Origin: Flavobacteriales bacterium | GTDB taxonomy: Bacteria > Bacteroidota > Bacteroidia > UBA10329 | Length of the DNA: 52,769 nucleotides | Assembly: GCA_021739625.1 (NCBI GenBank) | Contig: JAIPBJ010000013.1 | Coordinates: 1-52,769 of the forward strand | Direction of reading: 5' to 3' | Shown here: positions 1-52,769 of the stretch, piece after piece | How positions within the stretch are numbered: position 1 is the first letter of the stretch | Layout: each line of letters opens with the position of its first letter | Notes under the pieces: model-generated | Databases searched by the model: none | Told to the model about the DNA's origin: nothing | What the model saw: the letters and a program-made list of their open reading frames with translations, nothing else | Position numbers and translations under genes: made by a program

Positions 1-597
1 ATCTTTCAGACTGAAGGAGGCCACATCCCAGAGGCACACGGCCAAGAAGGTGCTGAAAGCAAGCACCTCCGGCAACAGGATCGCAGCAGCCACATAACCT
101 GTCAGCGACCAATGCATCAACTGGCTCACAGCGATCATGGTCAATGCCACGGCTCCCTTGAAAGCGAACAGTGCTCCAAGCGCCCCGAAGCGCTGCTTGG
201 CGTTCAACTGGGCCATGAACACCTTGTTGGATGCCGCCAACATCGCGTAGATGCTGAGATGCAGCGTATAGCCCGTCACATCTTGAGGGTAGATGGCACC
301 TGCCGCTATAGGAAAAAGCACGTAGAACAGGATGCTCACACCGCCTGAACACACCAGTACGTTCAACAGCCCATGCAACGGTGCCGCAGGGGCCAGAGTG
401 GTGTTCGAATCATGATAAAGGGATGAGAAATGGATGCCGATACCCGCAGATTGGGACAGCAGGAACTGAACAGCAATGACAATCGCGAGAATGCCCACCT
501 CATGGGGCGAGTAGATAAAAGCTGCGCCCGAAATGAGTACGATGGACGCCAACGCGAACAGGCCATAGCCCGATAGATAGATAGCCGTCTGTCTCAA
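1..597 (-). CDS. Wzx-like polysaccharide flippase, N-terminal part (runs off window)
   Basis: An open frame of 199 codons continues past the left edge of the window. It encodes a strongly hydrophobic protein with about five membrane segments visible, for example around residues 8-28, 32-52 and 80-105. The polar spacing and the position at the end of a glycan locus fit a MATE/Wzx-type lipid-linked oligosaccharide flippase of the inner membrane. No ATG lies near the 5' end; I chose the TTG at 597, ten bases after the stop of the upstream acetyltransferase, which puts it in the same operon. The frame is closed upstream by that same stop codon. The family call rests on hydrophobicity and context rather than a unique motif, so another polytopic export protein is possible. 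Confidence 0.7.
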   Translation of the reverse strand, partial: MRQTAIYLSGYGLFALASIVLISGAAFIYSPHEVGILAIVIAVQFLLSQSAGIGIHFSSLYHDSNTTLAPAAPLHGLLNVLVCSGGVSILFYVLFPIAAGAIYPQDVTGYTLHLSIYAMLAASNKVFMAQLNAKQRFGALGALFAFKGAVALTMIAVSQLMHWSLTGYVAAAILLPEVLAFSTFLAVCLWDVASFSLKD

Positions 598-606
598 CTT
601 GATGGC

Positions 607-1128
607 TTAGTTTCGATAACGCAGTATCCTTGCTGGATTGCCGGCTACAATCGCATAATCAGGTACGTCCTTGGTCACCACTGCTGCTGCACCGATCACC
701 GCACCCTTTCCTATCCGGCTCACTTGCGGTAAAATGACACTGTTCGCACCTATCCAAGCATCATCACCTATTTCCAGACTGCTGAATGTGATGGGCTGCG
801 ATTTCTTCAGTGCGCTGCTATCTATAGCATGGGCATGTGTGGCAATAAACACATTCTCTGATATCCACACATCGTCACCGATCATCAGTCCGCCCGAATA
901 GTCTATGTGGCAATCGTTCTCTATTGAAGAATCAGAACCGATTCTGAATGAGGCATTTCTATTAAAATGCGGATTCAGGAGAAAGGAGTGATGGGCAACA
1001 TAACTGTTGTTGCCCATTTGGAAGAACAATCGGAGCACGGCACCTTTCAAAAAGGAAACAGGAGGCAGGTCGAAAACGAATGATGCCATCACATGTTGAA
1101 GAAGACGCAGAATTCCCTCCTTTATCAT
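607..1128 (-). CDS. Hexapeptide-repeat acyltransferase (WbbJ/serine-acetyltransferase-like)
   Basis: This 173-aa protein has the imperfect hexapeptide repeats of left-handed beta-helix acyltransferases (IGDDVWI, IGDDAWIGANSVI, IGKGAVIGAAAVV), then the usual closing motif DVPDYAIVAGNPA. Such enzymes are cytoplasmic trimers that transfer acetyl groups from acetyl-CoA to sugars; in this context an O- or N-acetyl decoration of the glycan is likely. The N-terminal 40 residues are hydrophobic-amphipathic and lack repeats. The ATG start overlaps the stop of the upstream amidotransferase gene by 4 bases (ATGA), and the flippase follows directly. The acceptor sugar cannot be read from the sequence. 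Confidence 0.88.
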   Translation of the reverse strand: MIKEGILRLLQHVMASFVFDLPPVSFLKGAVLRLFFQMGNNSYVAHHSFLLNPHFNRNASFRIGSDSSIENDCHIDYSGGLMIGDDVWISENVFIATHAHAIDSSALKKSQPITFSSLEIGDDAWIGANSVILPQVSRIGKGAVIGAAAVVTKDVPDYAIVAGNPARILRYRN

Positions 1129-3143
1129 GGATGATACAGTGTGGTTATCCTATTGACAGTGCCTAATGCCCGCTCCCAGTCGATCCCGATCACATTGCAA
1201 TACCATTGGATAGAATCCCAGCGGGGCGTATTGTCGATGGTGGCCCGTTGCAGGGCATATTCGCGGGTGATCATGCCCTCGCGTACCTGATTGCTTCGGA
1301 AAGTGTCATTCTCTGTGAATCCGGCCACCATGAGGTAAATGTAGTTGTAGAACGCGGCCGTTCCATCGCCAATGCGCCAAGTGGTGCGTGTGCCGGGGTC
1401 AGTCTCCCAGTCGTAGCCATCGAGCAGCGTGCGTTCTATGGTCTGCTCGTCCCAAGGCAGATAGTCGAAGATGTTGAGATTCTCGTGCTTGATCACGTAG
1501 TAGGACCGGAAGGCGTCCAACGTGTCGAGGAGCGAGGAGTTGACATAGGCCGGGTTGAGCAGATATTCCTTGCCATAGAACAGCATCATCCGTGCCTTGT
1601 CGGCCAGCGGAATGGAGTAGGTGCGGTCGTTGCTGAAATGAGGAGGAATGCCACAGAACCCTGTTTTGAAACGCGTGGTCTCCAGCATGTTCTCGCCCAT
1701 GATGGACAGTTGCAGGCCGTTCTGCTGCATCAGCAGCGCGGTGTAATAGAAGTACTGTTTGTCGCCCGCCATGAACAATGGAATGGTGCCAAGATGTGGC
1801 CGTTTGAGCCATGCCGAAACGTTCTTTCGGATGTTCTCCCGTTTCTTTCTTATGTCGGCCGAAACAAGGATGTGTTCCACGCCCAGTGCCCCGCACATCC
1901 GGGCCTGATTCCTTCGGCCCAGGTCGGTGAGCATACCCCAGTCGTAGGAGAAAGCCAATGGAGTGAGATTCAGATCGTGCTTGATGTAATGCAGGGCATA
2001 GCTGCTGTCGCGCCCACCACTGAATGGTACCAGACAATCATGGCCCTTTGTGCCCTTGCCCCGATACTGATCGGCCACTGCCGCCAACGCGGCCGCACCC
2101 TTGGGGCGCAGCGGCACATGGTGGTGGCAGTAGTTGCACACGCCTTCGGTATCGAAGGTGATGAATGGGAAGGTCTCGGGCAATATGCAGCGGGTACACC
2201 GCTTCAACAGGCCGATGCGTTGCAGACGCTGCTCCACCTCCTGTTCCATCGCCTTAGGAACAGGTCGGAAGGCGTATTCCATACTTCGGTTCTGCCGCAC
2301 GGGCCTATCGCTCACCTTCTCAGTCACCTCTATGATCGGCAGCGCCTGTGCATGCACCGGAATATCGGGAGCATCATCCAAAGGGGCACTGAACGTCCCC
2401 ATCACCCCTTTCTGGTCGCTCAGGTCGATGCGCATGAAATGACCGGCCTTCAGTTGCGCAACATCCTTGGTATGGAACCCCGCATCGGGGTGGAGTTGCA
2501 GGGCGGTCTCCAATATGTGACGCTCTGAGGCGAACACCCACGCGCTTCCTTCCGGATGATTCGCATAGTAGAGTGAGCCATTGTTGGTGGCCAGGAGCAT
2601 CGCAGGGCGGTCTGCCAAAAGCAGGGCGGTAGAGGTCATGCCCTTCACCTGCGCGAACAATGTGGACATCCATTCTCCCATCGGCATGCCTGCCGCAGCA
2701 TAGCTGTTGACCAGTGCAGGGATGACCTCGCTGTCCAGCTCAGTCTGCGCTTTTAGCATTGGATGTGCTGCCCAGATGTCGCGGTAATTGACAATAATGC
2801 CATTGTGAACAGCAATGGCCGAGCCCACCACCACAGGCTGATTGTTGCGGTTGTCGTGCTCGTAACCGTGGGTCACCAATCGGGAGTGCCCTATGGCGGC
2901 AAAGGAAGGAACGCGGGCCTCAATTGCTGTCTTCACTTCCACTTCAAACACCTTGGACCGCACAAGTTCTGTAGCCGCGAATGGCGTTCGGATGAAACGG
3001 ATCCCTTGATCTGTTCCCAGTGCCAACCCCGAAGCCTCCTTGCCCCTCGATTCTGAAAGCAATAGCAGGTCTTTCAGCAGCGGCCGAATTTTGGCGACAC
3101 GCTCAAATTTTTCTGAACAAGAGAATCCAATAATGCCGCACAT
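1125..3143 (-). CDS. Fused class II glutamine amidotransferase / PP-loop ATPase, sugar amidotransferase-like
   Basis: The 672-aa product starts with MCGIIGFS, which puts the nucleophile Cys at position 2 as required in class II (Ntn) glutaminases; the frame extends further upstream, but this ATG is therefore the functional start. Residues 1 to about 260 form the glutaminase domain (SRLVTHG and HNGIIVNY motifs). A Cys cluster follows near 310-335 (CTRCILPE, then GVCNYC), and then a PP-loop with SGGRDSS near residue 370. The second half resembles WbpG/PseA-type N-acetyl sugar amidotransferases, which adenylate a substrate and use ammonia to form an amidine. Those normally take ammonia from separate HisH/HisF-type partners, whereas here a class II glutaminase is fused. 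It lies 2 bases after the upstream glycosyltransferase stop and overlaps the acetyltransferase by 4 bases. Confidence 0.88.
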   Translation of the reverse strand: MCGIIGFSCSEKFERVAKIRPLLKDLLLLSESRGKEASGLALGTDQGIRFIRTPFAATELVRSKVFEVEVKTAIEARVPSFAAIGHSRLVTHGYEHDNRNNQPVVVGSAIAVHNGIIVNYRDIWAAHPMLKAQTELDSEVIPALVNSYAAAGMPMGEWMSTLFAQVKGMTSTALLLADRPAMLLATNNGSLYYANHPEGSAWVFASERHILETALQLHPDAGFHTKDVAQLKAGHFMRIDLSDQKGVMGTFSAPLDDAPDIPVHAQALPIIEVTEKVSDRPVRQNRSMEYAFRPVPKAMEQEVEQRLQRIGLLKRCTRCILPETFPFITFDTEGVCNYCHHHVPLRPKGAAALAAVADQYRGKGTKGHDCLVPFSGGRDSSYALHYIKHDLNLTPLAFSYDWGMLTDLGRRNQARMCGALGVEHILVSADIRKKRENIRKNVSAWLKRPHLGTIPLFMAGDKQYFYYTALLMQQNGLQLSIMGENMLETTRFKTGFCGIPPHFSNDRTYSIPLADKARMMLFYGKEYLLNPAYVNSSLLDTLDAFRSYYVIKHENLNIFDYLPWDEQTIERTLLDGYDWETDPGTRTTWRIGDGTAAFYNYIYLMVAGFTENDTFRSNQVREGMITREYALQRATIDNTPRWDSIQWYCNVIGIDWERALGTVNRITTLYHP

Positions 3144-3145
3144 GA

Positions 3146-4243
3146 CTACTTGTAGAGCCGTTCGTTGTCCTGAATGTCCATCCACATGGCGAACAGGAAG
3201 CTCTGCGCCCCGCTGATGCCCAAGAAGGTGAAGGCGAACAGCGTCTCGAAGGAAACGTTGTCGCCCTTGATCATGGCAATGCTCACCTTATACAGATAGG
3301 GCAGCCATAGCATCCCCAACAGGAAAGCAAAATGATACAGGATGAAGAGCGGATGGAAATCCCTGAACAGATATTTGACCCAAAGCCGCTTGAAGAAGCT
3401 CTTTGAAAGCAGCCACGACACGCGTGGAATGACCTTGAATATCTTCATCTTGCTCTGCTCGCCCACGTCATAAATGGGCTTGATCTCCACCTCCCGAAGG
3501 GTGCAGAAGGCGATGTTCAGCTTCACCAGCATGTCGTTGGGCATGCCATAGCTGCGGTAGATGTCATGAATGCGAATGGCGTTCAGGGCCTTGTTGCTGA
3601 TGGCGGTGTAGCCGGTCTGCGTGTCGCTCACGTGCCAGTAGCCGCTGGCCAACTTGGTCATGATGCTGAGAATGGAATTACCGAAATAGCGCACCTTGGG
3701 AATCACCAATAGCGCACTGCGGTGAATGAGGCGGTTGCCCTTCACATAGTCCACCCCTTCTTCCACCACAGGACGGCAGATGTCCTCCAATTCATCGGGG
3801 TCCATCTGTCCGTCACCGGCCATCACGGCCGTGCAGTCGATGCCATGGTCCTTGGCCCATTTGTAGCCCCGTGCGATGGCCGAGCCCACCCCCCCGTTCT
3901 CTAGATGGTCGATGAGGATGATGCGGTCCTGCTCCTCATCGGAATTGAACACTTGAGATGGAACGTACTTCTCTATCTCCTCCTGCTGCAACTGCTGCAC
4001 CACCATGCTGGCGCGGTTGTAGCGGTTGGGCTTCACATTGTCGAGTATGCTGGCGATGCGATGCTTCGGAGTGGTGTCACTCGCAATCAAGGCGCGCACC
4101 ACCTCAGAGGTGCTGTCCGTGCTGCGGTCGTTGACAATGATGATGCGGTCCACGAAAGCAGGCATGCTCTCGATGACCAACGCGATCTGGGTCTCCTCGT
4201 TGTAGGCCGGGACAACAACGGCTATGGTCTTATCGTGGAGCAT
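3146..4243 (-). CDS. Family 2 glycosyltransferase, polyprenol-phosphate sugar synthase-like
   Basis: A GT-A fold glycosyltransferase. The N-terminus has VVVPAYNEE and, about 20 residues later, IIIVNDRSTDST; the metal-binding acidic motif lies in VMAGDGQMDPDEL. The C-terminal third has hydrophobic segments (near FILYHFAFLLGM and TLFAFTFLGIS) that anchor it in the inner membrane, as in dolichol/undecaprenyl-phosphate sugar synthases. It would load a sugar from a nucleotide donor onto a lipid carrier or growing glycan. An upstream GTG at 4321 would add 26 residues, but the catalytic fold begins right after the ATG at 4243, which I prefer. The next gene follows after 2 bases. Confidence 0.85.
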   Translation of the reverse strand: MLHDKTIAVVVPAYNEETQIALVIESMPAFVDRIIIVNDRSTDSTSEVVRALIASDTTPKHRIASILDNVKPNRYNRASMVVQQLQQEEIEKYVPSQVFNSDEEQDRIILIDHLENGGVGSAIARGYKWAKDHGIDCTAVMAGDGQMDPDELEDICRPVVEEGVDYVKGNRLIHRSALLVIPKVRYFGNSILSIMTKLASGYWHVSDTQTGYTAISNKALNAIRIHDIYRSYGMPNDMLVKLNIAFCTLREVEIKPIYDVGEQSKMKIFKVIPRVSWLLSKSFFKRLWVKYLFRDFHPLFILYHFAFLLGMLWLPYLYKVSIAMIKGDNVSFETLFAFTFLGISGAQSFLFAMWMDIQDNERLYK

Positions 4244-4488
4244 GGGAATGGCAATTGTATTGAGTAACCGACAAACAAAGGCATATAATACTTCGGACAC
4301 AAATGTGCCCATTAAAAACACAGCGCGGTCAACCGCAATGGATTCACTTTATAATAGTTCCGTGTCCCTTTGGCTGTATGGCTACAGCACCAACCCACTG
4401 AGGGAGCCCACGCCAATAATCCGCATGACACCATGCTGACCACCCCTATCAACAATTGGTAATGGAGCAGATCCATTCAGAGCATCAA

Positions 4489-5964
4489 TTACGAGCGTGG
4501 TGCTTTCCTATTGAATCGACTGGCAATCCACAACTTCAACCTGTAAGCTGACAATACGAGGATAACAGGGTAGATAAAGCTGATCGGGAATGCATACCGG
4601 GGCAACATCCTTACTGCACCGAGCACAGTGACTATACATTCCAAAGCAAGTACAGCAGTAAGTAGCAATACAATGAGCCGTGTCCCGTCCATCTCCCTGT
4701 CAACAAGGACAGTGGCCATGATCATTGCTGCAAGCACCATGGAAGCGATGGCCCAAGGGAGTGTGTTCCCAAAAAAAAGGTCGAACATCCTGTGAAACAC
4801 CGAGGAGACCTGAACCAACAGACGTTGCAGAAACATCTGCTTGCCTCCATAGGACCTATGAAGTGCTTGAAAGTCAGGAATGCCCTCATCCCAATACTCT
4901 TTTACCGTATATCGGATAAGACCCTCAGGGATCGGTGCTCCCACATAGTTTCGCCAATCGCTGAGCGTCATTATACTAAAAGGTGGCGGCAGATAGACAT
5001 AAGCCGCATGCCCTCCCAACAGATTTGAACGGTAAAGGATGTCACCGGATTGCAGATCCACGTTGAACATGACTCCCATCTTAACCCCAAGACTTTCAGG
5101 ATATATCTTGCCCGTGGTCTTCTCTGAACTTACGGGGGCCGGGGTCAGGGACTGGAACGCGTGGTAAGCCGAATCTGTGGTCGACACGCCATGCCATAGC
5201 ATCATGGCCTTGGCATCGTCATCCAACTGCGACTGACTGTTGCTGTCGGCATGAAGCCCAATCCGGAAAGGAATGGCCGTTCCCATGGTGGCGATGTTGT
5301 ACATGCCCATCAACATAATGACCGCAATAAACGGAAGGGCGTAAAGTGCCAGTCTCAAATTCCGTTTCCATGCTATGATTGCTGTGAAGAACAAAAAGAA
5401 CACCGCTATGTATGCCAGACCATTTGGACGAATCAGCGCAGGAACTGCCAAAACCGCGGACAAGAGGGCAAGCCACTTCCGATTGTCAGAAGCGATGGCA
5501 AGGATCATCAACGCAGCAACAGCTACGATCGAGGAAGAGTAGAGCGACTCCGTGAGCATGGTCGCATCCTGATAGTAGATACAGTTGAATGAACCATAGT
5601 AGGCAAAAAGCAAGCATGACAAGGCCAATGCACACCACCGGTTCACACGGTGTACTGCATAGATCAACAGGAGACCGCTCAGAAATGCGATGATGGATTG
5701 CAGCACGGCCATGCCCAAAACACTCATGCCCAGCTTGCCGGTCACAAAAATGAACAGCGGATAAAGCGGTGGCACCCACCCGAATTTGGGCCACAGCCCA
5801 AGATCCATCTGCCAGGCCAGATTGGCATATTCAAATGTGTCCGAGTCAATTTTGACCACCGGTACGAACAGATAATAGGGCACTCTGAACACCCAGAAGA
5901 AAACAGTGAAGAGCAAATAGGGCAAAATATCCCGCAGTCCCGATTCGATCCGTCTGATCATCAT
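4489..5964 (-). CDS. Polytopic membrane protein, GT-C/mannosyltransferase-like
   Basis: A 491-aa integral membrane protein with roughly ten to twelve hydrophobic segments. Residues 10-35 form the first, and a large non-membrane loop of about 110 residues lies between the membrane blocks, near 245-360. The layout (an early acidic residue after the first helix, in the VKIDSDTFEYANLAWQ stretch, followed by many helices) matches lipid-linked-sugar glycosyltransferases of the GT-C type, though no diagnostic motif proves it. It may add a sugar to a glycan at the outer face of the inner membrane. Two consecutive ATG codons are possible starts. A 245-base gap separates its stop from the next gene start (4243). 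Confidence 0.7.
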   Translation of the reverse strand: MMIRRIESGLRDILPYLLFTVFFWVFRVPYYLFVPVVKIDSDTFEYANLAWQMDLGLWPKFGWVPPLYPLFIFVTGKLGMSVLGMAVLQSIIAFLSGLLLIYAVHRVNRWCALALSCLLFAYYGSFNCIYYQDATMLTESLYSSSIVAVAALMILAIASDNRKWLALLSAVLAVPALIRPNGLAYIAVFFLFFTAIIAWKRNLRLALYALPFIAVIMLMGMYNIATMGTAIPFRIGLHADSNSQSQLDDDAKAMMLWHGVSTTDSAYHAFQSLTPAPVSSEKTTGKIYPESLGVKMGVMFNVDLQSGDILYRSNLLGGHAAYVYLPPPFSIMTLSDWRNYVGAPIPEGLIRYTVKEYWDEGIPDFQALHRSYGGKQMFLQRLLVQVSSVFHRMFDLFFGNTLPWAIASMVLAAMIMATVLVDREMDGTRLIVLLLTAVLALECIVTVLGAVRMLPRYAFPISFIYPVILVLSAYRLKLWIASRFNRKAPRS

Positions 5965-6366
5965 CTATAAGATACTGTTGTTCCGCTTCCGATGCAGATT
6001 CATGAACAGAGGTCATCAGCTCAGCGAGCAGAGCAGTCCTTTCATTTCAGGCGCAATGATACGACTCCGCTCCCGACCATTGACCGAAGGCCATCGCGAA
6101 GGCAGGGGCAGATGCATCAAGTCCGAACCCGAAGTGCAATGCCCGTTGCCTTCCTTCGGAAGCCCGTGTGTTCACTACTAAAGTTGCACGAGGAAAAACT
6201 CCATATCCCTTCGTCAAGCTCAGGGCAGGCCCCTCTGTGGGGGCTGCCGAGTCTCGGAGGGACCCGGAATGGTAGAACTGTAGGAATGGCGTGCTTTTGC
6301 CGCGTCCTGTAGGGATGCTGGACTGGTGTGTATCGGGGAGCTGGCCCACCCATGGCTCCGCCCCCC
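5965..6366. other. 402-base stretch without a recognised gene
   Basis: It lies between the start of the minus-strand membrane protein gene and the stop of the minus-strand 81-aa gene. Short open frames here are on both strands, mutually overlapping and without recognisable features, so I do not call them genes. Its second half holds the hairpin element at 6202-6270. No Bacteroidota -7 box was seen upstream of the gene at 5964. Confidence 0.6.
6202..6270. repeat. REP-like palindromic element
   Basis: The block contains CCCTTCGTCAAGCTCAGGGC, which can fold on itself. It is followed at 6224-6248 by a 10-bp stem with one mismatch (GGCAGGCCCC against GGGGGCTGCC around a 5-base loop) and then CCGAGTCTCGG, another small palindrome. 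Stacked GC-rich palindromes like this are typical of dispersed intergenic REP elements; from memory, CTTCG-CAAGCTCAG cores occur in many environmental genomes. Only this copy was noticed in the window, so its repetitive nature is inferred. Confidence 0.5.
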
Positions 6367-6612
6367 CTACTCCAACCGTTTGACCACCCAGCCGGTGCCT
6401 TTCACCTCGCGCAGCACATCGAATTTCCGCCCGTACTTCTTGGCGATGGTGCGCACCGGGTTTCCCGGATGGTACTTCTTCTTCCATTCCTCCATGGGCA
6501 GGAACAACGCCTCGCCAACGGCAAGGGCGGCCACGGCCCGCGAGAAGGCCGACTGCCGCCCTTTGCCTATCAGCGTGAGGGCATCAAATTCTGCTTGGGT
6601 GAGTTTTCGCAT
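6367..6612 (-). CDS. Small uncharacterised basic protein, 81 aa
   Basis: The 81-aa product begins MRKLTQAEFDAL and ends GTGWVVKRLE. It is basic and soluble, with a helical N-terminal half, a central EEWKKKYHPGNPVRTIAKKYG stretch that could be a small DNA-binding-like or structural helix pair, and a beta-like end. I do not recognise a named family. The codon use looks coding, the opposite strand is broken into unrelated frames, and it starts with ATG 65 bases downstream of the first tandem-repeat array. It belongs to the accessory island inside the glycan locus. Confidence 0.6.
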   Translation of the reverse strand: MRKLTQAEFDALTLIGKGRQSAFSRAVAALAVGEALFLPMEEWKKKYHPGNPVRTIAKKYGRKFDVLREVKGTGWVVKRLE

Positions 6613-6955
6613 GGGCCAATTTGCTCAATGATCGAGGGGAGTAGCACAGGGGGCCGTCCTCAGGAACACGAGTTCTCATGCAGAACACGAGGAAATTCAT
6701 GAAGAATGCAAGAAAATTCATGCAGAATACAAGGAAAATCATGAGCCTGTCATGAACATTCATGAGCAACTTCACAATCAATCATGAAGAATGCAAGGAA
6801 ACTCATGTAGCACACAAGGAAGTTCATGTGCAATGCAGGAAATCTCATGTAGAATACAAGGAAACTCACAAAAATACGGTCGTCTTCCGGGCGGTGATCA
6901 GGCCATGATTCCGGCCCCAATGCCACCTGTGTCAGCATGGCAGCGGGATACATGG
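6613..6955. other. 343-base intergenic region dominated by tandem array 1
   Basis: It lies between the stop of the 185-aa gene and the start of the 81-aa gene, both on the minus strand. It is mostly the 21-bp repeat array at 6657-6867; the remaining 88 bases next to the 185-aa gene show nothing recognisable. Two minus-strand frames of about 65 codons cross the array, but they are repeat-derived hydrophobic heptapeptides and are not called as genes. Confidence 0.6.
6657..6867. repeat. Tandem array 1: about ten units of 21 bp
   Basis: From 6678 to 6867 nine units begin with ATG and run close to ATG-nAG-AAy-rCA-AGG-AAA-yTC. Unit starts are 6678, 6699, 6720, 6741, 6762, 6784, 6805, 6826 and 6847, so eight are 21 bp and the one at 6762 is 22 bp. 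A degenerate tenth unit precedes them at 6657. Units share a TTCATG/CTCATG junction. Plus-strand translation meets TAG in units 7 and 9 and TGA in unit 4, and the 22-bp unit shifts the minus-strand frame, so the array is probably not a coding sequence. There are no unique spacers, so it is not CRISPR. Confidence 0.85.
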
Positions 6956-7513
6956 CTATGGCGTGGGGGTCAGGGGCGGGGGTGTCCCAGTGTCGCCTGA
7001 AGGCGGGGTCGGGTCCGGGTTCGGGGTGGTAGGCTTGCTGTCTCCTGGATCGGCCGGGGTGCTGGGCGACTGTGCAAAATGTCCTTTCAGCAGATCATAG
7101 AAGGTGTCGGCACCGGGCACGTTCTGCTCCACGGCACGACCTACCATCGCATAACCTTCGAGACCATACTTGTAGGCAAAGTGCTCTGAATTGATGCGGA
7201 TGTCCGTTACCAGTTCAATGATTTTGGTGGCCTTCAGTTCCACATTGGCCAATGCCTGTGCGAGCGTCCAGTGGGCATCGCCTTCAGCCTCGTTCATGAA
7301 TGGGGGCTTCAAGTTGGGATAATCGTTCTTGTTGCCAAAATAGTCCACCATGAATGACAGGCGGCCATCGCCCACAGACCGAGCGCCCTTACGCTCGTCC
7401 TTGGTCAGGTTGATGTTGAAAGCGGTGAGCTGGTTGATGATGGTCTGAATGTCGGTGGTCATTGTCCCTATCTCAACTGAAGTGATCGGGGGAGGAGTGG
7501 GTTGTAGTGGCAT
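6956..7513 (-). CDS. Uncharacterised Bacteroidota-specific small protein, 185 aa, Pro-rich tail
   Basis: The helical core runs from about residue 20 to 150. It has the pattern I associate with an unnamed, often multi-copy Bacteroidota family: LTKDERKG, then a GDGRLSFM segment, a PPFMNEAEGD segment, an EGYAMVGRAV segment and the ending VPGADTFYDLLKGHF. The last 35 residues are a low-complexity Pro/Thr/Asp tail (PNPDPTPPSGDTGTPPP), likely unstructured. There is no signal peptide or membrane segment. Function is unknown. The ATG at 7513 gives a Pro-rich leader; an internal ATG at 7462 (MTTDIQ) is an equally good start. Tandem array 1 follows its stop. Confidence 0.72.
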   Translation of the reverse strand: MPLQPTPPPITSVEIGTMTTDIQTIINQLTAFNINLTKDERKGARSVGDGRLSFMVDYFGNKNDYPNLKPPFMNEAEGDAHWTLAQALANVELKATKIIELVTDIRINSEHFAYKYGLEGYAMVGRAVEQNVPGADTFYDLLKGHFAQSPSTPADPGDSKPTTPNPDPTPPSGDTGTPPPLTPTP

Positions 7514-7709
7514 GGTGGTTAAGGATTAAGGTTGAAAGTTCAGGATTAAAGGCTATTGGTTAAAGGTCAGTGGTCAGTGGTGTGGCTTGAATCTTACCGC
7601 CTACATCCCCGATTCGGGGGGCAAAACTGGCAGCACGCTCATCGACCAACAAAACATTTTTCAGTTCATTTGTACGTCTTGTAATGTTGTACCCCCGGAA
7701 TTGGAACCC

Positions 7710-9182
7710 ATGGGAAGAAAACACAAGGAACTGGTGGCCCTTAGCGGCACACTGACCACCAGCGAGAAAGGTTATTTCACCAAATCTGCCAATGCCATTC
7801 CGGTGGGCAACAGCGGGCAGAGCATGGCCCTGTTCCAGCATATTCTACGGGCCGAACGGGATGGGACAGATGCCTCGGCCCCGCCATGCCAATCGCACCG
7901 TGTCAGTAACTATCTGTACCACTCGCTACTGCGAAGTCTTGAGAATTATATGCGCAAAAAGACCATTGCCGACCAGGTCATCGTGCTGTGCAGGCAGGCG
8001 AAGGTGGTGGCCGACCGCGCACTTTTCGGGCAGTCGCAGCAGTTGCTGACCAAGGCGGCCCACCTCTGCGCCAAGGCAGGCCGCTTGTGCCTGCGGCCCT
8101 TGGTGATGCACCTGCAACGTGCCGACCTCCTTGCCACAGGCCACCATTGGGGCAGCAGGGCCATGCTGCAGCACGCCCATGAATACAGTGCCATGGCCCG
8201 CACACGTTTTCATGGCGCACTGGCCATGGAGGCACATGTGCGGCTCGCTGCCCTGCATCTTCATAGCGGGTCGGCCCTCCGTCCTGCGCAGCGCGAACAT
8301 TGGCAGCACACATATAATGGGCTGACCTCCGAGATAGACCCCCACAGCCTCGACAGCGAGGGCCGCGCCCACCTGCGCATGGCACAGGCCCTGCTGGCGC
8401 GCTGCACCGGCCATTGGCCCGAAGCCATCAACACCCTGCAATGCCTGCTCCATGCCATGCGCCACGATGCCGCCCCGCCCCTCGGGCCGATCGCCATTGC
8501 CCAAGCCTCGCTATGGCTGCATGGGCTATGCCTCCACTCGGGCAGACATCCGGAGGCCGAGGGCGAGACAGCGGCCCTGCAAGCATGGGCCTTGCATCAC
8601 CTGCCCGCCTTCGTGCCCCACGAACGCACCACCTTGGACAACGCCCTGCAATTGCAACACCTCGCCCTGCACACCTATGGCCCGGCCCACCTGCGCGACC
8701 AAGACGCATGGCTCCGCGCCCATGCCCACCTCTCGGGCCGGGCGCTGTGTGCGGCCATGGCCGCACAGTTCCACGTCACCGCCATGGCGCACCACCTCCA
8801 ACACCAAGAACATCGCCTGGCCCTTGCCCATTTCAATACGCTGATGAACACGGCCGAGGCACGCCACCACGACCGCACCCTCACCATAGCGGCCGAACTG
8901 ATGCTCCTCGCCATCCGCCACGGGCTGGATCACGGGGAGCTCTTGGAAAGTGCCGTCCGATCCCTGCGCAAGAGGCTATGGAACAAGACCGGCACCATGC
9001 CCTTGAAAGGCATGGTGAGGCTGCTCACACACCACTATGCCAAATGCCCGGATGTGCAATCAGGCAAGGATTACACCCTCTGGAAACAGAAGCTGTGCAA
9101 GGCCCTCATCGCCTATCGCGAGCAGGAACCGGAAGGGTACGCGGAAGCGCGGTTCGATTGGGAGGGGCATGTTGGGGCATGA
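7710..9182 (+). CDS. Helical-repeat (TPR-like) Bacteroidota protein, about 490 aa
   Basis: The N-terminus (LSGTLTTSEKGYFTKSA, then ALFQHIL and a SNYLYHSLLRSLENYM helix) matches an uncharacterised Bacteroidota family whose members begin with a Leu-x-x-Leu-[ST]-x-[ST]-E-K-x-Y-F motif and continue as an alpha-solenoid. The rest is all-helical, rich in Ala, Leu and His, with repeated helix pairs suggesting TPR-like scaffolding. No catalytic motif, signal peptide or membrane helix is seen. The frame extends upstream to a TTG at 7587, but the family motif starts just after the ATG at 7710. It is the only plus-strand gene in the first 33 kb and its GC content is visibly higher than its neighbours, which suggests separate acquisition. 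Confidence 0.75.
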   Translation: MGRKHKELVALSGTLTTSEKGYFTKSANAIPVGNSGQSMALFQHILRAERDGTDASAPPCQSHRVSNYLYHSLLRSLENYMRKKTIADQVIVLCRQAKVVADRALFGQSQQLLTKAAHLCAKAGRLCLRPLVMHLQRADLLATGHHWGSRAMLQHAHEYSAMARTRFHGALAMEAHVRLAALHLHSGSALRPAQREHWQHTYNGLTSEIDPHSLDSEGRAHLRMAQALLARCTGHWPEAINTLQCLLHAMRHDAAPPLGPIAIAQASLWLHGLCLHSGRHPEAEGETAALQAWALHHLPAFVPHERTTLDNALQLQHLALHTYGPAHLRDQDAWLRAHAHLSGRALCAAMAAQFHVTAMAHHLQHQEHRLALAHFNTLMNTAEARHHDRTLTIAAELMLLAIRHGLDHGELLESAVRSLRKRLWNKTGTMPLKGMVRLLTHHYAKCPDVQSGKDYTLWKQKLCKALIAYREQEPEGYAEARFDWEGHVGA

Positions 9183-9226
9183 GCATCTGCGCACCTGCCG
9201 GTCAAGGACATGGCCCTTTGTCCGCC

Positions 9227-10189
9227 TCATGCAGCTTCCGCTGCACCCATCCTGACAACCGCACGGACAATGGGGCCAAGCAACGGCAGGCTGTAGAGCA
9301 GCATCACGGCAAGTGGCCGGTTCGTTTTTCCGTTATAGCCGGTCGGGCACAGATGGAAGGAGCGCAGCCCGTGACTGCGCACACCTGCTGCATCATTGCG
9401 CAGAAAGGCCTGCTGCGCCAGATGATAGTGGCATGCGCTCAGCAGGCGGTCGGTCTCCTGTTTTGGCAGTTTCCCCTTCAGTTGGGGCCGGGCGAAGATG
9501 CGCTTCAGGTTCTTCAGCTCACGCTCCCATTTGTCCGATGCGCCATGGGTGAAACTGTCCGAAGCGGCCACATAGCAGGTGGTGCGTTCCCGCAGTTGGA
9601 AGACCGGCACCCCTGCGGCCGCCATGCGCAACGAGGTGTCCATGTCCTCGCAGATGTTCACCTCGGGGTCGAACAGGTGCCGGTGCATCACCTCGCAATG
9701 CACGGCCCATCGCTGCGGGTTGACCGTGAAGCGTAGGAAATACGTGAACGGGTCGAACTTCTGGAAGTCGGGGCACAATCGTTCTGTGCGACCTCCCTGT
9801 TCATCCTCATTCCAGGCATCGGAGAAGAAGAATGCCTTAGGACTTCCCTGTGCAGTGATGAGCCGGTGAAGGCTTTCGAGATGATGGGGCAGATGGTGGT
9901 CGTCACTGTCGAGGAAGCAGATATACTGTCCTCGGGCCATGGCAATGCCCTTGTTGCGGGTGGCGCAGCGCTCGCTGTTCACCGCATTGCGCAGCACGCG
10001 GATGCGCGGGTCGGTGTAGGTCTGCAGGTGTTCCCACGAACCATCGGTGCTGCCATCATCGACAATGATGAGCTCGTGGTCGGTGAAGGTCTGCGCCAGC
10101 ACCGAATGCACCGCCTGATCAATCCGTTCGCGCCTGTTATAGACGGGAATGATGACCGAGAAAAAGGGGGCGTGCTGTGATGTGGGCAT
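9227..10189 (-). CDS. Family 2 glycosyltransferase
   Basis: A GT-A enzyme of 320 aa. FSVIIPVYNRR at residues 10-20 and IIVDDGSTDGS at 41-51 form the nucleotide-binding half, FLDSDD at 92-97 carries the DxD metal motif, and ICEDMDTSLR near 177 gives the catalytic acidic residue. The C-terminus has a short hydrophobic stretch (VMLLYSLPLLGPIV) that may bind the membrane. It would transfer one sugar during glycan assembly; donor and acceptor are not readable. It is the last gene of its minus-strand run, 6 bases after the DUF1919 gene, and converges with the plus-strand helical-repeat gene. Confidence 0.9.
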   Translation of the reverse strand: MPTSQHAPFFSVIIPVYNRRERIDQAVHSVLAQTFTDHELIIVDDGSTDGSWEHLQTYTDPRIRVLRNAVNSERCATRNKGIAMARGQYICFLDSDDHHLPHHLESLHRLITAQGSPKAFFFSDAWNEDEQGGRTERLCPDFQKFDPFTYFLRFTVNPQRWAVHCEVMHRHLFDPEVNICEDMDTSLRMAAAGVPVFQLRERTTCYVAASDSFTHGASDKWERELKNLKRIFARPQLKGKLPKQETDRLLSACHYHLAQQAFLRNDAAGVRSHGLRSFHLCPTGYNGKTNRPLAVMLLYSLPLLGPIVRAVVRMGAAEAA

Positions 10190-10195
10190 AGAGTT

Positions 10196-10891
10196 TCAGA
10201 GCAGATGGCCTGTATGGGCGATCACGGTGGTGTAGGCCAACCGGGAGCAGACCGTTGTTCTGACCTCTCCCGTATTCAGCCACCGTACGATGTCAAAATG
10301 CTTCAAGGAATGCCGGAACATCCTGGCACCGTCACTCTCCCAATGATCGCAGGCAAGTTGGCAGTCCGAAACACTGCTCCGGTCATCGGCACGGCAGAGG
10401 CCCAATTTCTTCGGACGGTCGAGTTCGCAGAATCTGCGCATAAGGTCGGGGGTGGCATTGTCCTTCGATCCGTCAAACTTGATGGCGAGATTCCCGAAAT
10501 TCATGCGGGCACACCGTCTCGTCCATTTCTCCAAGGCCTCCTGTTCTGATGCGTAGTGCATGAAATGGACCTCCATCGTTCCGTTGAGCAGTCCTATGGG
10601 ATAAGTGAGGTTCTTCGCCTTTCTGAAAGCATTGGAGTCGGTATAACGCGATTGCGCGATGAATTCCAAGCGCCCCTCTGCAAGATGACCTTGGATGTCC
10701 TTCAAGAGTTCCATATAGCAAGGTGCCATCATAAAAAGACCCACGAACGGGGTGTTGTAGTGTACATCGGCATACTTGTAGAGCTGACCGCCCCAGCAGT
10801 CATTCGACACCAGACACACCTGTGAGCGCAGCATCTCTTCTCTCAGCCATCTTCTGAGCATCCGTTCACCCAAGCGGTACAATGGATTCAT
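10196..10891 (-). CDS. DUF1919-type exopolysaccharide biosynthesis protein
   Basis: The 231-aa sequence has the hallmarks of the DUF1919 family found in exopolysaccharide loci: VSNDCWGGQLYKYADVHYNT near residues 28-47, PFVGLFMMAPCYMELL next, a YPIGLL segment, then EALEKWTRRCARMN and a C-terminal region with LAIKFDGSKDN. Family members are thought to act in capsule or exopolysaccharide production, possibly as transferases, but no reaction is established. Its ATG overlaps the stop of the upstream glycosyltransferase by 4 bases, so the two are translationally coupled. Confidence 0.85.
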   Translation of the reverse strand: MNPLYRLGERMLRRWLREEMLRSQVCLVSNDCWGGQLYKYADVHYNTPFVGLFMMAPCYMELLKDIQGHLAEGRLEFIAQSRYTDSNAFRKAKNLTYPIGLLNGTMEVHFMHYASEQEALEKWTRRCARMNFGNLAIKFDGSKDNATPDLMRRFCELDRPKKLGLCRADDRSSVSDCQLACDHWESDGARMFRHSLKHFDIVRWLNTGEVRTTVCSRLAYTTVIAHTGHLL

Positions 10892-11994
10892 GGTCGGTGT
10901 TCAGTTATTGCCATGTTCGGCCCTCCATCTTCAGGGGCGGTCTGTCCGTGTGTGTTCTGCCGGGCACGGTCCCTGTAATACATCAGTTGCTCAATGGCCT
11001 GGTCATAGTTCCCCCGCTCCCGCACAAGATACTGCATATTGTACATCATGCGCCATCGTTCCGCCTTCCTGTCCTCGGTCTTTGAGAACGGCAGCAGCAC
11101 AAGGTCGATAAGGGTGTAAACAAGCTCCTTGAACCAGAAAAGGCGGACCGGCCTTCGGATGGCCCCGTTGGCAACGCGCAGATAGATGCCGCCCAAGGGG
11201 CCGTTGGCGTGCATCCCCTTCAAAAGTCGCTGACGGTAATCTTCGGTCAGGCGGTCGGCCGGTACATGATGGTGAAAGCGCAGTTCGTCCACATACCAGA
11301 CCTCGTAGCCTTGGAAACGCAATGCCCAGCAAAGTTCGCTGTCCTCACCCCCTGTGGCAAGCGACCTGCCTGTGCGGGACGCGAGCAGAAACCGGAATCC
11401 GAGCTGCTTGGCCCTGCGATAGCCCTCCATGCGCAGCCACATGCCGGCACCATAGACAACATTGCGGATGGGCCGCACCTCGCCCGTTGCCGGGGCCTGT
11501 GGGGCACACGCAAAGAAGTAGGCATATTCTGCGAACCAGTCAGGTATCGGAACTGTGCTCACGGCCATGCCGCGTCCACCGAGCACCCCGATGTTCGGGC
11601 GGTCTGTAAGATAGCGCACTCCAATCCGGAGGTAATCAGGAAACAGGGAGTTGTCGTCATCGCAGATGAGCACAAAAGGCTGTGCGATGGATGCCAGCCC
11701 GGTCTCCTGGGCGTTCAGTTTTCCGGGACGCGGCTCGCTGATGATGGTGAGCGGGAACGGATGGCCCAATGCTGCCCATTCAGCACCCGCAAGGTCTGCT
11801 GTGCCATCTGTGGAGGCGTTGTCCACCACGGTCAGGCTCACATGGCCCAGACCGCTGATGTCCAATGCCGCGAGCGAACGCAGCGTGGCAGGCAATTTCG
11901 TGGCCCCGTTGTAGGTGCTTATGAGAATACCGACCCCCTGCCCACCAACGCCATGCGGGTCTGTACCAGTGTTCATGTCCGCTTCTGATGTCAT
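10888..11994 (-). CDS. Family 2 glycosyltransferase
   Basis: A 368-aa GT-A enzyme. VGILISTYNGATKLPATLRS (near 21-40) and LTVVDNASTDGT (54-65) are the nucleotide-sugar binding motifs, LICDDDN at 109-115 is the DxD motif, and GGEDSELCWALRFQG is the conserved ED motif of the acceptor side. A hydrophobic stretch near the C-terminus (ELVYTLIDLVLLPF) suggests membrane association. It overlaps the membrane protein gene upstream by 4 bases and the DUF1919 gene downstream by 4 bases. An alternative ATG at 11976 would drop six residues. Confidence 0.9.
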   Translation of the reverse strand: MTSEADMNTGTDPHGVGGQGVGILISTYNGATKLPATLRSLAALDISGLGHVSLTVVDNASTDGTADLAGAEWAALGHPFPLTIISEPRPGKLNAQETGLASIAQPFVLICDDDNSLFPDYLRIGVRYLTDRPNIGVLGGRGMAVSTVPIPDWFAEYAYFFACAPQAPATGEVRPIRNVVYGAGMWLRMEGYRRAKQLGFRFLLASRTGRSLATGGEDSELCWALRFQGYEVWYVDELRFHHHVPADRLTEDYRQRLLKGMHANGPLGGIYLRVANGAIRRPVRLFWFKELVYTLIDLVLLPFSKTEDRKAERWRMMYNMQYLVRERGNYDQAIEQLMYYRDRARQNTHGQTAPEDGGPNMAITEHRP

Positions 11995-13742
11995 TGTCCT
12001 ATCTGCGGATGGGGTATGTTCCTTCTGAACACGATGATCCGACCATGGATTTCACTTGTCACCGTGTCAATGGCCGTGAATCCGGAGTTCTCCTGCGACA
12101 CCTCTGCATAGAGGGCAACGGAGATGGCCTGCGCCAATGGGCGCTTTCGATAAAGCATGTTCTCACCTCCGGAAGGGTCGTTCACGGCCACCAGACCGAC
12201 CGCCCTGAGTTCATTCACGTAGAGGGGAATGCATGTGTTAGCAGCCTTGCAGGGCATGAGGGACGACTGCGTAATGAAGCCAAGGAAAGGTGCAATGGGC
12301 AGTCCATGGTCCTTCATCAGGAAAGTATTGATGGGAATCTGCAGCAGATCGTCATACAGCCCCATATAGCGTAGCGTGTCCGGAAACACGCTGGCCGCTT
12401 CTTGGGCCACGATGTGCCCGATGGAGCTTGTGGCAACATGCAATGGAAGCGTTGCCGAGACCCGTTGCAATGCCCGTGAATAGCTGACAGTGGACAGGGT
12501 GATGACCACAAATGCGAACGCCACCGATGCGACCCGCCACGGTCTGGGATCCCGCCCAACAGCCCTCGTCCATTTCGATGACCGTAGCACATTGCGGAAC
12601 AATTGGCCAAGGGCCATCATGACCAGCGGCAGTGTGAGGAAGGCCGAATTGAGGACGTGGGGATTGTAGGGCGAGCGTTTGATGACGACCGGTATGCCGA
12701 AAAGCAGCACGAACGGGAGGCAGAGCAGCAGGACATGGCCGATGCTCATCGAGGGCCGCGTATCATCGATATTGAGCGCACCGACCACTGCGACCGACAG
12801 CAGTAGCACGATGCCCCAAAGGCCATAAGAACTCAGAAAAGCATCGATTGACACTGCCAGGGCTTTCGGCAGGTCCACCTGACCATAGTTGGTCTCATTG
12901 TAGTACCTGAGAAACCAGGTGAGAAACTGCGCGAAGTAGGCGGTCACGGCCAAGGCCATGACAACAAGGACGGTCAGCGCGGCCCTGTGGTCGGCCATCC
13001 TCAGCGCACGCATCGTCCTGATGGTCGGCCATGCCATGACCATGGCAACAAGGCCACAGTGAATGGCGAAATTCCACCGCACGGCCACTGCAAATGCGAA
13101 TGCGGTCATCGCGGCAACAAGCAGCACAGGACGGTCGCCATCCCGGTTGAAGGTCAAGATGAACAGCAGTCCTGAGACCAGCATCATGGAGGCCACCGAA
13201 TCGGGCACATAAGTACCGATACCGTTGTTCGGGTCATAGAGACCGGGCAACAGGGTGACCAAAAGAGACACAAGGGCGATCTGTTCCCAGGCGAGACAGG
13301 GCCTCAGATACAGCCACATCGCAACAAGCATAATGAACATGGCCCCTGCGGCCCGTATCGGAATATCGGCTCCGGTGCTCAGCCAATGCGGGGCCAACAC
13401 GCACAGCAGGGCCTGATATGCACCTCCTGCCGGGTTGCCCACGAGTTCATAACCACCCCGCACAATGCGCTGTCGGACCGAATGATCGCCATTGAAACGC
13501 GCATGCAGCTTCTGCCTGAGATATTCGACTTGCACTCCGTCAAACACACGGCCGTTGTGTGAGGTGAACACCTGATAGGAGCGGTCCGCCTTCAGTGTCG
13601 CAACCACTGACAGCAGCGCGAAAAGCAGTATCAGAAGGGCGGTCGGCCGCATTTTGAAACTTGGTTCTTCCACGAATTTATTGATGGGGCTGAATGGGTT
13701 GGTATAAAAATGTTCACGCAACCAAGCCGAAGGTGGTCTCAT
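11991..13742 (-). CDS. Polytopic membrane protein of the glycan locus
   Basis: A protein of about 580 aa with ten or more hydrophobic segments, beginning with LLILLFALLSVVATL. The periplasmic-type loop after the first helix (VFDGVQVEYLRQKLHARF) and a C-terminal soluble tail of about 130 residues resemble GT-C-like or oligosaccharide-processing membrane proteins, but I see no diagnostic motif. It may be a sugar transferase or polymerase. The longest frame starts at a GTG (13748); ATG codons at 13742 and 13652 are possible, the latter directly before the first membrane helix. It overlaps the next glycosyltransferase by 4 bases. Confidence 0.7.
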   Translation of the reverse strand: MRPPSAWLREHFYTNPFSPINKFVEEPSFKMRPTALLILLFALLSVVATLKADRSYQVFTSHNGRVFDGVQVEYLRQKLHARFNGDHSVRQRIVRGGYELVGNPAGGAYQALLCVLAPHWLSTGADIPIRAAGAMFIMLVAMWLYLRPCLAWEQIALVSLLVTLLPGLYDPNNGIGTYVPDSVASMMLVSGLLFILTFNRDGDRPVLLVAAMTAFAFAVAVRWNFAIHCGLVAMVMAWPTIRTMRALRMADHRAALTVLVVMALAVTAYFAQFLTWFLRYYNETNYGQVDLPKALAVSIDAFLSSYGLWGIVLLLSVAVVGALNIDDTRPSMSIGHVLLLCLPFVLLFGIPVVIKRSPYNPHVLNSAFLTLPLVMMALGQLFRNVLRSSKWTRAVGRDPRPWRVASVAFAFVVITLSTVSYSRALQRVSATLPLHVATSSIGHIVAQEAASVFPDTLRYMGLYDDLLQIPINTFLMKDHGLPIAPFLGFITQSSLMPCKAANTCIPLYVNELRAVGLVAVNDPSGGENMLYRKRPLAQAISVALYAEVSQENSGFTAIDTVTSEIHGRIIVFRRNIPHPQIGQ

Positions 13743-13776
13743 GGACACAAATGGAAAGTTAGCAAGCAGTCCATAA

Positions 13777-13810
13777 AGAGCGCAAAGTTTTTTCGCAAAG
13801 GACGCAAAGC
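13777..13810. repeat. Short GCAAAG-type repeat
   Basis: Three copies of [GC]GCAAAG (13780-13787, 13794-13800, 13803-13809) lie in the 115-base gap between the membrane protein start and the acetyltransferase stop. Similar CGCAAAG runs occur between genes in many environmental genomes. No function can be assigned. Confidence 0.4.
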
Positions 13811-13857
13811 CTTGTTAGGTCTTAAGGTCAGGCACATCATCGAATCGTGAATCACAA

Positions 13858-14544
13858 CTATTGCTGCCATACGTGATAGATGTACTGCTCGGCCCTCAGG
13901 GCAAATCCCGTCCGCTCATAGAGTGCACGCGCTGGCAGATTGGCCTGCTGGGTGGCCACGGTGAACTGCGCATAGCCATTTTCCAATGCAAAGTTCACCG
14001 ATGCTGCAATCAGTGCCTTGCCGATTCCCTTGCCCCGGTGCATCGGATGAACCGCAGCAAGTCCGATCCTCAGCGTACGGGCATTTTCCCGTTCAAGCGA
14101 TATCATTCCGGTCTCCATGTCCCCATCGTGGGTCACCAGCACCTCTTCGGCAATTCTGCGGCTCACACTGTTCGAGATCCACAGGTCATAGAGCAGGTCG
14201 AATTCCCCCTTGTTGAACCCGGGGTCCGTACGGAATCTCGAGTATTCGCCACTTGCATGGGCCAACAGCCGGACATGCTCGGTGAGTTCTGTGCCCAAAG
14301 GGGAGACCCTGTGGGCCGGGATGGAGATGGCCACATCCGACAGTTCCATGGCGTAGGTCATCTTCACATCCACAGGTTCGAGCCACGGGATCGGATGTTC
14401 GCTGAACACGTAGGTGAGCCGCATGCCCGAATCCCAGATCAGCTTCTCCAGTAGGAATCTGTCCATATCCCCGGAAAGGTCCAGCCTTCCAACAGGATAA
14501 CCGAACGTCAGCGAATCCCAGTCCAAGTGCCTGATCTCAATCAT
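13858..14544 (-). CDS. GNAT N-acetyltransferase, WecD/RffC-like
   Basis: About 228 aa. It begins MIEIRHLDWDSLTFGYPVGR, like WecD-type amino-sugar acetyltransferases, which carry a WDS-x-x-F-G-x-x-x-G-R motif near the start. The GNAT acetyl-CoA site is in the C-terminal half (VHPMHRGKGIGKALIAASVN), followed by YAQFTVATQQANLPARALYE and RTGF. WecD acetylates dTDP-4-amino-4,6-dideoxygalactose; a related 4-amino sugar is the likely substrate here. The ATG overlaps the stop of the upstream lipid-phosphate glycosyltransferase by 4 bases. The frame is open further upstream, but that part is the shadow of the neighbouring gene. Confidence 0.87.
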   Translation of the reverse strand: MIEIRHLDWDSLTFGYPVGRLDLSGDMDRFLLEKLIWDSGMRLTYVFSEHPIPWLEPVDVKMTYAMELSDVAISIPAHRVSPLGTELTEHVRLLAHASGEYSRFRTDPGFNKGEFDLLYDLWISNSVSRRIAEEVLVTHDGDMETGMISLERENARTLRIGLAAVHPMHRGKGIGKALIAASVNFALENGYAQFTVATQQANLPARALYERTGFALRAEQYIYHVWQQ

Positions 14545-15476
14545 CGCTCTTCCATGACTATATATAACTGGCGGTTCTTGACCCCATCGAATATCTTGCC
14601 CACATACAGTCCCACAGTTCCCAGAATGATCAGGATGCAGCCGGCCAACATCCAAATGGATGACAGGATGCTGGCATAGCCCATCGGATTTCCGTCCAGA
14701 TTGCCGAGGAGCCTGTTGGCAACGGTCCAGATGGTCATCAGCAGTCCTATGAAAGCCACTGCAAACCCGAATTTGACTGCCAAGCGGAGTGGTCTGTCCG
14801 AATAGGCCAGCGCAATGTCCAGCGCAAGGTCCAGCATCCTGCCCAGATTGTAATTGCTTGTACCTTCTGTCCTTGCCGCGTGGGTCACATCGATGGTACA
14901 CGACCTGAATCCTACCCAGCGCACCATGGTGGGCAGGTAGCGCACGTGCTCGCGCATGTTGCAGATCTCGCGCACCACCTGCCGCGAGTAGATACCGAAG
15001 TTACCCACACCTGCATCATGCGCTGTGCCGGTGAGATAGCGAAGAACGCTATAGAATGCTGCCGATGCCCATCTCCTGAAGAGGCTGTCCTGACGGTCGG
15101 CCCGCTTGGCAAGCACAATGTCGTAACCTTCAATCGTCTTGCCGTGCAACAGCGGAATCTCTTCGGGCCGGTCCTGCAGGTCGCAATCCATCACCACGGT
15201 CCAATGGCCACTTGCCCGCTCCAGACCTGCTGTGATGGCGCTGTGCTGCCCAAAATTCCGGCTCAGGCGCACTCCCCTGACCGAACCATCGCGCGCGCAT
15301 GCGGCCAGCACAGCCTGCCATGACGCATCGCGGCTGCCATCATCCACAAGGATCACCTCATAGGACAGACCGGCACCTTGAAGGGAAGCACGAATCCTGC
15401 CTGTCAGTTCTTCAATTGTGAATTGCGCCTGATACACGGGAATCACCACTGAAATATCTGGTAGGGAATTGCTCAA
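14541..15476 (-). CDS. Undecaprenyl-phosphate glycosyltransferase, ArnC/GtrB-like
   Basis: A family 2 glycosyltransferase of 311 aa. ISVVIPVYQ and VILVDDGSRDASW open the GT-A domain, VRLSRNFGQHSAITAGLE and VMDCDLQDRPEE (95-106) are hallmark motifs of the ArnC/GtrB/DPM group, and two membrane helices lie near 232-255 and 268-292. Such enzymes move a sugar from a nucleotide to undecaprenyl phosphate for later transfer across the membrane. The start is a TTG; no nearby ATG fits and the motif begins seven residues later. A perfect -7 box lies 20 bases upstream (15496-15503). It is coupled to the WecD-like gene. Confidence 0.9.
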   Translation of the reverse strand: MSNSLPDISVVIPVYQAQFTIEELTGRIRASLQGAGLSYEVILVDDGSRDASWQAVLAACARDGSVRGVRLSRNFGQHSAITAGLERASGHWTVVMDCDLQDRPEEIPLLHGKTIEGYDIVLAKRADRQDSLFRRWASAAFYSVLRYLTGTAHDAGVGNFGIYSRQVVREICNMREHVRYLPTMVRWVGFRSCTIDVTHAARTEGTSNYNLGRMLDLALDIALAYSDRPLRLAVKFGFAVAFIGLLMTIWTVANRLLGNLDGNPMGYASILSSIWMLAGCILIILGTVGLYVGKIFDGVKNRQLYIVMEER

Positions 15477-15495
15477 GGCCGCTGACGTCTGTTCG

Positions 15496-15503
15496 CAAAT
15501 GTA
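15496..15503 (-). promoter_or_regulatory. Candidate Bacteroidota -7 box TACATTTG
   Basis: An exact TAnnTTTG match on the minus strand, 20 bases before the TTG start of the ArnC-like gene. No clear -33 TTTG is present, so this is a weak candidate that would give an internal start within the glycan operon. Confidence 0.35.
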
Positions 15504-15515
15504 AAGGACAGGGCC

Positions 15516-16349
15516 TTACCCGTTGCGGTGATTCCATTTCCAGACAACGGCCTTGAACGGATAGCTGAGCCTTGTCCAAAAAATCTTGAGCGCAGGTGTT
15601 ATGGCTATGCTCATGAGCATCATCATCGTCATGGCCTGCACATGAATGGGCGATCGCTGCCGGATACTCTTGAAGAGCATGCTCGCCCGTTGTCCGAGCA
15701 TACCGGCCTCGTTATCGGTGAAAGTCTTCGTCCCGGGCAATACCCGGAAGTTGCCCCAGTCGTTGTCCACATACTGAATATGCGTGACCAACGAGGCCTT
15801 GGCAATGAACTCCAGATCCATATTCATGTGATTCTCCTCTGGATACATGCCCACCTCCAGATGTAGGGCTTTCCTATAGAAATAGGCCGAAGGATTCACA
15901 GGCAGTGAGTAACCGCTCAGAATGTACCAAGGTCTCAGTTTCTTGGGCCGGTTCACATAGATGAGTTGGCCATCCGCATCCCACACCTTGCAGTTGCCTA
16001 CCAGAAAAGCAGGCGCATCGGGCATGGTGATCATCGGAATGACCGCGTTCAAAGTTCCTGGCTCATAATAATCATCCACATTGAGAAAGCTGATATAGTC
16101 TGCCCTTGCCATGGCAATGCCCTTGTTCATCGCGTCCGATTGGCCTTTGTCGGGTTCTGACAGCCAACGGATGGCAGGGTGTCCGACCGCGAGGCGTTCA
16201 ATCTCCTCACGGGTACCATCCGTGCTGGCCCCGTCCACGATCACCAGCTCGGCCTGCGGGCATTCCTGTGAAATGAAATTCCCGATGGCCCGCCCTATAT
16301 AGGAGCGGTTGTTCCAAACTACGAGAATGACGCTAAGTTGTGGGGTCAA
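15516..16349 (-). CDS. Family 2 glycosyltransferase, WcaA-like
   Basis: 277 aa. LSVILVVWNNRSYIGRAI, ELVIVDGASTDGTREE and SEPDKGQSDAMNKGIAMARA are the motifs of the subgroup in which the acceptor side reads D-K-G-x-x-D-A-x-N-K-G; SFLNVDD at 88-93 is the metal motif. A hydrophobic patch near residue 240 may touch the membrane. The start is a TTG that overlaps the stop of the upstream GT4 gene, so translation is probably coupled. It would add one sugar to the repeat unit; specificity is unknown. Confidence 0.88.
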   Translation of the reverse strand: MTPQLSVILVVWNNRSYIGRAIGNFISQECPQAELVIVDGASTDGTREEIERLAVGHPAIRWLSEPDKGQSDAMNKGIAMARADYISFLNVDDYYEPGTLNAVIPMITMPDAPAFLVGNCKVWDADGQLIYVNRPKKLRPWYILSGYSLPVNPSAYFYRKALHLEVGMYPEENHMNMDLEFIAKASLVTHIQYVDNDWGNFRVLPGTKTFTDNEAGMLGQRASMLFKSIRQRSPIHVQAMTMMMLMSIAITPALKIFWTRLSYPFKAVVWKWNHRNG

Positions 16350-17668
16350 TGCTTTGGGGTTCTCAGTTCCAAGTATAATGCTTCGTAGGCCTGCACCATC
16401 TGCTCCAGTGAGAAGTTGTTGCGTACGGTGTCCACGGCCGCCTGACGCATGGTCTCCTGTTGCGCCAATGGCAACGATCGGAACGCCTCGACCTTGTTCA
16501 GAAATTCGGTGGAAATGGTGTACTGGGCGATGAGAAAGCCGTTCTCACCATCCGATATGATCTCCGGTATGCCACCAATGGCCGAGGCCACCACAGGAAG
16601 TCTGCAGGCCATAGCTTCCAGAACCACCAATGGCAGGTTGTCCGCCTTGGTAGGATAGACCATGAGGTCGGCTGCGGCATAGAGACGGGCCATATCCTCC
16701 TCTTCAGCGATGGGAGGTATGGGAAAATGACAGGCATTCATGGGGGTGCCCTTATCTCCGATGGTCACGATGGCCATGTTGTCCATGGAGGGCAACTGCC
16801 CGCAAAGCTGTCGGATGGTCTCACCGCCTTTGAAAGGATTGTCGGTGCCCATCTCTGCGGCATAAAGCAGCAGGAATTTGTCAGATGGCAGTCCAAGATC
16901 TTTGCGAACGGCAGCCTTGTCCATGGGACGGAAAATCTGCGTGTTTATTCCATTGGGAATCACCGATATGTTCTTCTTTCCGGGAAAGGCAGTGCGTGCC
17001 CGCTCTGCCAACCAATGCGAAGGGCATACGAGATGGGGATCGACCTCCTCGAAATACCCTTTTTTCAAGGCAAGCAGTTCTGCGGTGCGGTCAACGGCCA
17101 CTGCCGGATAGGTGTCGAGATGTGGGCAGTTGCCACAGCCTGATCGCCACTTTTCGCATCCGAGCGTGAACCCGCAATGCCCTGTGAATATATGCTCATC
17201 GTGAAGTGTCCAGACCACGGTCTTCCCTTTCGCCAACGCTGGCAGCGTTGCGTAGGACAGGTATTCGCCATGCAAATTGTGCAGGTGGACCATGTCGGAT
17301 CTCTGAAAATCGGCATCATCCAACAGGGACAACGGTTCGAGCCGTACCAGATCGAGCCATCCACCTTCCTTCTCGGCCCGGTTCAGGTAATAGTCGGCCC
17401 GGCCATCTTTGGAGACCGGTGGCAACCTGAAGACCCAAGGCTCGGATGTATTGCGGATTTTCACAAAAAGCGACACGGGTTCTTTGCCCGCCATACCTGA
17501 GGCCAATGCAAAGGCAATCTTGGCAGCACCTCCCGTTCGGTCGTGCGAGTTTATGATTGCTATGCCCCTCCCCATGCGGGCCTTGCGAAAACGCAGCCCA
17601 CGTGCCCAGACCATCAGTCCGACAATTGCTGGCAGATAGGGTATCAGAAATAGGGTCAGGCGTGACAA
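16346..17668 (-). CDS. Family 4 glycosyltransferase, tandem copy 2
   Basis: A GT-B enzyme of 440 aa. The N-terminal domain has INSHDRTGGAAKIAFALA near 40-57, a donor-domain loop with WTLHDEHIFTGHCG, and a Cys-rich insert (CGFTLGCEKWRSGCGNCPH). The C-terminal domain has SVIPNGINTQIF, ADLMVYPTKADNLPLVVLEA and VVASAIGGIPEI with the E-x7-E signature of GT4. The start is TTG, supported by its paralogue at 19051, which begins with the same MSRL residues from an ATG. It is followed by a 4-base overlap with the GT2 gene. It is clearly a duplicate of 17741-19051. Confidence 0.92.
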   Translation of the reverse strand: MSRLTLFLIPYLPAIVGLMVWARGLRFRKARMGRGIAIINSHDRTGGAAKIAFALASGMAGKEPVSLFVKIRNTSEPWVFRLPPVSKDGRADYYLNRAEKEGGWLDLVRLEPLSLLDDADFQRSDMVHLHNLHGEYLSYATLPALAKGKTVVWTLHDEHIFTGHCGFTLGCEKWRSGCGNCPHLDTYPAVAVDRTAELLALKKGYFEEVDPHLVCPSHWLAERARTAFPGKKNISVIPNGINTQIFRPMDKAAVRKDLGLPSDKFLLLYAAEMGTDNPFKGGETIRQLCGQLPSMDNMAIVTIGDKGTPMNACHFPIPPIAEEEDMARLYAAADLMVYPTKADNLPLVVLEAMACRLPVVASAIGGIPEIISDGENGFLIAQYTISTEFLNKVEAFRSLPLAQQETMRQAAVDTVRNNFSLEQMVQAYEALYLELRTPKH

Positions 17669-17740
17669 CGGGTGCGTATAGGTGTCATTTCTATTGAAGG
17701 CAAAGGTCGTTCAGGTCAATTCACCCTGTGCGATGATGGG

Positions 17741-19051
17741 TCATGTTCTCATCCGGGCATACAGGGCCTGATATGAAAATATCATCTGCTCCAAGGTGAA
17801 TCTGGCATTGATGGTGTCGGAGACCGCGAGGCGCATCTGCTGCTGTGATTGCTCGGGCAGGTCTCGAAACCGTAACGCGATAGAGAGGAACGCATCGGCA
17901 TCTTCAGGGTCTTGGACAAGATATCCGTTCTCACCATTGGACACGATCTCTGGAATTCCACCGATGTCCGATGCTACGACAGGCAGCCCACAGGCCATCG
18001 CTTCGAGAACCACAAGCGGAAGATTGTCGGCAAGGGTGGGATATATCATCAGGTCGGCTGCGGCATACAGTTCTGCCATACCCTGCTCCTCCGTGATGGG
18101 CGGTATCGGAAAGTGGTGCGCATTCATCGGGCCACCGCTGTCCCCGATGGTCACGATACCAACGTTGTCCCCATCATGCAATCGGGATACAATCTTGCGA
18201 ATGACATTGCCGCCCTTGTACGGGTTTGCCGTGCCCATGTCTGCTGTGTAGAGCAAAAGATAGGCATCCATGGGGAGTCCCCACTTGTCGCGCATCGCCT
18301 TTTTGTCCAATGGTCGGAAGACCTCAGTATCGATACCGTTGGGAATCACAGATATGTTTTCCTTCTCTGGAAAGGCCAAGCGCACTCTGTTCGCGAGCCA
18401 CTGCGAAGGGCAGACCAGATGTGGGTCAGTTTTCTCGAAACACGCCTTTTTCAGGCTCAGAAGTTCAGATGTCCGATCGGTGATCACGGCCGGGTACGTA
18501 TCGAGATGTGGGCATAGACCGCATCCTGTCTTCCACCGGTCGCATCCGAGTGTCACCGCGCAATGCCCCGTGTAAATATGCTCATCATGCAGTGTCCAGA
18601 CCACCTTCTTGCCCTTGGCAAGTGCTGGAAGAGCTGCATACGAGAAATAGCCCCCATGCAGATTGTGTAAATGCAGGATTTCTGCCGACCGGAACAGCGG
18701 TTCATGGAGTAATGCAAGCGGTTCCAATCGGACGAGGTCGAGCCATCCACCGTCCTTCTCTGCCTTGTTCAGATAGTAGTCGGTACGCCCGTTTGCCTTG
18801 GACGGCAACGTCTGGACCCATTGCTCAGAGGTGTGTTTCTTCATGACAAAAAGTGTCACCTGTTCCTTGACTCCTATTGCCGATGCTATTTTGAATGCAA
18901 TCCTGGCAGCACCTCCCGACCGGTCGTGGGTATTGATAAAGGCTATTCCATGTCCGGTCCTTCCTGTCCCGGTTCCGAATGTCCTGACACGGATCAGCCA
19001 CCGGACAACCGTAGGCAGATGAGGAATAAGAAAATCGGCAAGTCTTGACAT
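17741..19051 (-). CDS. Family 4 glycosyltransferase, tandem copy 1
   Basis: 436 aa, colinear with the next gene along nearly its whole length: INTHDRSGGAARIAFKIA, WTLHDEHIYTGHCAV, CGLCPHLDTYPAV, SVIPNGIDTEVF, YPTLADNLPLVVLEAMACG and VVASDIGGIPEIVSNGENGY. By eye well over half of the residues match. Both keep the catalytic and donor-binding residues, so both are probably active, perhaps on different acceptors. The Cys-rich insert with CxxCPH could bind a metal. It starts with ATG and sits 72 bases ahead of its paralogue. Confidence 0.93.
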   Translation of the reverse strand: MSRLADFLIPHLPTVVRWLIRVRTFGTGTGRTGHGIAFINTHDRSGGAARIAFKIASAIGVKEQVTLFVMKKHTSEQWVQTLPSKANGRTDYYLNKAEKDGGWLDLVRLEPLALLHEPLFRSAEILHLHNLHGGYFSYAALPALAKGKKVVWTLHDEHIYTGHCAVTLGCDRWKTGCGLCPHLDTYPAVITDRTSELLSLKKACFEKTDPHLVCPSQWLANRVRLAFPEKENISVIPNGIDTEVFRPLDKKAMRDKWGLPMDAYLLLYTADMGTANPYKGGNVIRKIVSRLHDGDNVGIVTIGDSGGPMNAHHFPIPPITEEQGMAELYAAADLMIYPTLADNLPLVVLEAMACGLPVVASDIGGIPEIVSNGENGYLVQDPEDADAFLSIALRFRDLPEQSQQQMRLAVSDTINARFTLEQMIFSYQALYARMRT

Positions 19052-19125
19052 AGGCGCACTGTATTATGGAGTGCCAAGGGCCCGATCACTCCAGTGCATC
19101 GAAAGAAGAGGGCTACTCCACCACA

Positions 19126-19941
19126 TCATTTCCCATTCAGAAAAGTGAACAGCCCCATGCTGCGCAATGCCTGGATGAGCCGCGAGGAACGGATGTGGTC
19201 CAAGGTGGCGCGCAGTTCCTTGTTCTCTGATCTCAACGCCTGAAGTTCCTCCATGTCGCGCACAAGAGCAGGGAAATGGGTTCGGATGACCAGCCTGCGT
19301 TCCCCTGCTATCATCGGGAAATTGGACGCATCGGCACTGATACCATCCAGATGGAACGTGGCGATGGCCAAAGGTGCATACCTGTAGCTGCACTGGTGTT
19401 GGCACACGGCCAAGATGAAGAATTTCCAATCGGCACTGATGCGCAGCGATTCATCATAAGGCCCGAAACGGTCAAAGAGATTCCGCTTGATAAAGGTAGA
19501 AGAGTGGGGAAGCGTGTCACGATAGAAAAAGGAGAAGTCGAGCTGCTCGGGATAGGGTTTCAGCCACTCGCGGCCATCCGTCACAAGATTATCCCGACCA
19601 TAGACCAGATCGTGTGCTCCGAGATATGGGACCGCCCTTGCCAAAGCACCTGTATCGAACAGGCAATCTCCACTGTTCAGGAAAAGCACATACTCACCCG
19701 TGGCACGGGCGATGCCCTTGTTCATGGCATTGTAGATGCCGGTGTCGGGTTCGCTCACCTTGAAGTCGATGACTTCAGCAAATTCTTCCAGCACTTCCTG
19801 ACTTTCGTCTGTTGAGTTGCCATCGATCACCACATACTGCAGATTGCGAAAGGTCTGCTGCGCCACGCTGGCAACGGTCTTTCGCAGACCCTGGCAATTG
19901 TTGCGGTTGACGGTGATGATGGTGATGAGCGGGGAGGACAT
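19126..19941 (-). CDS. Family 2 glycosyltransferase, WcaE-like, with C-terminal coiled coil
   Basis: 271 aa. ITIITVNRNNCQGLRKTVAS, YVVIDGNSTDESQEVL and SEPDTGIYNAMNKGIARATG are typical of WcaE-like colanic-acid-type transferases; VLFLNSGD at 85-92 is the metal motif and ISADWKFFI the acceptor-side acidic motif. Residues 230-255 are a charged heptad-like helix (MEELQALRSENKELRATLDH) that may form a coiled coil and mediate assembly of a transferase complex. It lies 8 bases after the upstream transferase stop, in the same transcription unit. Confidence 0.9.
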   Translation of the reverse strand: MSSPLITIITVNRNNCQGLRKTVASVAQQTFRNLQYVVIDGNSTDESQEVLEEFAEVIDFKVSEPDTGIYNAMNKGIARATGEYVLFLNSGDCLFDTGALARAVPYLGAHDLVYGRDNLVTDGREWLKPYPEQLDFSFFYRDTLPHSSTFIKRNLFDRFGPYDESLRISADWKFFILAVCQHQCSYRYAPLAIATFHLDGISADASNFPMIAGERRLVIRTHFPALVRDMEELQALRSENKELRATLDHIRSSRLIQALRSMGLFTFLNGK

Positions 19942-19949
19942 GGCCGATA

Positions 19950-21191
19950 CTACTTTGATAACGGTCTCTGTCGTGACGCAGCAATCCGGTCGAACTCGGC
20001 ATAAAGCGTAGGCATGTGCCGCGTCACATCCCTTCTGTCGATGATGTACTGCCGTTGTTCCGCAGCGAGTTTTCGCCTTTGCTCCGTGTCGTTGAGCATT
20101 TTGGCGGTATAGGAAGCGAAACGTTCGAGTTGGAAGAAGCAGGGCATGGGCCAGGCCTCCTGATCCCGATGGAGGTCGTACGGCTCAATATCGTAGAAGA
20201 CATGCGGGAGAGACTGCAACATCAGTTCCAGTGCTGCATAACCCCCAAGCAGGCCATTGAATCCCTGACACCAGACCAATTGAATGTCAGCCTCTTGGGC
20301 GGCCTTGCCCATACTCTCCTGATGGCCTTCGAAAATCACATGGTCGGTAAGTTGGAGCATGCGCATGTTGCGTTGGATGCGCTGCATCTCCAGGAGCGAA
20401 GACCCATGGTTTGCCACTGCCCCGAACAGATGCAGCTTCGCATCAATTCCCCTTCCCCGCAAGAGGTGCAATGCATAGATGAACGGTTCTAAAGGTTTCA
20501 ATGGACTGATGCGCGTGAACAGCCCAATGTGAAACGTCCCGTCAATATGCACTTCGGGCAATGAATCGTATTCAGCACAGTTGAGCACCAGCGGAAATCG
20601 AATCATCCGATACCCCTTGGTGAAATAGGAGAGTTCGTTCTGTTCATAATCCTTGTCCCAGTCCACTACGAAGTTGTAATTGGTAGTGGGGTCATAATCC
20701 TTGAACTGACTGAGGGGATGGGTCTGCACCTTGGCGGTCATGATGTAGGTGAAGACCTTGTCTGTATCAGTGATGCAGTTCTTCACGAAGCAGAAGTCAT
20801 ACTCCGTCAGGTTGATAACGTCATACTGGTCAAGAAATGCCGCAAGATGCCAGTTGTGCCGGTTCTCCAATCGGGTGATCACATAATCGAACAGGTGTTG
20901 GATTGGGCTGGTCTCCTTGAAGTGGCCCTTCCATCCTCTCAGAATCGACAAGGGCTTGAAGATGTGCGATCCGACCTCAGACATCAAGATGATACGCTTG
21001 GCGTGTGTTTTCACCAAAGGGAAGTAATACTCTTTGGGAAACATGCCCTCGCCATTGTCCAGCCGTTGTGGCACAAGGACATCCACATCATAGCGTTCCT
21101 TGTCGATAGCCCTTATCACCTCAAATTGGAATCGCTGGGCGCCTGCCTGAACAAAATCTCGCATAAGGAAAAGGAGACGGACTTTGCTCAT
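19950..21191 (-). CDS. GT-B glycosyltransferase (family 4-like)
   Basis: 413 aa. It begins KVRLLFLMRDFVQAGAQRF, the usual first strand and Gly-loop of GT-B enzymes. The C-terminal half contains IGLFTRISPLKPLEPFIYAL, KLHLFGAVANHG, VIFEGHQESMGKAAQEADI and FNGLLGGYAALELMLQSLPH, which correspond to the donor-binding domain, although the canonical E-x7-E is modified. Residues 120-200 show no close motif. A retaining sugar transferase for the glycan is the likely role. Its ATG overlaps the metallophosphoesterase stop by 4 bases. Confidence 0.82.
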   Translation of the reverse strand: MSKVRLLFLMRDFVQAGAQRFQFEVIRAIDKERYDVDVLVPQRLDNGEGMFPKEYYFPLVKTHAKRIILMSEVGSHIFKPLSILRGWKGHFKETSPIQHLFDYVITRLENRHNWHLAAFLDQYDVINLTEYDFCFVKNCITDTDKVFTYIMTAKVQTHPLSQFKDYDPTTNYNFVVDWDKDYEQNELSYFTKGYRMIRFPLVLNCAEYDSLPEVHIDGTFHIGLFTRISPLKPLEPFIYALHLLRGRGIDAKLHLFGAVANHGSSLLEMQRIQRNMRMLQLTDHVIFEGHQESMGKAAQEADIQLVWCQGFNGLLGGYAALELMLQSLPHVFYDIEPYDLHRDQEAWPMPCFFQLERFASYTAKMLNDTEQRRKLAAEQRQYIIDRRDVTRHMPTLYAEFDRIAASRQRPLSK

Positions 21192-21886
21192 GCTCCGATC
21201 TTTTTGCCTGTGGTCAGGCCTTCCGAGATGTAGGGTGCAAAGCCATGGGCGGCCATTTCTTGGATCAATTTCTGATAATCGTAGGCCACACGGACAAACT
21301 CAACATTCCAATCCTCGTCAATGGTCAGATAGGACGCACGAGGGTCACCATCCCTCGGTTGCCCCACCGATCCGGGATTCAGCCACGCCCGTCCTGTGTA
21401 GAACCGTTTGTAAGCAGCGAGGTGTGTATGCCCTGTGACGAGCACTTCGTTGGGAGCCTTGAGTTGCTTCAGATAGTCGTTATCCACATCGAAGACATAT
21501 TCATCTATCGGGTCCTTCAATCCTGCATGAACCATCAATATGGCTTTGCCCCCCCATTCGAAACTGTGCTCACTGGGCAACGACCTCAGGTAGCTGGCGT
21601 TGCTCGGGTTCAACCGCTCCAACTGCCATTTTAGAATAGTAGTGCAGGTCTTAGACCGCGCGATAACGCCATCATTATTTACTAATGCGTGGTCGTGATT
21701 GCCCATCACGGTAGGTATCTGCGCCTCAGAGATCAGCTTCGTCACTTCATTGAAATGACAATAGTACCCCACAAGATCACCAAGGCAATAGATGCGTTCG
21801 ACCCCATGGGCATGGATACTTTCCATGACACGCTCCAATGCGGCCAAGTTACCATGGATGTCTGATATGACAGCGATCTTAGCCAT
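21188..21886 (-). CDS. Calcineurin-like metallophosphoesterase (YfcE/MJ0936-like)
   Basis: 232 aa with the complete metallophosphoesterase motif series: SDIHGN at 8-13 (D-x-H), GDLVGY at 36-41, GNHDHAL at 62-68, MVHAG and VTGHTH with two metal-binding His, and WLNPGSVGQPRDGD near the end. The family hydrolyses phosphodiesters or phosphomonoesters with two metal ions in the cytoplasm. Here it is embedded between an ATP-grasp gene (8-base overlap) and a glycosyltransferase (4-base overlap), which suggests a specific step in sugar modification rather than general phosphodiesterase work, but the substrate is unknown. Confidence 0.92.
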   Translation of the reverse strand: MAKIAVISDIHGNLAALERVMESIHAHGVERIYCLGDLVGYYCHFNEVTKLISEAQIPTVMGNHDHALVNNDGVIARSKTCTTILKWQLERLNPSNASYLRSLPSEHSFEWGGKAILMVHAGLKDPIDEYVFDVDNDYLKQLKAPNEVLVTGHTHLAAYKRFYTGRAWLNPGSVGQPRDGDPRASYLTIDEDWNVEFVRVAYDYQKLIQEMAAHGFAPYISEGLTTGKKIGA

Positions 21887-22844
21887 AGACCACCTTGTCT
21901 GCTATGAACCTTATTGCCTTGCCTTCCTGTTTCTCAGTAATGGTGTATCTCCGGTCGATTAGGTAATGTTCGATACTGAGCTGCGGTTCATTGTAGCCAA
22001 ACTTGCTGCGGATGGAACATGCGCTGGATACACGGGGATTTATCTCTAACAGATATGCCCTGCCATCTGATTTTCTGTATTGGAAATTGGTTGGGCCAAT
22101 GGGTTTGAAATGCCCCACAAGCCATTGAATGCTGTCCATCAGCACCTTGTCGTCCTTGATTACAAATGCCTTCTCGGAGGCACCCGCTACAGATAGGTAT
22201 CTCCGCAGAATAAGATGATCCACCATTCCTCCCTTTCCATCTCCAAAAACAGAGACAGAATATTCCTCGTGTGCAGAACCGACCAAGGGTTGATAAAGTG
22301 TGGAGGCATTCAATTGAGGTTCTACGGCCTTCAGGTCATCCTCATTCCTGATCACGTGGAACCCTTTGGAGGCATAAGAGGTCTTCGGTTTAACAATGAA
22401 CGGATAGCCAATGAGTTCAACTGCCTGCTGGCCTCCGATTCCCACGCGTGTCGGAATAAGGTCAGGGAACCCTGCATCGCTCAGATGAACATACATGGCC
22501 CATTTATCCAATGACAGCGTCACGAGTTCAGCATCGTTCAGCACTATGGGAACTTTGAATTCAGACCGATGTGCATTGAAGAAGAACACGTCCTGCTCAA
22601 TTCCCGGCATGATGAGGTCAACATTATGTTCACGGATGATGCGTTGAATGACCTCCGAATACTCAGGGCTGTTGGTGAGCGGTACCTGCACGAACAGGTC
22701 ACTGATATAGCGGCCATAGTTCTCCTCATATATGTCAGTGCCGATGATGCGGCAGTCCATTACTGAAAGACGCAGACTCTCAATGATGCCATACCCGATT
22801 ATGGCACCCACACCTGTGACAAGGATGTTGAAAGGTCTGGTCAT
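21879..22844 (-). CDS. ATP-grasp domain protein (carbamoyl-phosphate-synthase-like)
   Basis: About 321 aa. It opens with a Rossmann-like pre-ATP-grasp domain (ILVTGVGAIIGYGIIESLR, then DLIMPGIEQDVFF), followed by the ATP-binding lobes (YPFIVKPKTSYASKGFHVI) and the metal-binding motif LLEINPRVSS near 285. ATP-grasp ligases join a carboxylate to an amine or thiol with ATP. In glycan loci such proteins could attach amino acids to sugar amino or carboxyl groups; this is an inference from context. A TTG at 22859 is a possible earlier start; I prefer the ATG at 22844. It overlaps the phosphoesterase gene by 8 bases. Confidence 0.88.
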   Translation of the reverse strand: MTRPFNILVTGVGAIIGYGIIESLRLSVMDCRIIGTDIYEENYGRYISDLFVQVPLTNSPEYSEVIQRIIREHNVDLIMPGIEQDVFFFNAHRSEFKVPIVLNDAELVTLSLDKWAMYVHLSDAGFPDLIPTRVGIGGQQAVELIGYPFIVKPKTSYASKGFHVIRNEDDLKAVEPQLNASTLYQPLVGSAHEEYSVSVFGDGKGGMVDHLILRRYLSVAGASEKAFVIKDDKVLMDSIQWLVGHFKPIGPTNFQYRKSDGRAYLLEINPRVSSACSIRSKFGYNEPQLSIEHYLIDRRYTITEKQEGKAIRFIADKVVYG

Positions 22845-22912
22845 TCGGTCAATGGACAAGGAATGCTACTGCTGTTGGAATTATCTCGGTTTGCAGCCAA
22901 GACAGATCACAT

Positions 22913-23662
22913 TTACTTTTTTGGAAGCGTGGCTTCAAGCATGATGCAATTGGCAATCTCCGGATACTGTTCTCCAATGGTCATCAGAGCCTTTACAATG
23001 TTGTCGCCCCAACCCAGTTGTTTCATCTGTCCGGTGGTAATGGGTTTCAGAAACAGTCCCATGCGCTTGTTGATCACCAGTCCGGCTTCTTCCACCAGAC
23101 CTGTGATAGTCGCAAGGTCGAAATAGTGCTTGTGACCCTGCATCAAATCGAATGGCCCAAGTTCATACAGGTCTTTCAAAAGTCCGGCCTCGTGACCGAT
23201 GAGGCGGTGAAGCGATCGGGCGTTCGGCACGGCCACAAACATCTTTCCGCCCGGATTCAGATGCTGCCTGTACTTCTTGACAATGGCCAACGGGTCGTCC
23301 ACATGTTCAAGAATAAAGCCCATTTCAATAGCGTCATAGCCATGTTTCGGCTCATAGTTCTCGAAATAGGTGTGGTACACCGTCAGACGGTCCTTATACT
23401 CATTACGTATCTTGAACGTGCTGATGATCACCTCTGAGCCTTCCAGAATATCATACTTCTTCACCGTGTGGTTCAGCTCGTTTGAAAGGATGTCGCTCAC
23501 CACATGATGCCCGATGCCAAGACTGAGCAGGCTTTGAAAGCCATGTTTCCGTATCTCAGAGCTGATGTGCTGCGCATTCCGAGTCAGGAACCAACTGTTC
23601 TCGTCATAGAACCCCGATTCCTGATGATATGCTTCGTTGTACTGATTCAGATCTTCCTTCAT
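22913..23662 (-). CDS. Class I SAM-dependent methyltransferase
   Basis: 249 aa. The Rossmann motif I region reads SLLSLGIGHHVVSDIL near 44-59, the next acidic strand is VKKYDILEGSEVII, and GYDAIEMGFILEHVDDPLA is the post-motif with the EHVDDP signature of class I methyltransferases, followed by PGGKMFVAVPNARSLHRLIG. Such enzymes in glycan loci methylate sugars or glycan ends, or block chain extension. The target is unknown. It starts with ATG, 28 bases after the WbqC-family stop, with an exact -7 box in the gap (23680-23687). Confidence 0.9.
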   Translation of the reverse strand: MKEDLNQYNEAYHQESGFYDENSWFLTRNAQHISSEIRKHGFQSLLSLGIGHHVVSDILSNELNHTVKKYDILEGSEVIISTFKIRNEYKDRLTVYHTYFENYEPKHGYDAIEMGFILEHVDDPLAIVKKYRQHLNPGGKMFVAVPNARSLHRLIGHEAGLLKDLYELGPFDLMQGHKHYFDLATITGLVEEAGLVINKRMGLFLKPITTGQMKQLGWGDNIVKALMTIGEQYPEIANCIMLEATLPKK

Positions 23663-23679
23663 AGCTATTCGTCTCAGTT

Positions 23680-23687
23680 CAAAATTA
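23680..23687 (-). promoter_or_regulatory. Candidate Bacteroidota -7 box TAATTTTG
   Basis: An exact TAnnTTTG match on the minus strand, 17 bases before the methyltransferase ATG. No convincing -33 element is seen, so it may be chance or a weak internal promoter. Confidence 0.25.
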
Positions 23688-23689
23688 GG

Positions 23690-24400
23690 TCAGAGCAATT
23701 TCACTCGTTCGCTGGGCGCGTCATGTCTGTTTCTGAACCCCTCCGCCCCAGCGTTGAACAGCAGATCCAGAATCGAAACTCCATGCACAAAGGGTGGATG
23801 CAACTGCGGATATTCGGCATAGTTTGAATAATCCATCCATTCCACTTCGATCCCTTTATCATTGAACAGCGCCACGTCAATGTATGCTTGGCCGGCCGGG
23901 CCCGAAAGGTAGCAGTTGCCTCCCAACTTGAGCACAGCATCCACAAGCCGTTCGGTCTTCCCGCCCTCCAATGCCAACTCGCGGGAATCGATTATGGTGG
24001 TTCCAATTCCTAGAATGGTGTTCATCTTCTTGATGAGTGACACATTGATCTCGGAGAGGTAGGGTGAGGTGATACTCAAATAGGCTTCCGATATCTCCTC
24101 AAAATACTGTTTGAAGAATGGTGCCTTTCCATAGTTGGTCTGCAATGACCGCAGGTGCTTCACATTCCAATTGCTCAATGTGACCTTGGTGTCGCAGATG
24201 CGCTGGGAGAGGCTTTCCTGCCGCACTGCAATGGTCAGCCATTCCGTGCCCTTGGGTGTTTTAATGATGTTGCGGTTACGCCAGTCATTCTTGGTGTATT
24301 GCACCTCGTCATAGATCACAAACACATCCACCTGATCTATCATATCGAAGTAGCCCTTCCACGGAATGTAGTTGGACTGTAGGATGGCGATCTTCTTCAT
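23690..24400 (-). CDS. WbqC-family protein
   Basis: About 236 aa. MKKIAILQSNYIPWKGYFDM, the VFVIYDEVQYTKNDWRNRN stretch, KTPKGTEWLTIAV and the C-terminal YLSGPAGQAYID are the conserved blocks of the WbqC family, common in O-antigen loci. The family's biochemical role is not firmly known; transfer or attachment of a small group to a sugar has been proposed. I chose the ATG at 24400, 8 bases after the Wzt stop, because the family begins at this Met; an upstream TTG (24415) would add five residues. Confidence 0.9.
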   Translation of the reverse strand: MKKIAILQSNYIPWKGYFDMIDQVDVFVIYDEVQYTKNDWRNRNIIKTPKGTEWLTIAVRQESLSQRICDTKVTLSNWNVKHLRSLQTNYGKAPFFKQYFEEISEAYLSITSPYLSEINVSLIKKMNTILGIGTTIIDSRELALEGGKTERLVDAVLKLGGNCYLSGPAGQAYIDVALFNDKGIEVEWMDYSNYAEYPQLHPPFVHGVSILDLLFNAGAEGFRNRHDAPSERVKLL

Positions 24401-24407
24401 TGGGGGC

Positions 24408-25655
24408 TTAATCAACCGTCACCCACTTCAATTCTGGCCGTACCACACCATTGATCTTTCCGGTGTAGGCAAAGCCTCTTTTCACATCCGTCACCTCAAA
24501 CGAAATGATGTGCAGGTGCTCGTAGAGTGGTCTCATGTCTTCGGTGGCAAGGTACAGGTTGATACTGTAAATGCTATCGTTCAGGAATTTGCCTGGAATG
24601 GTGCATACAGTGGTCACTGCCCTGCCGCTGGCCACTTCTACCAATGTGCCCGACCCGAACACGATCTGCTCATGCATGTTCACGAGGTCGTAAATGACAC
24701 GGATACGATGCTCATTGGAGCCGTTGTGCAAGGTGAACGTCAGGTGAATCTCGTCCTCCACAGTGATGTGCTGTGGACTGGCCTCTGCACGCATCACCCT
24801 CGCATTTTCGTTACCAGGGGCAGCATCGGGTGTTTCAAAAGCTATGCACTGCTGTATCTCTGCATCCTTGATGCGGAGATAGCGTTCCACCACTTCATCG
24901 GCCGTGCCTATATGATTCACCTGACCATCGGCCAACAGGATTCCACTTTTGCAGAGCTGCTGCACTGCGGCCATATTGTGGCTGACGAAAAGCACGGTTC
25001 TCCCGCTGCCTGAAGAAACATCCTTCATTTTGCCCAATGCCTTCTTCTGAAACTCAGCATCGCCCACAGCCAGCACCTCGTCCACAATGAGTATCTCCGG
25101 TTCCAGATGGGCGGCCACTGCAAAGGCCAGCCGCACGTACATGCCGCTGCTGTAGCGTTTGACGGGGGTTTCGAGGTAGCGCTCCACCCCCGCGAAGTCC
25201 ACAATCTCGTCCAGTTTGCGGGCGATCTCGTGCTTCTTCATGCCCATGATGGCCCCGTTGAGAAAGATGTTCTCCCTGCCCGTGAGTTCAGGATGGAAAC
25301 CTGTGCCCACTTCCAACAGACTGGCAATGCGGCCTTTCACCTTGATGTTGCCGATCGTGGGGGCCGTTACGCGCGAGAGCAATTTGAGCAGCGTGCTTTT
25401 TCCCGCTCCGTTCTTACCGATGATGCCCAGCACCTCGCCCTGTTGCACCTCGAAGTTGATGTCGCGCAGGGCCCACACATAGTCGCTGTTCCCCACGGTG
25501 GAGCGGTCGTTCGCTTCACCCAGTTTCAACGTAGGGTCCTCTTTGCCTCGCACACGATGCCACCAGCTCTCCAGGTCATCACGCATGGTACCAGAGCCCA
25601 CCAGACCAAGGCGGTACTGCTTCGACACATGCTCTACTCTGATGACGGTGGACAT
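24408..25655 (-). CDS. wzt: Wzt-type ABC transporter ATPase with C-terminal domain
   Basis: 415 aa. The nucleotide-binding domain has Walker A GKNGAGKST at 80-88, a SLLEVGTGFHPELTGREN region typical of polysaccharide exporters at 112-129, signature YSSGM at 168-172, Walker B ILIVDEVLAVGDA and H-loop SHN. Residues 270-415 form a separate beta-rich domain like the Wzt carbohydrate-binding domain, which in the E. coli O8/O9a systems recognises the finished chain end. It energises export of lipid-linked polysaccharide through the adjacent permease. The neighbouring methyltransferase could supply a terminal cap; that link is an inference. Confidence 0.93.
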   Translation of the reverse strand: MSTVIRVEHVSKQYRLGLVGSGTMRDDLESWWHRVRGKEDPTLKLGEANDRSTVGNSDYVWALRDINFEVQQGEVLGIIGKNGAGKSTLLKLLSRVTAPTIGNIKVKGRIASLLEVGTGFHPELTGRENIFLNGAIMGMKKHEIARKLDEIVDFAGVERYLETPVKRYSSGMYVRLAFAVAAHLEPEILIVDEVLAVGDAEFQKKALGKMKDVSSGSGRTVLFVSHNMAAVQQLCKSGILLADGQVNHIGTADEVVERYLRIKDAEIQQCIAFETPDAAPGNENARVMRAEASPQHITVEDEIHLTFTLHNGSNEHRIRVIYDLVNMHEQIVFGSGTLVEVASGRAVTTVCTIPGKFLNDSIYSINLYLATEDMRPLYEHLHIISFEVTDVKRGFAYTGKINGVVRPELKWVTVD

Positions 25656-25724
25656 TATTTATTTGTGCTACAAGTCTTTAGCAGTGAGCCATCGACCGTT
25701 CGTTAATCGCAATTCGTCAATCAT

Positions 25725-26606
25725 CTACACTGTGTCCATAAAAGTCTTCTCTGTCCTGTGAAAAAGCACAGTTCCCAACAGCAATGCCGCCAAGGTGAAA
25801 CCTGCACTGTACAGCATCCCACCAATGGTCACTGTGCCACTGCCAGTGAATCCGAGCCGGAACATCTCGATGAGGGGGGCGATGGGGTTGATGTCCACAA
25901 ACCACTTGTAGGCCTCTGGTATGGCCGATGATGGATAGATGACGGGCGTGGCATACATCAGCAGAGATATGCCAAAGCCGATGAAATAGGTCAGGTCGCG
26001 ATATTTGGTGGTGAATGATGAGATGACGATGCCCACACCCAGCGCCATACCGCCCATCAGCAGCACCAATATCGGAAAGAGCGCAACAAAGGGTGTGAAA
26101 TGCAAAGTGCTGCCCTCTTGCATCCGGTAGTAGAACAGAAAGGCCATGAACATCAGCATCTGAATGCCGAACTTGAACAGGTTGCTCAGGATCATGGCCA
26201 CAGGTGCGGCCAATCGCGGAAAATAGACCTTGCCGAAGATGTTCGCGTTGGCCACAAAAGTGCTTGATGCCCCAGTGAAACAGGAGGAGAAGTAATTCCA
26301 GAGCGTGGTTCCGCCCAGATAGAACACCGGTGCTGGGATGCCATCGGTGGGGATGCCCGCAATCCTATTGAACACGAAAGTGAACATGACCACCGTGAAA
26401 AGTGGACTCAGGAAGAACCAAAGCGGCCCAAGCACGGTCTGCTTGTAGGTCGCCACCAGATCTCTGCGCACAAAGATGGTGATGAGGTCGCGGTAGTCCC
26501 ACAATTCAGCCAGACGCAGGTCATACCACTTGTCCTTGGGCCCGATGACCAGGTCCCATTGCTCCGAAGCAGTCTGTGAAGCAGCGTTCATGCTGTCGGC
26601 TGTCAT
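25725..26606 (-). CDS. wzm: Wzm-type ABC transporter permease
   Basis: 293 aa with six hydrophobic segments. The motif [20 protein letters not shown] at 47-66 is typical of ABC-2 polysaccharide exporter permeases (Wzm/TagG/KpsM); helices follow near 68-90, 115-135, 150-175, 180-205 and 240-260. It forms the inner-membrane channel with the Wzt-type ATPase encoded 69 bases downstream. Its ATG overlaps the gmd stop by 4 bases, so sugar synthesis and export genes are coupled. Confidence 0.93.
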
Positions 26607-27715
26607 TCACGTTCGTGTTTCACGGCAAAGCCAGATTGCATAAGATGCACTCTGCGACCGAAGTATTCCAGATCGCTCTGCACCATTTCGGTGATCAGTT
26701 CATCGAGCGAATACTTGGGTTCCCAACCCAATTCCAGCTTGGCCTTGGTAGGGTCGCCTATCAGCAGGTCCACTTCGGTGGGACGGTAGTAGTTCGTGTC
26801 CACCTCCACCAGCACATCGCCTTTCGACAGATGGGGAATATCGCGGGTCAAGGCAGCGACCACTCCTTTCTCATCCTCGCCCTCCCCTTCGAATACGAGC
26901 ATGATGCCTGCCTCGGCAAATGCCCGTCTCACAAATTCGCGCACCCGGGTGGTGACACCCGTGGCAATGACAAAATCTGAAGGCTTCTCCTGCTGAAGGA
27001 TGCGCCACATGGCATCCACATAGTCTTTGGCGTGGCCCCAGTCGCGCTGGGCGTCCATATTTCCCAGATAGAGCTTCTGGTCAAGGCCATGGGCTATCTT
27101 GGCCACTGCCCGCGTGATCTTGCGGGTGACGAACGTCTCTCCACGCAGCGGGCTTTCGTGATTGAACAGTATGCCATTGCTGGCAAAGACACCGTAAGCC
27201 TCGCGGTAATTCACCGTGATCCAATAGGCGTAAAGTTTTGCCACCCCGTATGGCGATCGCGGATAGAAAGGCGTCCTTTCGCTCTGCGGCACCTCCTGTA
27301 CCAGACCATAGAGTTCGGAGGTCGAGGCCTGATAGACCTTGGTCTTCTTCGTCAAATCGAGCAGGCGGATGGCCTCCAAGATGCGCAAAGCCCCCAGACC
27401 GTCCACATTGGCGGTGTATTCCGGTTCATCGAAACTCACCTTGACATGCGACATGGCACCAAGGTTGTAAATCTCATCGGGCTGCACCTCTTTGATAATG
27501 CGGGTGATGTTGAGCGAATCGCTCAGGTCGCCATAATGCAGGAAGAGATTCACTTTCTCTTCATGCGGATCCATATAAAGATGGTCGATGCGGTCGGTGT
27601 TCAGCAGCGAGCTTCTCCGCTTGATGCCATGCACCTCATAACCCTTGGAAAGCAGCAGTTCTGCCAAGTAGGCACCGTCCTGTCCGGTGATGCCGGTTAT
27701 AAGGGCTTTCTTCAT
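26603..27715 (-). CDS. gmd: GDP-mannose 4,6-dehydratase
   Basis: 370 aa, full length for the family. The Rossmann motif is [14 protein letters not shown] (8-21), followed by [19 protein letters not shown] with the NADP(H)-binding Arg residues, DLSDSLN, STSELYG (131-137) and the catalytic Y-x3-K as YGVAK (Tyr156, Lys160). [20 protein letters not shown] is the usual substrate loop. It converts GDP-mannose to GDP-4-keto-6-deoxymannose, the precursor of GDP-fucose, GDP-rhamnose and GDP-perosamine. No reductase or epimerase (Fcl, Rmd) or aminotransferase gene is seen in the window, so the final sugar is open. It leads an operon with the ABC exporter. Confidence 0.97.
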
Positions 27716-27759
27716 GCGGTTTCGTGCGGTGCCAGTGACAAGGGGGTCTTGCCGTTGGG

Positions 27760-27767
27760 CAAAAATA
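27760..27767 (-). promoter_or_regulatory. Candidate gmd promoter, -7 box TATTTTTG
   Basis: An exact TAnnTTTG match on the minus strand, 44 bases before the gmd ATG, with a TTG 24 bases further upstream as a possible -33 element (slightly long spacing). It sits in a 156-base gap between transcription units, which is where a promoter for the gmd/exporter operon is expected. Confidence 0.5.
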
Positions 27768-27871
27768 GCATTCTCAGGTATCGCTTATGGGCAACCGGCA
27801 TTTATTACGTGATTTACTTAGGTGGTATATTATTGATGGTAATCCGACCATTCTCCCGGGCAGGGGAACCT

Positions 27872-28867
27872 CTATCCGATTGGACGGATCACCCTCCGCA
27901 CAAGCGAATACACCAGATACACCGCCCGTTTCCAAGCCATTGCCTGCCACGGTGCCACGGCAATAATGTGGAACGCCCCTACCACCGCCTTCAGCTGATC
28001 ACCCTGATTCAGTTCCAAGGTGGCTTTCCTATAGGCGGTCTCCTGTGGATTCGCCTTCACGAAACGCTCCCATTTTTCGCGAAGGGCCTGCACATTCTCA
28101 AGTCCGTCTTTTCCATTGATAAGCTTCTCCCTGCGAAGCTGCTTGTCAATGTCCTCTGTGAAGTACTTCAAAGGATGGCTATTGCAAAGGTGGGTCTGTG
28201 CCGGATGGGAGCGATAGAGATAGGTCTCTGTCCTCAGGTGAATTCCTTTGGACCGCCTTGCCAGATGGAACAGCCAGTGATAGTCCTCCCCGCCCAGCCG
28301 CTCGAAGAACGGATGATAGCCGCCCACCTTGTTGAGCAGTTCTCTGCGCAACATGATGGTGGCACAGCACACCGTGGGATAATACTCGGGATCCATGGCA
28401 TAGCGGCCATAGTCTGGTGCATGATGTTCTGTGGTCAGAATGGTGCCAGCTATGTCTGTTCGACAGAAATCGGTGCTGAGAAAGCCGAGAACGGGGTTTT
28501 CGGAGAATGCCGTCACACACACTTCCAACCTCTGGGGAACACAGGTGTCGTCCGCATCGAGGAAAGTCACCAGGTCGCCCTTGGCCTCCGAAAAAAGGCG
28601 GTTGCACGACCGCAGGTAGCCATCATTCTGCGCATTGCTGAATTTTCGGACGCGTTCATCGTCCAGTCCGGCAATGATGTGTGAGGTTCCATCCGTGCTG
28701 CCATCGTCCAGAAGCAGCAGTTCCCAATGACTGTAAGTCTGTGACAAAAGGCTGACAAAAGCCTCCAGCAGGAACCGTTCCGCGTTGTAGGCAGGCATCA
28801 CCACTGACACCAGCGGGCGTTCGGGAAGCGGAGAAAAGGTCAAAGGTTGTGGGCGGCCGCCTGTCAT
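27872..28867 (-). CDS. Family 2 glycosyltransferase
   Basis: About 331 aa. VSVVMPAYNAERFLLEAFVS (20-39), LLLDDGSTDGTSH and TFLDADDTCVPQRLE (101-115, DxD) mark a GT-A enzyme; GGEDYHWLFHLAR is the acceptor-side ED motif. The C-terminal 60 residues are helical and amphipathic with a positive end, as in membrane-associated transferases. The frame runs upstream into the neighbouring gene, but the ATG at 28867, which overlaps that gene's stop by 4 bases, is the likely start. It ends 156 bases before the gmd start. Confidence 0.9.
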   Translation of the reverse strand: MTGGRPQPLTFSPLPERPLVSVVMPAYNAERFLLEAFVSLLSQTYSHWELLLLDDGSTDGTSHIIAGLDDERVRKFSNAQNDGYLRSCNRLFSEAKGDLVTFLDADDTCVPQRLEVCVTAFSENPVLGFLSTDFCRTDIAGTILTTEHHAPDYGRYAMDPEYYPTVCCATIMLRRELLNKVGGYHPFFERLGGEDYHWLFHLARRSKGIHLRTETYLYRSHPAQTHLCNSHPLKYFTEDIDKQLRREKLINGKDGLENVQALREKWERFVKANPQETAYRKATLELNQGDQLKAVVGAFHIIAVAPWQAMAWKRAVYLVYSLVRRVIRPIG

Positions 28868-29802
28868 CCGTTCATTCGGATTTTGAGCAGCCGAAGTTCC
28901 CATAAAAATCGGTCGGTGGCCGAGAGGAGTTCGGCCCCGTTCACTGTCCGCAGCAAGGCCCGCAACAGCGCAGCGTCCTTTTGTGCATAAGCTCTGGGCA
29001 ATAGCGGGCAGGCGAAGTGTGCAAGCACCTGCTGCCACTGGACAGGCCATTCGGGCCCGAAACGCACATTGCCTGGAATGGGAAAACCGCCAAGCCAGCT
29101 TTGAAGCGGGGCCGGCATATCCTGTCCCAACAACAAGGAATGGAAGATGCCATACTTCTCCGCCTCCATCTCTTTGGCCATCCGCTGCGATTTGGAATCA
29201 TCGCGCAGCAGAAAACGGCTGAGAACATCGTCTGCAATGCGCACACGACCCTGCCCGTAACGGAGCAGGTAGCGGAACCACAGCTCCAAATCCATGGCAT
29301 AGTGCAATGCCGGATTCAGTCCACCAAGGTCCTTCACCACCGATGTCCTATAGAAATGGGAAGGCTGCCCCATGGAATAGCGTCCGAGGGTCCGTTCCAA
29401 TGTTGGGAACAAAAGCGTGCCACCGACCGTCACGGTTTCGCCTGTCAGGTGCACGTGGGCGCATCTCCCGGCAACCACATCGGTGGCGTCATCCATCCGT
29501 TCGGCCACTTTGAGCAAAGCATCCGGGCACAGTGTATCATCGGCATTCAACCAGTTCATAATGCGGCCATCGGCCATCGCAAGTCCTTTGTTGATGGCGT
29601 GGCTCTGTCCTTCATCTGCCTTGCTTTCCCAATAGGAAATGAGATGGGCGTGCTGAGCAATGATGTCCTGCGTGCCGTCTGCGCTGCCCCCGTCCATCAC
29701 AATGTGCTGAACGTCCACACCTTGTTGCGCCACCGAAAGGATGCAGTCCGAGATTTGGGCCGCTCCATTGAGCACAGGGGTTATGATGGTGAACTCACGC
29801 AT
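28864..29802 (-). CDS. Family 2 glycosyltransferase
   Basis: 312 aa. FTIITPVLNGAAQISDCI, HIVMDGGSADGTQDII and SKADEGQSHAINKGLAMADG belong to the WcaE/WcaA-like group; MNWLNADD at 82-89 carries the metal motif, and HYAMDLELWFRYLL is the acceptor-side acidic motif. The C-terminal 100 residues are helical. It overlaps the upstream fusion glycosyltransferase by 8 bases and the next GT2 by 4 bases. Confidence 0.9.
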   Translation of the reverse strand: MREFTIITPVLNGAAQISDCILSVAQQGVDVQHIVMDGGSADGTQDIIAQHAHLISYWESKADEGQSHAINKGLAMADGRIMNWLNADDTLCPDALLKVAERMDDATDVVAGRCAHVHLTGETVTVGGTLLFPTLERTLGRYSMGQPSHFYRTSVVKDLGGLNPALHYAMDLELWFRYLLRYGQGRVRIADDVLSRFLLRDDSKSQRMAKEMEAEKYGIFHSLLLGQDMPAPLQSWLGGFPIPGNVRFGPEWPVQWQQVLAHFACPLLPRAYAQKDAALLRALLRTVNGAELLSATDRFLWELRLLKIRMNG

Positions 29803-31753
29803 GGAGCATCTCCAAATAATGCCCGATACAGATGTCGGTCATGTCGTTTTTCAATGGGGTGGACAGGAAGCTGCGCTCCACCGCCCCGCGCAACCTTGCG
29901 TTTCCGACAACTGCGCTCACAATGCTTGCGGCCAACGCATCGGCATCGCTGGCCGGATAGAGCAGTTCGGCCTCTTCGGGACACATCATTTCCGGTATGC
30001 CTCCCACCATTGACCCGATGACGGGTGCTCCTACACTATGGGCCTCCAGCACCGTCAGCGGAGCGTTGTCCTGCAAACTGGCCTGCACCAAGGCCATGGC
30101 GTTGCGCATGAGGCCGAGCACCTTCTGGGAGTCCGATCGCCCAACCATCCGAAAGAAGGAATTTCCGACCTTTTCCTCGGCCGGCACCCCACCGATGCAC
30201 AGGAGGTCGATGGTCTGCTCTCCCAAACATGCATTCGCCTTTACCCAAGCTGACCGCAGCGTAGGCAGGTCACGGTATCGGTTGCGTTCGGCATGGTTGG
30301 CCACGAACAGGATGAATGGTCGGTCCAGCTGCGGTACTTCTTCCAATGCCTGCAATGGAATGCTGTTGGGGACGAAATGGCACGCCACTCCCATGATGTC
30401 GCAAACACGTCCGCGCAACCATTGGCTTGGTGCAGTGAGGCGGATGTTGTCACTCAGAAGCAGTGCTTTCCTTCGGTTTAGACGGTCATGCCATGCTTCG
30501 CTGTCGAGAAAGGAAAGGCCTTTCGGGGAATAAAGGAATGGATGCGCATCGCTGCCAGTGGTCACCCACGCATCATGCAGCGTCCAAATGACGGGGATCT
30601 CATTGGCCAGTTCCGCAACAGCATCCATTGAAAGCCCTGTTCCGTGAATGTTATGCAAGTGAACGATATCTGGTTTCACGCCCTTGATCTGTGTCAAAGG
30701 ATTGGACATCATCTCCACTATGTCGTCAGTCTGCGAAAACCTTTTTTGAATCAGAATTGTCGAATGAAACCCTCGGTCCTTCAACGCCCTGTGATGTTGT
30801 AGCATTACGGCCTCTGCGCCTCCGGCTATATCTGTGGTATTCACTTGAACTATCCGCAGTGCCTTTTCGGCCCCTTTGCATTTGATGCCGAATGAACAGG
30901 ACGATGGCAGCGAAACAGTGTTCAAAGCACGGGCGGCATAGAGCGACAGCTCATACTCGCAGTCGGGCTGCTCTGATGGCGCAGTGAGCGTCAAAGTTTC
31001 AGCGCAGATACGATTACTTATCCACTCGGGTCTCTGGTCCGTGTGGGTGGCATCCGATCCAAGGCCTATGTTCTCCACCAGATTCTCGCATGGAATGGCC
31101 GCCAGTCGGCCTTGCATGGCGTGATGCAGTGTCCACTGGAAGTCCCATGTGTCGACCTTCCCATGGAGTGCATCATTGGCATTCTTCTCAATTCTCTTCG
31201 GAAGTCCCGTGTTTCCCCAAAGCCGGACGAATCCCTCATGGTCGGAGAATGACCGCAACTGGGGCAGCCGAGGGTCAAAATCGTGCCAGCGGTCGCGCCA
31301 AGTGGCCCATCCCCACACATGCCCGATGCGTGCGAAATGATGGCTGTGTCCGCTTTCCCAATGGCCGATCGGGTTGTTGCCGCTTATCATATATATAGCC
31401 CGGTCATTGCGGTGGCGATTCAGAAGTTCGGCAGCGAACTGGATGAATGCCTCCGTTGCCAGACAGTCGTCTTCCACAATAATGCCTTCTTCCACCTGTC
31501 CGAAGAACCAGTTCACCCCGTGCATCACTCCGTCACGGCAGCCGCGATGCGTTTCACTGAAATGTCTTTCGACCCTCAGCCCATTTACTTCCAAGCATGC
31601 TCTGGCCTCCTTGCAGCGCAATCGGTCAGCATCATTCTTTGGCCCATCGGCAGAAACGTGAAGTTCGTTCACTCCAAGTTCCACCAACCGATTCACGGTT
31701 CTTCGTGTCAGGTCAGGGCGATTGTAAATGAGCAGCAGAACAGGTGGCTGCAT
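29795..31753 (-). CDS. Two-domain glycosyltransferase: GT-A-like N-terminus fused to GT-B (GT4)
   Basis: 652 aa, about twice the usual length. Residues 1-290 are a GT-A-like domain: VLLLIYNRPDLTRRTV, HVSADGPKNDADR, EGIIVEDDCLATEAF (acidic motif near 93-96) and HVWGWATWRDRWHDFD, the pattern of an uncharacterised sugar-transferase family. Residues 315-652 are a GT4 domain: RIVQVNTTDIAGGAEAVM, PVIWTLHDAWVTTGSDAHPF, FVPNSIPLQALEE and the ending VLEAHSVGAPVIGSMVGGIP. One polypeptide could add two sugars in sequence. It begins 3 bases after the upstream Wzt stop. Confidence 0.88.
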   Translation of the reverse strand: MQPPVLLLIYNRPDLTRRTVNRLVELGVNELHVSADGPKNDADRLRCKEARACLEVNGLRVERHFSETHRGCRDGVMHGVNWFFGQVEEGIIVEDDCLATEAFIQFAAELLNRHRNDRAIYMISGNNPIGHWESGHSHHFARIGHVWGWATWRDRWHDFDPRLPQLRSFSDHEGFVRLWGNTGLPKRIEKNANDALHGKVDTWDFQWTLHHAMQGRLAAIPCENLVENIGLGSDATHTDQRPEWISNRICAETLTLTAPSEQPDCEYELSLYAARALNTVSLPSSCSFGIKCKGAEKALRIVQVNTTDIAGGAEAVMLQHHRALKDRGFHSTILIQKRFSQTDDIVEMMSNPLTQIKGVKPDIVHLHNIHGTGLSMDAVAELANEIPVIWTLHDAWVTTGSDAHPFLYSPKGLSFLDSEAWHDRLNRRKALLLSDNIRLTAPSQWLRGRVCDIMGVACHFVPNSIPLQALEEVPQLDRPFILFVANHAERNRYRDLPTLRSAWVKANACLGEQTIDLLCIGGVPAEEKVGNSFFRMVGRSDSQKVLGLMRNAMALVQASLQDNAPLTVLEAHSVGAPVIGSMVGGIPEMMCPEEAELLYPASDADALAASIVSAVVGNARLRGAVERSFLSTPLKNDMTDICIGHYLEMLHA

Positions 31754-31756
31754 GGT

Positions 31757-32845
31757 TCAGTGCTGAGTGATCTCAAAATTTCGGACTCCTGCGGCCTGAA
31801 TCGCATCAGGATTGTGGAATCCATAAGGATTATAGGGCGGCACTGTAAGCACCGATGTATGCTCGGCCCACTGCAACTGTTCCTCGTTCTGGCCCAGATA
31901 TATGCTGACCGGATATTCCCCGGGTTTCAATCCGTGCTCAAATCTGAACTCACATTCAACCGCACCATTTTTCGGATGGATGTCCTTCCTGATGAACCTG
32001 TTGCTTAAATGCAGCAATGCGTTGCCATTACTGTCAGAGATGTTCAACCCCACATCCAAGGTGGCATCAGAAGGCAGGTCTCTGATGTTCAATTGAATGC
32101 TACCTCTTTCAGTGGTACATTCACTAATGATTTCACGGAGAAAACCATCCATTCGGAAATTACTTTTTCCGCTGGAATACTGACCTGTATAGAAATCGAT
32201 GGCATCTTTCGTATTTCCATCAAATGTCAATCTCCCATTGTTCAACACGATGCTTCTTTCGCATAGCTGTCTTACAGCTGCGAGATTGTGCGACACGAAT
32301 AGGATGGTGCGGCCTTCTTTCCTCATGGAGAATATGCGCTCCATGCACCGGACCTGAAACTGGGTGTCGCCTACGGCCAGCACCTCGTCAAGTGCAAGTA
32401 TGTCGGTGGTCAAGTGGGACATCACTGCAAATGCGAGTCTGAGTTTCATTCCGCTGCTGTACGTGCGCAACGGCTCATCCATGTAGTCCTGCACACCAGA
32501 GAACGCGATGATCGCCTCTTCGTGCCGCCTTATCTCCTTCCTTGGAATTCCGATCATCGACCCGTTGAGATAGATGTTGTCACGGCCTGTGAGGTCGGGG
32601 TGGAAACCAGTGCCAACCTCCAGCAGACTTGAGAAGCTGCCACGGACGAAAGCCTCGCCTTCGGTCGGAAATGTGATTCCCGACAGGATTTTCAACAATG
32701 TTGATTTGCCTGCCCCATTATGGCCTACGATGCCAACCGATTGCCCAGCGGCAATATCGAGCGAGATGTTGCGCAACGCCCACCGTTCATTTCCACTCTG
32801 AAGTGGATAGTGCTTTCCTATATTTTGCAATGAGATGGCTGTCAT
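31757..32845 (-). CDS. wzt: Wzt-type ABC transporter ATPase, second copy
   Basis: 362 aa. Walker A GHNGAGKST at 41-49, SLLEVGTGFHPDLTGRDN at 73-90, signature YSSGM at 129-133, Walker B ILALDEVLAVGD and SHN H-loop. The C-terminal domain (from about 225) is shorter than in the other Wzt and its sequence is unrelated by eye, so it may bind a different glycan. It lacks the extended N-terminus of the first copy. It is coupled to its permease by a 4-base overlap. Confidence 0.92.
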   Translation of the reverse strand: MTAISLQNIGKHYPLQSGNERWALRNISLDIAAGQSVGIVGHNGAGKSTLLKILSGITFPTEGEAFVRGSFSSLLEVGTGFHPDLTGRDNIYLNGSMIGIPRKEIRRHEEAIIAFSGVQDYMDEPLRTYSSGMKLRLAFAVMSHLTTDILALDEVLAVGDTQFQVRCMERIFSMRKEGRTILFVSHNLAAVRQLCERSIVLNNGRLTFDGNTKDAIDFYTGQYSSGKSNFRMDGFLREIISECTTERGSIQLNIRDLPSDATLDVGLNISDSNGNALLHLSNRFIRKDIHPKNGAVECEFRFEHGLKPGEYPVSIYLGQNEEQLQWAEHTSVLTVPPYNPYGFHNPDAIQAAGVRNFEITQH

Positions 32846-33681
32846 ATCCTGTCTGCCATGGTGCGTTCCATCCGTCTGAAAGCCCAGATGCCTACGAGTA
32901 GAAGAACGAATGCGGAGAAGTATGGAATCGCCAAAGAAATCGGCAGTGAATCCATCGTTCCGAAAATACTGCGGACCGATGTCATACCCGCAGCGATCGG
33001 GTTAAGCAAATAGCCTGAATGCAGGATGGGATTCCCGATATGCTCCAACATATAAAACACGGGGAAAATGAACAGTCCGGTGTACATCAACATCGGGATG
33101 ATATGGCGAAGATGGCGATTCACTACAACAGCTACGGCTGCAAGTGATGATAGTCCGATGGCGGTCATCAATAGTAGTATCAATGCCGTTGGGACTTTCC
33201 AAAGGGCGGAGGCCGATATCTCTGAATGTCTGATGACTGCGATGGAAATGAGCAGTATGAAGGAGATGAGAAAGTCCAGAACCACGCGGAAAACCGGAGC
33301 GAGCACAAGAAAGAACCGTGGAAAGAATGCCTTGGAAATGATGTTGGCATTTCCCTGAATTCCTGCAATAGTTGAATTGACAGCATTGGTAATGAAATTC
33401 CAGACAATGATGCCGGAGAACAGGAAAATGATGGGATCCATTTCACCTGATGCGTGCTTTCTCCCGCCCAGATGAAGCATGAGGCCAATGGCCCCGAGAT
33501 ATATCAACGGTTGGAAAATCGCCCACAGAATTCCCAAGAACCAATTGCCATACTGCACCTTGAGGTCTTTCCAGATCAGTACCCCAAGTGTTTCGTGGCG
33601 CGACAGAATGATCTTCACCCATTCAATGAACGACTGCTTACTGCTGATGTGGCGCAAAGGAGGCATGAAAGGTCCGGTCAT
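32842..33681 (-). CDS. wzm: Wzm-type ABC transporter permease, second copy
   Basis: About 279 aa. IWKDLKVQYGNWFLGILWAI is the family motif before the first membrane helix, and six hydrophobic segments follow, ending with a basic tail. It pairs with the ATPase downstream. The longest frame uses a TTG (33684) directly followed by ATG at 33681; another ATG at 33666 is possible. An exact -7 box overlaps the first start (33682-33689); if it is used, only the 33666 start would lie on the mRNA. Confidence 0.9.
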   Translation of the reverse strand: MTGPFMPPLRHISSKQSFIEWVKIILSRHETLGVLIWKDLKVQYGNWFLGILWAIFQPLIYLGAIGLMLHLGGRKHASGEMDPIIFLFSGIIVWNFITNAVNSTIAGIQGNANIISKAFFPRFFLVLAPVFRVVLDFLISFILLISIAVIRHSEISASALWKVPTALILLLMTAIGLSSLAAVAVVVNRHLRHIIPMLMYTGLFIFPVFYMLEHIGNPILHSGYLLNPIAAGMTSVRSIFGTMDSLPISLAIPYFSAFVLLLVGIWAFRRMERTMADRI

Positions 33682-33689
33682 CAAATGTA
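33682..33689 (-). promoter_or_regulatory. Candidate -7 box TACATTTG at the start of the second wzm
   Basis: An exact TAnnTTTG match on the minus strand in the gap that divides the glycan locus from the plus-strand gene at 33795. It abuts the ATG at 33681, so transcription would begin within the annotated start and favour the ATG at 33666 with a very short leader. Confidence 0.35.
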
Positions 33690-33721
33690 GGAATGCAGAG
33701 GCAGTGACGTGTGGGGTGATG

Positions 33722-33760
33722 ATAAGTGCTTATGATGTTCATTTAATTCACATACTTTTG
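33722..33760 (+). promoter_or_regulatory. Candidate promoter (TACTTTTG) with a 12-bp palindrome
   Basis: TACTTTTG at 33753-33760 is an exact Bacteroidota -7 box, 34 bases before the ATG of the winged-helix-like gene. A TTATG at 33730-33734 stands in the -33 position, 18 bases away. A perfect palindrome (ATAAG-TG-CTTAT, 33722-33733) covers that position and could be an operator. It lies between two divergent transcription units. The leader is A-rich (TAAAAACAATTTTC), typical of Bacteroidota ribosome binding. Confidence 0.5.
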
Positions 33761-33794
33761 TCGGACTGATTTTTAACCCATAAAAACAATTTTC

Positions 33795-34421
33795 ATGAGC
33801 ACGATTGAATTCAATGAATCGGAGCTGAACGAGATGAAGCGATTCTATCTCACGCAGCTTGCAGAGGCCGAGAGCAAAGTGGCCCACATCAAAGGCGTAC
33901 TTGCCAAACTCGGTTCTCCCGTGGCATCTGTGGCTGCGCCTGTTGCAGTTGCTGAGACCGCTATGGCGGAGGAAGTTGCTGCGGAAGCACCTGCTGATAT
34001 ACTGGAAGTCCATGAGGCCATGGTCTCCTACATTCCTGATGAATACACCAAACGGGGCCCGGGATCCAAGCGCAAGAAGGAGCGCAAGAGCAAGTGGTCC
34101 ACCTATATCATGAACACGCTGCGCTCCAAAGGAGAGCTGATGACGGCTTCGGAAGTGGTGAATCATGCAATGAAGCGCAAACCGGCACAGGATGCAGGTG
34201 AACTGACCGTGCGTGGCGGAATCAATGGCAGTCTGAACCGTTTGGCAAGGGAATACTTCCGTCTGCGCACCTTGCAGGTCGAAGGCCGCAGAGGCCGCTA
34301 TTACGGTCTGGCAGGATGGTTCAACAAGGATGGCTCGTTGAAGCCTGGTTTCGGTGAGCGTTTCGGCAAGCTGAACATCACTGTGAAGGATGCAGTGGAG
34401 ACCGGTTCTGACGAGGATTGA
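33795..34421 (+). CDS. Putative DNA-binding protein with coiled coil and winged-helix-like domain
   Basis: 208 aa. Residues 5-40 form a charged helix (ESELNEMKRFYLTQLAEAES) likely to be a coiled coil. An Ala/Val/Pro-rich linker follows (about 42-70), then a very basic patch (GPGSKRKKERKSKW, near 90-102) and a domain reading YIMNTLRSKGELMTASEVVN, then GINGSLNRLAREYFRLRTL and GRRGRYYGLAGWF, which has the helix-helix-beta-wing order of a winged helix. I do not recognise a named family. It faces away from the glycan operon, so it may regulate it, or be independent. Its 3' end overlaps the convergent membrane gene by 44 bases. Confidence 0.75.
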   Translation: MSTIEFNESELNEMKRFYLTQLAEAESKVAHIKGVLAKLGSPVASVAAPVAVAETAMAEEVAAEAPADILEVHEAMVSYIPDEYTKRGPGSKRKKERKSKWSTYIMNTLRSKGELMTASEVVNHAMKRKPAQDAGELTVRGGINGSLNRLAREYFRLRTLQVEGRRGRYYGLAGWFNKDGSLKPGFGERFGKLNITVKDAVETGSDED

Positions 34422-36111
34422 TCCGTAGCCGCACCAAGCGGTAATAGGCATCCCGATAGACCTCCTGGACTGGGAGGTCTGTCGGGATTCCCTTTTGTAT
34501 CGGAAGCAGCAGGGCTGTGCAATCGAAGCTGTCCTTGAGAGCGATGACACTTGCCGGAGTGATGCTGTCTGTGAAGAAGGCCCGGGCCAGATCCTGACGT
34601 TCCAACAATTCAGGAAGTTTGAGTCCGTGCACCAGATTATTGTCTGCGACCACCGCCACACCTGCATTGATGCGCAGCGTGGTGAGCGATGGTGGAACCA
34701 TGATCATGTCATCGGGCCGGGCATGTTCCTTCAGAAAGGTGATGCTGGCCTGCTCGGGACGATCCATGCGGAATCTGTGCTCCATGACCATTTCCATCAA
34801 TCCTGAGGCTACAGCGCCCGAGATGATCCCCACACTGACCACAACAGTGACCACAGGCTTCCTCAACCATCCAAGGGGCAACAAAGGGAGCGCTGCGGCA
34901 AGGACAACCAAACTCAGACTTTTGATCCTCCATGCAGAAATGAAATCCTCATCACTGATGCCAAAAACACGATAGAAGGCGAAGGAGGCCAGCAGCACGC
35001 CACCGAGCATCAGGACAGAAAGTGTGCGCCTGCGCAACTCAACCTGCCTCACATTGAGGAACACCCTTGCCGTCAGGAGCATTGAGCACAAGGGCACCAG
35101 CACCACGCTTATGCGCCATGGGGTGAGGCTGAGCAATGTGTGATTCAGTGTAATGAAAGTGGCGGCTGACAGGGCCAGAAAAACGACCAGCATCGCCAAG
35201 ATGAGTTTACCGATGGCCTCTTTCCTGAACAACCAGATCGCGATGCCCACCACTGTGACCTGAAGAAAGGTCTTCGCATTGAGCCACATTGCCGGTGAGA
35301 GGTGGATATTCCCATCCTGTGTCCGGATGACCGCGTCCTGCATGATGGCGGTCTCCTCGGCAGACCGGGGAACGAAAAAGGTGGCGACATAGATCAGTTG
35401 GGGCATCACGATAAGCACACTGACCCCGGCCCAGATGATGGCCTGCGCTGTATCGAGCCGTTCCTCGACAATGAACATGACCAGATAGATGATGCCCATC
35501 AGCGTGCCGAGGAACATATAGTTGGGATGGATGATGGCCGCCATGGCCAGCGATAGGAAAACACCCTTAGGCTGTTCTTTGAGAAAATGCAGAACAGACA
35601 TCAGCAGGAACACTCCAACGGTGCTCGGCTGCAGATAGCCCCGCAGCACGCCCTGTTCGGTCATGCCACTATCCCACACCCAACTGAGGTCGATGCCGAA
35701 CATCACCCGGAACAGCCCGGCCCAGATGGCCCCGCTGTGCATCAGTAGGAAAAGCGCTGCAAGCAGTGCAGTCTTGGTGCTGCGGCCATAGATGTCAAAG
35801 ACCCGGTCTGCGATTCCGAACAGGGCATAGCAATACATGCAGTTCATCAACCAATAGAGGAGGTGGAACACCCACGGGTGAAGGAACTTCATCACCCCGA
35901 ACACCAACAGCGAGAAAAGCGGGAACGGGTCGGTCTGGGTCAGAAGCGGGTCGAGAGCGAGACTGCCCACCCCTGCCTGTGCCATTCCCCAGAGGAAATA
36001 GACGTTCTGATTGCCTGCGAAAAGCTCCTGCAACGGGTAGCAAACCATCAGCAGCAGGCCAAGGATGGCGTGAAACACAAGTCGCTGGAACGGGGTGCTG
36101 TTAAAAGACAT
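34378..36111 (-). CDS. Large polytopic membrane protein
   Basis: 577 aa with about 12 hydrophobic segments, beginning LVFHAILGLLLMVCYPLQEL. A soluble C-terminal region of about 110 residues (from EHRFRMDRPEQASITFLKEH) lies after the last helix; this layout of membrane domain plus a small extracytoplasmic tail recalls oligosaccharyl/GT-C-type proteins, but no catalytic motif stands out. The phrase ADNNLVHGLKLPELLERQ could be a family signature that I cannot name. It ends inside the 3' end of the winged-helix-like gene. Confidence 0.78.
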   Translation of the reverse strand: MSFNSTPFQRLVFHAILGLLLMVCYPLQELFAGNQNVYFLWGMAQAGVGSLALDPLLTQTDPFPLFSLLVFGVMKFLHPWVFHLLYWLMNCMYCYALFGIADRVFDIYGRSTKTALLAALFLLMHSGAIWAGLFRVMFGIDLSWVWDSGMTEQGVLRGYLQPSTVGVFLLMSVLHFLKEQPKGVFLSLAMAAIIHPNYMFLGTLMGIIYLVMFIVEERLDTAQAIIWAGVSVLIVMPQLIYVATFFVPRSAEETAIMQDAVIRTQDGNIHLSPAMWLNAKTFLQVTVVGIAIWLFRKEAIGKLILAMLVVFLALSAATFITLNHTLLSLTPWRISVVLVPLCSMLLTARVFLNVRQVELRRRTLSVLMLGGVLLASFAFYRVFGISDEDFISAWRIKSLSLVVLAAALPLLPLGWLRKPVVTVVVSVGIISGAVASGLMEMVMEHRFRMDRPEQASITFLKEHARPDDMIMVPPSLTTLRINAGVAVVADNNLVHGLKLPELLERQDLARAFFTDSITPASVIALKDSFDCTALLLPIQKGIPTDLPVQEVYRDAYYRLVRLRINPRQNRSPLHPSQ

Positions 36112-36254
36112 TATGCGGGTGTAAACTTATGAAGTCCGAACCCCTTGCTTGACCGTCCTTTGCAGCCGCAAATTCGGGAGGCGGCAGTCCTCCATTGCAA
36201 ACATGGTACTATCAGGAATCCGATACATCCACCCCCAACTTTAACAATTGAACT

Positions 36255-38138
36255 TTGAACTACTTATCGGTTGAGAACATCTCCCGCTCCTATGGCGAGC
36301 GGGTACTTTTCAAGGATGCCACCTTCGGCCTCGACAAGGGACAGAAGATGGCCCTGATCGCCAAGAACGGCACCGGCAAGACCTCGCTGCTGCGCATCCT
36401 TGCAGGTCTGGAGCCTTCTGAGGGCGGTCTGGTGGTCTATCGCAACGACATCAAAGTCGGATTCTTGGAGCAGGAACCTGTGCTCAATCCCGACCACACG
36501 GTGGAGGAGGCGGTGTTCGACCCCACCAACACCATCATGCTGGCAGTGCGCGAATATGAGGATGCGATGATGCACTCTGAGGACGCCAAGCGTTTTCAGG
36601 CCGCACTCGACCGCATGGAGCAGCTCAAAGCCTGGGACGTGGAGGCACAGGTGAAGGAGATCCTCGGCAAACTCAACATCTTCGACCTCACACAACAGAT
36701 CGGGACCCTTTCTGGCGGACAACGCAAACGTGTGGCCATGGCCAAGATGCTCATCGACCGGCCCGACATCATGATCCTGGACGAACCGACCAACCACCTC
36801 GACATTGAGATGATCGAATGGTTGGAAGGCTTTCTCGGTGCTACCGAGAATACCATTCTCATGGTGACGCACGACCGGGTGTTCCTCGACCATGTGTGCG
36901 ATGTGATCATCGAGATCGACAATGGGACACTCTATCGCCATAAGGGGAATTACACGGACTATCTCGAAAGCAAGGCCCACCGGCAGGAGGTGCTGGAGGC
37001 CAATGTGGACAAGGCCCGCAACCTCTATCGCAAGGAGCTGGACTGGATGCGCAGGATGCCCAAGGCGCGGAGCACGAAGGCGAAATACCGTCAGGATGCC
37101 TTCTACGACACCGAGAAGGTGGCCAAGACCAACCTGAAGCAGGACGAACTCTCGCTCGACATCAACACCACCCGCATGGGCACCAAGATATTGGAGCTGC
37201 ACAAGCTGAGGAAGGGCTATGGCGACAACCTGCTGATAGCGGGACTGGACTACAAGTTCCAGCGGGGCGAGCGCGTGGGCATCCTGGGCAAGAACGGCAG
37301 CGGCAAATCGACCCTGCTCAAACTCATCATGGGCCAGTTGGAACCCGATGGCGGCAAGGTGGTGGTGGGCGAGACCATCCAGTTCGGCTATTATGGGCAG
37401 GACGGCCTTCAGGGGGCGGACGACAAGCGCGTGATCGAGGTGATCAGTGACATTGCCGACCACATCCCACTGAAGAAGGGCAAGACCATCTCGGCCGCGC
37501 AGATGCTGGAGCGGTTCCTATTCCCCAAGCATCAGCACTATCAATATGTATATAAGCTGAGCGGGGGAGAGAAGAAACGGCTCTATCTGCTCACGGTGCT
37601 GATGGCCAACCCCAACTTCCTGATCCTTGACGAACCGACCAACGATCTGGACGTGCTCACGCTCAACGTGCTGGAGGATTTCCTGATGGAGTTCGATGGC
37701 TGCCTGCTCATTGTGACGCACGACCGCCACTTCATGAACAAGCTGGTGGACCACCTGCTCATCTTCGAGGGCAATGGCAAGGTGAGCGGTTTCGTAGGCA
37801 ACTACGATGAGTTCATCCCGCACCGTGCGGCCATGCTGCGCGAGGAGAAGGAGCAGGCGAGGATCGCGGCCACAGCCCCGGCCAAGGCGGTGGCAGCGCC
37901 ATCGGCCCCGGCCGCGCCCCGCGTGCGGATGGGTTTCAACGAGAAGCGCGAATTCCAACAGTTGGAGAAGGAAATCCCCGAACTGGAGGCCAAGAAATCG
38001 GCCTTGGAGCAGGCCCTGACCACCGTGGCCGATGACCACGAGGAGGTGCTGCGCCTCAGCTCAGCGTTCGAGCAGGTGAAGAACGCGCTGGAGGAGCGGG
38101 AGATGCGCTGGTTGGAACTCTCGGAGATGGAGGCCTGA
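36255..38138 (+). CDS. ABC-F family ATPase, Uup-like
   Basis: 627 aa with two ATP-binding domains and no membrane segment. The first has AKNGTGKTSLL, LSGGQRKRVAMAKML and MILDEPTNHLD; the second has GKNGSGKSTLL, LSGGEKKRLYL and LILDEPTNDLD. The linker between them (residues 235-310) is a charged helical hairpin with a MRRMPKARSTKAKYR stretch, and the C-terminus (from about 555) is a coiled coil like the Uup C-terminal domain. ABC-F proteins act on ribosomes or on branched DNA. The start is a TTG 10 codons before the first beta strand. Its first Walker A has Ala in place of the usual leading Gly. Confidence 0.95.
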   Translation: MNYLSVENISRSYGERVLFKDATFGLDKGQKMALIAKNGTGKTSLLRILAGLEPSEGGLVVYRNDIKVGFLEQEPVLNPDHTVEEAVFDPTNTIMLAVREYEDAMMHSEDAKRFQAALDRMEQLKAWDVEAQVKEILGKLNIFDLTQQIGTLSGGQRKRVAMAKMLIDRPDIMILDEPTNHLDIEMIEWLEGFLGATENTILMVTHDRVFLDHVCDVIIEIDNGTLYRHKGNYTDYLESKAHRQEVLEANVDKARNLYRKELDWMRRMPKARSTKAKYRQDAFYDTEKVAKTNLKQDELSLDINTTRMGTKILELHKLRKGYGDNLLIAGLDYKFQRGERVGILGKNGSGKSTLLKLIMGQLEPDGGKVVVGETIQFGYYGQDGLQGADDKRVIEVISDIADHIPLKKGKTISAAQMLERFLFPKHQHYQYVYKLSGGEKKRLYLLTVLMANPNFLILDEPTNDLDVLTLNVLEDFLMEFDGCLLIVTHDRHFMNKLVDHLLIFEGNGKVSGFVGNYDEFIPHRAAMLREEKEQARIAATAPAKAVAAPSAPAAPRVRMGFNEKREFQQLEKEIPELEAKKSALEQALTTVADDHEEVLRLSSAFEQVKNALEEREMRWLELSEMEA

Positions 38139-38143
38139 GCCGA

Positions 38144-38848
38144 TCAGGCACCGAGCAGGAACACGCAGGGCCGCTTCTGAAGCTCTGGCCGTTGGGCCTT
38201 CCATTCATCGACCCTCAGGGTACGGATGCGCTCGGTGGTGAGGGTGATGTCCACCGCAAGGCACAGCATGGTGGCGGGCGCGCAGGTCCTCAGGATCTCG
38301 TCATACATCGCATGGTTGCGATAGGGCGTTTCGATGAAGAGGTGTGTCTGGCCCGTGGTGCGGACGGAGTTGTCCAGATGGCGCAGCGCATTCACCCTTT
38401 CCCTTTTGTCGATGGGCAGATAGCCGTGGAAGGTGAAATGCTGGCCGTTGAGCCCGCTAGCCATCAGCCCCAACAAGATGGACGATGGGCCGATGAGCGG
38501 TTTCACAGCGATGTTGTAGCGGTGCGCCTCGGCCACGAGCATCTGCCCGGGGTCGGCAATGCCGGGGCAGCCCGCCTCGCTCATCAGCCCCACGTCATGG
38601 CCCGACAGCAGCAGTTGCACCGCCTCCGAGAGCTGGTCGCGCTCCGTGCGCTTGTCGAGCAGAATGAGGTTCAGCCCCTCGAAATCGCGCTTGTTGCCCA
38701 CCGAGCGGATGAACCTGCGGGCGGTGCGTTCGTTCTCCACCACCAGATGGTTCAGTTCCTCCAACATGCGGAGGTTGAAGGGCGGGAATAGGCGGTCGGC
38801 ACCGGGCTGGCCGAGGTCAACGGGGATAAGGTAGAGGGTTCCGGGCAT
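38144..38848 (-). CDS. RsmI-type SAM-dependent methyltransferase (tetrapyrrole methylase fold)
   Basis: 234 aa. GTLYLIPVDLG at the start, EELNHLVVENERTARRFI, GLMSEAGCPGIADPGQMLV near 87-105 and PLIGPSSILLGLMASGL are the motifs of RsmI-like enzymes; FIETPYRNHAMYDEI is the catalytic-site strand. True RsmI methylates C1402 of 16S rRNA at the ribose; this shorter relative is the version widely found in Bacteroidota next to dnaA and the tyrosine phosphatase, and its exact target is uncertain. It converges with the ABC-F gene with 5 bases between stops. Confidence 0.9.
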   Translation of the reverse strand: MPGTLYLIPVDLGQPGADRLFPPFNLRMLEELNHLVVENERTARRFIRSVGNKRDFEGLNLILLDKRTERDQLSEAVQLLLSGHDVGLMSEAGCPGIADPGQMLVAEAHRYNIAVKPLIGPSSILLGLMASGLNGQHFTFHGYLPIDKRERVNALRHLDNSVRTTGQTHLFIETPYRNHAMYDEILRTCAPATMLCLAVDITLTTERIRTLRVDEWKAQRPELQKRPCVFLLGA

Positions 38849-38923
38849 CGGAGATTTAAGGTTGAAGGTTCGGGGTGGTGTGCAGTCCTCAGTGCATTGG
38901 CGGAAGGCAGATCCATTCAGTGC

Positions 38924-40735
38924 TCAGTTGCATTCAGATCGGTTCAAAGTTGCTTGCATATTTGCCATCGAAAACTCTTCCGCCCTCATATTCCAAACAA
39001 AACTCTTCAAATAGGACGCTTCGGGCGGAAGTATGCCCAAAAGCTGTGAAACCTCCACTTTCTTCATCAGCCCAATGTCTGAATGCCCCCTTTGCAGATC
39101 GTTCTGGACGGTCATGATAAGGTTGTTCTGTCCGTCAAAGACCTGGGTGACATACCACCATCCGAACGGATAGGTGGGGCTTTGCGCGGTGAAAGACGCG
39201 TCAATGGCAATTGCGCACGACCGGCATTGCAACTGCTCAAGACCAGTGACAATAAAGGCCACATATTCCATTCTGCCGGCTGTGTCAGGTCTTTGAAAAT
39301 GGGCGACCGGCATCCATCGGCATGACCGCTTCCGTTTCAAAAGGGTCACCCCGGACGCTTCGTGGTGGTCGAGCGTATCGAACAACGACATGACCGGCAG
39401 GGGAAGAATGACAGAGGTCATCACCAGATCAGCGGTCGAGGAACTGTCGATAGATTCCGAAGAGACCGATATGCCGCCCTGATAGAGATGGTCGTAATAG
39501 GCGAGGATTGCGCTGTGAAAGGCATCGGTGATCAAATATGGATTCCTTCCCTCTTCAGCTTTCCAATCAACGATGTGCCTATAGAATGAAGGGGGAACGG
39601 CCTCATTCTTCCAAGAGATGGTATGACTGATGTTGGCCATTGAGAAGAACTGGAGGGCAAATGCAGCCGGAAGGATGACCCCCACCATGTTGGCAAGGGC
39701 ATTGTCTGCGCGGTCGATGCCCACATACAGACTCAACAGGAAAAGGGGTATGAAATGGGCCGCAGCGCGCTCTGTGGGATAATTGACACCGAAGAGATGG
39801 TGAAGGGCAATCGTGCCCACGACCGAGAACAGCAGTATGAGGTGTGGTCCGGCCACTCTCACCGGACGGGCAGCAAATGACCTGATCATGTCGAAAGTCA
39901 GCAGCAGGGCAAGAATGGAGACCACTACAATAGGGATGGTGGACGAGTAACCCCATTCAACGAATGTCAAATAAGACAGGTTCATCACCACCGAATCCCA
40001 GAATCCTGAATCCGACCCTAAATACAGCCTGCCGTTGGCCTTCAGTTCAAAGGAATACAATGCGGCATAGATGTGCGGGACGATAAAGAGTATGATGAAG
40101 GCAGCGATATGCACCGGGTTCGGGACTTTGAACCTCCATTTCAGGCTGTCGTCCCGCATGGCACAGGCCAAGGCCAAAAGACCACCGACCGCGAGGGTGG
40201 ACACCAGCACCGACAGATTTGACCAGACGGCCATCGACAGAAGGGCAAAACCGAATATGGGATGCCAGACCTTTCCTGTCTTCCTATATGCCTCCAAATG
40301 ATAGACCGCTCCGATCAGGAATGCGAACGAGAGACCGTAGCCCCGACACAGTTGGAAGAACTCAAGCAGATAGTGGCCAAGTGCCATCGACATGAACCAC
40401 ATCAGCCACGTCCGGTCATGATCGAACAGAGAGCGGAATCGGAAGAGATAGATGAACATCAAGACCAGTGCGAGCACATTCGGGAGCCGGAGCACGATCG
40501 GTGTGTCGCCCAGCAACAGGTGCGACAGGTGCGCGAAAGTCGAATTCAGTACGTGGTTGTTCGCATCGAGGTGGGCATGAAAAGGCTGGAACCCCCCTGT
40601 CTGAACGTAGGTGAAGAAGGTGAACACCTCATCTGAGTACAGGGGAACGTAAATCGCCCGTAGAGCAACGTAGGCCGTCAACAGCACGGCCACTGCCATG
40701 GGAAGCTTCCTGTAGATCCTGTCAGTGTTGAACAT
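38924..40735 (-). CDS. GT-C-type membrane glycosyltransferase (GT39/ArnT-like)
   Basis: About 603 aa with 10-12 hydrophobic segments. Just after the first helix there is the DE-containing loop VPLYSDEVFTFFTYVQTGG, the place of the catalytic acidic residue in GT-C enzymes, followed by HLDANNHVLNSTFAHLSHLL, which matches the NNHPL-like element of protein mannosyl- and aminoarabinose-type transferases. A C-terminal soluble domain of about 200 residues follows. It would transfer a sugar from a polyprenyl-phosphate donor outside the inner membrane. A TTG at 40738 precedes the ATG at 40735. It sits between the tyrosine phosphatase and the RsmI-type gene, which are often adjacent in this phylum. Confidence 0.82.
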   Translation of the reverse strand: MFNTDRIYRKLPMAVAVLLTAYVALRAIYVPLYSDEVFTFFTYVQTGGFQPFHAHLDANNHVLNSTFAHLSHLLLGDTPIVLRLPNVLALVLMFIYLFRFRSLFDHDRTWLMWFMSMALGHYLLEFFQLCRGYGLSFAFLIGAVYHLEAYRKTGKVWHPIFGFALLSMAVWSNLSVLVSTLAVGGLLALACAMRDDSLKWRFKVPNPVHIAAFIILFIVPHIYAALYSFELKANGRLYLGSDSGFWDSVVMNLSYLTFVEWGYSSTIPIVVVSILALLLTFDMIRSFAARPVRVAGPHLILLFSVVGTIALHHLFGVNYPTERAAAHFIPLFLLSLYVGIDRADNALANMVGVILPAAFALQFFSMANISHTISWKNEAVPPSFYRHIVDWKAEEGRNPYLITDAFHSAILAYYDHLYQGGISVSSESIDSSSTADLVMTSVILPLPVMSLFDTLDHHEASGVTLLKRKRSCRWMPVAHFQRPDTAGRMEYVAFIVTGLEQLQCRSCAIAIDASFTAQSPTYPFGWWYVTQVFDGQNNLIMTVQNDLQRGHSDIGLMKKVEVSQLLGILPPEASYLKSFVWNMRAEEFSMANMQATLNRSECN

Positions 40736-40846
40736 CAATTCAATGCTAATGACTGAAGTATTCCTTTGACCGTCTCAACCGTGATGGAACGTCCTGTACG
40801 CATCGTTCTCAACGAGCGAGATGAGGATGAGGAAAATGGTTCCCAT

Positions 40847-41305
40847 TCAGTGTAGTTTTTCCAGAAACGCCCCGCAGGCGTAGTCCAGCAGCTCATACAC
40901 CCGCCCGAAGCCGTCATCAAAGTACGGGTCGGGCACAGAATGGCCCTTCACCGCGTTGCCGTGGTCGAGGATGAGGCTCACCTTCTGCCGGTCCGTTTCC
41001 GAGCGCGCCATGCTCAGCACATTGGAGCGGTTGCTGGTGTCCATCACCAGAATGTGGTCGAAGCGGTCGAAATCTGCCGTGAGGAAGGGCCGCGAGCGTT
41101 GGTACGAGATGTCGATTCCGTTGCTCCGCATTTCGGCCATGGCGCGCGGGTCGGGCTGTTGCCCCTGATGATGGTCCGATGTGCCGGCACTGTCCACAAC
41201 GATGTCGATGCCCAACTGCTCGGCCCTGTGCTTCAGGATGCCTTCGGCCATGGGGCTTCGGCATATATTGCCGAGGCACACCATCAGGATGCGCGGCACT
41301 GCCAT
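40847..41305 (-). CDS. Low-molecular-weight protein-tyrosine phosphatase
   Basis: 152 aa, the usual family size. The phosphate-binding loop is CLGNICRS at 10-17 (nucleophile Cys10, Arg16), the general acid is in DPYFDD (Asp126 of the DP pair), and the N-terminal RILMVCLGN strand is typical. Such enzymes reverse tyrosine phosphorylation, in many bacteria of exopolysaccharide Wzc-type kinases; here the gene is next to dnaA, its common Bacteroidota position, so a general role is more likely. It starts with ATG one base after the dnaA stop region, in the same transcription unit. Confidence 0.96.
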   Translation of the reverse strand: MAVPRILMVCLGNICRSPMAEGILKHRAEQLGIDIVVDSAGTSDHHQGQQPDPRAMAEMRSNGIDISYQRSRPFLTADFDRFDHILVMDTSNRSNVLSMARSETDRQKVSLILDHGNAVKGHSVPDPYFDDGFGRVYELLDYACGAFLEKLH

Positions 41306-41306
41306 G

Positions 41307-42737
41307 CTAGGTGTGCTTGATCTTCTTGTCGAGGTCAGCGATGTAGGCGCGGAACTGCTTGTCGGTCTCGATCAGGTTGTTCACCGTGCGATAGGCGTGC
41401 AGCACGGTCGCGTGGTCCTTCCCTCCGCAGTGCGCCCCGATGGATGCGAGCGATGCCTTGGTGTGGTTCTTCGCATAGTACATGGCGATCTGACGCGCCT
41501 GCACCACCTCGCGCTTGCGGGTCTTGGACTTCAGCAGCTCGATCGGCATGTCGAAATAGTCGCTCACCACCTTCTGTATGTAGTCGATGCTGATCTCACG
41601 GGCCGTGTTCTTCACAAACTTGTCGATCATCTGCTTGGCAAGGTCCAAGTTGATGTTCTTCTTGTTCAAAGATGCCTGCGCGATGAGCGAGATGAGGGCG
41701 CCCTCCAGCTCGCGCACGTTGGTGCTGATGCTGTAGGCGAGGTATTCGAGCACATCGTTGGGAAGCTCTATGCCGTCATGGTAGGCCTTCGTGTTGAGGA
41801 TGGCAATGCGGGTCTCCAGTTCCGGAACGGACAGGTCTGCGGCCAATCCCCATTTGAAACGCGACAGCAGTCGCTGTTCCATGCCCTGCATCTCCACAGG
41901 GGCCTTGTCGCTCGTAAGCACCAGTTGCTTGTTGCTCTGATGCAGATGGTTGAAGATGTGGAAGAACACGTCCTGCGTCTTCTCCTTGCCGGCCAGGAAC
42001 TGCACATCGTCCACGATCAGCACATCCATCATCTGATAGAAATGCACGAAATCGTTGGTCGAATTGCCTTTCACCGCGTCAATGAACTGCTGCGCGAATC
42101 TTTCGGACGACACATAGAGCACCGTCTTGTTGGGATACTTCTCCTTGATCTCGATGCCGATGGCGTGTGCGAGGTGTGTCTTGCCCAACCCGACACCACC
42201 ATAGATGAGCAGCGGGTTGAATGCCGTGCCGCCCGGCTTGTTGGCCACAGCATAGCCTGCCGAGCGTGCCAATCGGTTGCAATCGCCCTCGATGAAGTTG
42301 TCGAAGTTGTAGCTCGAATTGAGCTGCGACTCCACCTTCACTTTTTTGAGACCCGGAATGATGAATGGATTGCGGATGGCGTCAGAGCGGTTCAGGTCCA
42401 TCGGCATGGACATGGGCCTGTTCTTGGTGGTGGCAGAGCTGGTGGGCACGCGCACCGAGAGCGGCTTGGTGCTGCTCATCGAATTCTCCATGATGATCTG
42501 ATACTCCAAACGGCCATCGGTCCCGATCTCCTTCTTGATGGTCTTCTTGAGCAGATTGATATAGTGCTCCTCCAACCATTCATAGAAGAATTGGCTGGGC
42601 ACCTGTATCGTGAGCACGCTCGACTCCAATTTCACGGCCACGATGGGTTCGAACCACGTGCGAAAACTCTGATAAGGAACGTTGTCCTTGATCACCGAGA
42701 GGCAGTTCTCCCACACTTCCTTGCAGTCCTTGTTCAT
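41307..42737 (-). CDS. dnaA: Chromosomal replication initiator protein DnaA
   Basis: 476 aa with all four DnaA domains. Domain I (1-80) starts KEVWENCLSVIKDNVPYQSF; a variable linker runs to about 135; the AAA+ domain has Walker A GGVGLGKTH (180-188), Walker B LIVDDVQFLAG and the initiator-specific helix; the C-terminal DNA-binding helix-turn-helix ends with HCGGKDHATVLHAYR. It binds DnaA boxes in oriC and melts the origin. No TTATCCACA-type boxes were seen in the 132 bases upstream, so oriC is not evident here. It starts with ATG and is followed by the phosphatase gene. Confidence 0.98.
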   Translation of the reverse strand: MNKDCKEVWENCLSVIKDNVPYQSFRTWFEPIVAVKLESSVLTIQVPSQFFYEWLEEHYINLLKKTIKKEIGTDGRLEYQIIMENSMSSTKPLSVRVPTSSATTKNRPMSMPMDLNRSDAIRNPFIIPGLKKVKVESQLNSSYNFDNFIEGDCNRLARSAGYAVANKPGGTAFNPLLIYGGVGLGKTHLAHAIGIEIKEKYPNKTVLYVSSERFAQQFIDAVKGNSTNDFVHFYQMMDVLIVDDVQFLAGKEKTQDVFFHIFNHLHQSNKQLVLTSDKAPVEMQGMEQRLLSRFKWGLAADLSVPELETRIAILNTKAYHDGIELPNDVLEYLAYSISTNVRELEGALISLIAQASLNKKNINLDLAKQMIDKFVKNTAREISIDYIQKVVSDYFDMPIELLKSKTRKREVVQARQIAMYYAKNHTKASLASIGAHCGGKDHATVLHAYRTVNNLIETDKQFRAYIADLDKKIKHT

Positions 42738-42869
42738 AGGTGAATGCGCAATTATCTATTTGTTAATACCTTAAGAAATCAGCGGTGGAACAACCATCTC
42801 ACGGGGCTGGTCATTCGCTTGGAGCAGGGCAAAACTTCAACAAAAAAAGGGGAAAAAAAAACGATTTGC

Positions 42870-43793
42870 CTATTGACTTTTGAAAACTTTCATCGCAATA
42901 TACGCGGGTCGGAAAACCTTGGTCAAACGGTCTATTTGAAGGTCAACACGTCCCATTCTCACACCCGAGTGCCCGGTCTGGCAGACGATAACCGGCTTTC
43001 CTTCAATGTTCTGAATCACGTCTGGAGTTTCCAGAAGTGTGTGGGTATGTCCTCCAAGTATCAGATCCACCGAATGACCGCTCTGCGCAAGCACCACATC
43101 GGAAATCTTAGGGCTGTCATACCTGTATCCCAGATGCGACAGGCATATCACGATGTCGCAGCCCATTTCCTTTCTCAATAGCGTGCCCATCTCATTGGCG
43201 GTCTGCAGCGGGTCGCGATAGCGGATGCCCTCATAGAGTTCTGCATTCACCAGACCTTCCAGCTCGATCCCCAGCCCGAACACGCCTATTCGGATGCCAC
43301 CTCGGTCAAAGACACGGTACGGCTCCACATGGCCTTCAAGGGCCGTTCCGATCACATCATAATTGGAGGAGATGAATGGGAAGTTGGCATGAGGCAATTG
43401 TTTCACCAGCCCGTCAATGCCATTGTCGAAATCATGGTTGCCCAAGGTGGCCGCATCGTAGCCCATAAGGCTCATGAGCCGGAACTCCAGCTCGCCCCCA
43501 TAATAGTTGAAATAGGGCGTGCCTTGGAATATGTCGCCACTGTCCAGCAGCATCACATTCGGCTCCTGCTGTCTGATAAGCCTCACCATGGACGCTCTCC
43601 TTGCGAAGCCGCCCATGTTAGGGAATTTGGGATCGGTGGCCGGAAACGGGTCGATACGGCTGTGTACATCGTTCGTGTGAAGGATGGTGATGTTGATGGT
43701 ACTCTCCTCCCTCCAAAGCACGCCACCACCGCCAAGGGCCACCAGACCACCGCTCGCAATTGCCGCATTCTTCATGAATGATCTCCGTTTCAT
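42870..43793 (-). CDS. 5'-nucleotidase/metallophosphatase, catalytic domain, Tat-type leader
   Basis: 307 aa. The N-terminus MKRRSFMKNAAIASGGLVAL has a twin-Arg and hydrophobic stretch, a Tat-like export signal. The calcineurin-like domain follows: ILHTNDVHSRIDPF (near 36-49), LLDSGDIFQGTPY, LGNHDFDNG and VDLILGGHTHT, the complete metal-binding series of UshA/5'-nucleotidases. The substrate-binding C-terminal domain is missing here but encoded by the gene just upstream, with a 4-base overlap. It would hydrolyse nucleotides or sugar nucleotides in the periplasm for salvage. Confidence 0.95.
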   Translation of the reverse strand: MKRRSFMKNAAIASGGLVALGGGGVLWREESTINITILHTNDVHSRIDPFPATDPKFPNMGGFARRASMVRLIRQQEPNVMLLDSGDIFQGTPYFNYYGGELEFRLMSLMGYDAATLGNHDFDNGIDGLVKQLPHANFPFISSNYDVIGTALEGHVEPYRVFDRGGIRIGVFGLGIELEGLVNAELYEGIRYRDPLQTANEMGTLLRKEMGCDIVICLSHLGYRYDSPKISDVVLAQSGHSVDLILGGHTHTLLETPDVIQNIEGKPVIVCQTGHSGVRMGRVDLQIDRLTKVFRPAYIAMKVFKSQ

Positions 43794-44518
43794 GGGTCGA
43801 TGATTATTCTACGGTCAATGGGCGGAACCAACGGTGTGGACGCTGTTCCCTTCTGTTGGAAGTTCCTTATGATGGCGTCTCGGACGGTCAACTGCAGATC
43901 GGTGCGTCCCGCATTGTCGGCCAAAAAATACATCCGGTCGCCCCCATCGGCCAGATAATCAGAGGTCACGACCACATAGCTGCGTTCCTCAAGTGGCCGG
44001 CCATTGACGGTCACTGCGATGGTCACGCTGTCCTTCACCTCCACACGAAGCCCCGACACCGGCTGTCCTCCCTCCGTCACAAAATAATCTATCATGCCTT
44101 GCATCCCTTTGGGAGTGAGACGGATGAAGGACAGCCGGTTCTCGAACGGCATCAGCTCGAACACATGCCTCACCTCCACATCACCCTCAGGAAGGTCTAT
44201 GCGCAGCCCACCGATGTTGATGATGCAGAACTCGGGCATTGGTTCTCCCGGGGCGGTCTCCTGCCTTGCCTCTTCAAGGATGAGGTCTGCAATCAGGCTC
44301 CCGAGCGGACTGTCGGGGCGTCCGCGGCCCATGGTGTTCTGCGAATTCACCAGAACGTGCCCCATGGTGGTCTCCAAACTGTCGCGATACGGAGCGATCC
44401 ATCGGCCCATCAGGCTGTCGGCCTCTGTGGTCGGATCCACCACCAAGGCATGGTAGCTCACCTGACTTTCGGTGCATGAACCGAACAGCAGCAACAACGG
44501 GACCATCCAACGCATCAT
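43790..44518 (-). CDS. 5'-nucleotidase C-terminal (substrate-binding) domain lipoprotein
   Basis: 242 aa. MMRWMVPLLLLFGSC is a lipoprotein signal with the lipobox LFGSC, so the mature protein is anchored by Cys15. The rest matches the 5'-nucleotidase C-terminal domain: NTMGRGRPDSPLGSLIADLI, FCIINIGGLRIDLPEGDV, VFELMPFENRLSFIRLTPKG and VVTSDYLADGGDRMYF, which carry the base- and sugar-binding residues. It lies upstream of the catalytic-domain gene, the reverse of the domain order in the fused UshA enzyme, so the two products likely assemble as one enzyme in the periplasm. Confidence 0.93.
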   Translation of the reverse strand: MMRWMVPLLLLFGSCTESQVSYHALVVDPTTEADSLMGRWIAPYRDSLETTMGHVLVNSQNTMGRGRPDSPLGSLIADLILEEARQETAPGEPMPEFCIINIGGLRIDLPEGDVEVRHVFELMPFENRLSFIRLTPKGMQGMIDYFVTEGGQPVSGLRVEVKDSVTIAVTVNGRPLEERSYVVVTSDYLADGGDRMYFLADNAGRTDLQLTVRDAIIRNFQQKGTASTPLVPPIDRRIIIDP

Positions 44519-44581
44519 GCCCGCAAGATAGCGATGCGGGAAATGCCCACGTGTGGGAAAATGCTGTTTTTCAGAAGTCGG

Positions 44582-45292
44582 TCACAGCACCAATCGCCCC
44601 TCTTTCAATAGGGGCACCGCATCGGTCAGGTCTGTTCGGAGGCAGTACTCGACATCCTTCTCCAGATGGAGGTGAGCGAGGCGTTTGCGATGCGAGCAAC
44701 TGCTCAGAAAACGCAACGGATTGCGCCTTGCCGAACGATAGACCAGACAACTGGCATTGGCACTGTCGCAGTCTGAAATGAATTTTCCACTGATGAGCAG
44801 CAGGTTGGTGAGTGCCCCTGCAAAGAGACTGTCCTCCATGTTGAAACGGTCTTTCCAACCGGCACAGAGGATGACCACGTCCCTGTCCTGAAGAACGGTC
44901 CACCGCGCCAACGCTCCAAGATTGAGAAACGACCCTATGACAATGCTGTCAGAATGCTTGGCGGCAATGTTGATGGCGCGGGTGCCGTTGGTGGTGGTGA
45001 GTACGATCTCACGGCCGGCAATGCCCCCGTTCATATAACTGAAAGGGCTGTTGCCGAATGCAAACCCGTCCACTACTTCTCCATTGCGCTCGCCACCGGC
45101 CAAAAACCCCTTGGCCTGAAACTCTCGTGCCTCCTTGATGGTGGAGACCGGAATGACGGCCTTGGCACCGTATTGAAATGCTGTGACAATGGCGCTCGTG
45201 GCCCTGAAAATGTCCACCACGACCACCACGGTGTCCTTCCGTGCGAAATGCTGGAAAAGAGTTGGAGAGAAACAGACCTCAACCTTATTCAT
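44582..45292 (-). CDS. comB: 2-phosphosulfolactate phosphatase family (ComB)
   Basis: About 236 aa. It begins MNKVEVCFSPTLF; the next conserved segments are VVVVDIFRATSAIVTAF with the DxFRA motif, VIPVSTIKEAREF, FLAGGERNG, GNSPFSY, VLTTTNGTRAI and CAGWKDRFNMEDSLFAG. This is the Mg-dependent ComB fold, which in methanogens removes phosphate from 2-phosphosulfolactate during coenzyme M synthesis. Many Bacteroidota carry a homologue whose physiological substrate is not settled; sulfonate metabolism is a possibility. The frame continues upstream, but the family starts at this ATG. Confidence 0.9.
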   Translation of the reverse strand: MNKVEVCFSPTLFQHFARKDTVVVVVDIFRATSAIVTAFQYGAKAVIPVSTIKEAREFQAKGFLAGGERNGEVVDGFAFGNSPFSYMNGGIAGREIVLTTTNGTRAINIAAKHSDSIVIGSFLNLGALARWTVLQDRDVVILCAGWKDRFNMEDSLFAGALTNLLLISGKFISDCDSANASCLVYRSARRNPLRFLSSCSHRKRLAHLHLEKDVEYCLRTDLTDAVPLLKEGRLVL

Positions 45293-45353
45293 CCTTTCAA
45301 GTTGGGAGTTGGAAGTTGCCCGAAGTCCGCTATGGACAACCTTGAACCCTGAA

Positions 45354-46220
45354 CTATCTTTCAACTACTTTGAGCTGCCCTTTGGCAACCGCCTGATCAT
45401 AGATGTCGCGTTCCAATTTGCGCATCATGTTCAACTTTCGCCTGTTCAGTATGACGCTGATGATATCCTGACGCACATAATCCACGGGGGCCTTCTCATT
45501 CTTCTGTTTCATCTCCTTGATGTCGATGATATAGCGCGCTGTTGAATCTGCCACATCAATGAAGGTGCTGTTCCTTGCCTGAGAGGCGTTCATCCCTGAG
45601 CTGGCAGGCAGTTGTCCGATCAGTTTTTCCAAAGGGATCCATTGTTGGTCGTTGAGATGCATGGACAGCGCATGTTGCGCGCAATAGCCTTCCAGCACAG
45701 ACCGCAGCTCGGTGTCATTGTCCTTCCTGATCCATTTCCTGAGATTGTCCACCTCCGGGTCGTTCACATTCACTTTGATGAACAGTGCCCGGACGATGTC
45801 CTCCTGAAGGTCGAAATCCTTTGCATGCTCACCGTGATATGCGTTGATCTCATCATCCTTGACCAGCGTGTCCATCTGTTGGCGCACCCATTCGGTCTGA
45901 TAGAGATAGATGAGCAGCGATTGGCGGTATTCCTCCAACTGCCGGCTCACGTCCTTCTGCTGATCGCTGAGATTCAGCTCGGCCCGGCTCACCATCAGTT
46001 GTTTGGTGGCCCACTGGCGGATGAAATTGTCGGTGAACAGGGAACTGTCCTCCACCGACAGCCCTTGCGGAAGCGCACTTGTCAGTTCATCCACATAGAG
46101 GACGTTTCCGCCCATCTTGGCAAGTACCGACCGTTCAGGCTCAGACTCGAATAGGCCACAGCCCCCAAGCATCAGCGCAAGAAGCGCCCCGGACAGTACC
46201 GATACCTTCCCTCCTGTCAC
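45354..46220 (-). CDS. SurA-like periplasmic lipoprotein without a PPIase domain
   Basis: 288 aa. A lipoprotein signal (LALMLGGCGLF, lipobox GGC) leads a helical domain like the SurA N-terminal chaperone part: VLYVDELTSALPQGLS, NFIRQWATKQLMVSRAELNL, LEEYRQSLLIYLYQTEWVRQ. There is no parvulin motif. It begins with GTG overlapping the stop of the large SurA-like gene (GTGA). The pair presumably helps fold outer-membrane proteins. Its C-terminal RKLNMMRKLERDIYDQAVAKG is another long helix. Confidence 0.85.
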   Translation of the reverse strand: MTGGKVSVLSGALLALMLGGCGLFESEPERSVLAKMGGNVLYVDELTSALPQGLSVEDSSLFTDNFIRQWATKQLMVSRAELNLSDQQKDVSRQLEEYRQSLLIYLYQTEWVRQQMDTLVKDDEINAYHGEHAKDFDLQEDIVRALFIKVNVNDPEVDNLRKWIRKDNDTELRSVLEGYCAQHALSMHLNDQQWIPLEKLIGQLPASSGMNASQARNSTFIDVADSTARYIIDIKEMKQKNEKAPVDYVRQDIISVILNRRKLNMMRKLERDIYDQAVAKGQLKVVER

Positions 46221-48178
46221 TTGATGCGTTTCAGCAGATCTTCATTGGCCTTGAAGCTGTACTTGCTTCTCAACTCCTTGATCCATTCCTGCTCCAGATG
46301 CTGCTGATAGTCGGCCGTTACCAGACCACGGCACTCCTTCAGCGTCTTTGGTGCGGGGGCAAGCACATCCTTCACCACTACGATCACTTGGTTGTCGCCC
46401 TTCTTGTACGGGCCATGCACGCCTTTTTCCCAGGGCACATTCTTAAGCAGTTCTTCGTCTTCGGCCTGATACCTGCCTGCCTCTGACCTCAGATTGAGTT
46501 TGGAGTTGGCATTGTAGCGTTTCACCACATCCTCGCGGTCGATGCCGCTCTTGAAGTTCTTCTTCAGCTCTTTCAGCAGGGGTTGCAGGATGCTGTCCTT
46601 CTGCACGTGGTAGAGTTCGGCATCAAGGCGTTTCTCCCAAGCGTATTTTCCGGGGTTCTGCGCGTGAAAGGACTGAAGACCGGAGGTGTCCTTCACGGCC
46701 TTGGACCACACTTTCTGGTCTGTGAGGTCGAAAAGCAGGATGCCATCGCGGTATTCGCGCAGCAGGGCCTTGTATTCAGGATACTTCTTCTCCAATTGCG
46801 CCTCTTCATAGTTCAGCACACTCTCCTCCACGAACTGCGTGTAATAGCCATTGAGCAGTACACGCAGGTCTTCTGGCTTTCTGCGGGTCTGCTGACGGCC
46901 TACGAATTTGGCAAGGTCATACTGGGTCAATGTCTGCGAGCCGATGGTAAGCACCGGCTTGCCGAGATAGCGGGCCGTGTCTGCATTCCACTTGCCGTCC
47001 AGCAGTTTGGCGTCCAGAAACTTGGCGAGTTCATCCACAGCAGCAGGGAATTCCCTGAATCCGGCCTCTTTCTTCACCCTGTCGATGACCACGGTGCGGG
47101 TGAGCTGACTGCGGCTGTCCTTGCTCACCTTGGCGGTGAGGTCGTCCTTGGCGGCATCGAATGTCGGCACGGGGATGCGCTCCAACAGTTTGATGATGTG
47201 CCATCCGTATTCTGTCTGCACCGGATCGGAAACGTCACCGGCATTCTTAAGTGCGAAAGCTGCCTTTTCGAATGCGGCCACCATGCGGCCGGTGCCGAAC
47301 TGTGGAAGCTCACCGCCTTTGCTGGCAGAGCCCTTGTCCTCGCTGTATTTGGTGGCGAGTTCCTCGAAGGTGCTCTTGCCACTGACCAACAGTCCTTTGA
47401 CCTCGATGGCCTTCTCCTTGGCCTTGCCCACCTCCTCCTCTGACGCCTCTTTGCCGGTCTTCACCATGATATGGGCTACACGCAGTTCGCCCGATGCCTC
47501 GCGTTTCCCGTTCACTTTCAGGATGTGATAGCCGAACCGCGTGCGGACAGGCTGGCTGATCTCGCCCACAGGTGTGTTGAAAGCCGCAGTCTCGAACGGA
47601 TATACCATGCGCATGGCCGAAAACCAGCCGAGGTTGCCACCATTGTCGGCAGCGGACGGGTCTTCGCTATACTGTTTGGCCAATGCCTCGAAGTCGCCTT
47701 TCAAGGCCCGATTGCGCAGATCCAAAATGCGGTTGTAAACGGCCAACGTGTCCTTGGGAAGGGCATCTGGCCCTACCTTCAATAGGATGTGGCTGGCACT
47801 CACATCCAGTTTCATGCGGTCATAGGCTTCCTTCACCAATGCTTCGGACACATTCTTGTCAGTGAGGTATGGCTTGGCCAACTGCTTCTGATAGCCTTTG
47901 AGTTCCTCCTTGAATTTCTTCAAAGTGTCCAGTCCCAACTCCTCTGCCTCCCGCACTTTCAGGCGGAAATTGATGTAGAGGTCGAGATATTCGCGAACAT
48001 CTTCGGGATTGACCTGTGTGTCGCGGTTGTTCTTACGATACACTGCCTCAAACTCGGAAAGGGTGATGTTCTGACCTTCCACGGTCAGCAGCACGGGGTC
48101 CTTCTCCTGAGCTGAGGAGGTGAGGCCCCCAAAGAGGAATGCACAGAAGGTTGCAGCCGTGAAGAACTTATTGCTCAT
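46217..48178 (-). CDS. SurA-like peptidyl-prolyl cis-trans isomerase with two parvulin domains
   Basis: 653 aa. A signal peptide (FFTAATFCAFLFGGLTSSAQ) is followed by a SurA_N-type helical domain (LSEFEAVYRKNNRDTQVNPE). Two rotamase domains lie near 125-225 (VSASHILLKVG, DNGGNLGWFSAMRMV, RFGYHILKV) and 228-335 (RVAHIMVKTG, KGGELPQFGTGRMV, EYGWHIIKL). A helical C-terminal half of about 300 residues follows. The protein would act in the periplasm as chaperone and isomerase for outer-membrane proteins. A 78-base gap separates it from guaB. Confidence 0.94.
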   Translation of the reverse strand: MSNKFFTAATFCAFLFGGLTSSAQEKDPVLLTVEGQNITLSEFEAVYRKNNRDTQVNPEDVREYLDLYINFRLKVREAEELGLDTLKKFKEELKGYQKQLAKPYLTDKNVSEALVKEAYDRMKLDVSASHILLKVGPDALPKDTLAVYNRILDLRNRALKGDFEALAKQYSEDPSAADNGGNLGWFSAMRMVYPFETAAFNTPVGEISQPVRTRFGYHILKVNGKREASGELRVAHIMVKTGKEASEEEVGKAKEKAIEVKGLLVSGKSTFEELATKYSEDKGSASKGGELPQFGTGRMVAAFEKAAFALKNAGDVSDPVQTEYGWHIIKLLERIPVPTFDAAKDDLTAKVSKDSRSQLTRTVVIDRVKKEAGFREFPAAVDELAKFLDAKLLDGKWNADTARYLGKPVLTIGSQTLTQYDLAKFVGRQQTRRKPEDLRVLLNGYYTQFVEESVLNYEEAQLEKKYPEYKALLREYRDGILLFDLTDQKVWSKAVKDTSGLQSFHAQNPGKYAWEKRLDAELYHVQKDSILQPLLKELKKNFKSGIDREDVVKRYNANSKLNLRSEAGRYQAEDEELLKNVPWEKGVHGPYKKGDNQVIVVVKDVLAPAPKTLKECRGLVTADYQQHLEQEWIKELRSKYSFKANEDLLKRIK

Positions 48179-48256
48179 GGTTCGTTGAACTTTAATTGAC
48201 TCTGAATGAGATCTGATGATGAATGAATGAAACGCGACTATGAATGATGCCGAGGG

Positions 48257-49726
48257 CTATGGACTGTAGTTCGGTGCCTCGCTTGTGATGGTGATGCCGT
48301 GCGGGTGACTCTCGCGCACACCTGCTGGGGACATCCTTATGAATTTGGCATTCTGCAGGTCGTTGATGGTGGGGGCACCACAATAGCCCATGCCTGCCCG
48401 CAGCCCTCCGATAATCTGATAGATGACCTCGTGCAGGGTTCCTTTGTAGGGGACGCGGCCTGCGATGCCCTCTGGCACAAGCTTCTTCACATCGTCCTCA
48501 GCATCTTGGAAATACCGGTCCTTAGACCCTTTCTGCATGGCTTCGAGCGATCCCATGCCACGATAGGTCTTGAATTTCCTCCCCTCCAGAATGACGGTCT
48601 GTCCGGGCGATTCCTCTGTGCCTGCGAACATGCTGCCGGCCATGATGGTGTCGGCCCCTGCGGCCAATGCCTTCACAATATCGCCAGTGAAACGCAGACC
48701 ACCGTCACCGATAACGGGCACGCCCGAACCCTTGATGGCCTTGGCCACTTCGAGGATTGCTGAAAGCTGTGGCACCCCTACGCCCGCTATCACACGTGTG
48801 GTGCAGATGCTGCCCGGTCCTATGCCGACCTTCACTGCATCGGCCCCATGTTTCACCAGCATTCGGGCCGCATCGCCCGTGGCAATGTTGCCCACCACCA
48901 CCTGCAGGTCGGGGAATGCGTCCTTCACGCTGCGCAGTGCGGTGACCACTCCCTTGCTGTGGCCGTGGGCAGTGTCGATGACAACGGCATCGACACCAAC
49001 GGCATGGAGGGCGGCAACGCGGTCGAGCATGTCACCGGTGATGCCCACTGCGGCCGCCACGCGCAACCTGCCCAGCTTGTCCTTGCAGGCGTTGGGCCTG
49101 AGGCGGGTCTTGATAAGGTCCTTGTAGGTGATGAGTCCTATCAGTTTGTAATCGCCATCGACCACAGGGAGCTTCTCGATCTTATGCTCCTGAAGTATGT
49201 CCTCGGTGCGGCCCAGGTCGGTCACATCCGTGGCGGTGATGAGGTTCTTGGAGGTCATGACCTCGGCAATGGGCCGCTTCATGTTCTTCTCGAAACGCAG
49301 GTCGCGGTTGGTGACGATGCCCACCAGTTTCTGATGGCTATCAATGACCGGAATGCCACCTATCCTGAATTCGGCCATGAGCTTGAGAGCATCTGACACG
49401 AGCATGTCGGCCGTCACGGTGACGGGGTCGATGATCATTCCGCTCTCGGCCCGTTTCACCTTGCGCACTTCCTGCGCCTGGGCTTCAATGCTCATATTCT
49501 TGTGGATGACCCCGATGCCTCCCTCCTGTGCCATGGCGATGGCCATGGCGGCTTCGGTGACGGTGTCCATCGCAGCGGAGACGATCGGCACCTTCAATTC
49601 TATCTCTCTGCTGAATCTGCTGCTGATGTTGACGTCCTTGGGCATCACCTCCGAATAGGCCGGCACGAGCAGCACATCATCGAATGTAAGTCCCTCTCCG
49701 TGGAATTTCTCGGGGTCGAGTGTCAT
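48257..49726 (-). CDS. guaB: Inosine-5'-monophosphate dehydrogenase
   Basis: 489 aa, full length. GLTFDDVLLVPAYSEV at the start, PIVSAAMDTVTEA (substrate loop), a CBS-domain pair near 100-205 (MTSKNLITA, VVDGDYKLIGLIT), GPGSICTTR with catalytic Cys308, and the flap GMGSLEAMQKGSKDRYF. It oxidises IMP to XMP, the committed step of GMP synthesis. The start is the first ATG. A -7 box TATCTTTG lies 35 bases upstream (49761-49768). It is probably the first gene of its own unit, followed by the folding factors. Confidence 0.98.
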   Translation of the reverse strand: MTLDPEKFHGEGLTFDDVLLVPAYSEVMPKDVNISSRFSREIELKVPIVSAAMDTVTEAAMAIAMAQEGGIGVIHKNMSIEAQAQEVRKVKRAESGMIIDPVTVTADMLVSDALKLMAEFRIGGIPVIDSHQKLVGIVTNRDLRFEKNMKRPIAEVMTSKNLITATDVTDLGRTEDILQEHKIEKLPVVDGDYKLIGLITYKDLIKTRLRPNACKDKLGRLRVAAAVGITGDMLDRVAALHAVGVDAVVIDTAHGHSKGVVTALRSVKDAFPDLQVVVGNIATGDAARMLVKHGADAVKVGIGPGSICTTRVIAGVGVPQLSAILEVAKAIKGSGVPVIGDGGLRFTGDIVKALAAGADTIMAGSMFAGTEESPGQTVILEGRKFKTYRGMGSLEAMQKGSKDRYFQDAEDDVKKLVPEGIAGRVPYKGTLHEVIYQIIGGLRAGMGYCGAPTINDLQNAKFIRMSPAGVRESHPHGITITSEAPNYSP

Positions 49727-49760
49727 GTTACCTTGATTTCACCTTCCGTAAAAATTCGTG

Positions 49761-49768
49761 CAAAGATA
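49761..49768 (-). promoter_or_regulatory. Candidate guaB promoter, -7 box TATCTTTG
   Basis: An exact TAnnTTTG match on the minus strand, giving a leader of about 30 bases before the guaB ATG; no clear -33 TTTG was found. Position and spacing are right for the housekeeping sigma factor of this phylum. Confidence 0.5.
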
Positions 49769-49886
49769 GATTTCCTACATATAGGCCCCACGCGGAGTTT
49801 GAGCATCGTTCGGGGCAAACACATCAGACCCGACCTCGAAGGGAGCTTCCTTCCGAAGCCTTCTAACCTGAGCTCAGAATAAGCTC

Positions 49887-50001
49887 TTCTCGAATGCTAC
49901 GCCCCGCCTGAGGCGGGCTTAAGGGAGGTATCTGCTGCATGGCTACCATACCTACGTTCCTACGGAACTCGGAAAGCCCCAGCGGGGCGCAGGTATGGTA
50001 G
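49887..50001. repeat. Structured palindromic element, copy 1
   Basis: 115 bases. The right part (49943-50001) is a 59-base cloverleaf: outer arms CTACCATACCTACG and CGCAGGTATGGTAG pair over 14 positions with one mismatch and enclose two small hairpins, GTTCC-TAC-GGAAC and GCCCC-AGC-GGGGC. The left part carries a third hairpin, CCCGCC-TGA-GGCGGG, and a conserved CTTAAGGGAGGTATCTGCTG block. It lies 48 bases before the mutase ATG. A second copy lies after the gene. Confidence 0.9.
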
Positions 50002-50049
50002 GATGGGCAACGCGGGCTGTGGCCCCTACCTTCGCGCCAAATCCAAAAC

Positions 50050-51459
50050 ATGCGCACACCGATCAAGTTCGGCACAGATGGCTGGCGGGCCATCATTGCC
50101 GATGATTTCACTGTTGACAATGTGGCGCTGGTAACATCGGCCACGGCCCGTTGGGTGGTTCAGAGCCGATTGCCCAAGGTGGCGGTGGTGGGCCACGACT
50201 GCCGTTTCGGGGGCGAACTGTTCGCAGAGGCCGTGGCCAAGGTGCTGCTGCACGAGGGTTTCATCGTGCATCTGGCCAAGGGGCCGGTGAGCACGCCCAT
50301 GGTGTCGTTGGGGACCAAGGAATTGGAGGCGAGCATCGGCATCATCATCACTGCAAGCCATAATGCGCCTGCCTACAACGGGTTCAAGCTCAAAGGCGGT
50401 TTCGGTGGGCCACTTCTGGAGAATGATGTGCGGGCCATTGAGGCACGCATCACCGAATGGGCGGGTGTGGAGCTGCGCAGCATTGACCTGGACGAGTACA
50501 TCCAAAGGAAAAGACTGTTCTACACCGACCTCGAAACGATGTATGTGGAGAAAGTGGAGGCGGCCTTCGACCTTGATGCCATCCGCAGCTCGGGCCTTGA
50601 GTTCGCCTTCGATGCGATGTACGGGTCGGGGCAGGATGTGATGCGCAGGCTTTTTCCCGACATCACCTTTCTGCACTGCGAGCGCAATCCGCTGTTCGGG
50701 GGCATCGCGCCCGAGCCCATCCTCAGGAATCTGGGCGAGTTTGCCGAGGTGCTGCAACTGGCCGACAACCTCGACTGCGGTCTGGCAGTGGATGGCGATG
50801 CCGACCGCATAGCCCTGTTCGACAGCGAGGGCAACTATGTTGACAGCCACCACGTGCTGCTGCTGCTGATCCACTACCTGCACCATTATAAAGGAATGAC
50901 CGGCAAGGTGGGCGCGGGGTTCTCCAGTTCGGTGAAGGTGAAACGCCTTTGCGACCACTATGGCCTGGAGCTGGAAACGGTGAGGATCGGATTCAAGCAC
51001 CTGTGCGGCATCATGCTGCGCGATGATGTGCTGGTGGGAGGCGAGGAGAGCGGTGGCATTGCGGTGAAGGGCCATATACCCGAACGCGATGGCATTTGGA
51101 ACGGCATGCTCATCTGGGAAATGATGGCCGCCACAGGCAAGTCGTTGCGGGCGCTGATCGATGAGGTGTATGCGATCACCGGGCCGTTCGCCTTCGAGCG
51201 CAGCGACCTTCACATATCGGAGGGGTTGAAAGAAAAGGTCATTATGAAGTGCAGGACAGGCGCATTCGCGGCCTTTGGCGGCTACACGGTGCAGCGCGTG
51301 GAGGATTTTGACGGATGGAAGTTCTGGCTCAGCGACCAGTCGTGGGTCATGATCCGGCCCTCGGGCACCGAGCCTGTGCTGCGCACCTATTCGGAGGCCG
51401 CGACCCGCGAAGAGGCGTTGGCCATCTTGGAGGCGTGCCGCGAGGAGATGGGGGCGTGA
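50050..51459 (+). CDS. Phosphoglucomutase/phosphomannomutase family
   Basis: 469 aa. The four domains of alpha-D-phosphohexomutases are present: IKFGTDGWRAIIADDF at the start, the phosphoserine loop ITASHNAPAYNGFK (Ser103), the metal-binding loop VDGDADRIALF near 250, the sugar-binding loop GGEESGGIAVKG and the phosphate-binding loop RPSGTEPVLRTY near 438. It interconverts hexose-1- and hexose-6-phosphates; whether glucose, mannose or glucosamine is preferred cannot be told from these motifs. As phosphomannomutase it could feed GDP-mannose to gmd. It is flanked by two near-identical palindromic elements. Confidence 0.93.
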   Translation: MRTPIKFGTDGWRAIIADDFTVDNVALVTSATARWVVQSRLPKVAVVGHDCRFGGELFAEAVAKVLLHEGFIVHLAKGPVSTPMVSLGTKELEASIGIIITASHNAPAYNGFKLKGGFGGPLLENDVRAIEARITEWAGVELRSIDLDEYIQRKRLFYTDLETMYVEKVEAAFDLDAIRSSGLEFAFDAMYGSGQDVMRRLFPDITFLHCERNPLFGGIAPEPILRNLGEFAEVLQLADNLDCGLAVDGDADRIALFDSEGNYVDSHHVLLLLIHYLHHYKGMTGKVGAGFSSSVKVKRLCDHYGLELETVRIGFKHLCGIMLRDDVLVGGEESGGIAVKGHIPERDGIWNGMLIWEMMAATGKSLRALIDEVYAITGPFAFERSDLHISEGLKEKVIMKCRTGAFAAFGGYTVQRVEDFDGWKFWLSDQSWVMIRPSGTEPVLRTYSEAATREEALAILEACREEMGA

Positions 51460-51514
51460 GACCCCGGTCATTGCCGCTATGGCCCCGCTGACAACCTGAG
51501 CCAAGGACAGGCTT

Positions 51515-51624
51515 TTCTCGAATGCTGCGCCCTTACAGGGCTTAAGGGAGGTATCTGCTGCATGGCTACCATACCTGCGTTCCTACGGAACTCGGAAAGC
51601 CCCAGCGGGGCGCAGGTATGGTAG
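51515..51624. repeat. Structured palindromic element, copy 2
   Basis: 110 bases, same orientation as copy 1. The 59-base cloverleaf (51566-51624) differs from copy 1 at one base, and here the 14-bp outer stem is perfect. The left hairpin is different in sequence and shorter by 5 bases (GCCCT-TAC-AGGGC) but still pairs perfectly, so structure rather than sequence is preserved. It starts 55 bases after the mutase stop and could also end transcription. Confidence 0.9.
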
Positions 51625-51649
51625 TATAGACACCCCCCATCCCCATCAA

Positions 51650-51662
51650 GCCCCGGAGGGGC
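51650..51662. repeat. Single GC hairpin related to the palindromic element
   Basis: GCCCC-GGA-GGGGC has the same stem as the second inner hairpin of the two palindromic elements, with a different loop. It stands 26 bases after copy 2 and may be a decayed fragment of a further copy. Confidence 0.5.
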
Positions 51663-51675
51663 GCAGCTTCGCGGG

Positions 51676-52116
51676 CCTTATCAATCCCGAACTCAGGTTA
51701 TCAATAAGAGCACCTTCGCTTTCGATGCGGATGCATTCGCTGTTAATTCGGGCTTCCTCACTATTGAGTTGAGTGTCCTCACTATTGAGTTGAACATCCT
51801 CACTATTGATGTGAGCGCAATCGCTGTCGATTTGAACACAATCGCAGTTGATTTGAGCGTCTTCACTCATCGAAAGGACGCGCTCACTATTCAAAAGGAG
51901 GCCGTCACTAATCGAAAGGACGCGCTCACTATTCAAACGGAGGCCGTCACTATTCAAAAGGAGGCCGTCACTAATCGAAAGGACGCGCTCACTATTCAAA
52001 CGGAGATCGTCACTTATCGAAAGGATGCGCTCACTATTCAAACGGAGGCGCTCACTATTCAAACGGAAGCCATCACTATTCAAAAGGAGGCCGTCACTAT
52101 TGATTTGGAGACACAC
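51676..52116. repeat. Tandem array 2: twenty exact 21-bp units plus one degenerate
   Basis: From 51697 to 52116 there are 420 bases, exactly twenty 21-bp units without an indel; a 20-base degenerate unit precedes them. Types: A (ACTATTCAAAmGGAGGCCGTC), B (ACTAATCGAAAGGACGCGCTC) and C (ACTATTGAkTTGArygtCcTC-like). The 63-base block 51886-51948 is repeated at 51949-52011 with two changes, so growth is recent. Plus-strand reading gives heptads such as TIQTEAV and TNRKDAL (open 51769-52164, 131 aa, ATG start), which could be amphipathic; minus-strand reading gives LNSDGLR-like heptads (open 51646-52209). Either could be a protein, but the open frames follow automatically from the period. No spacers, so not CRISPR. 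Confidence 0.93.
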
Positions 52117-52338
52117 GCAAAAATACTGATGCCTGAACATCAGCATTATACGATGATGAGGTGAAAGGACGGTTCGGAAAGCCCGAGAAAGCAGGCGTGG
52201 CATAAGCATGCTGCCGATCTCTTACCGGTAGGTGCTATCATCCTGACGAAAATCATTTATAGGCCACAGGATATTCTTTACGATCGTACTGTTATCCGTG
52301 CCCGAACGCACTGGACATCAACCAAAGCACTGAATACC

Positions 52339-52769
52339 ATGACCGACAATGCCACACGCACAATGAACGCTGCCGTGGCGGGGCAGCAGGTGATGAACGA
52401 CAACGCCCCGCTTTGGAACACGAGAATGGCCATGGTGAATAAGAAGGGCGCGCTGGACGCCAAGGTCACCGAGATAGAGCAGTTGAATGACGATGTGACC
52501 GATGGCAGGGGCCAAGGCGTGGCCAAACGCGCGGCCCGCGACCTTGCCGCCCGGACGGCCCTCAAACTGGCCAAGCCCATGAGCGTCCTTGCCCGCAACA
52601 TCAACGACCCGGTGCTGGAGGCCGAGACGGACCTGGTCTGGACCGAGCTGCGCTACGGCACAGACCAGGGGGTGATTGACCTCTGGCAACTGGTACACGA
52701 CCGCGCGGCCGCCCACGGGGCCGCCCTGACGGCCGATGGCTACATAGATGCCGCATGGATACCTCAGTT
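52339..52769 (+). CDS. Uncharacterised Bacteroidota helical protein, N-terminal part (runs off window)
   Basis: At least 143 residues from the ATG at 52339, open to the right edge. The sequence is soluble and all-helical: VMNDNAPLWNTRMAMVNKKG, ALDAKVTEIEQLNDDVTDGR, VAKRAARDLAARTALKLAKP, then a VWTELRYGTDQGVIDLWQLV helix. The pattern (W-x-x-x-x-x-F/M near the start, a K-x-x-I-E-x-L helix, a KRAARDxAA helix) is one that I associate from memory with an unnamed, frequently multi-copy Bacteroidota family of about 200 aa. No function is known. It follows tandem array 2 by 222 bases. Confidence 0.65.
   Translation, partial: MTDNATRTMNAAVAGQQVMNDNAPLWNTRMAMVNKKGALDAKVTEIEQLNDDVTDGRGQGVAKRAARDLAARTALKLAKPMSVLARNINDPVLEAETDLVWTELRYGTDQGVIDLWQLVHDRAAAHGAALTADGYIDAAWIPQ

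Follow-up and report, generated by a model that had tools for sequence, protein, structure and literature searches.

The window analysed here, a 52,769-nt stretch of Flavobacteriales bacterium DNA, carries two tandem arrays of 21-bp units, each beside an unannotated gene; neither array is assigned to a strand. The main array (51697-52116) consists of 20 x 21 bp in a single phase throughout, and all 15 scoreable adjacent steps are 21 bp. Several unit types are discernible, and the array opens with two or three weak units. Identity at lag 21 is 0.689, compared with a mean of 0.249 and a maximum of 0.328 in 500 shuffles; the mean pairwise identity of the units is 0.60, rising to 0.69 between adjacent units. 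TRF calls the array as two segments (51755-51838 and 51873-52101) with 0% indels. A three-unit block of 63 bp at 51886-51948 has a second copy at 51949-52011, identical at 61 of 63 positions with the two differences side by side; either may be the source, and the duplication is recent. The 20 phased units and the 63-bp copy with two changes described in an initial annotation of this DNA are thus both correct. That annotation overlooked the second array, the sister arrays elsewhere in the genome, and the gene downstream. A family A gene starts 223 bp beyond the array, and the spacer (52117-52338, plus strand), in which a promoter was not located, compares with a median upstream distance of 172 bp in family A. 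The gene itself (52339-52769, plus strand) is cut by the end of the window after the N-terminal 143 of 302 aa, and the rest was recovered from contig C22 through a 69-bp overlap. Two other contigs (G000:C25 and G004:C31) each start shortly before a family A gene, less than 300 bp upstream, and contig breaks at such places suggest that the repeats may break assemblies and hide arrays. The second array (6675-6868; unit TCATGAAGAATACAAGGAAAT) is unlike the main array in sequence and less regular, with single-base phase shifts. It starts 91 bp past the stop codon of a family F gene (6956-7513, minus strand), the usual place for an array in that family. The gene encodes an unannotated protein of 185 aa, predicted with low confidence to be helical.

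Tandem-repeat scanning of stretches of the same genome and of related genomes revealed further 21-bp arrays. Within the genome itself, arrays with unit types overlapping those of the main array lie on three other contigs (C50, 13805-14333; C84, 3168-3394; C76, approximately 2809-3340) beside differing genes, the one on C84 adjoining an ordinary gene, that for leucyl aminopeptidase. Unit types are common to the non-homologous loci C164, C50, C84, and C76, and multi-unit block duplications (63, 42, and 105 bp) are frequent. By DNA similarity the main-array units have no match in 8 congeners or in 50 more distant genomes; 21-bp arrays are present in random congener stretches with wholly different units, at approximately 7 to 20 per Mb in this array-first sampling of stretches of a few genomes. 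The C50 array is followed by three paralogues in tandem (L048, 9667-12861), members of an unannotated family of 355 aa with relatives in only 3 of 295 genomes. Long arrays of 41-43 bp, or four turns, also occur in this genome beside ordinary genes, at L072 (16635-16963), L074 (16110-16454), L215 (12822-13042), L219 (12593-12903), and L085 (1060-1506). Genes resembling those of helix-turn-helix regulators adjoin 21-bp arrays at two loci of this genome (L053, 9339-9683; L076, 3396-3875).

An open frame of 131 aa with a TTG start covers most of the main array (51769-52164, plus strand), and another of 187 aa runs on the opposite strand (51646-52209, minus strand); both are judged spurious, the equivalent of the latter being closed in the sister array on C76. 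The initial annotation had taken the multiple-of-three period as a sign of a reading frame and preferred selection for a coiled-coil heptapeptide repeat. This protein-coding reading draws on the divisibility of 21 by 3 and on an excess of open frames: all 45 arrays have one or more of their six frames open, where approximately 5 to 6 arrays without any would be expected by chance (p of approximately 0.001 to 0.003). The excess comes without any sign of coding selection, since comparison between units on both strands found no synonymous excess in any frame over the 45 arrays (combined p = 0.70). Stops interrupt every gene-sense frame in 9 of the 45 arrays and every antisense frame in 10, the phase changes seen are of -1 only with steps of plus or minus 3 absent, and equivalent sites carry periods of 22, 43, and 44 bp. 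Coding on either strand was ruled out on these grounds (stops, no synonymous excess, no three-base steps, and periods not divisible by three), and the heptapeptide reading is very improbable. Open frames over 21-bp repeats, possible gene calls of annotation pipelines, can therefore be non-coding. At one locus (L242, G000:C134) a single open frame of 632 codons spans an array and the downstream family A gene; this is probably chance.

The step between units is kept far more tightly than their sequence. Over 47 arrays adjacent units mismatch at 29% of positions (lag 21), yet of 292 scoreable adjacent steps 290 measure exactly 21 bp, two 20 bp, and none 18 or 24 bp; these phase figures come from a lag tally, which replaced a dynamic-programming indel count whose compensating +1/-1 pairs were judged mostly artefact. 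The fixed step of the initial annotation is thus real, and the copying mechanism with a fixed step that it offered as an alternative may apply. Autocorrelation over 44 arrays peaks at 21, 42, and 63 only, with no peak at 3, 7, 10, 11, or 14, and lags 7 and 14 lie below background; an array built of 3 x 7 heptamers was ruled out, as there is no 7-nt signal. Among 73 arrays of at least 80 bp at family A, B, and F loci, 53 have a period of 21 bp, three of 22 bp, three of 42 bp, and two of 43 bp, and the controls show no comparable period peak. In other genera, arrays at the equivalent place beside the same gene families have periods of 22, 43, and 44 bp, so that two or four helical turns recur there. 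The idea that the period is simply a property of the genome (22 bp in one genus) is weakened by the presence of 21-bp arrays in the same two genomes. The units are unrelated in sequence from locus to locus. For one pair of family G genes from two species with 90% identity, the 22-bp unit is kept (91%) in approximately 11 and 12 copies; relatives at approximately 79-80% protein identity have, in the same place and at a similar distance, unrelated units of the same 22-bp length. These comparisons indicate that position and period outlast sequence.

Genes adjoining arrays served as the family A, B, F, and G queries, and their relatives were chosen by protein similarity alone, mostly from draft metagenome-assembled genomes. 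In class-wide searches, two-turn arrays lie within 500 bp of 23 of 33 family A genes, 14 of 20 family B genes, 20 of 28 family F genes, and 23 of 28 family G genes, compared with 0 of 81 pgm controls; related genomes contribute non-independent loci, albeit with mostly independent unit sequences. An independent count of arrays with a period of 21n within 1.5 kb gave 27 of 37 family A loci and 0 of 35 pgm loci, and 1.33 Mb of control DNA from pgm loci held only two such arrays. Approximately a quarter of the family genes have no array detected by the program used (TRF), which favours indel-free arrays and under-detects those with many indels. Some arrays stand beside ordinary genes. In an empty-site comparison at pgm, the gene order of congeners was not conserved. 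The side is specific to the family. Every family F array is downstream of its gene (20 to 0, p = 2e-6), as is every family G array (23 to 0, p = 2e-7), so that together 43 of 56 genes have a downstream array and none an upstream one. Family A arrays are mostly upstream (20, with 4 downstream), short family B genes have the array upstream, and long ones mostly downstream. Median distances between array and gene range from 22 to 172 bp. The arrays occupy co-directional, convergent, and divergent intergenic spaces and are therefore not simply promoter elements, and orthologous genes retain their arrays in place across species.

These counts bear on whether the arrays could be neutral minisatellites, generated and enlarged by polymerase slippage, or by unequal recombination that favours one step, and found near the genes because long intergenic spaces are permissive. 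The frequent block duplications, the quick turnover of unit sequence, and the presence of heptanucleotide arrays in the same genomes speak for such a process. It is nevertheless an unlikely explanation, for the arrays are without 7-nt substructure, unrelated units have one period in common, phase breaks are nearly absent at 29% divergence, family F and G arrays never lie upstream, and the pgm controls have none at all.

Placement at such short distances, on a side that allows co-transcription, would also suit a transcribed RNA repeat working with the neighbouring protein, either as a 5' or 3' UTR scaffold or as an RNA partner resembling that of type III toxin-antitoxin systems, whose antitoxins are likewise tandem repeats beside a gene (PMC5086642). 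Folding predictions gave no signal on either strand of the arrays (z of approximately -0.1, with pseudoknots outside the model), and the arrays match no Rfam family. The units differ between close relatives, in contrast to type III repeats, whose length and sequence are usually conserved (PMC5086642), and families A, F, and G show no toxin signature. In known type III systems (PMC5086642) the repeats are few, longer, and pseudoknotted, and lie 5' of an endoribonuclease gene behind a terminator. Like ToxIN, CptIN, and TenpIN, the present loci combine tandem repeats with one protein gene, but the ToxN/CptN/TenpN endoribonuclease neighbour, the few longer repeats, and the terminator were not found, nor, within a folding model that leaves pseudoknots aside, was a structured repeat. 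We consider an RNA array unlikely. At the DNA level the units lack dyad symmetry (z = 0.11 +- 0.16), and neither W/S nor R/Y composition is periodic near 10 bp; nothing thus points to a classic dimer site or to intrinsic curvature.

The gene families beside the arrays are unannotated. Family A has an N-terminal domain without annotation, to which several relatives add a CarboxypepD_reg-type C-terminal domain, and was found in a class-wide sample in 50 of 395 genomes from 24 genera; family B is marked by the motif LGDWGFEV. For families F and G there is neither a Pfam model nor a solved relative. HHalign detected no homology among families A, B, F, and G, and profile searches of the PDB with families A, F, and G returned nothing convincing. 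No Pfam toxin family and no replication or partition domain was found in families A, B, C, D, F, and G, PADLOC returned nothing for representatives of families A to G, and PHROGs gave weak matches only for the family representatives. A single-sequence AlphaFold2 model of the family F protein in the window is helical with a pLDDT of 39, too poor for a fold search. Median pI values are mostly acidic in families A (5.6) and F (5.0) and basic in families B (9.2) and G (9.6), so that the neighbours are not obviously one shared class of DNA-binding protein. Families A, B, and F co-occur in genomes well above expectation (A with F in 20 observed against 3.9 expected, p = 8e-13). Family C, whose query gene adjoins another array, was found in 22 of 295 genomes, one of which has as many as nine matches, and many of these are genomes with families A, F, or G. 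Its proteins are of approximately 232 aa with an fn3-like C-terminus, and it is multi-copy in family A, F, and G genomes (G004:C9, G011, G057, G093, G105, and others).

The arrays might also be boundary or recombination elements of mobile single-gene cassettes that serve a recombinase or homologous exchange. Multi-copy orphan families that share genomes, unit types that reappear at unrelated loci, and family F and G arrays placed 3' of the gene speak for this. Integron cassettes are similar in that many unrelated orphan genes each have a repeat-like site, often 3'. At one locus (G129:C27; L336, 4080-4972) a 22-bp array and a gene of family G have a broken tyrosine recombinase in two ORFs next to them, which may be a remnant of cassette mobility, but a recombinase was seen at only this one of the loci examined. 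The arrays are direct and tandem, unlike integron sites, with attC-like inverted repeats and folding absent and no integrase linkage shown. Family A arrays are 5', the arrays of orthologous genes stay in place across species, family G has no match in plasmids or phages, and family F has none in plasmids. Viral contigs contain no family F relative. Mobile cassettes are thus an improbable account of the arrays.

We concluded that the arrays form one class beside largely helical orphan families, which suggests an undescribed genetic element. It is very likely that non-coding arrays of two or four turns (21, 22, 42, 43, and 44 bp) with unrelated units accompany the genes of four or more unannotated families without mutual homology across many genera of Bacteroidia, each family having its own side and distance, and that place and period outlast sequence. 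Together with the unit types common to loci of one genome, this persistence implies that arrays are locally duplicated, spread or converted, and replaced. On the reading that we favour, with a probability of roughly 0.45, gene and array make up one module, of which the array is the half that acts in cis, as a helix-phased DNA scaffold. Selection would then act on helical spacing, so that repeated protein subunits would meet one and the same DNA face at every unit, and an oligomeric or architectural protein could assemble on the array into a regular nucleoprotein scaffold adjoining the gene. Such a scaffold might act in cis with, or on, the neighbouring gene or its product, and its units would be multiplied by local block duplication and sometimes swapped for units of other loci. 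The differing charges of the neighbours suggest that the binder may be one shared protein and not each neighbour. Against the scaffold stand the drift of a 22-bp period from 10.5 bp per turn, the differing charges of the neighbours, the lack of dyad symmetry and of periodicity near 10 bp in the units, the quarter of family genes with no array detected, and the arrays beside ordinary genes; no scaffold-binding protein was identified among the families examined. It is a comparably tentative proposal that Bacteroidia possess modules in which the array is recognised by its two-turn spacing and not by its sequence, unrelated families having each acquired one on a fixed side with a replaceable unit. 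Since the conserved property is spacing and gene partner rather than letters, searches by sequence all miss the arrays. For the items searched, Pfam, Rfam, PADLOC, and PHROGs put a name only to generic C-terminal domains, and unannotated families with up to approximately nine copies per genome thereby gain a first shared genomic context.

The nearest analogy for the working principle may be plasmid iterons and partition centromeres (parC, tubC, and parS of pSM19035; PMC5016525), which are likewise helix-phased direct repeats beside a gene. The present arrays share with them direct repeats at integral helical turns (21, 22, and 42-44 bp, with 290 of 292 steps exact). Unlike them, the arrays are chromosomal, at many loci per genome, often 3' of the gene, and without conserved units, and they have no ParA, ParM, TubZ, or recognised DNA-binding partner. 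Because a replication or partition partner is missing, they are not filed with the iteron and partition systems. Borg tandem repeats (PMC9879509) are similarly fast-evolving and locus-specific, between and within genes, but their units are perfect copies of varied lengths, whereas here the units are diverged, of one period, and linked to gene families. CRISPR arrays, defined by a constant repeat, unrelated spacers, and cas genes, differ in that the present units are diverged and head-to-tail without spacers. The initial annotation knew of no described system that fits, and we found none either: a search of openly licensed papers gave no description of two-turn arrays tied to gene families. Heptanucleotide repeats such as the LSSR (Mrazek, 2007) and the TAACTGA arrays (MacGregor, 2015; PMC4679880) are also intergenic tandem arrays near genes in Bacteroidetes and are sometimes long. 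The present units are different in being 21-22 bp with no 7-nt signal and no fixed sequence or recurrent unit of the TAACTGA type, and in being tied to gene families and to a side. True heptanucleotide arrays do occur in this genus and coexist with the two-turn arrays; they were seen on contigs C1 and C24 of the same genome (L051, 874-944; L052, 10375-10435) and in another genome (G002; L054, 10622-10725); the heptamers seen across these loci are GCTGTTC, GCGAACA, and 15 perfect copies of GCTTGTC.
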